From: Borrelia sp. A-FGy1
GTDB lineage: Bacteria; Spirochaetota; Spirochaetia; Borreliales; Borreliaceae
Assembly: GCF_014084025.1 (NCBI RefSeq)
Contig: NZ_CP043682.1
Coordinates: forward strand, 401,582 to 465,581
Length of the DNA: 64,000 nucleotides
Direction of reading: 5' to 3'
A program made the position numbers and the translations under genes. The notes under the pieces were generated by a model. It saw only the letters and a program-made list of their open reading frames with translations. It did not search any database and was not told the origin of the DNA. The stretch's first letter is position 1, and each line of letters opens with the position of its first letter. This document shows positions 1-64,000 of this stretch, piece after piece.

Positions 1-2728
1 TAAGCTTTCTTTTCTTAGCAATATAAACTTTCAATATTTCATCAACCCCCGGGGGAAGATTTCCAACATCATCCTTTGTTATCCTTTGTACATCAATTAC
101 AGTGCCCTCAGTACCATGCGGAACTTTCAATGAATTATTTTTAACATCTTTTGCTTTTTCGCCAAAAATAGATGTCAAAAGCTTAAATTCAGGAGTAATA
201 TCTCCTTCTGACTTTGGCGTAACTTTACCAACCAAAATATCACCTGGTTTTACATAAGTTCCTATTATTATAATTCCATTTTCATCTAACTTACTCAATA
301 TCTTCGAACTTACATTAGGGATATCTGCCGTGACCTTTTCAGGTCCAAGCTTAGTTTCTCTTACTTCGATACTAAACTCTTTAATGTGAATTGAAGTATA
401 AAGATCTTCTTTTACAATTCTCTCAGATATTAATATAGCATCTTCATAATTAAATCCATTCCAAGGAATAAAGCCAACCAGCAAATTATTTCCAAGAGCA
501 AGTTCACCGTATCTAGTAGCAGGGCCGTCTGCAATTATTTCACCCACACTAACCTCTTGGCCCTCTTTAACTAAAACTGACTGATTAAAAGAAGTATCTT
601 GATTTGTTCTCTCATATTTAGAAAGATAATATTCATCTAAATCAGAAGCACCATTAGCTTCACTAGGTCTTATAATTATTTTTTTGTTTGTTGCCAATAT
701 GACCGTTCCTGCTCTCCTTGCCTTAATAACAACGCCAGAATATTTAGCAACTACTCTTTCCATACCAGTACCAACAATAGGTGGCTGTGGAAACAATAAA
801 GGTACTGCCTGCCTCTGCATGTTTGAACCCATAAGAGCACGGTTCGCATCATTATGTTCAAGAAAAGGTATTAATGCAGAAGAAACAGAAATTAACTGCC
901 TAGGAGAAACATCCATATAATCTATATTTTTTGGAACCATAGTAGTATAATCACCAGAAATCCTAACAGAAATTAAATCTTCAATATAGTTACCATCAGC
1001 ATCAACATCAGCATTTGCCTGTGCAATACTTTTCTTTTCTTCATCAATTGCAGACAAATATTCTATTTCATGAGTAACCTTCCCATCAACCACTTTTCTG
1101 TAAGGAGTTTCTAAGAATCCATAATCATTTACTCTAGCATAAGTAGCTAAAGAAACAATAAGACCGATATTAGGTCCTTCAGGAGTCTCAATAGGACACA
1201 TCCTGCCATAATGAGTATAGTGAACATCTCTTACTTCAAAACCTGCACGATCTCTTGACAGTCCTCCAGGACCCAAAGCATTAAGTCGCCTTTTATGTGT
1301 TAATTCAGCTAAAGGATTAACTTGGTCCATAAACTGTGAAAGCTGACTAGTTGCAAAAAATTCCTTAACAGCAGAAACAATAGGTTTAACACTTATCAAT
1401 TCCTGAGGTTTAAGATTAAATACCTCTTTATTAGACATTCTATCCCTTGCAATTTTTTCTACTCTTGTCATTGCTCCCTTATATATATTTGTAAGTAATT
1501 CACCAACAGAACGAACTCTTCTATTGCCAAGGTGATCAATATCATCAAGAGTATCATGACCATCATATATCCTTAAAAGATGAGCTATAGTATTTACAAT
1601 ATCTGTCATAGTAAGAACAGAAGTTGTTAAATCATCAAGTCCAAATTTTTTAGAAAGCTTATATCGACCCACATGCCCAAGATCATATCTCTTCTCTGAG
1701 AAGAATACTGTTCTTAAGTCATTCTCAGCACTATCAATAGAGATTGGTTCTCCAGGCAAAAGTACATTATAAACAGCAAGCATCACTGATTCCCGTGAAA
1801 GTTCCTTAAACCCATCTTTTAAAGAAAAATAAGCATCTTCTTTTTCAAAGCAATTTAAAATAATATCAGAACTAATAAAATATTTTCCAGGAACACTATC
1901 ATAGCCATCAAAATCAATAAGTTTTATTTGTTTTATTCCATTTTGAAAAAAATCTTCAACATCTTGTAAAGTTATCTTATCACCAGCTCGATAAGTCATA
2001 TTTTCTTTTATATTAATATTTACGGCTAAATATTGACCTGCAATTTCTCTTTTTGTATCTTCATTTACCTCAATTTTTCTAATTTTATAAAAAGTATCTA
2101 TTATTTTCTCTCGAGTATCTAGCCCTAAGGCTCTTAAGAAAAGAGTAACAAGTATTCTCTTCTTCCTATCTATCTTAACATAAAGGTAATCTTTTTTTGA
2201 ATCAATCTCAAATTCTAGCCAAGAACCACGATAAGGAATAATGCGAGCAAAATACAAATCCCTTTCCCTATAAAAAACAACCCCAGGAGACCTATGTATT
2301 TGAGATACAATTACCCTCTCTGCTCCATTGACAATAAAAGTACCCCTATTGGTCATTAAAGGAATGGTACCCAAGTATACATCTTTTTGTCTTATTTCCC
2401 CTGTTGTTAAAAACTGCAAATTTAACCTTATCTTCAAAACAGCCTCATAGCTTTGTCCTTTCCTCTTACATTCTTTCTCTGTAAAACTAAGAGAATCATC
2501 CTCAATGTAGTATTTCTCATACTCAAGAGCAACTTCACCATTACTACTTTTTATAGGAAAAACATTTCTAAAAACAGATTCAAGTCCCTCATTAAGCAAA
2601 GGTTCTTTATTTTTTAATCTCTCAAGCTGCAAAAATTTCTCATAAGAATTCAATTGTATTTCAATTAGGTTAGGCAAGTCTAAAATTTCTTCTGCCTTGC
2701 CTTGTCCTAGATGAACCCTTTTTATCAT
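1..2728 (-). CDS. rpoB: RNA polymerase beta subunit, 3' end outside window
   Basis: This is the beta subunit of the core RNA polymerase. About 909 codons from the N-terminus are present. The gene runs off the left window edge shortly before the expected GDKMAGRHGNKG active-site segment, since the last visible motif is [17 protein letters not shown]. The start is the ATG at 2726-2728 ([10 protein letters not shown]). The rifampicin-pocket motif [12 protein letters not shown] is followed by [10 protein letters not shown]. The Asn at residue 483 (codon 1280-1282) occupies the position of E. coli Ser531. The gene lies directly downstream of rplL in the usual rplKAJL-rpoBC order and is probably co-transcribed with it. 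Identification is certain; only the C-terminal quarter is missing. Confidence 0.98.
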
Positions 2729-2812
2729 TAAAAGACTCCTTTTTAAGACACAATAAACCACACACTAACAAACCAGTATGTGGAATAACAAATCTGAAAT
2801 ATTTTTAATACT

Positions 2813-3181
2813 CTATTTAAATTCAACTTTTGCACCAACTGATTCTAATCTCTTCTTTATCTCCTCAGCATCTACCTTTGAAACACCTTCTTTAACTGCC
2901 TTAGGAGCAGCCTCAACTAAAGCCTTAGCTTCTCCAAGTCCAAGTCCAGTAATAGCTCTTACCTCCTTAATAACATTAATCTTACTATCTCCAAAAGATA
3001 AAAGAACTACATCAAATTCTGTTTGCTCTTCCCCACCACTACCCACAGTACCAGGTACTGTAGCAACAGTAGCAGCAGCAGTAACACCAAATTTTTCCTC
3101 AATAGCTGCTACAAGGTCAACAACCTCAGTTGTTTTGGCTTCTTCAAGCCATGTTAAAATATCTTCTTTACTTAGTGACAT
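2813..3181 (-). CDS. rplL: 50S ribosomal protein L7/L12
   Basis: L7/L12 forms the flexible stalk dimers of the 50S subunit that recruit translational GTPases. The protein is 122 residues, normal for the family. It has an N-terminal dimerisation helix ([16 protein letters not shown]), an Ala/Val/Gly-rich hinge around residues 35-50 and the conserved C-terminal domain with [20 protein letters not shown]. An AAAGGAG ribosome-binding site precedes the ATG. The gene follows rplJ, which encodes its stalk anchor L10, and precedes rpoB. Confidence 0.98.
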
Positions 3182-3254
3182 ATTAACTTAACTCCTTTTA
3201 TATGTATTCTAAACAGCGATAGCATGCACTTAATTAAGACTAACACCGCTTTTA

Positions 3255-3743
3255 TTAAACTTTAATATCAGATAAAACCTTTAACGTCCTTGCAAGCTTA
3301 GAAATTGGAGCTTTAAGTACACTTGCAAATAAAGAAAGAGCCTCTTTCTTAGTAGGAAGCTTCCCATACTCATTAAGTCTAGCCTCATCATAAATTTCAC
3401 CTAAAATAAACCCACCCTTAACCTTTAAGGTGCTCTCTTTAACAAATTCATAAAAAATCTTTACAATTGAATTGGCCTCTTCAACAGCAGTAACAACAGC
3501 TGTTGGCCCTAAAAGATAAGAATCAAGGCCATTTATTTGCTTCTCTTTCAAAACTCTCTTCATTATATTATTTTTAACAACCTTTAAATTACCCTTTTCA
3601 TTTTCTATTCTATTCCTAAGCCTAGTAAGTTCCGCTACTGTTAATCCTCTGTAATCTAGAAAAAAAATATTATCTTTACCATCTAGAAAGCCTTTAAACA
3701 AATTAAACATTTCTACCTTTTTAGGATTTATCCTTGCACTCAT
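3255..3743 (-). CDS. rplJ: 50S ribosomal protein L10
   Basis: L10 anchors the L7/L12 dimers at the stalk base. I place the start at the ATG at 3741-3743 ([14 protein letters not shown]), giving 162 residues. A GGAG ribosome-binding site sits about seven bases upstream. An in-frame ATG at 3767 would add eight hydrophobic residues and overlap the end of rplA, so I reject it. Conserved features include the [12 protein letters not shown] segment and [13 protein letters not shown]. In many bacteria L10 represses this operon by binding its mRNA leader; no such leader is obvious here. Confidence 0.96.
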
Positions 3744-3753
3744 AAACCAACTC

Positions 3754-4428
3754 CTAAACAAAATCAATCTTCATAGAAGGTCCCATAGTAGATGAAATAT
3801 AAACACTATCCACAAAAGTACCCTTTAAATCACTAGGTCGTTTCTTAAGTAATTCTTTAATAAACTCATCATAATTTTCTATTATCTTCTTATTATCCAT
3901 AGAAGATTTACCAATAGAAAAATTTATTACACCGTTTTTATTTGCTCTATATTCTATGCGTCCCTTCTTAAGACTAATAATTGCGCCTTTAACATCATTT
4001 GTCACTGTTTGTGTCTTAGGGTTTGGCATTAAACCCCTTTTGCCTAAAATAGGCCCAAGCTTACCTACTTCCTTCATCATATCAGGAGTAGCAACAACAA
4101 TATCAAATTCATCAAATCCACTCTTAATCTTATTAATAAAATCATCATCACCAACATAAGTAGCACCAGCTTCCCTAGCCTCTTCTGCCCTATCCCCTTT
4201 TGCGAATACAAGTATTCTTTTCTCTTTCATAAATTGATTTGGCAAAACGATTGTATCTCGAACTGTATGACTCTTCTTTAAGTTAAGATTAATAGAAACA
4301 TCTATAGTTTCATCAAACTTAACAAATTTAATTTCCTTCAATAAGGATATTGCATCATCTACACTATAAGATTTAGACTTATCTATTTTAGCCAAAGCCT
4401 GCATATATTTTTTCCCAACTTTAGCCAT
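3754..4428 (-). CDS. rplA: 50S ribosomal protein L1
   Basis: L1 forms the mobile stalk at the E-site of the large subunit. The protein has 224 residues, the usual length. Conserved signatures include [13 protein letters not shown] near the N-terminus, [15 protein letters not shown] in the middle and the RADK-like [15 protein letters not shown]. The ATG overlaps the last base of rplK, so the two are translationally coupled. Downstream, rplJ starts ten bases after the rplA stop. Confidence 0.98.
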
Positions 4429-4862
4429 TATTTTTCCACCTCAACACCCATTGAACGAGCACTTCCCGCAACAATCTTAAACGCAGCTAACTCCGTCTTT
4501 GCATTTAAATCAGGCATTTTAGCTTTTGCAATTTCTGCTAATTTTTCCTTTGATATAGTTCCAACTTTGTCTGTATTAGATCTCTTAGAGCCTGTTTCAA
4601 TTCCAATTGCCTTCTTAATTAAGACAGAAGCAGGAGGAGTTTTAACAATAAATGAAAAACTTTTATCGCTATAAACAGTAATAATAACAGGAACAACAAT
4701 CCCTGATTCCATTTTAGCTGTTCTTTCATTAAATTCTTTAACAAACTGAGGCCCGTTTACACCATGAGGCCCAAGCGCCTGACCTATTTTAGCACCGGGA
4801 ACAGCTTGCCCCGCTGGAACTTGCAATTTAACCCAAGCAATTTCTTTTTTCTTCTTAGACAT
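4428..4862 (-). CDS. rplK: 50S ribosomal protein L11
   Basis: L11 binds the GTPase-associated centre of 23S rRNA. The 144-residue product contains the N-terminal proline-rich [20 protein letters not shown] and the C-terminal rRNA-binding domain ending in [12 protein letters not shown]. An AAGGAG-type site precedes the ATG. It is the first ribosomal protein gene after nusG and its stop overlaps the start of rplA. Confidence 0.98.
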
Positions 4863-4908
4863 AAATAACTCCTTATGGTAATAACGCTCTTAAAGCTCCC
4901 ATTAATTA

Positions 4909-5463
4909 TCAAATTTTCTCTATGTGTTGAAAATCGACTTCAACAGGGGTTGATCTCCCAAAAATTTGAACTGCAACCTTTAACTTTTTTTTCTCATAAT
5001 CAATAGATCCAATAGCACCTTCGAAAGAATCAAAAGGTCCACCCTTAATTCTAACTCTCTCTCCTTCCTCAAAATCATAAAGTATAAAAATAGATTTATC
5101 TGCTTTAATCTCTCCAGTAAGCATAAATACATTCTTAACTTCATCATCACTAATAGGAAGAGGTTTCTGTTCCTTGCCAGTACCAACAAAACTTATAACA
5201 CCCTGTATTTTAATAAGACTAGCCACAGTATCCTTCCATCCCACTTCAGGAAGATCTAATTCAACTAAAATATATCCCGGCCAAATCCTCCTTTCTCTCA
5301 CTCTTTTTTTTCCATTTTTAATTTCTTCTACCCTTTCAATAGGGGCTCTAACATCCAAAACTTCACTACCTAAAACACCATCATTTATTAAGAGTTTTAT
5401 CTCTTGTTCTATCTTTTTTTCATATTGGGAAAAAGTCTGTAATACATACCATGCTCTAGACAT
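4909..5463 (-). CDS. nusG: transcription antitermination/elongation factor NusG
   Basis: NusG binds RNA polymerase, affects pausing and links transcription to Rho or ribosomes. The protein has 184 residues. The N-terminal NGN domain begins AWYVLQTFSQYEKKIEQEI and includes RRIWPGYILVEL. The C-terminal KOW domain has GERVRIKGGPFDSFEG. It sits between secE and rplK, the near-universal bacterial order. The start is the ATG at 5461-5463 after a GGGGAAAT site. Confidence 0.97.
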   Translation of the reverse strand: MSRAWYVLQTFSQYEKKIEQEIKLLINDGVLGSEVLDVRAPIERVEEIKNGKKRVRERRIWPGYILVELDLPEVGWKDTVASLIKIQGVISFVGTGKEQKPLPISDDEVKNVFMLTGEIKADKSIFILYDFEEGERVRIKGGPFDSFEGAIGSIDYEKKKLKVAVQIFGRSTPVEVDFQHIEKI

Positions 5464-5472
5464 AATTTCCCC

Positions 5473-5643
5473 TTAAAAAACATAAGATATAGCAAGATAC
5501 ATAACATAATCTACTACACCCAAAAAAATTGAAATAAAAAATACTAACCAAAAAACTTGCTTTCCATTACCTATTACTTCGCTATATTTAGGCCATGTTA
5601 TTTTTTTAAGCTCTAACACACTTTCTCTAATAAATTTAAACAC
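5473..5643 (-). CDS. secE: preprotein translocase subunit SecE (GTG start)
   Basis: SecE clamps SecY in the SecYEG channel. This 56-residue protein starts with GTG at 5641-5643 and reads MFKFIRESVLELKKITWPKY, followed by one membrane segment (about residues 30-50) and the end AISYVF. An AAGGGG ribosome-binding site lies about seven bases before the GTG, which decides the start. The conserved ITWPK amphipathic motif identifies the family. It lies between tRNA-Trp and nusG. Confidence 0.95.
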   Translation of the reverse strand: MFKFIRESVLELKKITWPKYSEVIGNGKQVFWLVFFISIFLGVVDYVMYLAISYVF

Positions 5644-5669
5644 TAAAAGCCCCTTAATATTTAAGACAA

Positions 5670-5742
5670 CAGGTCAGGAGGGATTCGAACCCCCAACATG
5701 CAGTTTTGGAGACTGCCGTTCTACCATTAGAACTACTGACCT
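5670..5742 (-). tRNA. tRNA-Trp (CCA)
   Basis: Reading the minus strand gives a full cloverleaf. The 7-bp acceptor stem is AGGTCAG/CTGACCT, the anticodon loop is CTCCAAA with anticodon CCA, the T-loop is GGTTCGAATCC and the discriminator is G. The 3' CCA is not encoded. It lies between rpmG and secE, so it is probably processed from the same transcript. Confidence 0.96.
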
Positions 5743-5761
5743 ATGACTCACAGTTATACAG

Positions 5762-5941
5762 TTATTTTATCTTCCCCTCTTTATGAAGAGTATGTTTTCT
5801 AAGAATCGGACAATATTTCATTAATTCTAATTTTTCTTGCCTATTACGCCTATTTTTAGTAGTTGTATAATTTCTAATACCTGTCTCTTCGCAAATTAAA
5901 GCTATAAGCTCAATAGCGCTCTTTCCTTTTTTTTTACCCAT
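5762..5941 (-). CDS. rpmG: 50S ribosomal protein L33
   Basis: L33 is a small large-subunit protein near the E site. The 59-residue product begins [20 protein letters not shown] at the ATG at 5939-5941. A longer in-frame reading would run through the tRNA-Thr gene, so the shorter start is right. The motif [21 protein letters not shown] is typical. Only two of the four possible zinc-ligand cysteines are present. It is flanked by tRNA-Thr and tRNA-Trp. Confidence 0.96.
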
Positions 5942-5962
5942 AACAAAATACCTCTGTATAAA

Positions 5963-6035
5963 AGCCCCCAATCGGAATTGAACCGATGACCCCCACCTTA
6001 CCATGGTGGTGCTCTACCAGCTGAGCTATAAGGGC
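5963..6035 (-). tRNA. tRNA-Thr (GGT)
   Basis: The minus strand folds into a cloverleaf. The acceptor stem starts GCCCTTA and is partly G-T paired. The anticodon stem is CCACC/GGTGG with loop ATGGTAA, giving anticodon GGT. The T-loop is GGTTCAATTCC and the discriminator is T. CCA is not encoded. It lies upstream of rpmG. Confidence 0.95.
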
Positions 6036-6119
6036 GTTACTTCCCTTGAAAATAAACTCTTGTATCATGTTAATTGATTATCCCAAAAAAGACAAGTATT
6101 CAAATTATATTTTTATCTA

Positions 6120-6965
6120 TTACCTTATAATAACAAGTTTACCCTCTCTTAAAAGATTAATATTATTCTTATTTGAAAATAATTTATTAATAGAACATTC
6201 ATCAAGTATTATGTCTGATCTATTCTTACCATAAACTCCCTTAGCAACTAATTTTAAAGGGTAATCTCCCACTCTATCTCTATTCTTATAAAAAATATCA
6301 TCTGTATACTCAAGCATACCCCATCTCCTTAATGCATCTGGCTCAACCATCCTCTTATCAAAATAAAGTTTAATATTTTCATCATAAATCTTAATAAAGA
6401 AAGAATCTCTCAGTCTAACAAGACCAGAAGAAGATTCATATCCATCTCCTGCATAAATAAGAATACCGGTATAAAATTGATCAGCACTTGTATTCATCAA
6501 TGGATAAAAAGCCTTATAAGGTTTGTCATGAGACAAAAATAAGTTAATAAAATCAGGGAAAAGATAAAGCTCATATCTAACAGTGATATTTTTCAAATCT
6601 TCTGAATATTTTATATAGCCTCTCTTTAAAATATTATCAAATCCTGAAAAATAAAGTATTAAATGGGGATCTGAATTAAAATAATCTTTAAAAGTATTAT
6701 CAGAATCAATCACCATCTCAAAAAGAGATTGTCTTATTAAAGAATCTTTAAAATCATTAATACTTAACATTAACCTAGAAGTAGAATTGAGGCCAACTCC
6801 ACCAAATTTATTTTCATCAACTGTTTTACTAATATCAAAATAAACAACCTTTTTATTCCAATCAATTATTCTGTTTATACTCGCTCCGAAATTAAAATTC
6901 TTTATTACAGAAATATTCGAATAAAACAAAATAAAAAATTTAAAAAGAACACTAATAAAATTCAC
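6120..6965 (-). CDS. conserved Borrelia hypothetical, probably exported
   Basis: I do not recognise a family. The 281-residue protein has a hydrophobic N-terminus (MNFISVLFKFFILFYSN) that looks like a signal peptide or anchor. A soluble body with many aromatic residues and alternating beta-like segments follows. It starts 13 bases after the end of the upstream lipoprotein gene with a GGAG site, so the two form an operon. The cell-envelope setting and lack of catalytic motifs suggest a structural or surface-associated role, which is inference. Confidence 0.75.
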   Translation of the reverse strand: MNFISVLFKFFILFYSNISVIKNFNFGASINRIIDWNKKVVYFDISKTVDENKFGGVGLNSTSRLMLSINDFKDSLIRQSLFEMVIDSDNTFKDYFNSDPHLILYFSGFDNILKRGYIKYSEDLKNITVRYELYLFPDFINLFLSHDKPYKAFYPLMNTSADQFYTGILIYAGDGYESSSGLVRLRDSFFIKIYDENIKLYFDKRMVEPDALRRWGMLEYTDDIFYKNRDRVGDYPLKLVAKGVYGKNRSDIILDECSINKLFSNKNNINLLREGKLVIIR

Positions 6966-6978
6966 ATTAAGTCTCCAT

Positions 6979-8001
6979 TTACTTTTTCCCCAAATAAACT
7001 CCTATCCAAGCCCAACCATTATTAATTTCTGGATCTTTTGGATAAGAAATTTTCTTAAAGACAAAATACCACTCCCATATGTGCTCCCAGCCTGTAGATT
7101 CAAGATAAGAAATATCATCACTAGAGTCAGCTTCAAAGCTATTTGCAAATTGTATTCCATTTTTTCTTCTACTTCCAAGTTTAATCATTGTTGTCAAAAA
7201 ACTATTTGTATTAATTGAATTACCTCTGCCTCCTCTCTGATCCCAGCTCTGAATAAAAAAATTATGTTTATCTCTTATACTTAGCAACTTTGTCGTATTG
7301 CCAGAATAAATATATTTTTTAACGTCCTGAATTAAATCACTCAAATTTCTATAAACTACAAATTCCGGATTATTATAATAATTAACTTTAGTACTAACAT
7401 TCGAATAATCTCTTAAATCCATTTTCAAGCTTGCTCTTGGAAATGAAAGCAATTTTTTATAATAAAAATATGCCTCATCATATTCCTGTATCCTCTCTAA
7501 ATCTAGAGCAAGATTATAATAATAACTACCTATATCTTCTTCTTTAAAACTATTAGAATTACTACTAAGTAATAATTTATAATACTGAATCTTATTATCA
7601 GCCTCAATATTTAAACTGACTACTTTTTTCGCTATTTCTACTTTTATAGAGCTATTTTCATAAATATAATCATCAAAATTATTAATAACATATCTATAAT
7701 AAGTAAAAGATACTAAATCCTCCTTCATAGCAGCATATATATTTCCCATCAAATATAAATATAAAGGATAATATTCTCTACTTTCATCATTAGCAATACC
7801 TTGATTTACAATAACTAAGGCTTTTTCATAATTCTTATTTCGAATATAAATATTCACTATCCTATCAACAATAAGAAACCTATCTAATCCATTTTTACTT
7901 GACCCCTCCAAAAGATATATTAGATTTTGAATTTCTCCCTGCTTAACTTTACAAGCACTTAAAGCTAAAATTAGTCCAAATAATTGAATTAATAACCTCA
8001 T
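6979..8001 (-). CDS. TPR-like lipoprotein
   Basis: This 340-residue protein begins MRLLIQLFGLILALSAC. LSAC is a good lipobox, so lipidation at Cys17 is expected. I prefer this ATG (7999-8001) over an upstream in-frame one at 8070, because only this start places the signal peptide at the N-terminus. The body contains helical tetratricopeptide-like pairs, for example NYEKALVIVNQGIAN and YDEAYFYYKKLLSFP. A beta-rich C-terminal third ends WAWIGVYLGKK. It is divergent from the SH3 lipoprotein gene, with 75 bases between the starts, and leads into the 281-residue gene. The partner is unknown. Confidence 0.8.
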   Translation of the reverse strand: MRLLIQLFGLILALSACKVKQGEIQNLIYLLEGSSKNGLDRFLIVDRIVNIYIRNKNYEKALVIVNQGIANDESREYYPLYLYLMGNIYAAMKEDLVSFTYYRYVINNFDDYIYENSSIKVEIAKKVVSLNIEADNKIQYYKLLLSSNSNSFKEEDIGSYYYNLALDLERIQEYDEAYFYYKKLLSFPRASLKMDLRDYSNVSTKVNYYNNPEFVVYRNLSDLIQDVKKYIYSGNTTKLLSIRDKHNFFIQSWDQRGGRGNSINTNSFLTTMIKLGSRRKNGIQFANSFEADSSDDISYLESTGWEHIWEWYFVFKKISYPKDPEINNGWAWIGVYLGKK

Positions 8002-8076
8002 TACCTTTATTATATAATGTAAGTTATGTATAATAAAGAGTATTCTAAATTCAATAAAATCATCAATCATTTTAAT

Positions 8077-9345
8077 ATGAATAAAAAATCAATTTACATT
8101 GTATTTCTCGTATTTTTTCTATGTTGTTTTCAAAAAACAAATAAATACGGCATTGTCTTAGATTCAACAAACAGAGAAAAACTTCCAAACGGATCTCTAG
8201 TTATAATAGAGAACACAAACCAAAATCAAAAAACAATAACAATAAAGTATAATGACATTAAATTTATAGTACATAAATTTACAATACAAGAATTTTATAC
8301 AAAAGAAGATGCAGAAAAATTTAGATTAAGCATTAAACCATATATAAACAAATATGCAATAAGCAAAAAAGACATCCTACCCTTAAGAAAATCTCCTGAT
8401 AACTATAAGGACAACATAATATACAGAATCCCAAAGGATTCTATATTGAAGATAATAAGCATTGGAGAAAGAACAAAAGCTGGTTCTCTTCAAGGTAGAT
8501 GGATATATCTTTTAACAAAAGATGGATATAAGGGTTATGTTTTTGACTATGCACTAGAAATTTTTGATAATATTACGGGTAAAATAATTACAAATCTACT
8601 AGACCAATCCTCACAGAACAATATAATAAATACATTTAAAAATATTAAATATTTAAGACCTCTTTACTATGAAAAAATGATTGCCAGGCGTACTTATGAT
8701 AATATTCTATTTAAGAAAGACTATGGTTTATTTTTTACTCCACAAAATGAAATAAAAATAAATATTCCTGAATTAAGCTTAACTTTCAAATTTGATATTG
8801 TTGACTCCGTTAAACCAAACGGATTTTTATTCAGATCTAAAAATTCAGAAAAAGATTTTATTCTTATAGAAAAGGAATCCTTAAATCACTATAGCTCATA
8901 TATAAAGGTCAAAGATCACGATCTTAAAGCAAAATTTGTCATTATTGAACAAATTATTGAAAAAATTATACTTGAAATAGAAAAACAAAATAAAAACTTA
9001 GTATACAAATTAACATCTTATGAAACATTAAAAAATGGAATATATGGAAATATTGAATTTAAAGAAGATGGTACTTTTATTTGGAAAACAGATCTAAAAT
9101 TAAAAAATTTACCTAGTTCTGGAAAGTTTAAAATAATAGGACTTACTCCAAATTTACAAATTTCATATAAAAATGCTATAAAGCTTATTACTAATGATAA
9201 TAAAGAATATTTTTGTTTATTAGACTATACGCAAAATGCTTTGCAACTCATATTTATAAGCCCTGAAAACGTTGAAGATGATATAATAATCGATGACAAA
9301 AATAAAATTGCAGTGATATTGTTCAGTAATGGGCATTCTGTTTAA
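8077..9345 (+). CDS. SH3-domain lipoprotein
   Basis: The start at 8077 gives MNKKSIYIVFLVFFLCC, a signal peptide with the Cys pair of a lipobox. An upstream in-frame start at 8026 would bury this signal and is rejected. Residues around 95-165 resemble a bacterial SH3 (SH3b) domain: PLRKSPD, YRIPKDSILKIISIGE, then WIYLLTKDGYKGYVFDYALE. The rest is Lys/Asn/Ile-rich with no clear family. Such proteins usually bind peptidoglycan or envelope peptides, but that is inference. It is followed by an ankyrin-repeat gene on the same strand. Confidence 0.8.
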   Translation: MNKKSIYIVFLVFFLCCFQKTNKYGIVLDSTNREKLPNGSLVIIENTNQNQKTITIKYNDIKFIVHKFTIQEFYTKEDAEKFRLSIKPYINKYAISKKDILPLRKSPDNYKDNIIYRIPKDSILKIISIGERTKAGSLQGRWIYLLTKDGYKGYVFDYALEIFDNITGKIITNLLDQSSQNNIINTFKNIKYLRPLYYEKMIARRTYDNILFKKDYGLFFTPQNEIKINIPELSLTFKFDIVDSVKPNGFLFRSKNSEKDFILIEKESLNHYSSYIKVKDHDLKAKFVIIEQIIEKIILEIEKQNKNLVYKLTSYETLKNGIYGNIEFKEDGTFIWKTDLKLKNLPSSGKFKIIGLTPNLQISYKNAIKLITNDNKEYFCLLDYTQNALQLIFISPENVEDDIIIDDKNKIAVILFSNGHSV

Positions 9346-9389
9346 ACTAAATTTAAAAAATCTACCAAATTTGTTAAAGGTTAAGATTA

Positions 9390-10049
9390 ATGTTAACAAT
9401 ATTGATATTATTAACACAATTTATTATATCTTTACATGCAAATGAAAATATTACAATGATACAAAAATTAGTAAAAACACTTTACCATACTACTAACCAA
9501 GAATATACAGCTAATAAAAAAAAAATAGACAATTTCATATTATCAATAAAATTAAATAATAACGATGATTTAAAATACCTACAAAATATAAAAAATGATT
9601 TTTTAATCATATCCATATATTTTAAAAATATAGAAGGAACTACTATTGCTCTAAATATTGGAGCAGAAATAAATTATCAATATAAACTATCTCCACTGAC
9701 AATTTCAATAATCAACAACGATTTAGAAACCATAAAAAAATTAATAGACTATGGAATAAACATTAATAAAATAGATGAAACAGGACATCCACCAATATTT
9801 TGGGCAATATACTTAAATAACGAAGTAATATTCAAATTTTTAGCAGAAAAAGGAGCTGATTTAAGCTTTACTCTTAAAAATGGTAAAACACCTTTACAAG
9901 CTGCAGTAGAAATTGAAAATATCAATCTAATTAAATTATTACTTAAAAAAAATACTTATATTACTGACAATTATAAAAAAGAGATTAATAATCTCAAAAA
10001 TAAAAACATAAGAAATATTTTTAATAAACACAAGAAAAATTTATATTAA
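9390..10049 (+). CDS. ankyrin-repeat protein, probably periplasmic
   Basis: The 219-residue protein has a short hydrophobic N-terminus (MLTILILLTQFIISLHA) that resembles a cleavable signal. At least three ankyrin-type units follow: SPLTISIINNDLETIKKLID, HPPIFWAIYLNNEVIFKFLA and TPLQAAVEIENINLIKLLL. Ankyrin repeats mediate protein-protein contacts. Its stop overlaps the end of the convergent gene on the minus strand by four bases. A Borrelia ankyrin gene is known in this chromosomal neighbourhood. Confidence 0.82.
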   Translation: MLTILILLTQFIISLHANENITMIQKLVKTLYHTTNQEYTANKKKIDNFILSIKLNNNDDLKYLQNIKNDFLIISIYFKNIEGTTIALNIGAEINYQYKLSPLTISIINNDLETIKKLIDYGININKIDETGHPPIFWAIYLNNEVIFKFLAEKGADLSFTLKNGKTPLQAAVEIENINLIKLLLKKNTYITDNYKKEINNLKNKNIRNIFNKHKKNLY

Positions 10050-11629
10050 TAATATCTACTAGAAATTTCAATATTTTTATCTCTATCAAGCAGATCTTTA
10101 TATACAAAAGATTTCTTACCAAGCTGTTCTTTCAAATCTCTTGGAAAAGGTGTATTTCTCCACATTACACCCCGAACCATTTTCTCAATCTTTTGTATTC
10201 CTTTACTTTCTTTATCTATCCAAAGAAAATAATCATCTAAGAAAAGATTTTTAATATTACCTTTTTTAATAAATTTAGAATAGTATTCATAATACTGACC
10301 AGTAATTCCTGTTTCCATCCATCTAAACGATGCCTGTTCTTTAGCAAGTTCCCACAAGAAATCTCCAATGCCCAAAATAATAGCTCTTCTTAAGTCCTTA
10401 GAATACATAGGAATCAATATCTTGCCTCGTCCTTTGGCTCGATTTTTAATATCTATAGGCTCCCAGCAAATCCCTCTATCACCATAAGACGGGATTAAGA
10501 TAAAATAAGGAACTATTCTTAAAAAATCTCCTCTGTAATTTTTATGAAAAATTTTAGGTTGAATATCTTCAATATCTTTAACAAGTTGAATAACTCTTTC
10601 TCTACTACCAAAAAAATTAGGATTTGCAACTACATTACTCTTAAGCAATATTGGAAAATGATTTCCTCTAGGACCAATGGTAAGTTTATTAGCTTCCATT
10701 AAAGAAGCAACCTCCTCTACTGCAATGTTAGATGAAACAGAAACATCAATATCTTGAATTTTATTCTTAATCTCAACAAGTTCCTTATTTGACTCTTTAA
10801 TTTTAGAAATCAAAGACGTAACTTCTTTGCTAGCTTTAATAAGATCATCAATATAATTAGAAGCATAATTTAAAGGCTTTAAAATATCATCAGAATAAAA
10901 CCTTCTTATCCCAAACTCAGAGATAAAATTTTCATGAGATGTATCATCAATAAATAAAAATTCAAACATATTCTTTAATTTGCTAATAGCCTCAACTCTT
11001 ATTGCATCGTTCCTTTTAAGACTACTCCTTAAAAAATCAATATTGGCTAATAGCTTCTCTTGCTTATTAAGCAATATGTTTTTCATATCTTTATCTTTAA
11101 TGCTATTCACTGGTTCATCCACAGCAAGCTTTCTGAACTTTAAATCATTAACTCCATATATCCATTCATCAAAATAAATAAAAGGTTCATTATAATTATT
11201 ATCCCAAATGGTTTTTGAAATTAAAGATTTAAGTTCGCTACCAAGAGCATTTGGCAGAAGAGCTGCAAACCTAAATAAAACTTTCTGCTCTTGAGTTAAA
11301 TTTAAAATATTTTTAGCAATTGATTTCAAAAATTTCCAATAAACATTAATTATCTGACTATATTTATCATTCTTATTGCATTCTTCTGTTGAAGAAGGAT
11401 TTAAATAATCTAATAATAACTTATGAAGCCTAGAACCAATCTCTCTATCGCTTAAGATAAGATTCTTATAATAATCATCAGTAAAAAAATATTTATCATG
11501 TTCTTCTAAGTTAAGAATTTCGGGCAACCTTAAATTTAAACCTGTATTAACTAAATCTGGATACTTATACAAGACCTTCTCCCAAAAACCGAACTGTAAA
11601 TGACATCTATTAATAAATAGTAATACCAA
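10046..11629 (-). CDS. conserved Borrelia hypothetical, 527 codons
   Basis: I do not recognise a domain. The longest frame starts with TTG at 11627-11629. A second TTG at 11570-11572 has a better placed GGGAGAAGG site just upstream and would give 508 residues; the amino acids between (FGFWEKV) look coding, so the true start is uncertain. The middle has a coiled-coil-like stretch (KIKESNKELVEIKNKIQDID). The C-terminal half is Trp/Tyr-rich with WELAKEQASFRWMETG and ends DRDKNIEISSRYY. No signal peptide is evident, so it is probably cytoplasmic. Confidence 0.75.
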   Translation of the reverse strand: MVLLFINRCHLQFGFWEKVLYKYPDLVNTGLNLRLPEILNLEEHDKYFFTDDYYKNLILSDREIGSRLHKLLLDYLNPSSTEECNKNDKYSQIINVYWKFLKSIAKNILNLTQEQKVLFRFAALLPNALGSELKSLISKTIWDNNYNEPFIYFDEWIYGVNDLKFRKLAVDEPVNSIKDKDMKNILLNKQEKLLANIDFLRSSLKRNDAIRVEAISKLKNMFEFLFIDDTSHENFISEFGIRRFYSDDILKPLNYASNYIDDLIKASKEVTSLISKIKESNKELVEIKNKIQDIDVSVSSNIAVEEVASLMEANKLTIGPRGNHFPILLKSNVVANPNFFGSRERVIQLVKDIEDIQPKIFHKNYRGDFLRIVPYFILIPSYGDRGICWEPIDIKNRAKGRGKILIPMYSKDLRRAIILGIGDFLWELAKEQASFRWMETGITGQYYEYYSKFIKKGNIKNLFLDDYFLWIDKESKGIQKIEKMVRGVMWRNTPFPRDLKEQLGKKSFVYKDLLDRDKNIEISSRYY

Positions 11630-11707
11630 AGTTTATATTTACCAAAAAATCTAGTAAGATTGATATACTATAGAATTCTATTTTTTAAAAACTTCTAAGG
11701 ATAAATT

Positions 11708-12898
11708 ATGAACACAAAAGTAAAATTTTTTCTAACAATACCTATTGGAATATTTATTGGACTCTTTTTTCCCTCTGATATTTACAATGCACTATCTCAC
11801 ATTTTTATAAGACTTGCTTACTTCTCCTTGATTCCTTTTTTAATATTCTCAATACCACTCGGAATAGAAAATATTATTGAAAACAAACAATTCAAAAAAC
11901 TATTTGGAAAAACAATTTATTATGGAATTTTAATCAACGCCATGGGAGTAATTACCTCAATCACAGTCGCAACAATATATATCCCACAAAGAATTCCAAT
12001 TTTAGATAAAAATATTAAAAATTTATACATATTTGTTAAATCAGAATTTCTTGAAACATTTTTTCCAAAAAATATTTTTACAATACTTACAAGTAACAAT
12101 CCAAATCTTTTAAGTATTTACATTATCTCAATAATTATTGGTACTAGTTTTTACTATGCAAAACAAAAGGGAAGAATTGCCAGAGAACTTATTTTAAGTA
12201 CTTCAAACCTTTTTTATAATGCAAATGGAATAGTAGTTAATATATTAAATTTCGGGATCATTTTTATCACAGCAGCATATACTAGCAACTTAAGAAATTT
12301 TAAAGATTATCAATACTACTTAAATAGTATATTATTTTTCACATCATGGACACTTATTATTATCTTAATAATAATTCCAATAATTAGTTACAAATTAACT
12401 AAAAACTTTAAATTAGCATATCAAAGCATAACAATCTCGTTTCAAAACATAATATTTGCAGGTCTGACAATGGATTCCTATTCTCCTTATTCTGTATTAA
12501 TAGAAGACATCAAAAATGAAAGAATTAACATAAAAAAATCAATAATTACAAATATACCATTAATTAACTTTATTTCCAAATTTGGAACAATTTTCATTTC
12601 AACAATTTCATTTTTTATTATTTTAAAATCTTATTCTAGTTTACCTATATCAATTTATGAAATAAGCTATATTAGCACATTAGCATTTATTTTTATTTTT
12701 GCATTTCCACATATACCAAATAATTTAACTTATATAATTACAATGTTATGTTCAACTTATACAAAAGGTATTGAACTTAGCTACTCTAACATAACTCCAA
12801 TACTTCCGTTATTAACATCCCTAGCCTTAATGATCGACTTCACATTAAATGTGACAATAATATACATAGTAAACTTCAATGAATTAAGAGAAACTTAA
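11708..12898 (+). CDS. gltP: dicarboxylate/amino-acid:cation symporter (DAACS family)
   Basis: The 396-residue protein is strongly hydrophobic, with about eight membrane segments. It begins MNTKVKFFLTIPIGIFIGLFFP, followed by RLAYFSLIPFLIFSIPLGIEN, as in the glutamate/dicarboxylate symporter family. It probably imports glutamate or a dicarboxylate with sodium or protons. The family's substrate-site motifs in the C-terminal half are diverged here, so the substrate is uncertain. The ATG follows CTAAGGATAAATT. It is divergent from the 527-codon gene and convergent with proS. Confidence 0.85.
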   Translation: MNTKVKFFLTIPIGIFIGLFFPSDIYNALSHIFIRLAYFSLIPFLIFSIPLGIENIIENKQFKKLFGKTIYYGILINAMGVITSITVATIYIPQRIPILDKNIKNLYIFVKSEFLETFFPKNIFTILTSNNPNLLSIYIISIIIGTSFYYAKQKGRIARELILSTSNLFYNANGIVVNILNFGIIFITAAYTSNLRNFKDYQYYLNSILFFTSWTLIIILIIIPIISYKLTKNFKLAYQSITISFQNIIFAGLTMDSYSPYSVLIEDIKNERINIKKSIITNIPLINFISKFGTIFISTISFFIILKSYSSLPISIYEISYISTLAFIFIFAFPHIPNNLTYIITMLCSTYTKGIELSYSNITPILPLLTSLALMIDFTLNVTIIYIVNFNELRET

Positions 12899-12933
12899 AT
12901 ACTAGTAAATACTAGATAATAAGACATAAATGA

Positions 12934-14400
12934 TTAGTAAGATTTTGCAAATAAAACAAGATGTTTTGCTTCTGTCTTACAATAAATGCAGTTTAGATTA
13001 TGTAAAGATTTACTTCTAAAATTCTCAGGAATACACCTTATTGTAGCTTTTGTATCATTTTGAATACTCTCTTCGCACACTTCACTACCACACCAAGAAG
13101 AGAACACAAATCCCAAATGCTCATTAATATAATTCTTAAAAGAATTATAGCTATCTTTTCCCATTCCAAAAATTTCTTTGGTATTCAAATTTCTAAACTC
13201 TAAGGCTTTATTAAACAAATCATTCTGCATACTTTCAAGCTCATTTCTAACTATAGATGATAACTCTCTCACTGCTACTTGATATTTAGAGTTTTTATCT
13301 TTGTCTCTCCTTGCAATAGTGACACAATCCATAAGAATATCATTAGAGCCTACTTCAATACGTATTGGTATTCCTTTAAGTTCTGCGGAAGAAAATCTAA
13401 ATCCTGGGGAATTCTTGATATCTTTATCAATCTCAACTCTAAATTTTTCTTTTTTTAATCTATTAAAAATAGCAGTAGCATATTCAAGAATTCTTTTATT
13501 AACTTCATCATCGCTCTTAAAAATAGGAATAATAATAAGCTCTATGGGTGCTATTTTGGGAGGCAATATTAAGCCCTTGTTATCGGAGTGAACCATAATC
13601 AATGCTCCAATCAATCTAGTTGAAACTCCCCAACTAGTAGCTGAAACATACTCCATCTCTCCTTTTTTATTTTGAAATTTAACATCAAAAGCCTTTGCAA
13701 AATTTAACCCCAAATAATGAGATGTTCCAGCTTGCAAAGCTTTCTTGTCCTGCATTAATGCTTCAATTGTATAAGTACAAACAGCACCAGCAAATTTTTC
13801 TTTTTCTGACTTTTTTCCATGAAATACAGGAATAGCCAAATAATCCTCAACAAATTTCTTATAAAGACTTAGAATAAATAAAGCTTCACTCTCTGCTTCT
13901 TCTGAGGTCTCATGAGCAGTATGTCCTTCTTGCCACAAAAATTCAGTTGTGCGCAAGAATGGCCTTGTTCTCTTTTCCCAACGAACAATATTTGCCCACT
14001 GATTAATCTTAATAGGCAAATCTCTGTAAGACTTTATCCACTTACTGTACATATTCCAAATAATTGTCTCAGAAGTTGGCCTTATAACTAAAGGTTCACT
14101 CAATTTCTCTCCACCAGCATTTGTTACAACAGCAAGCTCCGGAGAAAATCCTTCGATATGTTTTTGCTCCCTTTTCAAGAATTCATAAGGAATAAATAAT
14201 GGAAAATATGCATTTTCATGTCCCGTTTCTCTAAGCTTATCATCAAGTATACTTTTAATTCTTTCCCAAATAGCATACCCATAAGGCATAATAACCATGC
14301 AACCCTTAATGGGACTATAATCAACAAGCTTTGCCTCTTGTACTATGTTTAAATACCACTTGGAATAATCTTCTTCTTTTGAAATAATAAAACTACTCAT
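12934..14400 (-). CDS. proS: prolyl-tRNA synthetase, archaeal/eukaryotic type
   Basis: ProRS charges tRNA-Pro. This 488-residue enzyme is the short form without the bacterial insertion domain. It shows the class II motifs ENAYFPLFIPYEFL, VIRPTSETIIWNMYSKWI and RWEKRTRPFLRTTEFLWQEG, an anticodon-binding domain, and the C-terminal extension with a Cys pair (NCIYCKTEA) ending in FAKSY. The start is the ATG at 14398-14400, with an AAGGGC site just before it. An upstream in-frame start at 14433 adds a basic stretch with no better site. Borrelia ProRS is known to belong to this archaeal-like group. Confidence 0.95.
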   Translation of the reverse strand: MSSFIISKEEDYSKWYLNIVQEAKLVDYSPIKGCMVIMPYGYAIWERIKSILDDKLRETGHENAYFPLFIPYEFLKREQKHIEGFSPELAVVTNAGGEKLSEPLVIRPTSETIIWNMYSKWIKSYRDLPIKINQWANIVRWEKRTRPFLRTTEFLWQEGHTAHETSEEAESEALFILSLYKKFVEDYLAIPVFHGKKSEKEKFAGAVCTYTIEALMQDKKALQAGTSHYLGLNFAKAFDVKFQNKKGEMEYVSATSWGVSTRLIGALIMVHSDNKGLILPPKIAPIELIIIPIFKSDDEVNKRILEYATAIFNRLKKEKFRVEIDKDIKNSPGFRFSSAELKGIPIRIEVGSNDILMDCVTIARRDKDKNSKYQVAVRELSSIVRNELESMQNDLFNKALEFRNLNTKEIFGMGKDSYNSFKNYINEHLGFVFSSWCGSEVCEESIQNDTKATIRCIPENFRSKSLHNLNCIYCKTEAKHLVLFAKSY

Positions 14401-15577
14401 AATCTGCCCTTGATAAAATTTTTTAAACCTCACTGCACAAATTCAATAACTAATATCTTATATATTTGAATCACAAATCTACTATATTTATTTATAAAAA
14501 GCATTCATCATAACTTTCCCTATAATCTACAACATAATCTACAACAAACAAACACAATCTTCTTTAAATAAGGATCTATCTTATTTTATCATTTTATCTC
14601 CTATTCCAATTTTCTTTAGCCCTTAGCCCCGCCCCCTCCTCCTACAAAAACACCCTCATTCTTAACATATAAGGAATAGTAAAAATAGTAAAAGTATAAA
14701 GATCTAAAAACAATTTAAATACCTTACCTTATTAAATTAAAATAAATCTGATACTTATTCTCTTGTTAAAAATTAAATAAGCCTAAAGATTTATCTTTAG
14801 ATTCTCCATTATCAACATAAACATTCCTATTATTGTTTAAATGACTTATGTCAAGGCCTTTAATACTTTAAATCAATCATCCTCAAGAAATTATAAAGAT
14901 TCTTATCATAAATACTAACATAATCGATATGTTAGCTAAATTATAGCATATACCTTATATTTTATAAAATTATTTTTAACATAAATCTAAAAGAATAAAC
15001 TCAAGAGCAGTACACTGTATCCTTCCTCTTACATTCAAAAAGACTATACTTACAAACATAAAGTAAGCTCCTTTACTAAAAAAGCCTAGATCATTAAAAA
15101 TATATACGAGAAGGCACAAAAATTTGCAAAAACAAAAAGTAAAAATATCAAAACAAATCTTCTAATAAACCTGTAAGCAAAAATCCTTGATTAAAGCTTA
15201 TCTTTATATTAAAAAAATGTCAAATATGTTTTTAATATAAATCTTTGCTGTAATATTTCTTTTTATAAGCTGGATATTATGTTTAAAAATTGCAATAAAC
15301 CTTTTAACAAAATTTCTATAAGACTTTTTTTTGAATTAGTTACCACTTCAAAGTACTTAACAACAAGTTACAAATTCCAAAAGGTTATGCTGGTTTTTAC
15401 GGCTAAAAATTGTCATAGATTCTTTAAAATTAATAATAATTTAATGCTAAAGGATTATACAATAAAGCTATTCTTAGGCAAATTATCTATCAGGAATCTT
15501 CTTTATATCTTATACTTTATAGAATACAATTCTAACAATTGTAAATATTTGGCTAGATATAAGTTAAAGGAGAATTT
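14401..15577. other. gene-less stretch between proS and the outer-membrane paralogues
   Basis: No convincing intact gene is present. The minus strand carries the decayed coding sequence listed separately (14616-15200). A 12-base direct repeat, ATAATCTACAAC, occurs twice at about 14522-14545. A C-rich patch at 14627-14642 stands out in otherwise AT-rich DNA and corresponds to Gly codons of the decayed gene. An ATG-initiated frame of 100 codons (15279-15581) on the plus strand looks accidental. The promoter of the downstream membrane-protein pair should lie in the last 200 bases. Confidence 0.7.
14616..15200 (-). pseudogene. decayed gene with poly-glycine tail
   Basis: On the minus strand a signal-peptide-like segment (RRFVLIFLLFVFANF) lies near 15150. 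Further down, in another frame, is LDISHLNNNRNVYVDNGES, and this frame continues through stop codons into FRSLYFYYFYYSLYVKNEG and ends VFVGGGGGAKG at 14616. Coding-like pieces interrupted by stops and frame changes suggest a dead gene for an exported protein. B. burgdorferi has small hypothetical genes between proS and the BB0405/BB0406 pair, so this may be a remnant of one of them. The identity is unknown. Confidence 0.5.
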
Positions 15578-16189
15578 ATGAAAAAATTATTAATATTAAT
15601 TATGTTTTTGTTATTGACACTCCCTTCTTTTGCTCAACAAGTTAGTTCATTAGATCTTGATAATGTACTAAGAGAAAGGGAAAACTTAAATAATCTATTT
15701 GGAATAGGTTTTGGGATTGGAAATCCTATTACAAATATTACAATTTCTGTTCCATATGTAGACATAGAGTTTGGATATGGAGGATTTAATGGTCTTCATC
15801 CCAATAATTTCGTACCCTATATTATTTCTGGGATTGATTTTATGTTTAAAGAAGAACTTTATCAAAACACAATAATAAGTGGTGGCTTTGGTGTAGGTGT
15901 AGACTGGTCTCAAGAAAATATGACTAATACAGTTCCTAGAGAAAAACCAGAACAAGACGATAGCGATGAAGATACTGAAGAGATATCTCCACAAAAATCC
16001 ACATACAAAAATAGACTAGGTATTGTGCTTAGACTTCCTATTTCATTAGAATACAGTTTCTTAAAAAATCTTGTAATAGGGTTTAAAGCTGTGGCTACAC
16101 TTGGTGGGGTAATGCTATTAGACTCTAAGTCAATGGAAGGGATGAGATTTGGATTTTTTGGTGTTGGATACCTCAAAATATATATATGA
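15578..16189 (+). CDS. BB0405-like outer-membrane protein
   Basis: The 203-residue protein has a clear signal peptide (MKKLLILIMFLLLTLPSFAQ) and Gly/aromatic-rich beta-strand-like repeats such as NLFGIGFGIGNPITNI and IISGGFGVGVDWSQ. An acidic loop (residues about 126-140) lies between strands. It is paralogous to the next gene: PYVDIEFGYGGF here versus PYVDIDLGYGSF there. The pair matches B. burgdorferi BB0405/BB0406 in position and character, which are surface-exposed membrane proteins. An AAAGGAG site precedes the ATG. Confidence 0.83.
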   Translation: MKKLLILIMFLLLTLPSFAQQVSSLDLDNVLRERENLNNLFGIGFGIGNPITNITISVPYVDIEFGYGGFNGLHPNNFVPYIISGIDFMFKEELYQNTIISGGFGVGVDWSQENMTNTVPREKPEQDDSDEDTEEISPQKSTYKNRLGIVLRLPISLEYSFLKNLVIGFKAVATLGGVMLLDSKSMEGMRFGFFGVGYLKIYI

Positions 16190-16199
16190 AGGAAAGCTA

Positions 16200-16922
16200 A
16201 TGGAAAAAAATATTCAAAAAATACTCATGTTATTGTTAACGCTTAATATATATTACTTTGCGTTCTCTAAATCTAATGACATTGCCTACAAAATTAAATG
16301 CAATACAGAAGATGATGGAACTATTTGTACTACAAATGATAATAAAAATGTTCATCCCAACAAACCTATGCCTACTCATCCTCCAAAAGCTAGGTCTATC
16401 CATCAAAAAAAAACTAAAATATCTATTGCAAAGCCTTTTTTATTTAAAGGAAAAAAAGAAAAAACCGCATATGACTCATTTGCATTAGGAGCAGGGACCG
16501 GAAGTCCAGTAGGAAATATTCTATTTTCGATGCCATATGTAGATATAGACCTTGGATATGGTAGTTTCATTGATTTTAATCCTAAAAATTTTCAACATTA
16601 CATGCTACTTGGTCTTGATTTAATTTTTAAAAAAGAAATAGGCCCTACCGTAGTTGTAGGAGGAGGATTTGGCATTGGTGCAGACTGGTCTCAGGTAGAT
16701 CTCATTCCTCCAGGTAGTAAAAAATTTATTACTTACCAAAGAATAGGAACAGTATCTAGACTTCCCATAACAATGGAATACAAATTCGCAAAAAATTTAT
16801 CACTAGGCCTTAAAGTTTATCCTTCATTTGGCCCAACCATATTGCTCACAAAACCAAAAATAATGTTTGAAGGAATTAGGTTCAAATTATTTGCAGTCGG
16901 GTTTATTAAATTTACCATATAA
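16200..16922 (+). CDS. BB0406-like outer-membrane protein
   Basis: The start at 16200 (MEKNIQKILMLLLTLNIYYF) gives 240 residues. It has an AAGGAAAG site nine bases after the upstream stop. An in-frame start inside the previous gene is rejected because it lacks a signal peptide. The mature part has a Lys/Pro-rich leader, then FALGAGTGSPVGNILFSMP and VVVGGGFGIGADWSQ, matching the upstream paralogue. B. burgdorferi BB0406 has been reported as a surface-exposed adhesin-like protein; the role here is inferred from that. The two genes form a tandem operon. Confidence 0.83.
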   Translation: MEKNIQKILMLLLTLNIYYFAFSKSNDIAYKIKCNTEDDGTICTTNDNKNVHPNKPMPTHPPKARSIHQKKTKISIAKPFLFKGKKEKTAYDSFALGAGTGSPVGNILFSMPYVDIDLGYGSFIDFNPKNFQHYMLLGLDLIFKKEIGPTVVVGGGFGIGADWSQVDLIPPGSKKFITYQRIGTVSRLPITMEYKFAKNLSLGLKVYPSFGPTILLTKPKIMFEGIRFKLFAVGFIKFTI

Positions 16923-16960
16923 GCAATAGTATTTTTATTAGAGTAAGCTATAAAAAATTT

Positions 16961-18076
16961 CTAAACAGAAAGTGCAACAAATATTTCACCATTTCCACGG
17001 ATTAACAATTTTTCATCACATATACCTATAAATACACTCTCCCCCTTCTTAATGAAAAAATGATTATTTATATGAATTTGACCACCCATAACTAACAAGA
17101 TCATCTCACTGTTTCTTTTTAAACAAATTTCTTCATTAATTTTTCTGTGAAGCAACATCAAATTAGTACCTGGAAGCTTAAATGCATCAAATTTATCAAT
17201 TTCCTCGACTTTTAATAATGAAAATCTTCCTTCTTCAAACTTACCTACCTTAAGCATCTCATTCTTATTAATATATTTAGTAGTAAGCCCTGCTCTTATT
17301 ACGTTATCAGAATTAGTCATAAGCTCAAGACATTCTCCTTTAAGATATGCATGTACTTCTCGACTTTCCGTGTAGATTACCTCACCTGGATTTAATTTAA
17401 AAATATGCATTCCCAAAAATACCAAAAGACCTATATCTGCTCCATAAACTTTATATATTTCATTAAACCAATAAGCCCTATCTCTTTCTAGAAAACTTAA
17501 ATTCTCCTGTATTTTACTAATAGCATTTTCAATGTCACATTTTTGCAAGTTAAATATATTACTTATAAACTCTTTATGATTTACAAAGTTAAAATCTAAT
17601 TCTAATTTTTTACACATACCTTTAATTTCAATAAGAGGTAAAAATCCTTTAAGAACATAAAAATCACTTAAAGCATAAACAAGTTCTATTTTTGGATTCT
17701 CATCTTTATAAACTCTCTCTGGATTATTAATGTTTACTCCTCTATCATTTTCAAGTTTAAAACCCTCTAAAGCAATATCTTTTGAAGGATGTACTTGAAT
17801 TGATAAAGGCTTTGCAGCTGATAAAACCTTAAACAAAAAAGATAACTCATTCCCCTTTCTTAAAAGTTCACTATGTTGCTCTAAAAAATTACAAAGAGAT
17901 ACATATCGATTTTTAATCAATATTTTACTAGAGAATGTCTTATGCGCGCCAAGCCACATCTCAGCCTTGGGTAAGCCATCTTGTTTTTGTCCCAAAATAG
18001 AAGGGATAAAACTAGTTCCGCCCCAATCATATTCTTTAATTTCATTTTTCATCAAAAATATATTGTCAAAACTCAT
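16961..18076 (-). CDS. manA: mannose-6-phosphate isomerase, class I
   Basis: ManA interconverts mannose-6-phosphate and fructose-6-phosphate. The 371-residue protein has EIKEYDWGGTSFIPSILG at the N-terminus and the metal-site motifs SIQVHPSKDIA and ENPKIELVYAL, plus GEVIYTESREVHAYLKGE in the C-terminal cupin. Its ATG overlaps the last bases of the PTS gene upstream, so sugar uptake and isomerisation are co-expressed. This fits use of mannose or fructose as a glycolytic carbon source. Confidence 0.95.
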   Translation of the reverse strand: MSFDNIFLMKNEIKEYDWGGTSFIPSILGQKQDGLPKAEMWLGAHKTFSSKILIKNRYVSLCNFLEQHSELLRKGNELSFLFKVLSAAKPLSIQVHPSKDIALEGFKLENDRGVNINNPERVYKDENPKIELVYALSDFYVLKGFLPLIEIKGMCKKLELDFNFVNHKEFISNIFNLQKCDIENAISKIQENLSFLERDRAYWFNEIYKVYGADIGLLVFLGMHIFKLNPGEVIYTESREVHAYLKGECLELMTNSDNVIRAGLTTKYINKNEMLKVGKFEEGRFSLLKVEEIDKFDAFKLPGTNLMLLHRKINEEICLKRNSEMILLVMGGQIHINNHFFIKKGESVFIGICDEKLLIRGNGEIFVALSV

Positions 18077-19947
18077 TTAGATACCTTAAATTTTAAAGAT
18101 TTTAGAAAAATTACTAAAATTGTTGCAACAACAACACCAGAAGCCATTGCAACAATAAAGCCTACTTTATTATCAACAACAGGAAGTACTATGGGTCCTC
18201 CATGCGGTGCATGATCTGCAACCCCTAAGAAAGCTGCAATAATACTTGCAACAGCACCGCCAGCTATTATTGACGGTAGAACTCTTGCAGGGTCACTAAT
18301 AGCAAATGGAATGGCACCTTCACTAATTCCAATAAAAGAAATCAAAAATGATACTTTACCAGATTCCCTTTCTTCATCTCCAAATAATTTAGGCATAATA
18401 AAAGTAGCAAGCCCCATAGCCATAGGAGGAACAGGAATAGCTGATGCTACCATACCCATTATTTGCGGAACTTGAGGAATCATCCCAACACCAAAAAGGA
18501 ATGCAACTTTATTAAAAGGTCCTCCCATGTCAATAGACACCATAGAACCAAGTATTAAACCAATTAAAACTTTTCCCAAAATACCATAAGCCTCTGAATT
18601 ATTCTGTAATGATTTAAGCCCATTTTCAAGTAATGTCATAAATTGAGAAATATAGACCCCAGTATATATCATGAAAAATCCAATAATCAAAGTGCTTATT
18701 AAAGGAATAACAAAAATAGGCATTACAGGCTTTATCCATTCAGGGACTTTTCTCCGAGCTATCCATCTAGCAACAAATCCGGCAATAAACCCAGCAAGTA
18801 TTGCTCCCAAAAATCCTGATCCAATATCCTTAGCAAGAACACCTCCTACAAGCCCTGGAGCAAGTCCTGGTTTATCGGCAATTGCCATAGCAATAAACCC
18901 TGCAAGTATTGGCAACATCATCTCAAAAGCAACAGCACCAATATCAGTAATAGTCTTATAAAAAGGATATTCAGAAAAATTTGGACCATCGGAGCCAATT
19001 CCAGCCAATGCTATTCCAATGGCAATCAAAATACCGCCACTTGCTACAATTGGAATCATAGGAGAAACCCCACTCATTAAATATTTATAAAAATTAGATT
19101 TGGTCTTTTTAATTGTACTTCTTAAATAAGGATTCATATTCTTATAATTAAATATCGGGGCATTAAATGCTTCTCTAATAACATCTTCTATATTATTTAT
19201 AGCTTTAGCAGTTGAAATCTTATAAACCCTCTTTCCATCAAATCTTTCTTCATTAACATCTTTATCAACGGCAAGTATTACAACATCAGCATCTTTAATC
19301 TCATTTTCTGTTAAGGCATTTTCAATACCAATAGAGCCTTGAGTCTCAACTTTAACTTTATAACCCTGCTTTCTAGCTTCAGTTTCAATCTTCCTGGCAG
19401 CAATATACGTATGTGCAATTCCTACAGGGCAAGAAGATACAGCAACTATTTTTTTTGACTCAGAATAAACCACAATATCATCCCTATAAGAAGACTTTTC
19501 AACATTTTCCATGTAAGAATAAATCTCATCAGGACTATTTACATTTTTCAAAATATTCTTAAAATCATCGTTTTCAAACAATTGAGCTATGAAAGCTATT
19601 GATTTAATATGATCATTACCTTGTTGATTTTTAGACATACAAATTAAAAATATTAAATTAACAGGAGGATTATTATCAGACCACTTTATACCATTTCCTT
19701 TCACATAAAGCAATGAAACAAAGCTTGTCTTAACAAAATCTCCTATAAAATGGGGTATAGCAACACCATTCTCCCAAGACGTGTCTCCAATATTTTCTCT
19801 ATCAAAAATACCCCGAAAAAATTCATCTTTATTATCTATATAACCCTTTTCATTTACTTTATCTAATAAAAAATTAATGGCATCTTCTTTAGATTTCATT
19901 TCCATCGATATAAAAATAAGTTCTTTTTTCAAAAAATTTAAAAACAT
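18073..19947 (-). CDS. fruA: PTS fructose/mannose-family permease, EIIABC
   Basis: One 624-residue polypeptide carries all three PTS units. EIIA (residues about 1-150) has its phospho-histidine at His66 in GVAIPHF. EIIB (about 165-265) has its phospho-cysteine at Cys173 in VSSCPVGIAHTY. EIIC (about 285-620) is the membrane channel with several Gly/Ala-rich segments, including GLAPGLVGGVLAKDIGSGFL and DHAPHGGPIV. It phosphorylates an incoming hexose, probably fructose or mannose, consistent with the coupled manA. An AGGAGG site lies eight bases before the ATG. A 14-bp perfect inverted repeat upstream (20006-20036) could be an operator. Confidence 0.94.
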   Translation of the reverse strand: MFLNFLKKELIFISMEMKSKEDAINFLLDKVNEKGYIDNKDEFFRGIFDRENIGDTSWENGVAIPHFIGDFVKTSFVSLLYVKGNGIKWSDNNPPVNLIFLICMSKNQQGNDHIKSIAFIAQLFENDDFKNILKNVNSPDEIYSYMENVEKSSYRDDIVVYSESKKIVAVSSCPVGIAHTYIAARKIETEARKQGYKVKVETQGSIGIENALTENEIKDADVVILAVDKDVNEERFDGKRVYKISTAKAINNIEDVIREAFNAPIFNYKNMNPYLRSTIKKTKSNFYKYLMSGVSPMIPIVASGGILIAIGIALAGIGSDGPNFSEYPFYKTITDIGAVAFEMMLPILAGFIAMAIADKPGLAPGLVGGVLAKDIGSGFLGAILAGFIAGFVARWIARRKVPEWIKPVMPIFVIPLISTLIIGFFMIYTGVYISQFMTLLENGLKSLQNNSEAYGILGKVLIGLILGSMVSIDMGGPFNKVAFLFGVGMIPQVPQIMGMVASAIPVPPMAMGLATFIMPKLFGDEERESGKVSFLISFIGISEGAIPFAISDPARVLPSIIAGGAVASIIAAFLGVADHAPHGGPIVLPVVDNKVGFIVAMASGVVVATILVIFLKSLKFKVSK

Positions 19948-20005
19948 ATCTTCAACCTCCTAAACACTTAAAATAATTGTATCACAGCATAATAATTAAA
20001 TTTAG

Positions 20006-20036
20006 ATACTTTTATTAAACTTTTTAATAAAAGTAT
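20006..20036. promoter_or_regulatory. perfect 14-bp inverted repeat upstream of fruA
   Basis: The arms ATACTTTTATTAAA and TTTAATAAAAGTAT are exact reverse complements, separated by CTT. It lies 58 bases upstream of the fruA ATG and 96 bases before the start of the divergent membrane-protein gene, in a 185-base intergenic gap. There is no T-run after either arm, and it precedes two divergent starts, so it fits an operator or mRNA leader hairpin better than a terminator. No regulator gene is nearby. Confidence 0.5.
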
Positions 20037-20132
20037 GTTATCAATATTTTAAAATTAAACCTATTAATTTGCCTTATTTTAATTTACTTTTTTATTTACA
20101 ATTTATTTTATATTATTGAATCTAATTTAACT

Positions 20133-20765
20133 ATGAGAAAAATAATTAAACTCCATTTACTTTTATTATATACAATGCTGCCTTTCTCACATGCAACACA
20201 ACAAAAAGATGAGATAAATGATAAAAAAAAACTACGATTAGAAAAATCATCAAACAAAAATGAATATAGCTTTTTTTCTACGGTAAGAGGATTTACTCAT
20301 TCATCAGGGCTTGGACTTGGAACTGGATTTTTCATAAATTCTAAGATAAATCACTTAATATTCAGGCCTTATTACATTTTTGCAATTAATAATTTTGATT
20401 TCCTAGCAGTGATTTTGATTTCAATTCATGAAGATTATAACATATCAAAAAGATTTAAATATTCAAGCTCTTATATCGGAACAGGGATGAATTGGCACAT
20501 TTCAAATTTAACAAATAAAACAAATTATTTCTCATTAACATTTGGCATTGGAGGAAGATTCTATCTTTCAACAAATTTTATAGGTGACTTTAAATTTTAT
20601 GAAAAACTGCCTTACATAATAGAACCTTATATATTTTTTGAACTCTCCACAAAAAAATCTATACCATACTTAAGTTTATACTCTAGAATTGATTTCTTAT
20701 TCCTTGACACATTTAATATTTCTTTCGATTTTGGTATTAGATATAATTTTGAAGTACAGAGGTAA
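20133..20765 (+). CDS. small beta-barrel-like outer-membrane protein
   Basis: The 210-residue protein starts MRKIIKLHLLLLYTMLPFSHA, a signal peptide. It continues as alternating aromatic/hydrophobic strands such as GLGLGTGFFINSKINHLIFR, YSSSYIGTGMNWHI and FSLTFGIGGRFYLSTN, ending NISFDFGIRYNFEVQR. A C-terminal aromatic-rich strand is typical of outer-membrane barrels. I cannot name a family. It is followed five bases later by a secreted nuclease gene and they are probably co-transcribed. Confidence 0.75.
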   Translation: MRKIIKLHLLLLYTMLPFSHATQQKDEINDKKKLRLEKSSNKNEYSFFSTVRGFTHSSGLGLGTGFFINSKINHLIFRPYYIFAINNFDFLAVILISIHEDYNISKRFKYSSSYIGTGMNWHISNLTNKTNYFSLTFGIGGRFYLSTNFIGDFKFYEKLPYIIEPYIFFELSTKKSIPYLSLYSRIDFLFLDTFNISFDFGIRYNFEVQR

Positions 20766-20769
20766 AATC

Positions 20770-21651
20770 ATGAAACAAAAATCAATGTCTTTAATATGTT
20801 GTTACATATTAATTTTATTATGTTTTTTATTTCTTAATCAAAATCCAAAAATTCTAAAAAATTTTAAAGAAATAGCTTGTAATCATATAAAAACATTTAA
20901 AGATAAGATTAACAGTCATCAAAATTCAACTAAGTTAAAAGAAAAATATCTCTTGCCAAAAGGATATCTTACGACTCAAGTACTACATAAAAAATACTAT
21001 TCTTTAGGATATGCTGAAAGTGCAAGACAAGCAGAATGGGTGGCTTACCTTTTGAAAAGAGAGATGGTTGAACTAGCTTTAACACTACTCAAGGAGAAAA
21101 AAATAAAGAGAAGCAATAAATTTTTTGAAGATAAAGACATTAAAGGAATTGCTCCAAAATTAAAAGATTACTTTAAGAGCGGATATGACAAAGGCCATAT
21201 TATCAGTTCTGCCGACATGTCTTTTTCTGAAGATGCAATGAGAGATACTTATTTTTTATCAAACATATCTCCCCAAAAAAGAGAATTTAATTCTGGAATC
21301 TGGCTAAAACTTGAAAAATTGGTTAGAGAATGGGCAATTTTAAAGGGAAAGATTTATATTATTAGTGCAGGAATTTTAACAGAAAACAAGGGATTTATTG
21401 GAAATAATAAAATACTTATTCCAAAAAATTTTTACAAAATAATGTTATCATTAAATGATGATAATTCTTATGACATAATTTCTTTTATTATTCCAAATGA
21501 AAAGGCCAAAGTCTTAAACTTAAGAAATTATGTAGTGAATGTTTACTCAATTGAGGAAAAAACTAATATAGATTTTTTTGAAAAGCTTGATATCAGATTA
21601 AAAAAAATAATTAAAATGAAAAAAGATTACCATTCTTGGATATTTAAATGA
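20770..21651 (+). CDS. DNA/RNA non-specific endonuclease, exported
   Basis: The 293-residue protein has an N-terminal hydrophobic segment (CYILILLCFLFL) and then a NUC-type ββα-metal domain. The catalytic motif is DKGH at residues 140-143, in place of the usual DRGH; the general base His143 is kept. The metal-site segment FLSNISPQKREFNSGIW is also present. It should cleave nucleic acid outside the cytoplasm, and could supply nucleotides for salvage. The start is at 20770 with an AGAGG site; an in-frame start at 20689 inside the previous gene is rejected. Its end overlaps the next gene by four bases. Confidence 0.87.
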   Translation: MKQKSMSLICCYILILLCFLFLNQNPKILKNFKEIACNHIKTFKDKINSHQNSTKLKEKYLLPKGYLTTQVLHKKYYSLGYAESARQAEWVAYLLKREMVELALTLLKEKKIKRSNKFFEDKDIKGIAPKLKDYFKSGYDKGHIISSADMSFSEDAMRDTYFLSNISPQKREFNSGIWLKLEKLVREWAILKGKIYIISAGILTENKGFIGNNKILIPKNFYKIMLSLNDDNSYDIISFIIPNEKAKVLNLRNYVVNVYSIEEKTNIDFFEKLDIRLKKIIKMKKDYHSWIFK

Positions 21652-22418
21652 AAATAACTTTCATTAAATTAAATTTCTTCTTATTAACAATTTTTGCATT
21701 AGGAATAACCGTAATATCAACATTTATGTACTACATTAACTTTAGAGTAGATTTTTATAACTACCTTGTTAAGGTTTATAACAGAAATTTATTAACTTTA
21801 ATCAATATTCTTTTTATTTTTAGTATTGGCATAATAGGCTCTATTTGGACATACATCCATTATAAGAGAACAAATAATATACAATTTGTATTTTTTTATT
21901 GTTTTATCTGTTCATACATATTTGAATCTCTATCAATTTTTAAATACTACTTCTTAAATCATGAATTAAGTATAGAATACTACTACTACATGAAAATATA
22001 TAATCTAATGACCGTATTTTCGTTACTAAACTTATTTTTTCTAAGTCTACATATATGTGATTTCCAAATAAAATCAATCACTTACAATATTTATTTAATT
22101 TTCACTTTTTCAATTATTTATATCTCTTTAGTACCTATCAACGCATATGAGTATACTCATATGAATAATTTTCTATTTGCAATAGGAAATCAAAAATTTC
22201 ATGTTAATTTATTCTTATTACTAATCTTAATAAATTTTTTAGTCGCATTTTTAAGGAAAAAAAACCTTAGTTATCTTCTATTACTTGTGTCAATTTTTTT
22301 AATATTACTAGGCATATACTTAAACTTTATTGAAATACCCTATGCTTTCATTCCAATCTTAATAGGAGTATCAATATACTTAAGAGAAGCAGGCAAACTT
22401 TTCTTCTACTGGTTATAA
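21648..22418 (+). CDS. multi-pass membrane protein of unknown function
   Basis: This 256-residue protein is almost entirely hydrophobic, with about seven predicted membrane segments, for example FFLLTIFALGITVISTFMYY and LLLLVSIFLILLGIYLNFIE. I see no catalytic motif and do not recognise the family. The arrangement loosely resembles sensor-type seven-helix membrane modules lacking an output domain. The ATG overlaps the nuclease stop (ATGA), so translation is coupled. It converges with the dolichol-kinase-like gene. Confidence 0.75.
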   Translation: MKITFIKLNFFLLTIFALGITVISTFMYYINFRVDFYNYLVKVYNRNLLTLINILFIFSIGIIGSIWTYIHYKRTNNIQFVFFYCFICSYIFESLSIFKYYFLNHELSIEYYYYMKIYNLMTVFSLLNLFFLSLHICDFQIKSITYNIYLIFTFSIIYISLVPINAYEYTHMNNFLFAIGNQKFHVNLFLLLILINFLVAFLRKKNLSYLLLLVSIFLILLGIYLNFIEIPYAFIPILIGVSIYLREAGKLFFYWL

Positions 22419-22425
22419 TATTAAC

Positions 22426-23022
22426 TCAACACACAACAAAAGATATCATTGACACACCCACAGGCAAAAATAAATTATCATATTTTTTAAAATCAAAAAG
22501 TTCAAAAATAACAGCGCCCATGCCAACAACTGATGCTATTATTAAGCTTGGAAAAAAATAATAACAAGCAATAAAAGAAACTAAAAAAATAGCAACACTA
22601 CCAGAAAATGTTTTATTATTCACAAGTTTAAAAGAAGGAATTGTCTTTCCAAAAAGACTAGCTAGTCCATCACCAAGACAGGCTGAAAATATTCCGATGT
22701 AATTAAAAGGCTCAGGCACAATATAATAAGTAAAAGATATACTAACTACTAAAAATATTGGAGATAATACCATCTTACAATAAGATATTTCTCTAGTCTT
22801 CATTATTATCTCCGATATATCTTGTAAAAAAAATAAATTTATTTTCATAAGCCTAAATATTTCTGAAATTAAGTATATCATCATAAAAAATAGACTAAAT
22901 GAAAGACCTAGCCAAAAACTCATTTTATAAAACAACAAAAATATTAAAGTAGAAATATGAAATATTTTTCTATAAATTTCATATTTAATATTTTCCTCAA
23001 AAAAAAATCGAGAATAAATCAT
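22426..23022 (-). CDS. dolichol/phytol-kinase-like CTP-dependent membrane enzyme
   Basis: The 198-residue protein begins with a basic segment (EENIKYEIYRKIFHISTLIF) and has about five or six membrane helices. The motif GDGLASLFGK followed by NNKTFSGSVAIFLVSF is the signature shared by dolichol kinase, phytol kinase and CDP-diglyceride synthase relatives. It probably phosphorylates a polyprenol or similar lipid alcohol using CTP, though the substrate cannot be told from sequence. Its start overlaps the end of the immunophilin gene by four bases. Confidence 0.78.
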   Translation of the reverse strand: MIYSRFFFEENIKYEIYRKIFHISTLIFLLFYKMSFWLGLSFSLFFMMIYLISEIFRLMKINLFFLQDISEIIMKTREISYCKMVLSPIFLVVSISFTYYIVPEPFNYIGIFSACLGDGLASLFGKTIPSFKLVNNKTFSGSVAIFLVSFIACYYFFPSLIIASVVGMGAVIFELFDFKKYDNLFLPVGVSMISFVVC

Positions 23023-24044
23023 TTAATCTTCCTTAAAAGGATATTAAATTTTAAAAAGGAATTTGGTTTTATAACTTCACTAATACTTCTCTTGCCATAA
23101 GCAAGACTAGGTGGAATTATCACCATTCTTTCCTCACCCTCATGCATATCTAACAATGTTAGGTCCCATCCTTCAATCACTTGCCCATAGCCAACCATAA
23201 ACTCAATTGGCTCTCCCCTGTCAATCGAACTGTCAAACTTTAATTCACTTAGTAAAAACCCTTCATAATCAACTATTAAAATATCTCCTTTCTTAACACC
23301 TTTGCCTTTTCCCTGCTTATTGATCTTATAAAAGATATCATTATTATCCTTTTTAAAATCTCTATATTTTTTATAAATAATTTCAAGTTGAGAAGATATG
23401 TATTTTCCCATTTCTTCTTTCTTCTTTGACTCATAACTTTTTTTTAATTTTATAAATTCCTTATTGCTAACTTTAAAAGATTCAGCATCATCACCAATAC
23501 GAATGATTTCCACTTTCTCTATTTTATCTCCCTGACGAATTTTGTAAACTGTCTCCATTCCTTCAACTACTTTACCAAAGATTGAATGCTTAGAATCAAG
23601 GTAAGTAAGAGTATCTGATAGAGTTATAAAAAATTGACTTCCATTAGTATCAGAACCCGCATTAGCCATAGAAACAATTCCTATTGCATTATGACTTAAA
23701 CCCCTCCCCAGTTCATCAGGAAAAAAATAACCAGGACCTCCAGTACCCGTTCCTGTAGGATCTCCTGTCTGAACAATAAACCCATCAATCACTCTATGAA
23801 AAACAATATTTTCAAAATAAGGCTGATTTGTAACAGCATTTTTAAAAAGTCCTTCACTAAGACCAATAAAATTCATAACCGTCAAAGGTGAAACCTTATA
23901 GTAAAGTTCTATCTTTATATTACCTTTATTTGTATAAATCAATGCAAATATACCATTGCTTTTCACTGTATTTTCCTTTTTACTAATACAACCCATTAGT
24001 ATTAAAATAAACAAAAAATAAAATGAACATTTTTTCACAGACAC
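23019..24044 (-). CDS. cyclophilin-FKBP fusion lipoprotein, peptidyl-prolyl isomerase
   Basis: This 341-residue protein joins two unrelated prolyl isomerase folds. The lipobox LMGC puts the lipidated Cys at residue 19. The cyclophilin domain (about 32-185) has FHRVIDGFIVQTGDP, the catalytic Arg region, and NGSQFFITLSDT. A charged linker (about 195-240) follows. The FKBP domain (about 245-341) has GDILIVDYEGFL, VIEGWDLTLLDMHEGEER and IIPPSLAYG. It should assist folding of exported proteins from the inner or outer membrane. Downstream is the dolichol-kinase-like gene, overlapping by four bases. Confidence 0.93.
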   Translation of the reverse strand: MSVKKCSFYFLFILILMGCISKKENTVKSNGIFALIYTNKGNIKIELYYKVSPLTVMNFIGLSEGLFKNAVTNQPYFENIVFHRVIDGFIVQTGDPTGTGTGGPGYFFPDELGRGLSHNAIGIVSMANAGSDTNGSQFFITLSDTLTYLDSKHSIFGKVVEGMETVYKIRQGDKIEKVEIIRIGDDAESFKVSNKEFIKLKKSYESKKKEEMGKYISSQLEIIYKKYRDFKKDNNDIFYKINKQGKGKGVKKGDILIVDYEGFLLSELKFDSSIDRGEPIEFMVGYGQVIEGWDLTLLDMHEGEERMVIIPPSLAYGKRSISEVIKPNSFLKFNILLRKIK

Positions 24045-24081
24045 TTCCTTATATGGTGATTAAACAAACTTAATCCGTTCT

Positions 24082-24151
24082 AATTTTACAATTATTTTGT
24101 AAAATTTGTAAAATTAACTAGAAATTTATCATAATTAAGTAATACTTAATT
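24082..24151. promoter_or_regulatory. palindromes in the PPIase / cheR divergent region
   Basis: The gap between the divergent genes carries an inverted repeat AATTTTACA / TGTAAAATT (24082-24090 and 24098-24106), a third half-site TGTAAAATT at 24107-24115, and a separate 9-bp palindrome AATTAAGTA-A-TACTTAATT at 24133-24151. The regular dyads suggest operator sites or promoter elements. In DNA this AT-rich some dyads occur by chance, so the call is tentative. Confidence 0.4.
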
Positions 24152-24185
24152 AATAAGGAAAATTATAAAATTTAGGTTTTATTAA

Positions 24186-25046
24186 ATGTTAGACATTAGC
24201 AATGAACTTCTCTTAAAGTTTTGTAACTTTATATACGAAAATAGTGGTATTTGTTTTGATGAAAAAAATAAAATTGTACTAAAGGGACGAATTAATGACG
24301 CTATACATGAGCTTGAAAACATCAATACTCCAAACCAATTATATAATTTAATAATCTCCGACAAAATTAAAAAAGATTATTTCCTAGACCTTGTTACAAC
24401 AAATTTAACACGGTTTTTCAGAAACGAAGCACATTTTCAAACATTTGAAAAATTCATAGTTCCAAATTTAGTAAAAATTAAAAACAAAAAAAACAAGAAT
24501 AGAATTATTATATGGTCTGCTGGCTGTTCAAGCGGAGAAGAACCGTACTCATTGGCATTTGTTCTTAAGTCTAATCTCCCAGCAAACTTTGACTTCATTA
24601 TTATAGCTTCTGATTTAAGTTTAAAATCTCTAATGATAGCAAAAGAAGGTCTTTATTCTATACAAAAATGTGAACACATTCCAACAAAATATAAAAAATA
24701 TATGAGCCCTTATATGAATGGATATAAAGTGGTAAACGACATTAAGAAACACATACGATTTGATTATCATAACTTAAATTTTGAAAGTGGATTTTTAAAC
24801 ATTGATGTTGTTTTTTGCAGAAATGTGCTCATATATTTTGATGAAAAATCTAAAATAAAAGTTTTAAAAAAGTTCTACTCTTCCATGTCTGAAAAAAGTT
24901 ACTTATTTATTGGACATTCAGAATCACTATTCGGACTTGATCTTCCTTTTAAATTCCTAAAAACCCCTTGGTCTATAATATATGAAAAAGATGATCAAAG
25001 TATTCCAAAAGGAAAGTTTAAATTTCAGCCCAAATATAGGTTATAA
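24186..25046 (+). CDS. cheR: chemotaxis methyltransferase CheR
   Basis: CheR methylates glutamates of chemoreceptors using S-adenosylmethionine. The 286-residue protein has the N-terminal helical domain, the receptor-binding TTNLTRFFRNEAHF segment, and the SAM-binding motif WSAGCSSGEEPYSLAF. VVFCRNVLIYFDEKSK is the conserved post-motif. It is followed 35 bases later by cheB, so methylation and demethylation are paired. Borrelia carries two cheR genes; by position this corresponds to the cheR2 of B. burgdorferi. Confidence 0.95.
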   Translation: MLDISNELLLKFCNFIYENSGICFDEKNKIVLKGRINDAIHELENINTPNQLYNLIISDKIKKDYFLDLVTTNLTRFFRNEAHFQTFEKFIVPNLVKIKNKKNKNRIIIWSAGCSSGEEPYSLAFVLKSNLPANFDFIIIASDLSLKSLMIAKEGLYSIQKCEHIPTKYKKYMSPYMNGYKVVNDIKKHIRFDYHNLNFESGFLNIDVVFCRNVLIYFDEKSKIKVLKKFYSSMSEKSYLFIGHSESLFGLDLPFKFLKTPWSIIYEKDDQSIPKGKFKFQPKYRL

Positions 25047-25081
25047 TTTGATAAACATAAATTTATAGGAGCAAATCAAAA

Positions 25082-26242
25082 ATGAGAACAAAAATTTATG
25101 TGCTTGTTATTGAAGATTCTGCTACTAATAGGAAAATTATATCAGATATAATTAATTCATCTTTAAAACTTGAAGTTATTGCTACCGCATCTAATGGAAA
25201 ATTAGCCCTTAAAAAACTTAATAAACAACCCGATGTCATACTATTCAATTTAGAAACAGAAACAATAAAAGAAATTAATTTTTTACAATCTAAAAGGAAC
25301 ATTAATAATAAAATTCCTGTTATCATTCTATCATCAAGCAAAGACATAGCAAAAAACGCATTATTAAAAGGAGCAGATGATTTTATCATAAAATCTGATG
25401 ATAAAATAGAATATATAAAAGATCAAATTATTGATCTGCTCTATGCTTACGGCATAAAGTCCATAAAAAGCAAAATTATTAATAGTGTTAACCTAAAATT
25501 AAAAACAAAGAAAATTGAAACAAGTAATACAATCAAAGAAAAAACTTTAAACACAAAATATATAATAGATGAAAATTTAATAATAAAAAAAGACATACTT
25601 GAAAACAAATATTTTTACCAAGAAACAATAATAGATGAAGAAAATTTAAAAAAACTCAAAAATAGGAAATTTGATATAGTTGTCATTGGAATATCTACAG
25701 GAGGGCCTGTAGCATTAAAGACTATACTACCAGAAATCCCTGATAATTTTCCCATACCAATAATAATTGTTCAACATATGCCAAAAGGATTTACATCAGA
25801 ATTTGCAAGAAGTCTCAACAACATTTGCAGCTTAGTTGTAAAGGAAACAAGCAATAAAGAAATACTAAAAAGAGGATTCATATACATAAGTTCTAGCGGA
25901 TATCACACAAGAATTAATAAAATTAACGATAACTATCAAATAGAAGTATTTGACGACAAGAATGTAAATGGACATAAACCATCTATCGGAGTATTATTTA
26001 AATCGGTATCAGAAAACGCTAAAGAAAAAGCAATAGCCTTTATAATGACAGGAATGGGCAGTGATGGATCTAGAGAAATTGGAGAAATTAAGAAAGCCGG
26101 AGGACTTACTATTGCTCAAGACAAGAAAAGCTCTGTAGTTTTTGGTATGCCAAAAATAGCAATAGAAGAAAATAACGTAGACTATATAGTTTCAATAAAC
26201 CATGTGGTAAAATTATTAAAGGCCATTCTGCTTGATGGTTGA
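25082..26242 (+). CDS. cheB: chemotaxis methylesterase CheB with degenerate receiver
   Basis: CheB removes methyl groups from chemoreceptors. The 386-residue protein has a receiver-like domain (residues 1-125), a long Lys/Ile-rich linker (about 130-205) and a methylesterase domain (about 208-386). The esterase triad is intact: GISTGGP, QHMPKGFTSEFA and MTGMGSDGS. In the receiver, the phospho-acceptor segment reads PDVILFNLETE, so Asn56 replaces the expected Asp. Phosphorylation at that site is not possible as in ordinary CheB. An AGGAG site precedes the ATG. It follows cheR. Confidence 0.93.
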   Translation: MRTKIYVLVIEDSATNRKIISDIINSSLKLEVIATASNGKLALKKLNKQPDVILFNLETETIKEINFLQSKRNINNKIPVIILSSSKDIAKNALLKGADDFIIKSDDKIEYIKDQIIDLLYAYGIKSIKSKIINSVNLKLKTKKIETSNTIKEKTLNTKYIIDENLIIKKDILENKYFYQETIIDEENLKKLKNRKFDIVVIGISTGGPVALKTILPEIPDNFPIPIIIVQHMPKGFTSEFARSLNNICSLVVKETSNKEILKRGFIYISSSGYHTRINKINDNYQIEVFDDKNVNGHKPSIGVLFKSVSENAKEKAIAFIMTGMGSDGSREIGEIKKAGGLTIAQDKKSSVVFGMPKIAIEENNVDYIVSINHVVKLLKAILLDG

Positions 26243-26265
26243 AGTTTTAAAGATAAGGATACCAT

Positions 26266-27474
26266 TTGGACTTTATAGAAGAAAATAGTGAAGATTGTTT
26301 TTCACATGTTAGTACTATTGATATAGATAACAATAAAATATACATATTAGGTACAGCACATGTATCAAAAAAAAGCTCACAAGATACAGCTACTTTAATT
26401 GAAAAGTTAAAACCATCCTTTATTGCTGTTGAACTTGATAAATCACGCTACAATGCAATCTTAAACACGGATGAGCATAAAAAATGGCAAGACTTAGATA
26501 TATATAAGGCTATAAAACAAGGAAAAGCATTTTTATTAATAGTACAGCTAGCATTAAATAACTTCCAAAAAAAGTTAGCAAAAGATCAAGGAATTAGTCC
26601 TGGAGAAGAGATGAAAACAGCTATTTTAAAAGCTAAGGAACACAATATTCCAATAATACTTGCAGACAGAAAAATCGAAATAACACTAAAGAGAGCTTGG
26701 CATTGTGTTCCCTTTAAAGAAAAAATCAAAATAATATCAATTCTTCTTTCCTTCTCAGATACAAAAGTAACAATAGATGAAATTGAAAAATTAAAAGAAC
26801 AGGATATTCTATCAAGTATGATGGAAGAACTTGCAAAAGAAATCCCTACTGTCAAAAAAATTTTAATTGATGAAAGAGACAAATTTATAGCAAGCAAAAT
26901 ACTTAATGGTTCAGGTATAACCTTTGCTGTTGTGGGAGCTGGACACGTAAAGGGAATAATAACGAATTTGAAAAATATCAAAGAAAACAAAAAAGTAATA
27001 AACATTGATTCCTTAAACAATATACCTAAGAAAACCTTTTCACTTGGAAAACTAATATCTTACTTAATACCTATTTTAGTCATTGCGTTAATAGTAAGTT
27101 CATTTTATTTTAAGGGTTTTGATTTTGCCTATAAAAATATAGAACTCTGGATAATATTTAACTCTTCGTTTGCAGGTCTTGCTGCTATTTTACTAAGAGC
27201 TAACATTATAACAATATTTACAGCTTCAATCGGTGCTCCAATTTTTTCTCTAATTCCATTTATTGGAACAGGTATGGTAGCAGGGCTTGTCGAAGCTTAT
27301 ATAAATAAGCCAAAAATAAAAGACTTTGAAAACTTACAAGAAGATTTAAATAATGTAAAAGGATATTTTAAGAACAAGGTTACAAAAATTTTACTGATAG
27401 TATTCTTTGTAAACATTGGCTCTTCTATTGGAACAATTGTTGGTCTTAAATTTTTATTAAATATTTTCATCTAA
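26266..27474 (+). CDS. TraB/PrgY (pheromone-shutdown) family membrane protein
   Basis: The 402-residue protein starts with TTG at 26266-26268 behind AAGGAT and is closely spaced after cheB. Family motifs are ILGTAHVSKKSS near the N-terminus, FIAVELDKSRYNAI, and VVGAGHVKGI. The last third holds about four membrane segments. Known relatives include Enterococcus TraB, which limits peptide pheromone, and related metalloprotease-fold (Tiki/ChaN-like) proteins. The actual substrate in Borrelia is unknown. Confidence 0.88.
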   Translation: MDFIEENSEDCFSHVSTIDIDNNKIYILGTAHVSKKSSQDTATLIEKLKPSFIAVELDKSRYNAILNTDEHKKWQDLDIYKAIKQGKAFLLIVQLALNNFQKKLAKDQGISPGEEMKTAILKAKEHNIPIILADRKIEITLKRAWHCVPFKEKIKIISILLSFSDTKVTIDEIEKLKEQDILSSMMEELAKEIPTVKKILIDERDKFIASKILNGSGITFAVVGAGHVKGIITNLKNIKENKKVINIDSLNNIPKKTFSLGKLISYLIPILVIALIVSSFYFKGFDFAYKNIELWIIFNSSFAGLAAILLRANIITIFTASIGAPIFSLIPFIGTGMVAGLVEAYINKPKIKDFENLQEDLNNVKGYFKNKVTKILLIVFFVNIGSSIGTIVGLKFLLNIFI

Positions 27475-27510
27475 ACACTAAAAGGGGTAGTGGGTACACA
27501 GGAGTTATTT

Positions 27511-28152
27511 ATGAAACTTGTTTTTTTAGGGCCTCCAGGTTCTGGAAAAGGTACAATTGCTAAGATAATTTTGAAAAAACTAAACTATTACCACATTTCA
27601 ACAGGTGATCTTTTTAGGGTAAATATACTAAATTCCACAACACTTGGTAAAGAAATAAAACAAATAGTTGAAAGTGGGAAATTAGTCCCCGATTCAATTA
27701 CAATTAAAATAGTTGAAGATAAAATTAAAACACTTGGTAATACTGATAATTTCATTCTTGATGGTTTTCCAAGAAATATCTCTCAAGCTCAGGCTTTAGA
27801 TAAATTCTTACAAAATCTTAAAATAATAAATTTTTTCATTGATGAAGAGATTCTTATCAAAAGACTTTCTGGAAGAAGAATATGCAAAACTTGCGGCGAA
27901 ATATTTAATATACACACATTTCCTACAAAAGAAAATGGAGTTTGCGATATTTGCAAAGGCAATCTTTACCAACGAAAAGACGATATAGAAGAGTCTTTAA
28001 AGATAAGACTTAAAGAATATAATTTACAAACAAAGCCACTAATAGATTTTTACTCAACTAGCAATAGACTTTTTAATATAAATGCATCCCAAAATGTTAA
28101 TAGAGTGGAAAAAAATTTGATGGAAATAATAACAGGGGTAGAAACCCAATAG
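27511..28152 (+). CDS. adk: adenylate kinase
   Basis: Adk balances ATP, ADP and AMP. The start is the ATG at 27511 (MKLVFLGPPGSGKGT), with CAGGAG ten bases upstream; a GTG further upstream at 27490 is rejected. The 213-residue enzyme has the P-loop, the AMP-site motif LDGFPRNISQAQ and a LID with two Cys pairs (CKTC and CDIC) expected to bind zinc. AMP made by the hpt-purA-purB cassette in this window would feed into this enzyme. Confidence 0.97.
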   Translation: MKLVFLGPPGSGKGTIAKIILKKLNYYHISTGDLFRVNILNSTTLGKEIKQIVESGKLVPDSITIKIVEDKIKTLGNTDNFILDGFPRNISQAQALDKFLQNLKIINFFIDEEILIKRLSGRRICKTCGEIFNIHTFPTKENGVCDICKGNLYQRKDDIEESLKIRLKEYNLQTKPLIDFYSTSNRLFNINASQNVNRVEKNLMEIITGVETQ

Positions 28153-28206
28153 AAAATTCTTAAAAAACAAAGCAATTATATAGATTGATTTAACTAACAA
28201 TAGACT

Positions 28207-28254
28207 TTTTAATAATCTTCATTTAATTTCAAGATGACATGAAGATTATTAAAA
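28207..28254. terminator. perfect 16-bp inverted repeat after adk
   Basis: The arms TTTTAATAATCTTCAT (28207-28222) and ATGAAGATTATTAAAA (28239-28254) are exact reverse complements around a 16-base loop. It lies 55 bases after the adk stop, so a transcription end is the simplest reading. However, there is no T-run after the stem on either strand, and the stem itself is only about 19 percent GC. It could instead be an RNA stability hairpin or a protein-binding dyad. Confidence 0.45.
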
Positions 28255-28395
28255 CAAAAGCTTATGTAATAACCATTTTATTTATATATTTACTATTTTT
28301 ATAGTCTTTTCAGATTTATTTAAATGAAAATCAAGATACAAACAATATTTACATTAACTTTAAAACTACTTATCATCCTTCTCAGACACTTGCAA

Positions 28396-28821
28396 TCACA
28401 GTTTACCCCCCCCCAAGTTCCATAATTCCTTAGATAAAACAAGCAACATAAAATAATCAAATCTTACCAGTTCATGAAGAAATGTTAATCTAACTTCATA
28501 TTTAGTTGCTATAAATTTATTAAAGTTTTATACTTCCCACCCACTTCTCTTTTATTACAAATCAATGCACTAAATTTAGATTTAAGCACTGCGATATATT
28601 TCCTTCTTCCTTTTAAAAGTAAAATCAATTTTAATCCTGTTTTCCTTATGAATTTATATACATAAATTAAAGTTGAAATGAGCTTATGGGAATGAAAAAT
28701 ATTCAAAAAATACTGAATTTCATTCTGAAATAGCAACGAGAAAGGTGACTTATAATTTGAGTCTTATTTTATACTTGGGGGAAAATGTAATGAAAATATT
28801 ACTAAAATCATAGTAATTCAT
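28396..28821 (-). pseudogene. decayed outer-membrane-protein-like gene at the dipA position
   Basis: One minus-strand frame of 142 codons reads like a membrane-barrel protein but is broken by stops. Pieces in order are NYYDFSNIFITFSPKYKIRL, VTFLVAISE, HKENRIKIDFTFKRKKEIYR and KFIATKYEVRLTFLHELVRF, ending WNLGGGKL. The alternating hydrophobic pattern suggests beta strands. By position this is where Lyme Borrelia have dipA, whose relapsing-fever homologue is called Oms38. I infer a dead relative, but I cannot verify homology from the sequence alone. Confidence 0.45.
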
Positions 28822-28936
28822 TATAACCCATGAAAAAAATATTGATTTACAACAAACCTTATACTAATAGTAACCTATAAAATGATTTTATTCATTAATA
28901 TAATAGAATTTTATATGAAGGGGAATATAATAGGTA

Positions 28937-29101
28937 ATGCCAAAAATGAAAATAATATTAGATAAAGAACAAGTCATTGATTTCTTTTATAACAACATTT
29001 ATTCTGTTACAAAACTTGAAATTCAAATCTCATTTAAGCCTAGATACGCAATTCAAATTGTCAACAAAACTATTTATAGTGAATATAAAATAGGAATCTA
29101 A
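28937..29101 (+). CDS. small hypothetical protein, 54 residues
   Basis: A short frame opens at ATG 28937 and reads MPKMKIILDKEQVIDFFYNN, ending YSEYKIGI. A second ATG at 28946 is better spaced from the nearest AGG and may be the true start. The amino-acid mix looks coding, with a helix and then strand-like IQISFKPRYAIQIV. A TATAAT-like element lies about 30 bases upstream. It converges with rrp1. It may be a genuine small protein or a surviving piece of a larger dead gene. Confidence 0.45.
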   Translation: MPKMKIILDKEQVIDFFYNNIYSVTKLEIQISFKPRYAIQIVNKTIYSEYKIGI

Positions 29102-29166
29102 TATTTTCCCTCCAAAAATTATTACAAACAATCTATATATGAACTAAGATTTTATCGGGTCTATTT

Positions 29167-30096
29167 TCAATATTTAAACTGATTCCTGCCAGATACCTTA
29201 GCTTCATATAACTTATCATCAGCAAGCTTAATAATATTAGTAAAATTACTATCATTAGGAATTTGCTCAGCAAGTCCAATTGAAACTGTCACAAAATTAG
29301 AAACATTGTTATATTCATGAACTATTTCCAAATTTCTAATTTCCTCTATTATTAAACTAACGATGTTAATCATTTCTTCTAAACTCCTATTAACAGAAAA
29401 TAAAATAAATTCTTCTCCACCATAACGAGCAACATCTATCTTATATCTCACAGCAATTTTATTCAAACTCTTTGCAATAAACTTAAGACATTCATCGCCA
29501 TTGGTATGTCCGTAATTATCATTATATTTTTTAAAATAATCAATATCCAACATTCCCACAATGACGCGTTCTTTATATTCCAAAGCTTTCATCCAAGACT
29601 TAGCAAATTTATCTGTAAAAAATCTTCTATTAGGAATTTGAGTCAACCCATCAATTCTTGCAAGGTTTTTAAAATAATCTCTAAGTCTTTTAAGCTCAAG
29701 ATGAGTTTTAATTCTTGCATCAATAATTCTTGCATTAAAAGGCTTTAAGATATAATCTACCCCACCAACATTAAATCCTTCAAGCTGAGCATTTGTAGAA
29801 TCCCTTGAACTAATAAAAATTATAGGAGTATCTCTTGTTTCAGGATCACCCTTAAGCCTCTTACAAACTTCATAACCACTAATATCTGGAAGCAATACAT
29901 CAAGAAGAATAAGATCAGGACTGTCAATCTTAACCTGTTTCAAAGCATCAAGCCCATTTATTGCAACTCTGATTTCATATTCATCTTGCAATATGTTTAT
30001 TAGTAAATCTAAGTTTGTAGGAGTATCATCTACAAGAAGTAATTTTTGAACATCAATTCTATTTTCTTCAAAATCATCCAGTACTATCCCTTCCAT
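29167..30096 (-). CDS. rrp1: response regulator with diguanylate cyclase domain, Rrp1
   Basis: Rrp1 makes cyclic di-GMP when phosphorylated by its partner Hpk1. The 309-residue protein has a receiver domain with acidic pair Asp23/Asp24, phospho-acceptor Asp66 in LILLDVLLPD and Lys118 in ILKPF. A GGDEF domain follows, with active-site GGEEF at residues 226-230. The inhibitory RxxD site is absent: the matching residues read RYKI. It directly follows hpk1, with overlapping stop and start. In B. burgdorferi this is the only diguanylate cyclase and is needed in the tick. Confidence 0.96.
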   Translation of the reverse strand: MEGIVLDDFEENRIDVQKLLLVDDTPTNLDLLINILQDEYEIRVAINGLDALKQVKIDSPDLILLDVLLPDISGYEVCKRLKGDPETRDTPIIFISSRDSTNAQLEGFNVGGVDYILKPFNARIIDARIKTHLELKRLRDYFKNLARIDGLTQIPNRRFFTDKFAKSWMKALEYKERVIVGMLDIDYFKKYNDNYGHTNGDECLKFIAKSLNKIAVRYKIDVARYGGEEFILFSVNRSLEEMINIVSLIIEEIRNLEIVHEYNNVSNFVTVSIGLAEQIPNDSNFTNIIKLADDKLYEAKVSGRNQFKY

Positions 30097-33000
30097 TATG
30101 TCTTCTCTATTTTACTATTTCCAATCATATCTTGAACAATATTATAACTATTTTCAAACTTATATAATCTTAAATTTTTAAGAAGAGAATCAAACAATAC
30201 CTTTTTTTTATCTTCTAAATTATATTTTTTAAGAATTTCAAGTATTTCTTTATATTCTTTTGGATTTCTATTCTCTATTCCATGTAAAAGCTTTTGCATA
30301 AGATCCAAAAACTCATCATTATTTTTAAAGTTTAATTTTTCCTGGCTTACATTATCAACAACATTTAAAATGTATTTTTTTATATTTTCAATAAGTAAAA
30401 GCAAATCTTTACGTGTTTCATAGTAAAATATCTTTATTTCATGAATTGCTCTTTTACTCATCTCAATCTCTCTAAACTTCTCAAATAAGCTACTACGCAT
30501 ATTACCAAGGGCTCCTGAAATTGAATGTGCAATACTTTTTACCAATTCCAAATCCCCTGCATTAAAAGCCTTATCTAATTCATAAATAAAAACATAAATA
30601 ACTTCAACAAGTCCCCTGCATAGTTCACTATATTCATCATATGAGATATCAAGCTCTACCAAAGCTTTACTAATATCCAAATGAGGTAAATCTGGATATT
30701 TAATTAAATTAATATCTTCTTTATTATTAGTTTCTTCAAACTTAATTTGTAAATACTTTGATAATAAATTCTTTATTCCCCTAATGTTTATTGGTTTTAC
30801 AATATAATCATTCATCCCATGCTCAAAACATTTATCTTTATATTCTCCTAACGCATGTGCTGTTACAGCTATTAAAACACATGGAATTAAGTTATTCTGA
30901 CTCTCATATCTACGTATCTCTTTAGTCACTGAAAATCCATCGCAAACTGGCATTCTTATATCAATAAAAGCTATGTCATAGCTACAATTTTTCAAAGATT
31001 TAATAGCACTGACTCCATCTTCCACAATATCAATAGAATTTTCTCTGACTCCTACAGCGACTAAAATATTTTTTAAAACTTTCTGATTAATTTCATTATC
31101 TTCAGCTATTAAAATACGTACATTATCTTTTATTTCAAGAACACTAAAATCATTTAATAATGGCTCATCTATATTTGAATCATTATTAATCCAACTAGAA
31201 TAAAAATCCCATCTTCTAAAAGGTTTTTGAATATACTCATATTCAAATTTAATCATCTCATTATTTGATAAATAAGGAAGTACAAAAACTACTCTTGTAC
31301 TGAAATTTAAACTTTTTATTTTGTTAGCAACATTAATGCTTTCTTGTACACAAGTACTATTTACATTTATAAAAACAAAATCATAATAAGGATTTTTATA
31401 AAAAATCTCATACGCATCATCATAAGAACAAGAGTAGTGGATGTTATCTCTATAATTAAAGATCTCACTTATTTCATTTAAAATCTTAACAGACTTTTTA
31501 CTTAAAACTAAGCTTAAAATCTTTTTATCCCTTACAAGTTTAAATTCATTTAAATCTTTATTACAGTTGCTAATCTTTTTACCTAAAACAAAAGGTAACA
31601 TAAATGAAAAAGTTGTTCCTATACCTATTTCACTCTCAACTGAAATACCAGGTCCGCCCATTAAACTAACAAGTTTTCTTGATATAGCAAGACCAAGACC
31701 AGTGCCTCCGTGTATTCTTGCATCAGAGTTATCCTCTTGTTTAAATAATTCAAATACTTCAGGTATGCTATGTTGTTTAATTCCCTTCCCAGTATCAATT
31801 ACTTTAAACTCAATAGTAAGTATTTTATTCCCATTATTATCCTCTGTATTACATATCTTTTCATAATTTAAAACTATAATTCCATCATCAGTAAATTTAA
31901 AAGAATTTCCTATTAAATTAATAAGCACTTGTTTTAATCTAGAAATATCACCTATTAAGTAATTTTCTAAGTTCGATTTCGAATAAAAAATTAAATCAAG
32001 ATTCTGCTTTGCACTCTGAGGCTGAAAACTCTTTACAACATCTTCAATTTCACGCTCTAAATCTATATCATTATTTTCAATGTATATTTCATTCATATCT
32101 ATTTTAGAGATGTATAATATATCATCAATTAAAGATAGCAATGATTTAGAAGAATAATTTATAATTTGAACATATTCTCTTTGAGAACTCAAAAGATCAG
32201 TACGTTCCAAGAGTTCATTAGCTGCTACTATTCCATTGATAGGAGTACGAATATCATGACTCATGCTTGCAACAAAAATAGTCTTAGCATTAATAGCATT
32301 CTCAATAACTCTTTTCTCACTCATTGCAGAAAAATACATCTTTTTTCTAAAATCTACTTCCTGCCCCAAATTAAACAAGGAAACTAAAAAAACAGTTAAA
32401 ATAAAAATACCAATGATTACTGATGTCGTAAAAGATTTTCTAAATCCTATATCCCTAGATCTCTTATAAACATTAGATGCCCAATCATCAAAATACAGTC
32501 TATTACTAACATTTGCACGATATAAACTTTTTTGTATGATTCCCCTTAAAATATAATCTTGGTTATATACTGCAACATTCAAATCAAATTTTAAATTTAT
32601 ATGAGTAGGAAGTTTTTTAACATCTCTGATGTTTAAATCCTCAAAATTAACAGTAGCAGTATACTCATCACTAATAATCCCATTTACTTTACCACTGTAA
32701 AGAAGATCTAAAGCCTCCTTAAAATTATCCACCTGAACTAATTGCACTCCTGACTTGGCTTCTATTTCCTTTGTATACAAAAATTTAAGTATTGCACATC
32801 GTTCAGAAAAATTAAAAGGATATATTTTAATCTTATTCGAAAAAACATAAAGTGGAATTCCTGAACTTGCCTTAATGTTGAAAACATAGTCTATATTTTC
32901 ATTTTCTAAATTAGTAGCTAAAACATTTACTTTTCCTAACTTAACCAAATTCTCAATATTATCTTCTTTTCTTACCTCGATTATATTGAATTTTAAATTT

Positions 33001-34562
33001 GTCAACCTTTGTATTTTATTAATTAATTCTTCATTTACTCCTCTATAACCATTAGAATCAAAATAATCAATAGGATACCAATCTTTTACAGCAAGATTTA
33101 ATTTCTCATTATTCAGTAACCAAATTTTTTCCTCAATATTAAAGTCATTCTTACCTACATAGCCATATCCATTACTTTGATAATCCTTAATTTCATCTTG
33201 ATCAAGCCAATTATTATCTATTTGTAATAAAGTATCAAAGAAAAAATTTTCTATTAATGCATTAAGAACATACGCAAACAATTTAAATCTTTTATTATTG
33301 GTTGCAAATACCAAAGATCTTTTCTGATTAAAATTTGAATCTTCAGATTTTAATACATGGTTATATCCATGCACTTTTGATAAATATCTTGTAGTTATTG
33401 AATTCTCTATAAATCCATACGACTTATTTACTATATCTGCAAAATTATTTACTATATCCGTATTTTTATCTAGAATAAAATTATCAAAATTAAAATCAAT
33501 AATCTGTGAATTTATTATTCTTTTACTATTTTTAGCATTAGTAAAATAAAGCTTAAAATTAAGTGAGTATATTGGAATAGTTTCTTTATAATTTCTAGAA
33601 TTTAAGCTCTCGTTTTCTTTAATAATGCCACCCCAGATAGAAACATTCTTATCATCTATGCTTTTTTTAATACTCTCTTTTGGGAATCCTACAAAATTTA
33701 CTATAAATCCATACTCCCTAGATAGAGTATGCCACAAATCAACTAAAATGCCTGAAGGCTGACCACTAGAATCAATAAAACTTAAAGGAGGATAATCATC
33801 ATATATTCCAATATCAAGATTATACAAAATATCAAATTCCTTAAAAGATTTATATTCTTCTACAGAAAGTGACTTCATATAATTCAAAAGATCAACGTTT
33901 AAAGATTTTAAATTAATATTAGCTTTTTTACTAACAGCAAGTCTTATACTAAAACTATAAAAATAGTCATCATTAAAAACTTTAATAAAATATGGAAACA
34001 AAGTATTATACCATACACAAGGCAATGACTTACAACTTCCATATACTAAATCAATCTTATTATCTCTCAGCCCTAATAGCAATTCTTCAGTGTCTTTAAA
34101 TAAAAGCACATTATCAATACGACCATGAAGCTTTAAAATATCTTCATATATTGTGTTTTTTACAACACCTATTCGTAGATTTTTTAGAGAATAAAAATTA
34201 GACTTATTATTATTCTCCTTTTTATCATAAATCAAAGCAGCAACACACTTTCCAATTTCATTTTTAAAATAAAAAAAATCATTTAAATTTGAATTGTAGG
34301 TCAATCCTAAATAAATTACATCATCTTCAATCTTATTTTCATCAATATAATTAATAGTCTCTATGCTAATATCATAATTATGATCCTGAGCCCATTTAGA
34401 AAGAATAGGAAAAATAACACCAACAGTATTACCCTCTTTATTTTTATAATAAAGAGGGTAATATTGATCAACAAGCTTAAACTTTATAACTTGATTGGCA
34501 AATAAATTAATAGTTAAAAAAAAAACAAAAAAAATAATATTAAAAATATTCATATTTACCAT
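30096..34562 (-). CDS. hpk1: hybrid sensor histidine kinase, Hpk1
   Basis: This 1488-residue membrane kinase starts with a signal peptide (MNIFNIIFFVFFLTINLFAN). Extracytoplasmic solute-binding-type sensor modules follow: KFKLVDQYYPLYYKNKEG, LDIGIYDDYPPLSFIDSSG and LNLAVKDWYPIDYFDSNGY each open a unit, so there appear to be three. A membrane helix lies near residues 707-730. Then come HisKA with His769 (SMSHDIRTPING), HATPase (NLIGNSFKFTDDG), a poorly conserved receiver (about 1010-1110), a full receiver with Asp1201 (FIDIRMPV) and an HPt domain with His1346 (AHSISGALG). It passes phosphate to Rrp1. The ATG at 34553 is an alternative start. Confidence 0.95.
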   Translation of the reverse strand: MVNMNIFNIIFFVFFLTINLFANQVIKFKLVDQYYPLYYKNKEGNTVGVIFPILSKWAQDHNYDISIETINYIDENKIEDDVIYLGLTYNSNLNDFFYFKNEIGKCVAALIYDKKENNNKSNFYSLKNLRIGVVKNTIYEDILKLHGRIDNVLLFKDTEELLLGLRDNKIDLVYGSCKSLPCVWYNTLFPYFIKVFNDDYFYSFSIRLAVSKKANINLKSLNVDLLNYMKSLSVEEYKSFKEFDILYNLDIGIYDDYPPLSFIDSSGQPSGILVDLWHTLSREYGFIVNFVGFPKESIKKSIDDKNVSIWGGIIKENESLNSRNYKETIPIYSLNFKLYFTNAKNSKRIINSQIIDFNFDNFILDKNTDIVNNFADIVNKSYGFIENSITTRYLSKVHGYNHVLKSEDSNFNQKRSLVFATNNKRFKLFAYVLNALIENFFFDTLLQIDNNWLDQDEIKDYQSNGYGYVGKNDFNIEEKIWLLNNEKLNLAVKDWYPIDYFDSNGYRGVNEELINKIQRLTNLKFNIIEVRKEDNIENLVKLGKVNVLATNLENENIDYVFNIKASSGIPLYVFSNKIKIYPFNFSERCAILKFLYTKEIEAKSGVQLVQVDNFKEALDLLYSGKVNGIISDEYTATVNFEDLNIRDVKKLPTHINLKFDLNVAVYNQDYILRGIIQKSLYRANVSNRLYFDDWASNVYKRSRDIGFRKSFTTSVIIGIFILTVFLVSLFNLGQEVDFRKKMYFSAMSEKRVIENAINAKTIFVASMSHDIRTPINGIVAANELLERTDLLSSQREYVQIINYSSKSLLSLIDDILYISKIDMNEIYIENNDIDLEREIEDVVKSFQPQSAKQNLDLIFYSKSNLENYLIGDISRLKQVLINLIGNSFKFTDDGIIVLNYEKICNTEDNNGNKILTIEFKVIDTGKGIKQHSIPEVFELFKQEDNSDARIHGGTGLGLAISRKLVSLMGGPGISVESEIGIGTTFSFMLPFVLGKKISNCNKDLNEFKLVRDKKILSLVLSKKSVKILNEISEIFNYRDNIHYSCSYDDAYEIFYKNPYYDFVFINVNSTCVQESINVANKIKSLNFSTRVVFVLPYLSNNEMIKFEYEYIQKPFRRWDFYSSWINNDSNIDEPLLNDFSVLEIKDNVRILIAEDNEINQKVLKNILVAVGVRENSIDIVEDGVSAIKSLKNCSYDIAFIDIRMPVCDGFSVTKEIRRYESQNNLIPCVLIAVTAHALGEYKDKCFEHGMNDYIVKPINIRGIKNLLSKYLQIKFEETNNKEDINLIKYPDLPHLDISKALVELDISYDEYSELCRGLVEVIYVFIYELDKAFNAGDLELVKSIAHSISGALGNMRSSLFEKFREIEMSKRAIHEIKIFYYETRKDLLLLIENIKKYILNVVDNVSQEKLNFKNNDEFLDLMQKLLHGIENRNPKEYKEILEILKKYNLEDKKKVLFDSLLKNLRLYKFENSYNIVQDMIGNSKIEKT

Positions 34563-34597
34563 ATACTTTTCAACATATATATCTCTAAAAATAAAAA

Positions 34598-34710
34598 CCC
34601 TGGCAATAACCTACTCTCCCGCGAACTCGCAGTACCATCAGCGAATAAGAGCTTAACTTCTGTGTTCGGAATGATAACAGGTGTTTCCTCTTTTCTTTAA
34701 CCACCAGGGT
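34598..34710 (-). rRNA. rrf: 5S ribosomal RNA
   Basis: The minus strand reads a complete 5S of about 113 bases. It is bounded by the terminal helix ACCCTGGTGG at the 5' end and CCAGGG at the 3' end. Internal segments such as CCGAACACAGAAGTTAAG are diagnostic. It lies about 27 bases after the 23S 3' end. The 3' helix is followed by TTTTTATTTTT on the minus strand, which should stop transcription before hpk1. Confidence 0.95.
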
Positions 34711-34737
34711 ATTTATAAGGAAGACAAAAATATGGCC

Positions 34738-37670
<2,933 letters not shown>

Positions 37671-37725
37671 ATTTTTATCTTCCGTCTCTAACTTGCCAAT
37701 CTCAATCATTTATACAATATAAGAT

Positions 37726-37754
37726 AATATATACTTTTACTTTTTCCATGTCAA
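37726..37754 (-). promoter_or_regulatory. 23S-5S rRNA promoter
   Basis: On the minus strand there is a consensus -35 box TTGACA, a 17-base spacer and a TATATT -10 box. It points toward the 23S gene, with a leader of about 55 bases. It is the best sigma-70 match in this intergenic area, so 23S-5S is a transcription unit separate from 16S. Confidence 0.75.
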
Positions 37755-38393
37755 TACCCTTAAAATATTTTTTATTAATAATTACTTTAAATAAAATTGC
37801 CTATTCTAAATTTATAAAACAAAAATCCTAATAATAACTTATTAAATGACACAATTAATTTAAAAAGGTTTATATGAATAAAAAAATAATGAATATAACA
37901 TTATACTCATTTATTCCATGTTGGATCTCAACTTCAAAAGATATTTACTAAAACCAAAAGTTGATGAAATCATATCATTAAAACAATTTACTCACAAATA
38001 AATACAAATGAAAAAGAAACTACTAATTTAAAATATCTTAAGATTAAATCAAAGAGCTAATACATTGGTTTGTTATCACAAAAAAATAATTAAAGGACAA
38101 TATTAAATCTGCAAACACAATGAAAGCGGAAGATAAAAATTCACGGAAGATGGATTAAAAAATAAAATATAAAACTATAATAAAAATCTATTTATTAAAG
38201 ATGAGACTTCTCGCAAACATAAATTATATTAAAAAGTTTCATTTCTTTATACTAATGACTACCCCTATTCTTTATATAGTAAAAATGAATTATAAAAATT
38301 TTTATAATAAACACATAACAAAATCAAAATATTAAATAAATATTAGTTATTCCACTTTAAACATCTAAAGTAATACAACTTGAATTAAAAAGA
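37755..38393. other. gene-less stretch upstream of the 23S promoter
   Basis: No intact gene is visible in about 640 bases of AT-rich DNA. One plus-strand frame near 38120-38290 has coding-like residues (KFTEDGLKNKI, NLFIKDETSRKHKLY, VSFLYTNDYPYSLYSKNEL) separated by stops, which may be a relic of a dead gene. The end of the convergent-side HAD gene begins at 38394. Confidence 0.5.
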
Positions 38394-39236
38394 TTAACTA
38401 AAATCAATATCAAGATTAAAAAAATCAATTAAAAATTTAGCAACTCCATCTTCATCGTTACTAAACTTTGTAACCTCATTATTTGGTAAATTATCCCTCA
38501 CAAAATCATTTGCATTCTTCATCACAATGCCCTTGCCAACATTTTTTAGCATTTCATAATCATTGCCATTATCTCCAAATGCTAAAATATTTCCAATATT
38601 AACACATTCAAATAAAGCAATGCTTTTAACAGCATTATACTTACTAGCATTAATATTTGTAATTTCTAAGAGATCTCTAGCAGAGTAAAATACGCTTATG
38701 TCTTTGAAATTCTTCTCTATTATTGTATTTTCAAAATTCTTAAGAGTAACAATATTTTTAGAAAAATAAACTATCTTAGAGAAAGAATCTACTCGAAGAG
38801 AAAATAAATCAGTAATAACAGGCTTTATTCCTAAATGACTAATAAAATAATTCATAATTGGACTCCTAATCTCTCTATCAGAATACCAATCGCTTAAAGT
38901 ATATAAATTAATATCAATTTCCCCTCTCTCAAGTTTAAGAATTTCTCTTACTAGGTCATATTCCATTTTATATCTCAAGATTAGATTACTCCGCAAAAAA
39001 ACTTCGGCTCCATTAGTTGTTATCATATAACCCTTTTCAATATCAATATCTTTAAGTTGACCCAGAACATCCTTAATTTCATTTAATCTCCTACCAGTAG
39101 CTATGATTATATGAAAATCATTACTTAACTTTAAAAGAACTTTAAGAGTTAATGGTGTAATCTTATGTTCATTATTAAGTAAAGTTCCATCAAGATCAAA
39201 AACTAGCATCTTATATTTTTCATAATTAGAATTCAT
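38394..39236 (-). CDS. HAD-superfamily (Cof-type) phosphatase
   Basis: The 280-residue enzyme has HAD motif I at LVFDLDGTLLNNEHKITP, motif II at IIIATGRRLNEI, and motifs III-IV at FGDNGNDYEML. The cap domain between them is Cof type, which in relatives dephosphorylates sugar phosphates, pyridoxal phosphate or flavin nucleotides. The substrate here is unknown. It is divergent from hpt with 133 bases between them. Confidence 0.9.
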   Translation of the reverse strand: MNSNYEKYKMLVFDLDGTLLNNEHKITPLTLKVLLKLSNDFHIIIATGRRLNEIKDVLGQLKDIDIEKGYMITTNGAEVFLRSNLILRYKMEYDLVREILKLERGEIDINLYTLSDWYSDREIRSPIMNYFISHLGIKPVITDLFSLRVDSFSKIVYFSKNIVTLKNFENTIIEKNFKDISVFYSARDLLEITNINASKYNAVKSIALFECVNIGNILAFGDNGNDYEMLKNVGKGIVMKNANDFVRDNLPNNEVTKFSNDEDGVAKFLIDFFNLDIDFS

Positions 39237-39299
39237 GTATAAATCTCTTTCTTAGATAAAGAATATCATACTTTTATTGGATATTAACTATATTTTAAC

Positions 39300-39328
39300 T
39301 TGAATTAAACTTATAAAAAAAATACAAT
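39300..39328 (+). promoter_or_regulatory. putative promoter of hpt-purA-purB
   Basis: A TTGAAT -35 box and TACAAT -10 box are separated by exactly 17 bases, 42 bases before the hpt start. No purine-riboswitch-like secondary structure is obvious in the short leader. The cassette therefore appears to be driven by its own sigma-70 promoter. Confidence 0.5.
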
Positions 39329-39369
39329 TATTATTAAACACTACAAATAGAGAGTCAAATGCAATCTTA

Positions 39370-39894
39370 ATGAATGATCAAATTTCAACTTTATACTCAG
39401 AAGAAAAAATAAAAAATAAAATTAAAGAGCTGGCACAAGAGATTAAGGATCATTACAAAGATAAAAATAACGTAGTTTTTATATCTCTTCTTAAAGGCTC
39501 ATTCATATTTTTTGCAGACATCATAAGAGAAATTGGACTCAATGCAAAAATAGATTTTCTTCAAGCTTCAAGTTATGGGAATAAGGCCAATTCTTCATTA
39601 AAAGTAATCATAAAAAAAGACATTGATATTAGTATAGAAAACTGCTATGTAATACTCTTTGACGATATTATAGACACTGGATTAACATATAGAAAAATTA
39701 TTGAACATTTAAAAACAAAAAATCCCAAAGAGATTAAAACATGTGTTCTTTTCAATAAATCATCAAGAAGATTAACGAAACTAAAAATAGACTATGTGGG
39801 GTTTGAAATCGATAATCATTTTATAGTCGGATATGGTATCGATTTTAATGAAAAACACAGAACTCTAAAAGAAGTAGCAAAAATAAATAAATAG
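39370..39894 (+). CDS. hpt: hypoxanthine(-guanine) phosphoribosyltransferase
   Basis: Hpt joins hypoxanthine or guanine to PRPP, giving IMP or GMP. The 174-residue protein has the PRPP-binding motif VILFDDIIDTGLTYR, the flexible-loop segment LQASSYGNKANSS, and VGYGIDFNEKHRTL near the C-terminus. It is the first gene of the hpt-purA-purB cassette, known from relapsing-fever but not Lyme Borrelia. The ribosome-binding site is weak. It lets the organism salvage blood hypoxanthine. Confidence 0.96.
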   Translation: MNDQISTLYSEEKIKNKIKELAQEIKDHYKDKNNVVFISLLKGSFIFFADIIREIGLNAKIDFLQASSYGNKANSSLKVIIKKDIDISIENCYVILFDDIIDTGLTYRKIIEHLKTKNPKEIKTCVLFNKSSRRLTKLKIDYVGFEIDNHFIVGYGIDFNEKHRTLKEVAKINK

Positions 39895-42566
<2,672 letters not shown>

Positions 42567-42572
42567 ACAATA

Positions 42573-43139
42573 TTAATATTTAGATACATATCTATTCCCC
42601 TTTATATAAAATCTCCAAAGTTTATTAGCATATTCTTCACCTGCATAATCAATGTTTATTCTCTTTGAGCATACCACTTCAAAATCAAAAGTCAATTTAT
42701 TCATTAAAAAAAGGTCAGAATTACCAATAAGATCTACTTTATTAAATCTTAAATCTACATTTAAGTATCTAGTAAGCTTACCAGGCCCATTAGTAACCAT
42801 GAAATTCCCCTTAAGTAAAGGTAAAATAGGTTCAACAGCTCTTATTAAAACAGAATGAGGATTGTTTTCATCAGATGATACAACATTTAACATATAATAC
42901 ATGCCATAAATCATATAAATATAAGCATATCCTCCAATACTATACATAGCACTTGTACGATTAGTCTTTTTTCCTCTATATGCATGACAAGCTCTATCTA
43001 TTGTTCCCATATATGCCTCTGTTTCAACAATTTTTACAATAATTTCTTCTCCATTTATTTTTCTCACTAAAAAGTGACCAAGTAGAGACTTAGCTACAAC
43101 AACAGCATCACGTATAAAAAATTCTCTATTCATTGACAT
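42573..43139 (-). CDS. mag: 3-methyladenine DNA glycosylase (AAG family)
   Basis: This enzyme removes alkylated purines from DNA. The 188-residue protein has VAKSLLGHFLVRKINGEE, the catalytic-Glu motif IVETEAYMG, ACHAYRGKKTNRTSAMY and TNGPGKLTRYLNV, as in the animal-type alkyladenine glycosylases found in many bacteria. The first ATG (43137-43139) or the second Met two codons later could be the start. It lies between purB and tRNA-Ile. Confidence 0.95.
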   Translation of the reverse strand: MSMNREFFIRDAVVVAKSLLGHFLVRKINGEEIIVKIVETEAYMGTIDRACHAYRGKKTNRTSAMYSIGGYAYIYMIYGMYYMLNVVSSDENNPHSVLIRAVEPILPLLKGNFMVTNGPGKLTRYLNVDLRFNKVDLIGNSDLFLMNKLTFDFEVVCSKRINIDYAGEEYANKLWRFYIKGNRYVSKY

Positions 43140-43276
43140 AATTTTAAATCAAAACTAAATTAAAAATCATTAAAGTAAACAGTAAAAATAATTAGTAACT
43201 ACACACATATAAAAACAAAACTTATATTGACAAAGAAAATAAAGTTAAATAAAATCTTAAAAGATAAACTATCTTA

Positions 43277-43350
43277 GGGATCATAGCTCAGGTGGTTAGA
43301 GCGCAGGTCTGATAAACCTGAGGTCGGATGTTCAACTCATCCTGGTCCCA
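43277..43350 (+). tRNA. tRNA-Ile (GAT)
   Basis: A cloverleaf has acceptor stem GGGATCA/TGGTCCC and discriminator A. The anticodon stem-loop CAGGT-CTGATAA-ACCTG gives anticodon GAT. The T-arm is slightly irregular. It is on the strand opposite to the 16S, 23S and tRNA-Ala genes, so it has its own transcription unit, as in other Borrelia. Confidence 0.95.
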
Positions 43351-43365
43351 CTTTATTAATGCTAT

Positions 43366-43394
43366 AAAAAGACAGTTTTAAACTTGTCTTTTTT
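43366..43394 (+). terminator. intrinsic terminator of tRNA-Ile
   Basis: The stem AAAAAGACA / TGTCTTTTT (43366-43374 and 43385-43393) encloses a ten-base loop, and its 3' arm merges into a T-run. It lies 15 bases after the tRNA. Confidence 0.75.
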
Positions 43395-43425
43395 ATTTAA
43401 ATTGAGACTAATAATCTTTATAGCT

Positions 43426-43750
43426 TTAAAGAATTAGCTTAGGAACATATAAACCTGGTACCATTTTAATATACTTAAATATTTCAATAACTTTATATAT
43501 AATTTCTCCATCCCAAGCTTCAAATGTAAATTTTTCAACAAAAAATTGCTTTTCGATAACCCCTCTTTCTGAAATTGAAGTTTTCTTACTATAAAAATAT
43601 ACTCAGGGTTATTAGAAGCAACAATACAATTAATTTTCACCAGAATAGCAGAGGCAAGCTTTTAACAATCCCATTATTTTCAATAATCAAAATTATTCCT
43701 ACCTCTATAAAAGATATTAATATAGCAAAATCAACAATACAAAATGCATT
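43426..43750 (-). pseudogene. frameshifted membrane-protein relic
   Basis: Three minus-strand pieces join through two frame changes. They are FCIVDFAILISFIEVGIILI, then LASAILVKINCIVASNNPEY followed by IFIVRK, then GVIEKQFFVEKFTFEAWDGE followed by IIYKVIEIFKYIKMVPGLYV. The second shift falls near an AAGAAAAC stretch. The final piece ends in TAA at 43426-43428. The first piece resembles a membrane helix. I do not recognise the parent gene. Confidence 0.6.
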
Positions 43751-43806
43751 CTACTCAATCTCAATGGTAAATTAACAAAAGTATTATTATAAGCTATACC
43801 CCTACC

Positions 43807-44255
43807 CTATTTTTTCTTTTTTGACTTAACTATCATTTTAGCAAAATCAGTATGTGCAAGCTAATACTCACTATACAAATAATTATTAAGCAATGTACCT
43901 AGATCAGTAATAGTAATATCTTTTATCTTTATAAAGATAAAAGCTCAACTTGCTTAAACATGCTGACCCAGTTCTATATCTTTTTCTGAAAGACTGACCT
44001 TATGCCCCTTTAAATGCTCTATTAACTTTGACATTAAATAATAACCATTTACATGTCTAACTTCAGCCCACCTCCATTCAAAATGATTAAGACCCTAATA
44101 TCTTATAATCAAATATTTTTTAGATTTCTAGATTTTAATATTAAAATATCAATAAAATTATTTTCTATTCCAACTGGCATATCACAAATATTTGATATCT
44201 TAAATTTAAGAAGAAGGGACTTCTTATAACTTCAGCAAAAATTACAGAAGAATTA
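43807..44255 (-). pseudogene. second decayed gene between tRNA-Ile and tRNA-Ala
   Basis: Minus-strand fragments in order are VIFAEVIRSPFF, KFKISNICDMPVGIENNFID, then after a frame change NHFEWRWAEVRHVNGYYLMS and KLIEHLKGHKVSLSEKDIEL. KDITITDLGTLLNNYLYSEY, a stop, and LAHTDFAKMIVKSKKKK complete the series and end at 43807. The residues look strongly coding, yet no frame stays open. The family is unknown. Confidence 0.6.
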
Positions 44256-44305
44256 AAATAATTTAATGTCCAAAAAAATTAATATTTTTAAAAATAACCA
44301 ATAAG

Positions 44306-44491
44306 TTAAGTAACTTTTCCAAACAAGCGCATACCATAAGCATTCAATCCTAGTTACATATTATATTGTACAAAAATTTCATGTTTAAAAGATATTATCT
44401 CATAAAGTGTTTTAATCTTATCTAAGATAGTAAATCTAATAGCCTCTGCTCTTAGATATTTATAGAATAGATTAACCAAAAGCATGCCCAT
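44306..44491 (-). pseudogene. coding relic with an in-frame stop
   Basis: One minus-strand frame reads MGMLLVNLFYKYLRAEAIRF, then TILDKIKTLYEIISFKHEIF and VQYNM. It meets a TAA, and continues in the same frame as LGLNAYGMRLFGKVT before a second stop. Coding-like residues on both sides of one stop suggest inactivation by a point mutation. It may belong to the same dead gene as the neighbouring relic. DNA from here to tRNA-Ala (44492-44916) shows nothing I can identify. Confidence 0.55.
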
Positions 44492-44916
44492 AAAACCTTA
44501 AAATAGCTTAAATAAAATAATTAAAAAGCAAAAAGTAAGACAAATATTCAGTACAAGATTATTGCACGCATTTTTTGCTAAGCTTATTGGTGAAACAATA
44601 GCAAAAATCTAAAAAACTTGCCTAAATTTTCTAACTACCTTATATCATTATTCACTAAACATCTACAAAACCAAAACTTACTACTGATAAAAATATAAGT
44701 GGTACCCTCAGCATCAAACTAAATAAAACAAAAAGACAAAAATAACTATCACACTTTCGGATTTTTCATTGTTTGTGCTATAAATAAAACTCCCATCATT
44801 CAATAAAACATTTATATTATTAAACAATTCAAATTAGAATAAAATTCTTCTTCACTTTTTTAGGAATATTAATTATTATAAGCTCTTAAAAGAACTAACC
44901 TCCATCACAACATAAA

Positions 44917-44990
44917 TGGAGGTTAAGGGATTCGAACCCTTGACCCTCGGCTTGCAAAGCCGATGCTCTAGCCAACTGAGCTAAACCCCC
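44917..44990 (-). tRNA. tRNA-Ala (TGC)
   Basis: The minus strand has acceptor stem GGGGGTT/AACCTCC with one G-T pair, D-arm AGCTCAGTTGG, anticodon stem-loop TCGGC-TTTGCAA-GCCGA (anticodon TGC), T-loop GGTTCGAATCC and discriminator A. It lies 54 bases after the 16S 3' end and is probably cotranscribed with it. Confidence 0.96.
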
Positions 44991-45044
44991 CAAAAGACAA
45001 GGGAAGAGTTAAACGAATACTTATTTAATTAAATTCTTTCTCTT

Positions 45045-46583
<1,539 letters not shown>

Positions 46584-46690
46584 TTTATTTTTTTACTTTA
46601 AAATTAACAGGTTATTATATTTGGTTTTTAAAACCTTACTTAACTCTTCCCTTCTCTTCTCTTCCAATTCCTAATTTTAACTCTTATTAC

Positions 46691-46717
46691 TTTATAACAT
46701 ACATTAATCTTTGTCAA
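46691..46717 (-). promoter_or_regulatory. putative 16S rRNA promoter
   Basis: A TTGACA -35 box on the minus strand is followed 15 bases later by TATAAA. Both lie between the radA stop and the 16S gene, giving a leader near 100 bases. The spacer is shorter than ideal; a hexamer at the usual 17-base spacing, TAAAGT, is a poor match. Confidence 0.5.
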
Positions 46718-46727
46718 TACTTTAAAT

Positions 46728-48128
46728 TTATTTTTTTATATCAAGATTTTTGAATATATTATCCTTTCTTTTTTCTCTTTTAGTTTCTCTCACTAACTTC
46801 TTAATGATATCTAAAACCCTATTAATACCTTCATATCCATCATAACAATTCCCCCTTACATTTCCACCTAAAAGAATTTTAAATCCCGCTTTACGAGAGG
46901 CTATTACCTTATTTTCAACATTAGAAGATGATTTAATTTCTCCTGAAAGTGAAACTTCACCTGTAAAAATAAATTCCTGATTTATGATAATGTCTGTCTT
47001 AGCTGAAAACAATGCAACCAAAATAGCAAGTTCAATTTCTATATCATCAATTCTAAGACCACCAGATACATTAACATATACATCATCATTATTAAAATTT
47101 AGATTCAAATATTTACTAAGAACTGCCAATATTCTTGATATTTTTTTAGAATCTATCTTTTCTGAAAAAATTCTAGAAATATTCATACCTGTCTTTGTAA
47201 TTAAAGCCTGTATCTCAACAAATAAAACTCTACTTCCTTTATTAATAATTCCAACAGCAATCCCCGAAGATATACTTTCTTTTTTTTCCAAAAAAACAGA
47301 AGAAGGATCTTTAATTTCATTTAGCCCTAAACTTGTCATTTCGAAAATACCTATTTCATTAATAGAACCAAATCTATTTTTAGTTGCTCTAAGCATTCGC
47401 AAAGATTTTTCTGCCTCTTCAAAATAAAAAACACCATCTACCATATGCTCTATTATCTTTGGCCCTGCCAAAATGCCATCCTTTGTAATATGACCTACTA
47501 AAAATAAAGTTATATCTTTCCTTTTTGCCCATTCCACAAGCTTATAAACACAATGTTTTAATTGAGATACTCCTCCAAGTCCACCTTGAACCTCTTCTGA
47601 GTGCAAAGTTTGAATAGAATCAACAACAATAAAGTCAAGCTTAATACCTTTAACCATTTCAATCAAAGAATCAACATTGACCTCGTTAGTTATCAAAATA
47701 TCAATAAAAAGTTTAAGTCTATTTGATCTTAATTTAATTTGTGATATTGACTCTTCCCCCGCAAGATAAAGTACATTTTTACTAGCTAGTGAGATAAGAT
47801 TAGAAATTTGAAGCAATAAAGTTGACTTTCCAATTCCAGGCTCTCCTACTATTAAAATTGCACTACCAATCACAATCCCATGACCAAGAACTCTATCAAA
47901 CTCTTCAATTCCTGTCATATGTCTAATTTTATCAACTTGCTTAAACTCCTTCAAAGAATAAATCTCATTTTTCACATGACCTACATTTTTTACAAAACTA
48001 GATTTCACTTCGGTGTAAGATTGTAAACTTTCCCAACTTAAACATTCAGGACATTTACCTAGCCATTTAAAAGATTTATATCCACAATTTAAACACTTAT
48101 AAATTTCCCTTTCCTTATTTCTTGCCAT
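46728..48128 (-). CDS. radA: DNA repair protein RadA (Sms)
   Basis: RadA is a RecA-like branch-migration helicase. The 466-residue protein has the N-terminal C4 zinc finger (CLNCGYKSFKWLGKCPEC), the P-loop VGEPGIGKSTLLL, the RadA-specific KNRFGSINEIG motif and a C-terminal Lon-like domain (DVYVNVSGGLRID and FTGEVSLSGEI). It starts 33 bases after rsmI on the same strand and lies just upstream of the 16S promoter. Confidence 0.97.
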   Translation of the reverse strand: MARNKEREIYKCLNCGYKSFKWLGKCPECLSWESLQSYTEVKSSFVKNVGHVKNEIYSLKEFKQVDKIRHMTGIEEFDRVLGHGIVIGSAILIVGEPGIGKSTLLLQISNLISLASKNVLYLAGEESISQIKLRSNRLKLFIDILITNEVNVDSLIEMVKGIKLDFIVVDSIQTLHSEEVQGGLGGVSQLKHCVYKLVEWAKRKDITLFLVGHITKDGILAGPKIIEHMVDGVFYFEEAEKSLRMLRATKNRFGSINEIGIFEMTSLGLNEIKDPSSVFLEKKESISSGIAVGIINKGSRVLFVEIQALITKTGMNISRIFSEKIDSKKISRILAVLSKYLNLNFNNDDVYVNVSGGLRIDDIEIELAILVALFSAKTDIIINQEFIFTGEVSLSGEIKSSSNVENKVIASRKAGFKILLGGNVRGNCYDGYEGINRVLDIIKKLVRETKREKRKDNIFKNLDIKK

Positions 48129-48160
48129 AGTACCAATTATTAAACAGAAAGACTATAAAT

Positions 48161-48835
48161 TTAACCCTTAATTTTCCTACTCACTAAAACTGTAAACTCT
48201 CCTTTAACTTTCTTATTCTCTTCAAAATATTTTTTTAATTCTAAAGGCTTACCTACTTTATATTCTTCATATACTTTTGTCATCTCACGTCCAACAAGAA
48301 CATGGGCATTTAAATTAACTAAAGAAATTTCAAATAACAATTTTAAAATTCTATGACAGGATTCAAGAATCACAAATGCATCGCCTCTACTATAAAGTTC
48401 TTCAATCCTCTTCACCCTTTTAACTCCCTTAGTTGGCAAAAATCCTTCAAATACTATAACCTTATCCTTAAAAGGATTTACGCTAATAATTGTATTAAAA
48501 GAGCTGACTCCTGGAATAGGGGAAACTCTATACCCATTTTTCAATGCTGCATCAACAAGTAATCCACCAGGATCACTCAGACAAGGTGTACCTGCATCGC
48601 TAAGAAAAGCTACACTTTTTTCACTAGATAAATACTCCAATAATAATTCTATTTTCCTACCTTCTGTTACTGCATTACAAGAAATTAACTTTTTAACAAT
48701 ACCATAATGAGACAAAAGTCTTTTAGTAATTCTCGTATCCTCAGCAAATATAACATCCACCAATTTAAAAATGTTAATAGCACGATAAGTAATATCTCCT
48801 AAATTACCTATGGGTGTTCCAACAATATATAACAC
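48161..48835 (-). CDS. rsmI: 16S rRNA 2'-O-ribose methyltransferase RsmI
   Basis: RsmI methylates the ribose of C1402 in 16S rRNA. The 224-residue protein has the tetrapyrrole-methylase fold motifs YIVGTPIGNLGDIT, VIFAEDTRITKRLL and FLSDAGTPCLSDPGG, plus PGVSSFNTIISV. It lacks the extra C-terminal helical region of longer homologues. It is in one operon with radA. Confidence 0.96.
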   Translation of the reverse strand: MLYIVGTPIGNLGDITYRAINIFKLVDVIFAEDTRITKRLLSHYGIVKKLISCNAVTEGRKIELLLEYLSSEKSVAFLSDAGTPCLSDPGGLLVDAALKNGYRVSPIPGVSSFNTIISVNPFKDKVIVFEGFLPTKGVKRVKRIEELYSRGDAFVILESCHRILKLLFEISLVNLNAHVLVGREMTKVYEEYKVGKPLELKKYFEENKKVKGEFTVLVSRKIKG

Positions 48836-49095
48836 ACAATCTCCCTTATATTAAAATTAACAAATATAACTACTCAATTATATTAAGCTTAATATTATAA
48901 AAAGTTATTTAATTTATTAATTTTTAAAATTATACTTTATCATTTAAAGAAACATTATACAAAAATTAATTATATTAAATTTATTAAATATTCAATATTA
49001 TATATTTATATGAGAAAATGCTTATTTTATGTTATATTTATATTTATGCTATTGGGTAATATTGGCAACTGAAAAATTCAAAGGTGGTAAGTTTT

Positions 49096-49416
49096 ATGTT
49101 TAAGCTCATTAGAAAAATGTTTATAATTTATTTTTTGTGCATTACTCTTGTTGGACTTGTTATGGTTTTTTTTGATAGTAAATTTTCAGAAAAAGAAAGT
49201 ATTCAAAATGGAAAAAACCAAATTATTAAACATAAAATTGAACCTAATCTACTTATATTTACTTCATCAATTGGAGGCTTTTTAGGAGTTTACGCGGGTA
49301 TGTGGATTTTCGATTATGAAAAAACCAACTTTTATTTAAGTTGGGGTAGCTTAATAATATTAGCGTATAATATAATGTTAATCCTTTCTGTATACTCTAA
49401 ATCAGCTAATAAGTGA
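49096..49416 (+). CDS. small membrane protein, DUF1294-like
   Basis: The 106-residue protein starts at the ATG at 49096 (MFKLIRKMFIIYFLC), eight bases after AAAGGTGG. A GTG at 49084 would include that site and is rejected. It has two or three membrane helices. The segment SSIGGFLGVYAGMWIFDYEK followed by TNFYL resembles the GGxxGxxxGMxxFRHKT core of DUF1294 proteins, with the His changed. Function is unknown. It converges with the DUF1893 gene, with six bases between. Confidence 0.7.
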   Translation: MFKLIRKMFIIYFLCITLVGLVMVFFDSKFSEKESIQNGKNQIIKHKIEPNLLIFTSSIGGFLGVYAGMWIFDYEKTNFYLSWGSLIILAYNIMLILSVYSKSANK

Positions 49417-49422
49417 ACTTAA

Positions 49423-49812
49423 TTAAAAGTTATTCATAATAATTCCACTTTTTATCATATACTTATATACTTCTTCTGGATTTTCTAAGCTTTCAATCAA
49501 ATTTTCAGCCTTATCATTTATTCGCTCTACCAATTTTTTAAAAGTTACTCTTATTCCCCTACTTTCCAAAAAGTCCTTTGCTGGTTGAGAAATAACACCA
49601 GCTTGAACATTTTGAAGTCCAATATTATATATAATAATAGCAGCAGCCTTGCCCACAACTTTATCATATATCTCTAAACCTTCCTTATTCTGAATATACT
49701 TATTAATAAAATTGTCAACTTCTAAAAGCGGTTTTAAACCTCTTTCCATATTAGAATAAAGTATCCTATGGTCCTTAAATAACCTTAATGTAGGATTCAA
49801 TCCTGATATCAT
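49423..49812 (-). CDS. DUF1893 (TM1506-like) protein
   Basis: The 129-residue protein matches DUF1893, a small cytidine-deaminase-like fold. Diagnostic parts are RGLKPLLEVDNFI, YDKVVGKAAAIIIYN, AGVISQPAKDFLESRGI and the C-terminal LENPEEVYKYMI. The catalytic role of this family is unproven. It is divergent from the YigZ gene. Confidence 0.8.
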   Translation of the reverse strand: MISGLNPTLRLFKDHRILYSNMERGLKPLLEVDNFINKYIQNKEGLEIYDKVVGKAAAIIIYNIGLQNVQAGVISQPAKDFLESRGIRVTFKKLVERINDKAENLIESLENPEEVYKYMIKSGIIMNNF

Positions 49813-49925
49813 TTCTACGCCTCAAAAACTTGATTTCAGTACTTACTAAAAACAATTACTATTAATAATATACATAAATTAAAAATACTTCAACATAAAA
49901 AATATGATATATTATAAATTATATA

Positions 49926-50501
49926 ATGCTAACTCCTAAAGAAAGTATCCACTCAAAAATTGAAGTAAAGAAATCCATCTTTCTATCATATATTTTTCAT
50001 GTAGAGAAAAAAGAAGAAATAAATAAAATATTAAGAGAATATAGATTAAAATTTAAAAATGCATCGCATGTTGTATATGGCTTTAGAATAGGCAATTCAA
50101 TTTCTTTTATAAATGGAATGAGTGACGACAAAGAACCACATTTAACAGCAGGAAAACCTACACTAGATGCCATATTAAATAATAATTTAACAGACACCCT
50201 AATAATCACAATACGCTATTTTGGAGGAACTCTACTTGGAAAAGGAAGTCTAATCAAAGCATATTACAAGTCAGCAGGAGAATTAATAAATAAATCAAAA
50301 TTAATAGAAAAAGAAGAAATGGAAACTTTAAATCTAAATTTAAACTATAATCAATATATCTTACTTATAAGAATAAAAAAAAGAATAGGAATTAAAATTA
50401 CAGATGCAAGTTTTTTAGAAAAAATAAATACTACAATAACATTTAATCAAAAAAATAAAGCAGATATTTTACTATTTTTAAAAGAAAATTCTTTAATTTA
50501 A
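49926..50501 (+). CDS. YigZ/IMPACT-family protein
   Basis: The 191-residue protein has an N-terminal segment with KASHVVYGF-like residues (FKNASHVVYGFRIGNSISFI), then GMSDDKEPHLTAGKPTLDAI and the family signature ITIRYFGGTLLGKGSLIKAY. A ferredoxin-like C-terminal domain follows. The IMPACT family is linked to translation regulation in eukaryotes; bacterial roles are poorly known. Beyond it the DNA is gene-less up to gyrA. Confidence 0.88.
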   Translation: MLTPKESIHSKIEVKKSIFLSYIFHVEKKEEINKILREYRLKFKNASHVVYGFRIGNSISFINGMSDDKEPHLTAGKPTLDAILNNNLTDTLIITIRYFGGTLLGKGSLIKAYYKSAGELINKSKLIEKEEMETLNLNLNYNQYILLIRIKKRIGIKITDASFLEKINTTITFNQKNKADILLFLKENSLI

Positions 50502-52092
50502 TTATTTTTATTTGTAATTCATTTCATTACTCTAATAAAATTTTATATATTTCATGCTCCACAATTACAACAAGATAAAATTTTTATGAAAATAATTTCT
50601 ATTATTAATTAAAAGAGTAGTAGGCATTCTTAAAACAAATAGGAACTAAACATTGCTTATTCAATGGAAAGGCACCTCTTCTTAATATTTTTTTTAATAG
50701 ATTATTGATCTGTAAAGAAACACATGGTATACTAAAAACTTAAAAAAGAAGAGTAAGGAATCAAATTTAAGTTATAAGCTTATTTAAAAAAACAAAAAAT
50801 TCAATTTATTCAAAATTTTAATTTAAATAAAATTCACTCAAGTTTTAAACTTAACATTGCTTGAAAAGAAATTAAAAAATGGAATCACAAGGGAAAAGTT
50901 TTAAAAAATTTTCTCATGAAATATAAAAAGACAACTATGATTTTATCCTTATGGATATCCTATGCTACCTCAATACTAACAATAAATACTCTTTTTGAAA
51001 GTTTCAATACAAATAGAAACAGAACTTTTGCTTTTAAAGGAACTAATCATATATTAGATAAAATAAGTATCTTAGCAAATAAAGAAAAGCTAAAAAGATT
51101 ACTGTTATTTTTATAAATACCGTTACCGTTAGAAATAAGAATAAAGAAAATTAAAAAATATTTTAAAACTTCTTTAAATGCTAAAATAAGAAAAATATAA
51201 GTATATATAAATCAAAAGAAGGAAAAATAACCAGCACATATGTGTAACAAAGAAGACAATACATCTTGAGGCTTTTTAAAACTTACAAAAGAAATAATTT
51301 GTAAAATTGAAGAATAAAAATGTCAAATGACCTAGGGACATTAATAGATTTAAGGGTCAAAAATTATAAAACAATAATTAACTATTACCAAAATTAAGAA
51401 TTTTAAATATGACAATTAAAAAAGTAATAGCTGAATTCTTAAAGACGAAGCAGTATGAGATCTTAATATATTCAACAAAGAATATACAAAAATTGAAAGG
51501 ATATTAAAAATAACTATAAAAACTACTTGAAAGCAATCAATAATTGACTAATATAGCAGAGCATGGGATTCAAAAAGGACAAAACTTATTCATTAATATT
51601 CAGAGATATAAATTCCTTATCAAATATTCCTAAACAATTTGTAATGTAATAAAATATATTGCCCTAATAAATTGCAAAAATTCCATCTTACTTATTTTTA
51701 AAAAAAATCTTTAGTAAAAAATAAAATCTTTAAAATTATTGATCCATCTATGAAAAAATGCAAATCATAAAAAACACCAAAACCAAATCTAATAAAACAC
51801 TACCAAATCTGAAGGGATTGCAAAAATAACAGAATTACTAATACAAGCATTAGAAGATACTAAATTAGATGAGATAAATAAAAAACTATTTTCAATCTTA
51901 AAAAGGATATAACACAATAAAATTGTACTAAAATTTTATTTTCTAACTATTAAAAGACATTTTATAATTAGAAATAGAAGACATAAAGCCTAAATATTTT
52001 TCTCATTATTTTTAAATAAAATCTATCTATTATAATATTATTAAAAACACCACGAAGTTTTATAAAATTACTTTACATAAATATCAATTAAC
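50502..52092. other. gene-less, decayed stretch between YigZ and gyrA
   Basis: About 1.6 kb holds no intact gene, only coding-like pieces broken by stops. On the minus strand near 50610-50735 is SLQINNLLKKILRRGAFPLN. On the plus strand a 66-codon frame at 50916-51116 reads MKYKKTTMILSLWISYATSI at its start. Near 51320 is MSNDLGTLIDLRVKNYKTII, and near 51790-51912 is SEGIAKITELLIQALEDTKL followed by DEINKKLFSILKRI. I cannot name the parents. In B. burgdorferi the chromosomal parA/parB genes lie near gyrA, and no such gene is present here. Confidence 0.6.
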
Positions 52093-52121
52093 AAAAAAAA
52101 GAATGTTCCCTGGAACATTCT
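52093..52121 (-). terminator. intrinsic terminator of gyrB-gyrA
   Basis: On the minus strand AGAATGTTCC and GGAACATTCT form a perfect 10-bp stem with a two-base nominal loop (in practice four or more unpaired), followed directly by seven T residues. It lies 25 bases after the gyrA stop. Confidence 0.88.
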
Positions 52122-52145
52122 AAAAATACAGTTAATATTAACTTA

Positions 52146-54578
52146 TCATTTAATAAATTTTGAAACAGATACTAACTTATCCTCATCAAGAGACAATACC
52201 TGAATTCCTCTAGCATCTTTACCTTGCTCAGATATTTTATCTGCCGATGTTCTTAAAATCTTTGAACTCCTACTTATAAGGAATATTTCATCTCCCTGCA
52301 TTACTGTAATAGCATCAACAACTTCACCTGCTTTCTCATCTGATTTTTTATAGCTAGTGTAACCAGTAGCTCCTCTTTTAAGCTCAGTTAATTTAGATAT
52401 ATTTAATCTCTTTCCATATCCATTTTCAGAAACAATTAAAAGATAAGATCCTTGCCTATGAACTAAAGACTTAATGCAAACATCACCTTCTTTAACCTTC
52501 ATGCCAGATACACCCTGAGTTCCCCTATGTGTAAGTCTAATATCATTTGAATTAAATATAAAAGAGTTCCCTCGCTTAGAAATACAAATAATTTTCTCAT
52601 CTTTAGAAACAATCTCAGCACTTGTAACGAAATCTTTATCAACAAGCCTAATAATAATAACTCCTCTTGCCTTAATTGTTTTAAGTCCTTCCATTTCAAT
52701 ACGAGCTACTTTTCCACTAGCAGTTGTTATTAACAAATAATTATTCTCTGTTAACTCATTGCAATTTTTTATGGTTAATATTTCTTCTGTTTCTCCCAAA
52801 TTAACAAGTTCACGTATATTTTGTCCCTTTGAAGATCTAGAAGTATCCTTAATCTCATATGCATTAATTACATAAAGTTTTCCCTCATTTGAAATCATAA
52901 ATAAAAAGTCATGAGTACTTACACACAAAGAAATATTAACTTGATCTCCATCTTGCAAATCAAAAGAGCTAAGACCTTTACCACCTATACCTTGAAGTTT
53001 ATATTCATCCTGTAAGATTCTCTTAATAAAACCTTTCTTTGTAAGAATAACAATAACGTTTTCTTTCTGCATTAAATCTGCCATACTTGTTTTTAAAACC
53101 TCCTCATCATAAATTATTTTTGTTCGGCGCTTATCGCCAAATTTTAAACCTAAATTAATCACCTCTTCCCTTATAATGTCAACAATTCTTTTTGGATTTA
53201 AAAGAATATCTTCATAATCCTTTATCAAAGCTAAGATAAGTTTAAACTCTTCTTCAATTCTTTCTATTTCAAGAGATGTTAACCTTTGTAACTTCATATC
53301 AAGAATAGCATTAGATTGAATCTCTGATAAACTAAACTCCTTAATAATACACTCCTTAGCCTCCTTTATAACCCTAGAAAACTTTATTATTTCTATTACT
53401 TTATCAATATTTTTTAAAGCTACATTTAATCCCTCAAGAACATGAGCCTTTTCTCTTGCTTTCTTTAAATCAAATTCCACCCGTCTTCTAACAATTTCCT
53501 TTCTATGCTTAATAAATTCAGATAAAAGTTCCTCTAAATTCAATTGTCTCGGAATTCCATCAACAAGAGCCAAATTATTTATGCTGAAATTTTTCCTAAG
53601 TTCAGTATATTCATAAAGTAAATTCATAACAATAAGAGGATCAAATCCTCTCTTAACCTCAAGTACAATCCTAATTCCATCGCGATCTGATTCATCCCTT
53701 ATATCAGAAATACCCTCTAATTTTTCTTCTTTTAATAAAAACGCAATTTTCATAAGTAGGGAAGATTTATTAACAGCATAAGGTATTTCTGTCACTATAA
53801 TAAAAGTAATATCCTCTGGTTTTTTCTCAATATGATATTTGGCTCGAACAACAACGCTTCCTTTACCTGTTGTATAAGCCTTAACTAAGCTATCACTATA
53901 AATAATTTCCGCAGAAGTTGGAAAATCTGGTCCTTTAACTATCCCAATTAAATCATAAACAGATATATTATCATGATCCAACATGTAAATCAAAGCAGCA
54001 CAAATTTCACTTAAATTATGTGGAGCCATATTTGTAGCCATTCCAACAGCGATTCCACTAGATCCGTTTACCAATAAAAAAGGAAAAGCAGTCGGCAGAA
54101 CCTCAGGTTCACTTAAAGAATCGTCATAATTAGGCTTAAAATCAACAGTTTGCTTATCTATATCTTTAACAAGCTCTTCTGCTATTTTTGCCATTCGTGC
54201 TTCAGTATACCGCATAGCAGCAGGAGGATCACCATCAATAGATCCAAAATTTCCCTGTCCACTTATTACAGGATATCTTAGAGAAAAATCCTGAGCAAGT
54301 CTCACAAGTGCCTCATAAATCGATTGATCTCCATGAGGATGATATTTACCAAGAACATCACCAACGATCCTCCCTGCTTTTTTAAATGATTTATCTGATC
54401 TAAGCCCCATTTCATGCATAGAATAAAGAATTCTTCTGTGCACAGGCTTAAGCCCATCCCTTACGTCAGGAAGAGCTCTTGAAACAATTACAGACATTGC
54501 ATAATTTAAATAAGATGTTCTAACTTCATCCTCTATTTTAATATTTAATATTTGTTCAACATTCTCTTTAGATGACAT
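52146..54578 (-). CDS. gyrA: DNA gyrase subunit A
   Basis: GyrA cuts and rejoins DNA during negative supercoiling. The 810-residue protein has the active-site Tyr124 in [10 protein letters not shown], the QRDR region [13 protein letters not shown], and the C-terminal beta-pinwheel with the gyrase box QGGKG-like GIGGKGLSS. At the E. coli Ser83 and Asp87 positions it has Gln85 and Glu89. The ATG follows a GGAGCAGGGAT site, eleven bases after gyrB. Both share one operon ending in the terminator at 52093-52121. Confidence 0.98.
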
Positions 54579-54589
54579 CCCTGCTCCAA

Positions 54590-56494
54590 TTACACATCCA
54601 GATTTACTACATCAAGTGCATTTTGTTCAATAAACTTTCTCCTAGGTTCAACATCATCTCCCATAAGAGTAACAAAAATTCTCTCTGCCTGCATAGCTTC
54701 CTCTACCTCTATTAATTTCATCTTTCTTGTCGTAGGATTCATAGTAGTTTCCCAAAGTTGAGTAGGGTTCATCTCCCCAAGACCTTTATATCTTTGAATA
54801 ATAACCTTGTCTTTCTTTTCACTCTGAATGGATTCTAAAAAAGATTCTTTTTCCAAGTCATCATAAAAATAATGCACTCTGCCATCAAATTTAACCTTAT
54901 AAAGAGGTGGCATAGCTATATACACATGCTTATTTTCAACTAAAGTCCTCATATAACGAAAGAAAAAAGTAAGAAGCAGAGTCCTAATATGAGAACCATC
55001 AACATCAGCATCAGCCATAATAATAACCTTATGATAACGCAACCTTTCAATACAAAAAGTCTTCCCAACACCAGCTCCAAGAGAAGCTATTATTGGAATA
55101 AGTTTATCATTTGTAATAACTTTATCTTCTCTTGTTTTCTCAACATTAAGCATTTTCCCCCATAAAGGTAAAATAGCTTGAAAAAATCTGTCTCTCCCCA
55201 TTTTTGCACTTCCCCCCGCAGAATCTCCTTCTACAATATAAATTTCTCTCTCAACAGGATTCTTAGAAGAACAATCTGCTAATTTTCCAGGTAAAGCTAA
55301 ACTCTCAAACGTACTTTTTTTCCTTTCAGATTCTCTTGCTTTTCTTGCCGCTTCACGTGCACGAGCTGCCCTTATTGCCTTATTAAAAATAATTTCCATT
55401 TCTAAAGAATTATCGTTAATAATCTTCAAAAGTCCATCATATACAATAGTTTCAACAATTTTTTTAACATAAGAGTTACCTAGTTTTCCCTTAGTTTGCC
55501 CTTCAAATTGAGGTTCAGGTATTTTAATAGAGACTACTGCCGTTAACCCTTCTTTAAAATCATCTAATGTAAGGATGGGAACGTCTTTTTTACTTATCTT
55601 TGCCCTTTTAAAAGCATCATTCATTGCTTTAAAAAGACCACTCTTATATCCAGCAACATGAGTTCCTCCCTCTCTAGTATTAATGTTGTTGACAAAAGAT
55701 AAAACATTGTCAGAATATCCCTCTGTCCATTTAAGTCCAACATCAACAATAACATCATCAAGAGACCCTTCAATAAAATAAGGTTCACTTTGAATACTTT
55801 TAATATTATTTGTTAAATAATCTACAAAAGCCTTTATTCCACCTTCAAAATAAAATTCTTTAAATTTCTCTTCTCCTGCTCTTTTATCTTCAATTGAAAT
55901 TCGTATTTTATCATTTAAAAATGCAAGTTCTTTAAGCCTCTTTGAAAGAGCTTCAAAGTTGTAGTTCAAAGTTTCAAAAACTTCATGATCTGCTAAAAAA
56001 GTAACTTTAGTGCCCCTAGAAAAACTTTCTCCAACAATCTCAACCCCAGATGTTGGCACACCTCTTGAAAAAGTCTGTCTAAAAACCTTACCATCTCTTC
56101 GTACAAAAACCTCTAAAAAAGACGATAAAGCATTAACAACTGAAATACCTACACCATGAAGTCCTCCAGAAACCTTATAAGTACCCTTATTAAATTTTCC
56201 CCCAGAGTGTAGCTTAGTCAGAACAAGTTCAAGAGCGCTAATTCCTTCTTCTTCATGAATATCTGTAGGAATTCCTCTTCCATTATCACTTACTGTTATA
56301 GAATTATCGGGATTGATAACAACTTCTATTTTATCACAAAATCCAGCTAAAGCCTCGTCAATGCTATTATCAACTACTTCATAAACCAAGTGATGTAGTC
56401 CACTAATTGAAACAGATCCAATATACATCCCAGGCCTTTTCCTAACAGCTTCAAGTCCCTTTAAAACTTGAATATTACTAGCAACATAATTCAT
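54590..56494 (-). CDS. gyrB: DNA gyrase subunit B
   Basis: GyrB is the ATPase of gyrase. The start is the ATG at 56492-56494 ([20 protein letters not shown]) behind GGAAGG; a TTG five codons upstream is rejected. The 634-residue protein has [13 protein letters not shown], the ATP-lid [21 protein letters not shown] motif [15 protein letters not shown] and [14 protein letters not shown]. It is divergent from dnaA across a 236-base gap. Confidence 0.98.
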
Positions 56495-56674
56495 AAACCT
56501 TCCACACAATTAATCATAAATTATGATATAACCAAATTTTACATTAAAAACAAGATAATATCTATTAAATAACATAAAACATATTTAGTTTGCTTTATCC
56601 TTAATAAAATTTTAAAATCTACAAATCATCCAGACAATGTTTTAGTTAATCATTATACTATATACTATATATAC

Positions 56675-56724
56675 ATCACCAAAATCAACAAGGATGTGCT
56701 TAGAATCACCAAAATCAACGAGGA
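56675..56724 (+). repeat. 20-bp direct repeat in the dnaA leader
   Basis: ATCACCAAAATCAACAAGGA (56675-56694) recurs as ATCACCAAAATCAACGAGGA (56705-56724), with one mismatch and a period of 30 bases. The second copy supplies the ribosome-binding site of dnaA, and the first supplies an identical site before another ATG at 56694. That ATG opens a short out-of-frame reading overlapping the dnaA start, but the spacing to its site is too short for good initiation. Confidence 0.75.
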
Positions 56725-56730
56725 CAAAGA

Positions 56731-58185
56731 ATGCAAGAAGGAAAAAATATATGGAGTTTAATTATAGCAGAAATAAAAAAAGAAATATCTGAAGAAGAAT
56801 TTTACATATGGTTTGAAAATTTATACTTTATAAATACAGTCAACGAAAATATACAAATATCTACTCCAAATTCTTTCCATAAAAATCAAGTAGAAAAAAG
56901 ATTCTCTAAAAGAATAAAAGAAATCTTAGTTGAGAAAGGTTACAGAAAAATTAACATCGAATTTACAAATCAAAAAAATGAACCTAACAATAAGAATTTA
57001 GAATATAAAAATATTGCATTAGACAAGATTTCAACACAACAAGGTTTATATAAAAAAAGAGAAACCAATAAAAGCTACATTAAAAACATAACAGAAAATA
57101 CAAATAAATATATAATACAAGAAGAAATTCATAAAAAATATAAAAATCCATTTCTAAAAAAAAAGTATTTATTTGAAAATTTCATCATAGGACCAAATAA
57201 TAAGCTTGCATATAATGCAAGCTTATCAATTGCAAAAAATCCTGGGAAAAAATACAATCCATGCTTAATTTATGGTGGAGTTGGCCTCGGGAAAACGCAT
57301 TTACTTCAAAGCATAGGAAACAAAACAGAAGAATTACATAAAGAACTAAAAATACTGTATGTAACCGCTGAGAACTTTTTAAATGAATTCGTAGAAAGTA
57401 TAAAAACAAACGAAACAAAAAAATTTAAAAAGAAATATCGATACTTAGATATGCTTTTAATAGATGATATTCATGACCTACAAAAAAAAGAAGGGATACA
57501 GGAAGAACTTTTCCATACATTTAATGCTCTTTACGAAGAAAACAAACAAATGGTATTTACATGCGACAGGCAGCCCTCAGAACTCACAAACTTTACAGAT
57601 AGATTAAAAAGTAGATTTACAAGAGGACTGAATGTAGATATATCAAAGCCTAATTTTGAGCTAAGAGTAGCTATTATAGAAAAAAAAGCAGAAGAGGATG
57701 GCATCAAAGTTTCAAAAGATATTCTAAACTTAGTTGCTAGAAAAGTAACAACAAATATAAGAGATTTAGAAGCGGCGGTAACAAAATTAAAAGCACACAT
57801 AGACCTTGAAAATATAGAAATTGACACTAACATAGTAGACAAAATAATTAAAGAAATAATAGTTTATGAAAGGGATGATGCAAATACACATAACAAAATA
57901 AATACTGAAAACATAAAAAAAGTTATACTAAGAGAATTAAAACTCACAAATAAAGATATTGAAGGAAAAAGTAAAAAGCCAGAAATTACAAAAGCAAGGC
58001 ACATTTATGCATATCTTCTGAGGAATTTTACAGAACTTTCAACAATTGAAATAGGAAAAATCATTGGAGGGAAAACTCACTCAACAGTGCTTTACTCAAT
58101 AAATAAGATTGATAAAGAAAGAAATAACGACCTAGAAATTAACAATTTAATCATAGAACTTATGAACAAAATCAACAAAAGCTAA
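56731..58185 (+). CDS. dnaA: chromosomal replication initiator DnaA
   Basis: DnaA opens the origin and loads the helicase. The 484-residue protein has domain I (WSLIIAEIKKEISEEEFYIW), a Lys/Asn-rich linker, AAA+ motifs YGGVGLGKTHLLQSI and LLIDDIHDLQKK, and domain IV with the DNA-box-binding GGKTHSTVLYSINKI. GAGGAC precedes the ATG. It is divergent from gyrB and followed by the repeat-bearing gap and dnaN. Confidence 0.98.
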   Translation: MQEGKNIWSLIIAEIKKEISEEEFYIWFENLYFINTVNENIQISTPNSFHKNQVEKRFSKRIKEILVEKGYRKINIEFTNQKNEPNNKNLEYKNIALDKISTQQGLYKKRETNKSYIKNITENTNKYIIQEEIHKKYKNPFLKKKYLFENFIIGPNNKLAYNASLSIAKNPGKKYNPCLIYGGVGLGKTHLLQSIGNKTEELHKELKILYVTAENFLNEFVESIKTNETKKFKKKYRYLDMLLIDDIHDLQKKEGIQEELFHTFNALYEENKQMVFTCDRQPSELTNFTDRLKSRFTRGLNVDISKPNFELRVAIIEKKAEEDGIKVSKDILNLVARKVTTNIRDLEAAVTKLKAHIDLENIEIDTNIVDKIIKEIIVYERDDANTHNKINTENIKKVILRELKLTNKDIEGKSKKPEITKARHIYAYLLRNFTELSTIEIGKIIGGKTHSTVLYSINKIDKERNNDLEINNLIIELMNKINKS

Positions 58186-58431
58186 TAAAATATATAAAAA
58201 GTAAAATACTTTTGAACAAGTTAAACAAATAATTCGACAAAAAAAACAGATAATTAGACAGACAATTAGACAGATATTATTCTTTTTAAAAAATATAAAT
58301 ATGACGAATTAGACAATTCGACAATACTCTATTAACACAACTACTAACAAATATAAAAGAAAAAAATTGCAAAAATACTAAACTTATAAAAATAGGGAAA
58401 TAATAATATAATAATTAAGGAGGGTGAAAGT
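58186..58431. other. probable replication origin, dnaA-dnaN gap with iteron-like repeats
   Basis: The 246-base AT-rich gap contains five copies of ATT[A/C]GACA at 58232, 58253, 58265, 58308 and 58316, all on one strand in two clusters, with an AT-rich stretch between. No perfect TTATCCACA DnaA box is seen; TTAACACAA near 58334 is a weak relative. Genes diverge in their majority around this point. In hand-counted 60-base lines G is at or below C before it (57301: 7 G, 8 C; 58501: 6 G, 8 C) and well above it later (59101: 14 G, 3 C). Published mapping places the B. burgdorferi origin in this gene cluster. Confidence 0.7.
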
Positions 58432-59592
58432 TTGGATGAAAAATTTATACTATGCGATACAGAACAAATTTCTAATGAAATTGACAAAGCAAAAAGCATA
58501 ATCATAAACAGAAACATAAACGATATTTGGAGTTCAATATTACTTGAAATAAAAAACTCTAATCTTAAAATAAAATCAACAGACAGGAATATATTCTTTG
58601 AAAGTACTATTCCTATTGTCTCAGTAGAAAATTTCAAGGTATTAATAAATGCTTCAAATTTCTCTGATGCAGTAAAGGCTCTAAACCTATACAATGAACT
58701 AAGAATAACATTTGAAGAAAATGAAAACAAACTAAGTATAATTGGAGAATCCGGAAAAAGTGACAATAACGAGATAAATGATCATTTAAGCGAACCAACT
58801 TTTTCTAATGATGAAGTTGAGAGCTATAATTGTGAGATAAATGGAGAAATTTACAACTTTACGGTTGAAATAAGTCAAAATGAATTCAAGAAAATTATAA
58901 ATAAAGTTTCATTTGCAGCATCATTAGACGAATCTAAAAATGTTTTAAATGGAGTCTACATTACAAAGGAAAAAGAATCTAGAATAATATTTGTTGCAAC
59001 AAATGGACATAGAATGTCTATATACAAAACAGAATTAATAGCTGAAGAAGATATTAATTTTATAGTCCCTGTAAAGATGTTTAATCTATTAAGACAAATG
59101 ATAACGGGAGAAGGCATGGTAAAAGTTAAAGTTTCGGATAAAAAATTTTATGTTGAATTTAATAACTATAAAATAGCATGCAGCCTTATAAGTGGAAATT
59201 ATCCTGATTATGAAAGTATCGTACCAAAAGAACAACAAAATAAATGTTTAACTGAAATTAGTATATTAAAGGATAGGCTTTCAAGAGTGAGTTCCTATAC
59301 AGATAAAAGGTCCAAAAAGGTGATTTTAAACTTTTTGGTTGATCAACTAAGACTTGTTGCAGAAGATTTGATTACAGGGAGAAGAGGAGAATTCTTCGTA
59401 CAAGTACCTAATTACGAATATGAAGGAAATAAAGAGGTCATAGCTATTAATGGCGCTTACCTTTCTGAGGCAATTAGTGCATTTGATAATTCAAAGTTAG
59501 AAATAAAATTCAGTCAAGGAGATGTATTAAAACTAAGTGAACCTGGCAATGATGACTTTATGCATTTAATAATGCCCATGACTCTAAATTAA
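58432..59592 (+). CDS. dnaN: DNA polymerase III sliding clamp (beta)
   Basis: The 386-residue clamp protein starts with TTG at 58432-58434, behind a very strong AAGGAGGG site. It has the three-domain beta-clamp layout. ILNGVYI-type strands, for example SKNVLNGVYITKEKESRIIF, and VPVKMFNLLRQMI-like and SGNYPDYESIVPKEQ motifs are typical, and it ends LIMPMTLN. An insertion-like polar loop (GKSDNNEINDHLSEP) lies near residue 105. It precedes recF by 14 bases. Confidence 0.97.
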   Translation: MDEKFILCDTEQISNEIDKAKSIIINRNINDIWSSILLEIKNSNLKIKSTDRNIFFESTIPIVSVENFKVLINASNFSDAVKALNLYNELRITFEENENKLSIIGESGKSDNNEINDHLSEPTFSNDEVESYNCEINGEIYNFTVEISQNEFKKIINKVSFAASLDESKNVLNGVYITKEKESRIIFVATNGHRMSIYKTELIAEEDINFIVPVKMFNLLRQMITGEGMVKVKVSDKKFYVEFNNYKIACSLISGNYPDYESIVPKEQQNKCLTEISILKDRLSRVSSYTDKRSKKVILNFLVDQLRLVAEDLITGRRGEFFVQVPNYEYEGNKEVIAINGAYLSEAISAFDNSKLEIKFSQGDVLKLSEPGNDDFMHLIMPMTLN

Positions 59593-59606
59593 CATTTTAT
59601 GATAAG

Positions 59607-60674
59607 ATGATAAATAAAATTGAGCTTTGTAATTTTAAAAATATAGAGAATCAGGTTATCAATTTTAATTATGACAATGTCTATTTTTGTGGAGAGAACG
59701 GATCAGGTAAAACTAATATTCTTGATGCTATTTATTATCTTGCTTTTGCATCTTCATTTTTGGTTAATACTGATAAAGAGCTTATCAAATATGGCGAGAA
59801 AGAATTTTATTTAAAATGCTTTTATAGTACTAAAGGAAATGAAGGAGAAATTAATATATCACTTATAAATGGAAAAAAAGAAATAAAAGTTAACAATAGT
59901 ATTATAAAAGACAGGAAAGAGTTGATATTAAATATTCCAGCAATTGTTTTTTCAAATTATGATATTGATTTTATTGTAGGAACTCCTTCTAAGAAGAGAT
60001 GGTTTTTTGACCAAGCAATAAGTCTTATTTCTTTAAGTTATTTAGATTCTCTTAGAAAGTATCGAAAAATTGTAAAACAAAGAAACTTAATTTTAAGACA
60101 AGGAGACAGAAATTTGCTGAAAGTTTATAATGAGACCTTTATTGACTATGCTCTTGAGATAACAAAAATGAGAGAAAAATTTATAAAGCACTTTTATGAA
60201 ATTTTTCAACACTATTATTCACTAATTTTTGATGTTTCTTACAGTTTGAAAATTAAATATATGCCTTCCGTTAAATGTAATGAGAGAAGTGAATTCCTAA
60301 AAACTTTACTTTTGAATGAGAAAAATGAGCTTGTTGAAAGGAATACTTTAATAGGACCACACAGAGATTTATATGAAGTACTAAATGGCGATAGGGTTTT
60401 TACAAATCATTCTTCAACGGGTCAGAATAGGATACTATCTTTGATTTATAGACTTGTGCAGGTTCTTATGTTTTATAAAAAAAATGGAATAGCACCAATT
60501 TTGCTTTTTGATGATGTATTTTTGGAATTAGATAAAAGAAGAAGAGAGAGAGTATTTGATGTTTTGCCAAAGAGTTCTCAGTGCTTTTTTACATTTTTAG
60601 ATGACTGCTATGATTTTAAAAGAGATAATAATTTTATAGTATATAAAGTTAAAAATGGAAAATTTGAACTTTAA
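59607..60674 (+). CDS. recF: recombination mediator RecF
   Basis: RecF helps load RecA at gaps. The 355-residue SMC-like ATPase has Walker A CGENGSGKTNILDAI, the signature region HSSTGQNRILSLIYRL and Walker B PILLFDDVFLELDKRRR. QRNLILRQGDRNLL matches the family's mid region. It overlaps the next gene by 20 bases, giving the dnaN-recF-DUF721 order common in bacteria. The ribosome-binding site is weak, suggesting coupling to dnaN. Confidence 0.95.
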   Translation: MINKIELCNFKNIENQVINFNYDNVYFCGENGSGKTNILDAIYYLAFASSFLVNTDKELIKYGEKEFYLKCFYSTKGNEGEINISLINGKKEIKVNNSIIKDRKELILNIPAIVFSNYDIDFIVGTPSKKRWFFDQAISLISLSYLDSLRKYRKIVKQRNLILRQGDRNLLKVYNETFIDYALEITKMREKFIKHFYEIFQHYYSLIFDVSYSLKIKYMPSVKCNERSEFLKTLLLNEKNELVERNTLIGPHRDLYEVLNGDRVFTNHSSTGQNRILSLIYRLVQVLMFYKKNGIAPILLFDDVFLELDKRRRERVFDVLPKSSQCFFTFLDDCYDFKRDNNFIVYKVKNGKFEL

Positions 60675-60954
60675 AAAAGCAGGAAATATACTTAAGAAGT
60701 ATCTAAACTCAGATATTATTTCTAATGAAAATCTGAATGCTAGTTTATTACTTTCTCAAAATTGGAAAATGATATTTGGCGAATTTTCAGAGAGTGTGAA
60801 ATTATTAAATCTGAGGGATAATAAAATATTATATGTTGAAGTTAAGAATTCAGGCATTTTGTATAGCCTTTCTTTGCGGAAATCAAAAATAATAAAGCTA
60901 ATAAATGATTCTACAGGTATTAAGATAGTAGATGTAAAGGTTTTAATAAGATGA
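60655..60954 (+). CDS. DUF721/DciA-like protein
   Basis: The 99-residue protein is a DUF721 domain: SQNWKMIFGEFSESVKLLNL followed by RDNKILYVEVKNSGILYSLS, with the conserved Trp in the first part. DciA proteins of this family load replicative helicase in bacteria lacking DnaC. That role fits its place after recF by the origin, but is inferred. It overlaps recF by 20 bases. The rpmH promoter starts six bases after its stop. Confidence 0.85.
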   Translation: MENLNFKKAGNILKKYLNSDIISNENLNASLLLSQNWKMIFGEFSESVKLLNLRDNKILYVEVKNSGILYSLSLRKSKIIKLINDSTGIKIVDVKVLIR

Positions 60955-60959
60955 ATTTA

Positions 60960-60988
60960 TTGACAATTGTACTTGTATACTATAATAT
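60960..60988 (+). promoter_or_regulatory. promoter of rpmH-rnpA-yidC-khpB
   Basis: TTGACA (60960-60965), a 17-base spacer and TAATAT (60983-60988), overlapping a TATAAT two bases earlier, form a near-consensus sigma-70 promoter. It gives a leader of about 50 bases before the rpmH start. Confidence 0.8.
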
Positions 60989-61043
60989 TACAGTGTTTAA
61001 TTTGTGTCTTAGTAATAAAGAATATTTTTAATTGGAGGTTTTT

Positions 61044-61199
61044 TTGAAAAGGACTTATCAGCCGAGTAGGGTTAGAAGGAATAGAAGGTTTGGATTTAGA
61101 TCTAGAATGAAGAATAAAAATGGAAGACTTATTATTGCAAGGCGAAGAGCTAAGGGAAGATTAAAATTAACTGTTTCTGATGAAAAAAAGAAGTATTAG
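61044..61199 (+). CDS. rpmH: 50S ribosomal protein L34 (TTG start)
   Basis: L34 is a very basic 51-residue protein. It starts with TTG at 61044 behind TTGGAGG and reads [20 protein letters not shown], then [20 protein letters not shown]. The family signature KRTYQPS and the R-rich tail are complete. Its last 20 bases overlap rnpA in another frame, a coupling seen in many bacteria. Confidence 0.97.
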
Positions 61200-61524
61200 C
61201 ATAAAAACAAAGGTAGAAATTCAAGACCTTTTTAAAAAAGGTAAATTAATTAGAATGGATGGATTTAGTGTATTTTACAAGTATACAAGATTAGCAATTT
61301 CTAGAATACTTGTTACGTTTCCTAGGAGTTTTAAAGGTGCTGTTAATAGGAATCGTGTCAGGCGAATCTTCAAGGAATGTTTTAGAAATCAGCTTTATTT
61401 ATTTAAAAACAGTAGTGTTGATTTTATTTTTTTAATTTTTCCCAAAAAATCAAATGTTAATTATCATGAATTGGAAATGATGATGAAAAGTTTATTTTTA
61501 AAGGTCGATAAGAGGGAAATGTGA
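61180..61524 (+). CDS. rnpA: ribonuclease P protein component
   Basis: RnpA helps the RNase P RNA mature the 5' ends of tRNAs. The 114-residue basic protein has the RNR signature [17 protein letters not shown] and the FDLIFLIFPK-like end strand ([12 protein letters not shown]). Its ATG lies within rpmH and its stop overlaps the GTG of yidC, so all three are coupled. Confidence 0.95.
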
Positions 61525-63143
61525 GTCATAACAAAAAAATTTTAAGATCTATTTACTTATCTTTGGTTTTTATTGGTATTTTTATGCTTATTAATGATAT
61601 TTTTTTGTTTCAAAAGTCTCCTTCTGTAGTTGATAAAAAGGTTGGTTTTGACTTAAATAAAAATTTTGATATTGATAGATCTTTGACTGTTGAAGGTGAT
61701 ATTTTGAACTTAAGTGTTAATTCTGAGGATATTAGCATTGAGACCGGTGTATATTATGCTACTTTTTCAACATTTAGAGGAAATTTAATTTCTTTGAAAC
61801 TTAAAGGCCATTTAAATTTAGAAAAAGAACCCACTGAGTTGGTTAATGCTAGTATGGATGGAGAAGGTTTTTTCTATGTTAGTTTTGATGGATTGGTTAA
61901 AAATTTGTTTTCTTACGAAAAAGTAGATGAATATACTCATGATTTTAAGACCAATTTTAAATATAATGGTCAAAATTACGAATATGTCAAGAGATATAAA
62001 TTTTCAGAAAAAAATGAATATTTGATAAAGCTTGAAATCTTATTGAATAGCACTGACTCTAGCAATAAGCTTGATATTGATTCTTATAACTTTGTGTTAA
62101 GTTCTAATATTGAAAAGTTGAGTGATAGAGGTAAGCTTCAATACAATAACTACTTATCTCAAGCTATTTATTACGATACTAAAGTTAGGTATGGAAAAGA
62201 AGGGTTAAGTGTTATTCAACCTAAATGGGTGGGATCTAGTACTAAATATTTTGAAATATTGGTTTCAAAAAAAAATATGAATGTTGAGTTTAAAAATGAA
62301 AATAAAATTTTAAAGGCTTTTATTTTAAATAGAATAGACAATAAAAATATTAATGATACTTTCTATATTTATGCAGGCCCTAGAGATAATAAATACTTAG
62401 ATATTTTTGATAGAAAATATGAAAATAGTTTTAATATATTTAATATGGAGTTTGGAATGTCTGTTGAAAAAGGCTTATTATACTTTATTCAAGTTCCTAT
62501 GCAATTGATAATGCAAATTTTTTATAATGTTATCCCTAATTGGGGGCTTTCAATAATATTTTTGACAATTGTTGTAAGGATACTTATATTCCCCTTGACT
62601 TTTAAAGGATTCAGAGCTACAGCAGAACTTTCTAAATTGCAACCAAGGATGAAAGAAATACAGATCAAGTTTAAAAATGATCCTAAAAGATTAAATGAAG
62701 AAATAGGTAAGCTTTATAAGGAAGAAGGTGTTAATCCTCTTGGTGGATGTTTTCCTATCCTTTTACAACTTCCTGTATTTTTTGCTCTTTATGGACTTGT
62801 AAATAATTTCTTTTTACTAAGGGGAGCTAGTTTTATCCCAGGATGGATTGATGATTTATCAATTGGCGATAGCATATATTATTTTGGGTATAAAGTTTTT
62901 TTATGGACAGACATTAGAATTTTACCTTTTATTATGATGTTTACTCAGTTATTTTCTACAATTTTTAGCTCTAATGTTGATCTCAAAAATCTTGGTGGGC
63001 AACAAAAATTTTTATATTTTGGGATGCCTATTATGTTTTTTTTCATACTTTATGATATGCCGTCGGGGCTTTTAATTTATTGGATTACGACAAATATTTT
63101 TACTATTTTACAACAATACTATATAAAAAAGCATGTATCTTAA
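61521..63143 (+). CDS. yidC: membrane protein insertase YidC
   Basis: YidC inserts proteins into the inner membrane. The 540-residue protein begins with GTG in a GTGA overlap with rnpA and has an N-terminal helix ([20 protein letters not shown]), a large periplasmic beta domain (about 50-310) and five C-terminal helices. Family motifs are [40 protein letters not shown] and [15 protein letters not shown]. The long form with a periplasmic domain is typical of Gram-negative-type bacteria. Confidence 0.97.
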
Positions 63144-63158
63144 GGAGGAATAGGAATA

Positions 63159-63866
63159 ATGAGTTATGAATTTTATGGAAAAACAGAGCAAGAAGCGATT
63201 AAAAAGGCAATGAGGGATCTTGATTTAAGAGAAGGAGAGTTTGATGTAGAGATTTTAGAAAAGGAAAAAGTTGGATTTTTGTTTAAAAAGGAGATGATTA
63301 AAATAAGAGTATCTCCTCATTTAAAAGAGAAAAATATAGGAGATGAAGTTAACTACAGTGAAGATATTTATAATAAAGTTTTAGATTTTGTTAAGGGCAT
63401 GGTCACTAAGATGGGTTACTGTGTTGATTTAAAGATTGAGTCTAGTGAAGGCGAATATATTAAAATATCTATTGAGACAGATAGTCCTAGTATATTAATT
63501 GGAAGGGAAGGAAGAAATTTGGATGCTTTACAGCTTTTAGCAAATATTTATGCATCTAAGCTTATTGGAAAAAATGGTAATTTTAACAAAGTTATACTGG
63601 ATATTGAAGATTATAGAGAAAGATTTAAATCAAAATTTATTAATTTAGCGATAAGCTCTTTGCATAAAGTAAAAAGAAGCAGACGTTCCATTCTTTTGCC
63701 AACAATGAATCCTTTTGAAAGAAGAATTATTCATACTACTTTAAATCGTTATAATGATATTAGGACAGAAAGCGAAGGGGATGGAAACTTGAAAAGGGTA
63801 AGAATTTCTTATGTAAGGAATGGTAAATATAATAATTTTCGTAGTTATCAAAGAAGAGGATATTAG
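63159..63866 (+). CDS. khpB: RNA-binding protein Jag/KhpB
   Basis: The 235-residue protein has the Jag_N domain (YEFYGKTEQEAIKKAMRDLD), a KH domain (KISIETDSPSILIGREGRNL, with the GxxG as GREG) and an R3H domain ending in MNPFERRIIHTTLNRY. KhpB binds small and messenger RNAs in other bacteria. AAGGAGG lies eleven bases before the ATG. It is the last gene of the operon and is followed by a terminator. Confidence 0.94.
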   Translation: MSYEFYGKTEQEAIKKAMRDLDLREGEFDVEILEKEKVGFLFKKEMIKIRVSPHLKEKNIGDEVNYSEDIYNKVLDFVKGMVTKMGYCVDLKIESSEGEYIKISIETDSPSILIGREGRNLDALQLLANIYASKLIGKNGNFNKVILDIEDYRERFKSKFINLAISSLHKVKRSRRSILLPTMNPFERRIIHTTLNRYNDIRTESEGDGNLKRVRISYVRNGKYNNFRSYQRRGY

Positions 63867-63899
63867 AAGAAAGAATTAGAATTTTATTTCTTCTTTTTT
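63865..63899 (+). terminator. intrinsic terminator after khpB
   Basis: The stem AGAAGAAA / TTTCTTCT (63865-63872 and 63887-63894) overlaps the khpB stop and continues into a T-run (63895-63899). The remaining 100 bases to the window edge contain no gene I can support. Confidence 0.75.
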
Positions 63900-64000
63900 C
63901 TAGAAATTGAAATTTTAGTTAGATAATTTTTATGGGTTATAAGAATTCAATCTAGTATTATTTAACATAATAATTTAGATATTTCAAAAATATATTTATT

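Follow-up and report, generated by a model that had tools for sequence, protein, structure and literature searches.

A predicted lineage-specific DnaA box, AATYNRACA, at the chromosomal origin of the Borreliaceae

The gap between dnaA and dnaN in Borrelia sp. A-FGy1 is, with high probability, the chromosomal replication origin (oriC), and the short direct repeats within it are predicted to be lineage-specific DnaA boxes with the consensus AATYNRACA. The Borreliaceae appear rather likely to have rewritten the DnaA word from TTATNCACA to AATYNRACA by a coordinated change of recognition helix and box, with the ancestral geometry of the basal unwinding system (BUS: paired DnaA boxes with adjoining DnaA-trios) kept. 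If correct, an essential protein and its DNA site would have switched recognition specificity naturally across a whole family. The layout also supports the BUS as a conserved core of bacterial origins, whose geometry is retained even when the box sequence is replaced. Gel shifts with recombinant B. burgdorferi DnaA have shown binding to the 240-bp dnaA-dnaN gap (PMC9879097). The borrelial box itself was still to be identified according to Krusenstjerna 2022 (PMC9879097), which hinders the search for the DnaA regulon and for origin parts in Lyme and relapsing-fever spirochaetes. A literature search found no published Borrelia DnaA box or DnaA ChIP-seq, although an earlier statement in the 1999 paper or in BUS-survey tables is possible. 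The present analysis supplies a precise 9-mer, a pair-plus-trio architecture shared by the two genera, and a set of residues that most probably underlie the switch.

Location of the repeats and of the origin

All coordinates refer to the window, a 64,000-nucleotide stretch of the chromosome. The initiator gene dnaA (56731-58185, + strand; Pfam DnaA_N, Bac_DnaA and Bac_DnaA_C, with an altered domain IV) and the sliding-clamp gene dnaN (58432-59592, + strand; Pfam) flank a gap of 246 bp (58186-58431). A sequence-only reading of this DNA had described five same-strand ATT[A/C]GACA octamers between the two genes, and five exact ATTMGACA copies are indeed present on the + strand at 58232, 58253, 58265, 58308 and 58316 (span 58232-58323). 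That reading had also seen no canonical DnaA box, in agreement with our failure to find an exact TTATNCACA near the gap. The scan for canonical boxes gave just two single-mismatch sites, both inside dnaA, and this route was set aside. The repeats likewise do not match the canonical TTWTNCACA, from which positions 1-3 and 6 deviate in 36/36 Borreliaceae genomes.

Strand composition had been said to change sign close by, and GC skew flips at the gap. In stretches covering 900,000 of the 918,483 bp of the chromosome, the cumulative minimum falls not elsewhere but about 1 kb from the gap, at 57242 within dnaA, on a curve that hardly changes between about 56.5 and 58.75 kb. Since the chromosome is 918,483 bp long, its midpoint lies at approximately 57,661. 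Both the skew minimum and the midpoint are no more than about 1 kb from the gap, which occupies the position by which an oriC is recognized, beside dnaA and dnaN at the GC-skew minimum. In 1999 Picardeau reportedly mapped a bidirectional origin to the center of the B. burgdorferi chromosome. The B. burgdorferi oriC is the same locus in the sister genus, and two hypothesized boxes have been mentioned there (Picardeau 1999; Krusenstjerna 2022).

A nine-base consensus shared by two genera

The comparison of the gap spans 36 Borreliaceae genomes, 18 from Borrelia and 18 from Borreliella, with Borrelia recurrentis, B. persica, Borrelia sp. BU AG58 and Borreliella japonica among the named relatives. 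DnaA of the window genome is 84-93% identical to that of its 17 congeners and 76-79% identical to that of the sister genus. The repeats, whose absence from sister species had been raised as a possibility, have sites kept in 36/36 genomes in the generalized form AATYNRACA, a 9-mer with one extra A to the left of the octamer. The octamer ATT[A/C]GACA, though the most frequent form in Borrelia, was rejected as the conserved unit; Borreliella mostly has other ATYNRACA forms, its boxes being mostly AATTAAACA and AATCAAACA.

Three sites, beginning at 58264, 58307 and 58315, are universal (36/36 genomes). Over the resulting 108 site-genome pairs, positions 1-3 (AAT) and 7-9 (ACA) are invariant (108/108), position 4 is T in 95 and C in 13, position 5 can be any of the four bases, and position 6 is exclusively A or G. 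AATYNRACA aligns with the E. coli box TTATNCACA, including the free fifth position, which is unimportant for specific binding in E. coli (PMC5043019). Invariant columns make up 19/26 in boxes versus 19/150 elsewhere in the gap (Fisher p = 7e-10, indicative only because the species compared are related). Column counts overstate independence for the same reason, and most of the weight in the comparison is carried by the two genera together with the outgroups.

The universal sites are box 3 (AATTAGACA, 58264-58272), which reads AATTNRACA in 36/36 genomes, box 4 (AATTAGACA, 58307-58315) and box 5 (AATTCGACA, 58315-58323), all on the + strand. The co-oriented copies beginning at 58219, 58231 and 58252 are less strictly conserved or confined to a clade. 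Box 0 (AGTTAAACA, 58219-58227) is a degenerate sixth copy whose position is conserved in the family and whose sequence is looser, box 1 (AATTCGACA, 58231-58239) is often AATTCATCA or AATTTATCA in relatives, and box 2 (AATTAGACA, 58252-58260) is restricted to the clade of the window and one further Borrelia.

Between boxes 3 and 4 lies a segment of 85% AT (58273-58306). The earlier description of two clusters around an AT-rich core holds for the existence of this core and for its length; its sequence is not conserved. Box 3 and box 4 are 43 bp apart in Borrelia and 42 bp apart in Borreliella, start to start. Because this length of about four helical turns is kept and the sequence is not, the segment reads as a phasing spacer. 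It was not favored as the melting site, given its length-only conservation and the location of the least stable DNA beyond the trios; the segment is probably a spacer, and a more plausible place for melting is the trio tract that runs onward from 58329.

A predicted box pair followed by putative DnaA-trios

Box 5 starts 8 bp after box 4 in every genome, and the two share one base. They are followed after exactly 5 bp by a run of CTA/TTA triplets in 36/36 genomes, which in the window is CTA TTA ACA CAA CTA CTA (58329-58346, + strand). One or two boxes and then trios within the allowed spacer, the arrangement expected of a BUS, are present in every one of the 36, with box 4 as the upstream box of the pair. 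The triplet tract is perfect in Borreliella (typically TTA CTA CTA TTA CTA CTA, with 6/6 triplets fitting in all 18 genomes) and degraded in Borrelia (commonly CTA CTA ATA CAA CTA TTA; 4/6 fit in the window). Six in-phase YTR triplets occur in 18/36 genomes versus 0/72,000 composition shuffles. According to PMC8287927, a BUS has at least three consecutive trios, with the central A on the trio strand, and most commonly a spacer of 13 bp. All 18 Borreliella and most Borrelia have such runs of three or more trios, and in the window two trios are separated from two more by an interruption; the 13 bp from box 4 to the trios match the commonest spacer. The composite ATTNRACAATYNRACA-N5-YTAYTA is found exactly once per genome in 36/36 Borreliaceae, where the reversed control gave no match, and in 0/190 genomes of other Spirochaetota. 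This distribution argues for an oriC with a lineage-specific DnaA box.

The layout resembles that of the Bacillus subtilis oriC BUS (DnaA-boxes 6/7 plus DnaA-trios), which also has two co-oriented boxes, a short spacer, repeated CTA/TTA triplets, a 13-bp spacer from the upstream box, and a dnaA-dnaN location. The two differ in the box, TTATCCACA there and AATYNRACA here, and in the partly degraded trio tract of the window. Beyond the triplets, a nearest-neighbor profile places the least stable DNA of the gap at 58347-58420, with the least stable 40-mers starting at 58374-58380. This segment is a probable extension of the unwinding region and likely also the place of the dnaN promoter.

Many other Spirochaetia carry canonical boxes in the dnaA-dnaN gap. 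At 9/22 outgroup loci (L049, L051, L052, L054, L058, L060, L063, L064, L067), exactly 12 nt separate a canonical or near-canonical box from a triplet run, and most of these elements sit in the dnaA-dnaN gap. The box is TTWTCCACA in eight of the nine and TTACCCACA in L058; one example reads TTTTCCACA-aaatcacaggcc-CTA TTA CTA TTA CTA CTA. Several have a second, weaker box about 8 bp after the first, so that they share with the Borreliaceae the order of box, second box and triplets. They differ in the word TTWTCCACA, in a 12-nt spacer where Borrelia has 13 nt, and in a DnaA with GGRDHTT. Judged from sequence, the Borreliaceae element is the same element as this canonical-box BUS, with a different word.

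Changes in the DnaA recognition helix

DnaA residues were numbered as in E. coli by alignment to 1J1V. Base contacts have been assigned to positions 399, 423, 432-435 and 438-439 (PMC5043019), and 3/8 DNA-contact residues differ in B. burgdorferi DnaA (Krusenstjerna et al.; PMC9879097). Domain IV of the window DnaA contains GGKTHSTV at residues 446-453, with T449 and S451 in place of E. coli D433 and T435. The recognition motif is GGKTHST in Borreliaceae versus GGRDHTT in 22/22 outgroups. Positions 433-436 and 439 are T-H-S-T-Y in all Borreliaceae DnaA proteins, whereas the outgroups have D-H-T-T at 433-436 (22/22) and H439 (21/22). Position 423 is I or V in Borreliaceae (P423I/V relative to E. 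coli) and T in the outgroups. Borreliaceae also have K at position 399 (R399K); because two outgroups carry K399 as well, this change is not diagnostic and was rejected as a switch residue. Among the residues that contact the trios in B. subtilis, the aligned window DnaA keeps N187, I193, K222, E223 and E228 and has V for I190 and K for R202.

A comparable case is the oriC of Thermotoga maritima, in which a lineage-specific box, the 12-mer AAACCTACCACC, is accompanied by corresponding alterations in domain IV of DnaA. That box is unlike the Borreliaceae box in being longer and of another sequence, and other DnaA residues are changed. The trio of T. maritima has a supporting role only (PMC10316083).

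Proposed events at the origin

The suggestion that a divergent Borrelia DnaA recognizes these repeats is supported by their conservation and the skew, and strongly so by the homologous layout and the altered recognition helix. Domain IV would bind the co-oriented AATYNRACA boxes, reading bases that can be proposed by analogy with B. subtilis. The pair at 58307-58323 would then seed an ATP-DnaA filament growing rightward, a polarity suggested by the same analogy, and this filament may engage the DnaA-trios (3'-GAT/AAT-5') on the strand opposite the CTA/TTA triplets, from 58329. The duplex would open toward dnaN, where the least stable 40-mers sit, if melting occurs at the site expected from B. 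subtilis. More DnaA could be loaded or stabilized by the left boxes (58219-58272), which lie some four helical turns upstream. The box would have moved from the ancestral TTATNCACA along with the recognition helix, through D433T, T435S and H439Y plus R399K and P423I/V. Counting against this model are the lack of AATYNRACA in the DnaA-bound dnaX-ebfC 5' UTR, the uneven presence of the box in the gyrB-dnaA gap, the imperfect trio tract of the window and the 13-nt spacer of Borrelia where outgroups have 12 nt.

Alternative explanations for the repeats

DnaA could bind these sites mainly to regulate transcription of dnaN, or of dnaA-dnaN, with the origin using other sequences. The gap is the upstream region of dnaN, and DnaA regulates replication genes elsewhere (PMC9879097). 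Against this explanation stand the pair-plus-trio geometry, which is common to canonical origins, the skew minimum and midpoint at the gap, and the uniqueness of the cluster. ATTMGACA occurs 56 times on both strands of the 900 kb of chromosome scanned, and at least two copies within 250 bp are found solely in the dnaA-dnaN gap. No second octamer cluster was present in these 900 kb, nor were box pairs 7-12 bp apart, which might serve titration or regulation, found on the chromosome outside the gap. We consider it improbable that regulation is the main role of the sites; regulatory and origin roles are, moreover, not mutually exclusive.

Binding by another nucleoid or regulatory protein in place of DnaA (EbfC, BpuR or similar) is highly improbable. 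Borrelia does employ several DNA-binding proteins, and binding by DnaA extends to DNA that lacks AATYNRACA. The dnaX-ebfC 5' UTR is bound by B. burgdorferi DnaA with approximately micromolar affinity in published gel shifts, and AATYNRACA is absent from it in 20 genomes. As an independent confirmation of the box this region failed, and the box therefore cannot account for all reported DnaA binding. However, EbfC reads GTnAC (PMC9879097), which is missing from AATYNRACA, and the E. coli box register, the distance to the trios, and a helix that changes with the box would be unexpected for another protein.

The sequence-only reading had likened the repeats to iterons, and short direct repeats in one orientation beside AT-rich DNA do recall plasmid iterons bound by a Rep-type initiator. 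The neighboring initiator gene is nevertheless dnaA, the dnaA-dnaN interval lacks the Rep-type gene that an iteron array would lead one to expect, and the canonical-box relatives show the ancestry of the element; an iteron origin is hardly credible, and we take the label to be the wrong analogy for what are predicted to be the DnaA boxes of a BUS. AT-rich spacers commonly contain short repeats, yet chance or low sequence complexity is of negligible probability as the source of the present ones: when the 246-bp gap was dinucleotide-shuffled 20,000 times, 19,419 of the shuffles contained no copy, 579 one and 2 two, with three copies reached in none, and the positions are fixed in 36 genomes of two genera, with the composite in 0/190 other spirochaete genomes.

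Additional sites and flanking sequences

The gyrB-dnaA gap contains one AATYNRACA form in 13/18 Borreliella and 1/18 Borrelia genomes. In Borreliella (loci L027-L043), at a distance of about 60 bp 5' of the dnaA start, a conserved AATTTAACA adjoins a TATACT-like element in 13/18 genomes; it may be a site of DnaA autoregulation in this genus. A direct repeat, ATCACCAAAATCAAC[A/G]AGGA, is present in two copies 29 bp apart (56676-56724) immediately 5' of the dnaA start; it is common to the window and its nearest relative and decays in others. The dnaN start codon (58432) is apparently TTG in Borrelia and ATG in Borreliella. In all 20 genomes in which the dnaX-ebfC region was inspected (L146-L165), dnaX is preceded by GGACTGGAAGGTAGCAGCGGTAAG, a sequence that probably belongs to the small SRP RNA. 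The rRNA genes of the window are on the - strand, with a single 23S-5S (34598-37668) and a single 16S (45047-46582) about 7.4 kb apart.
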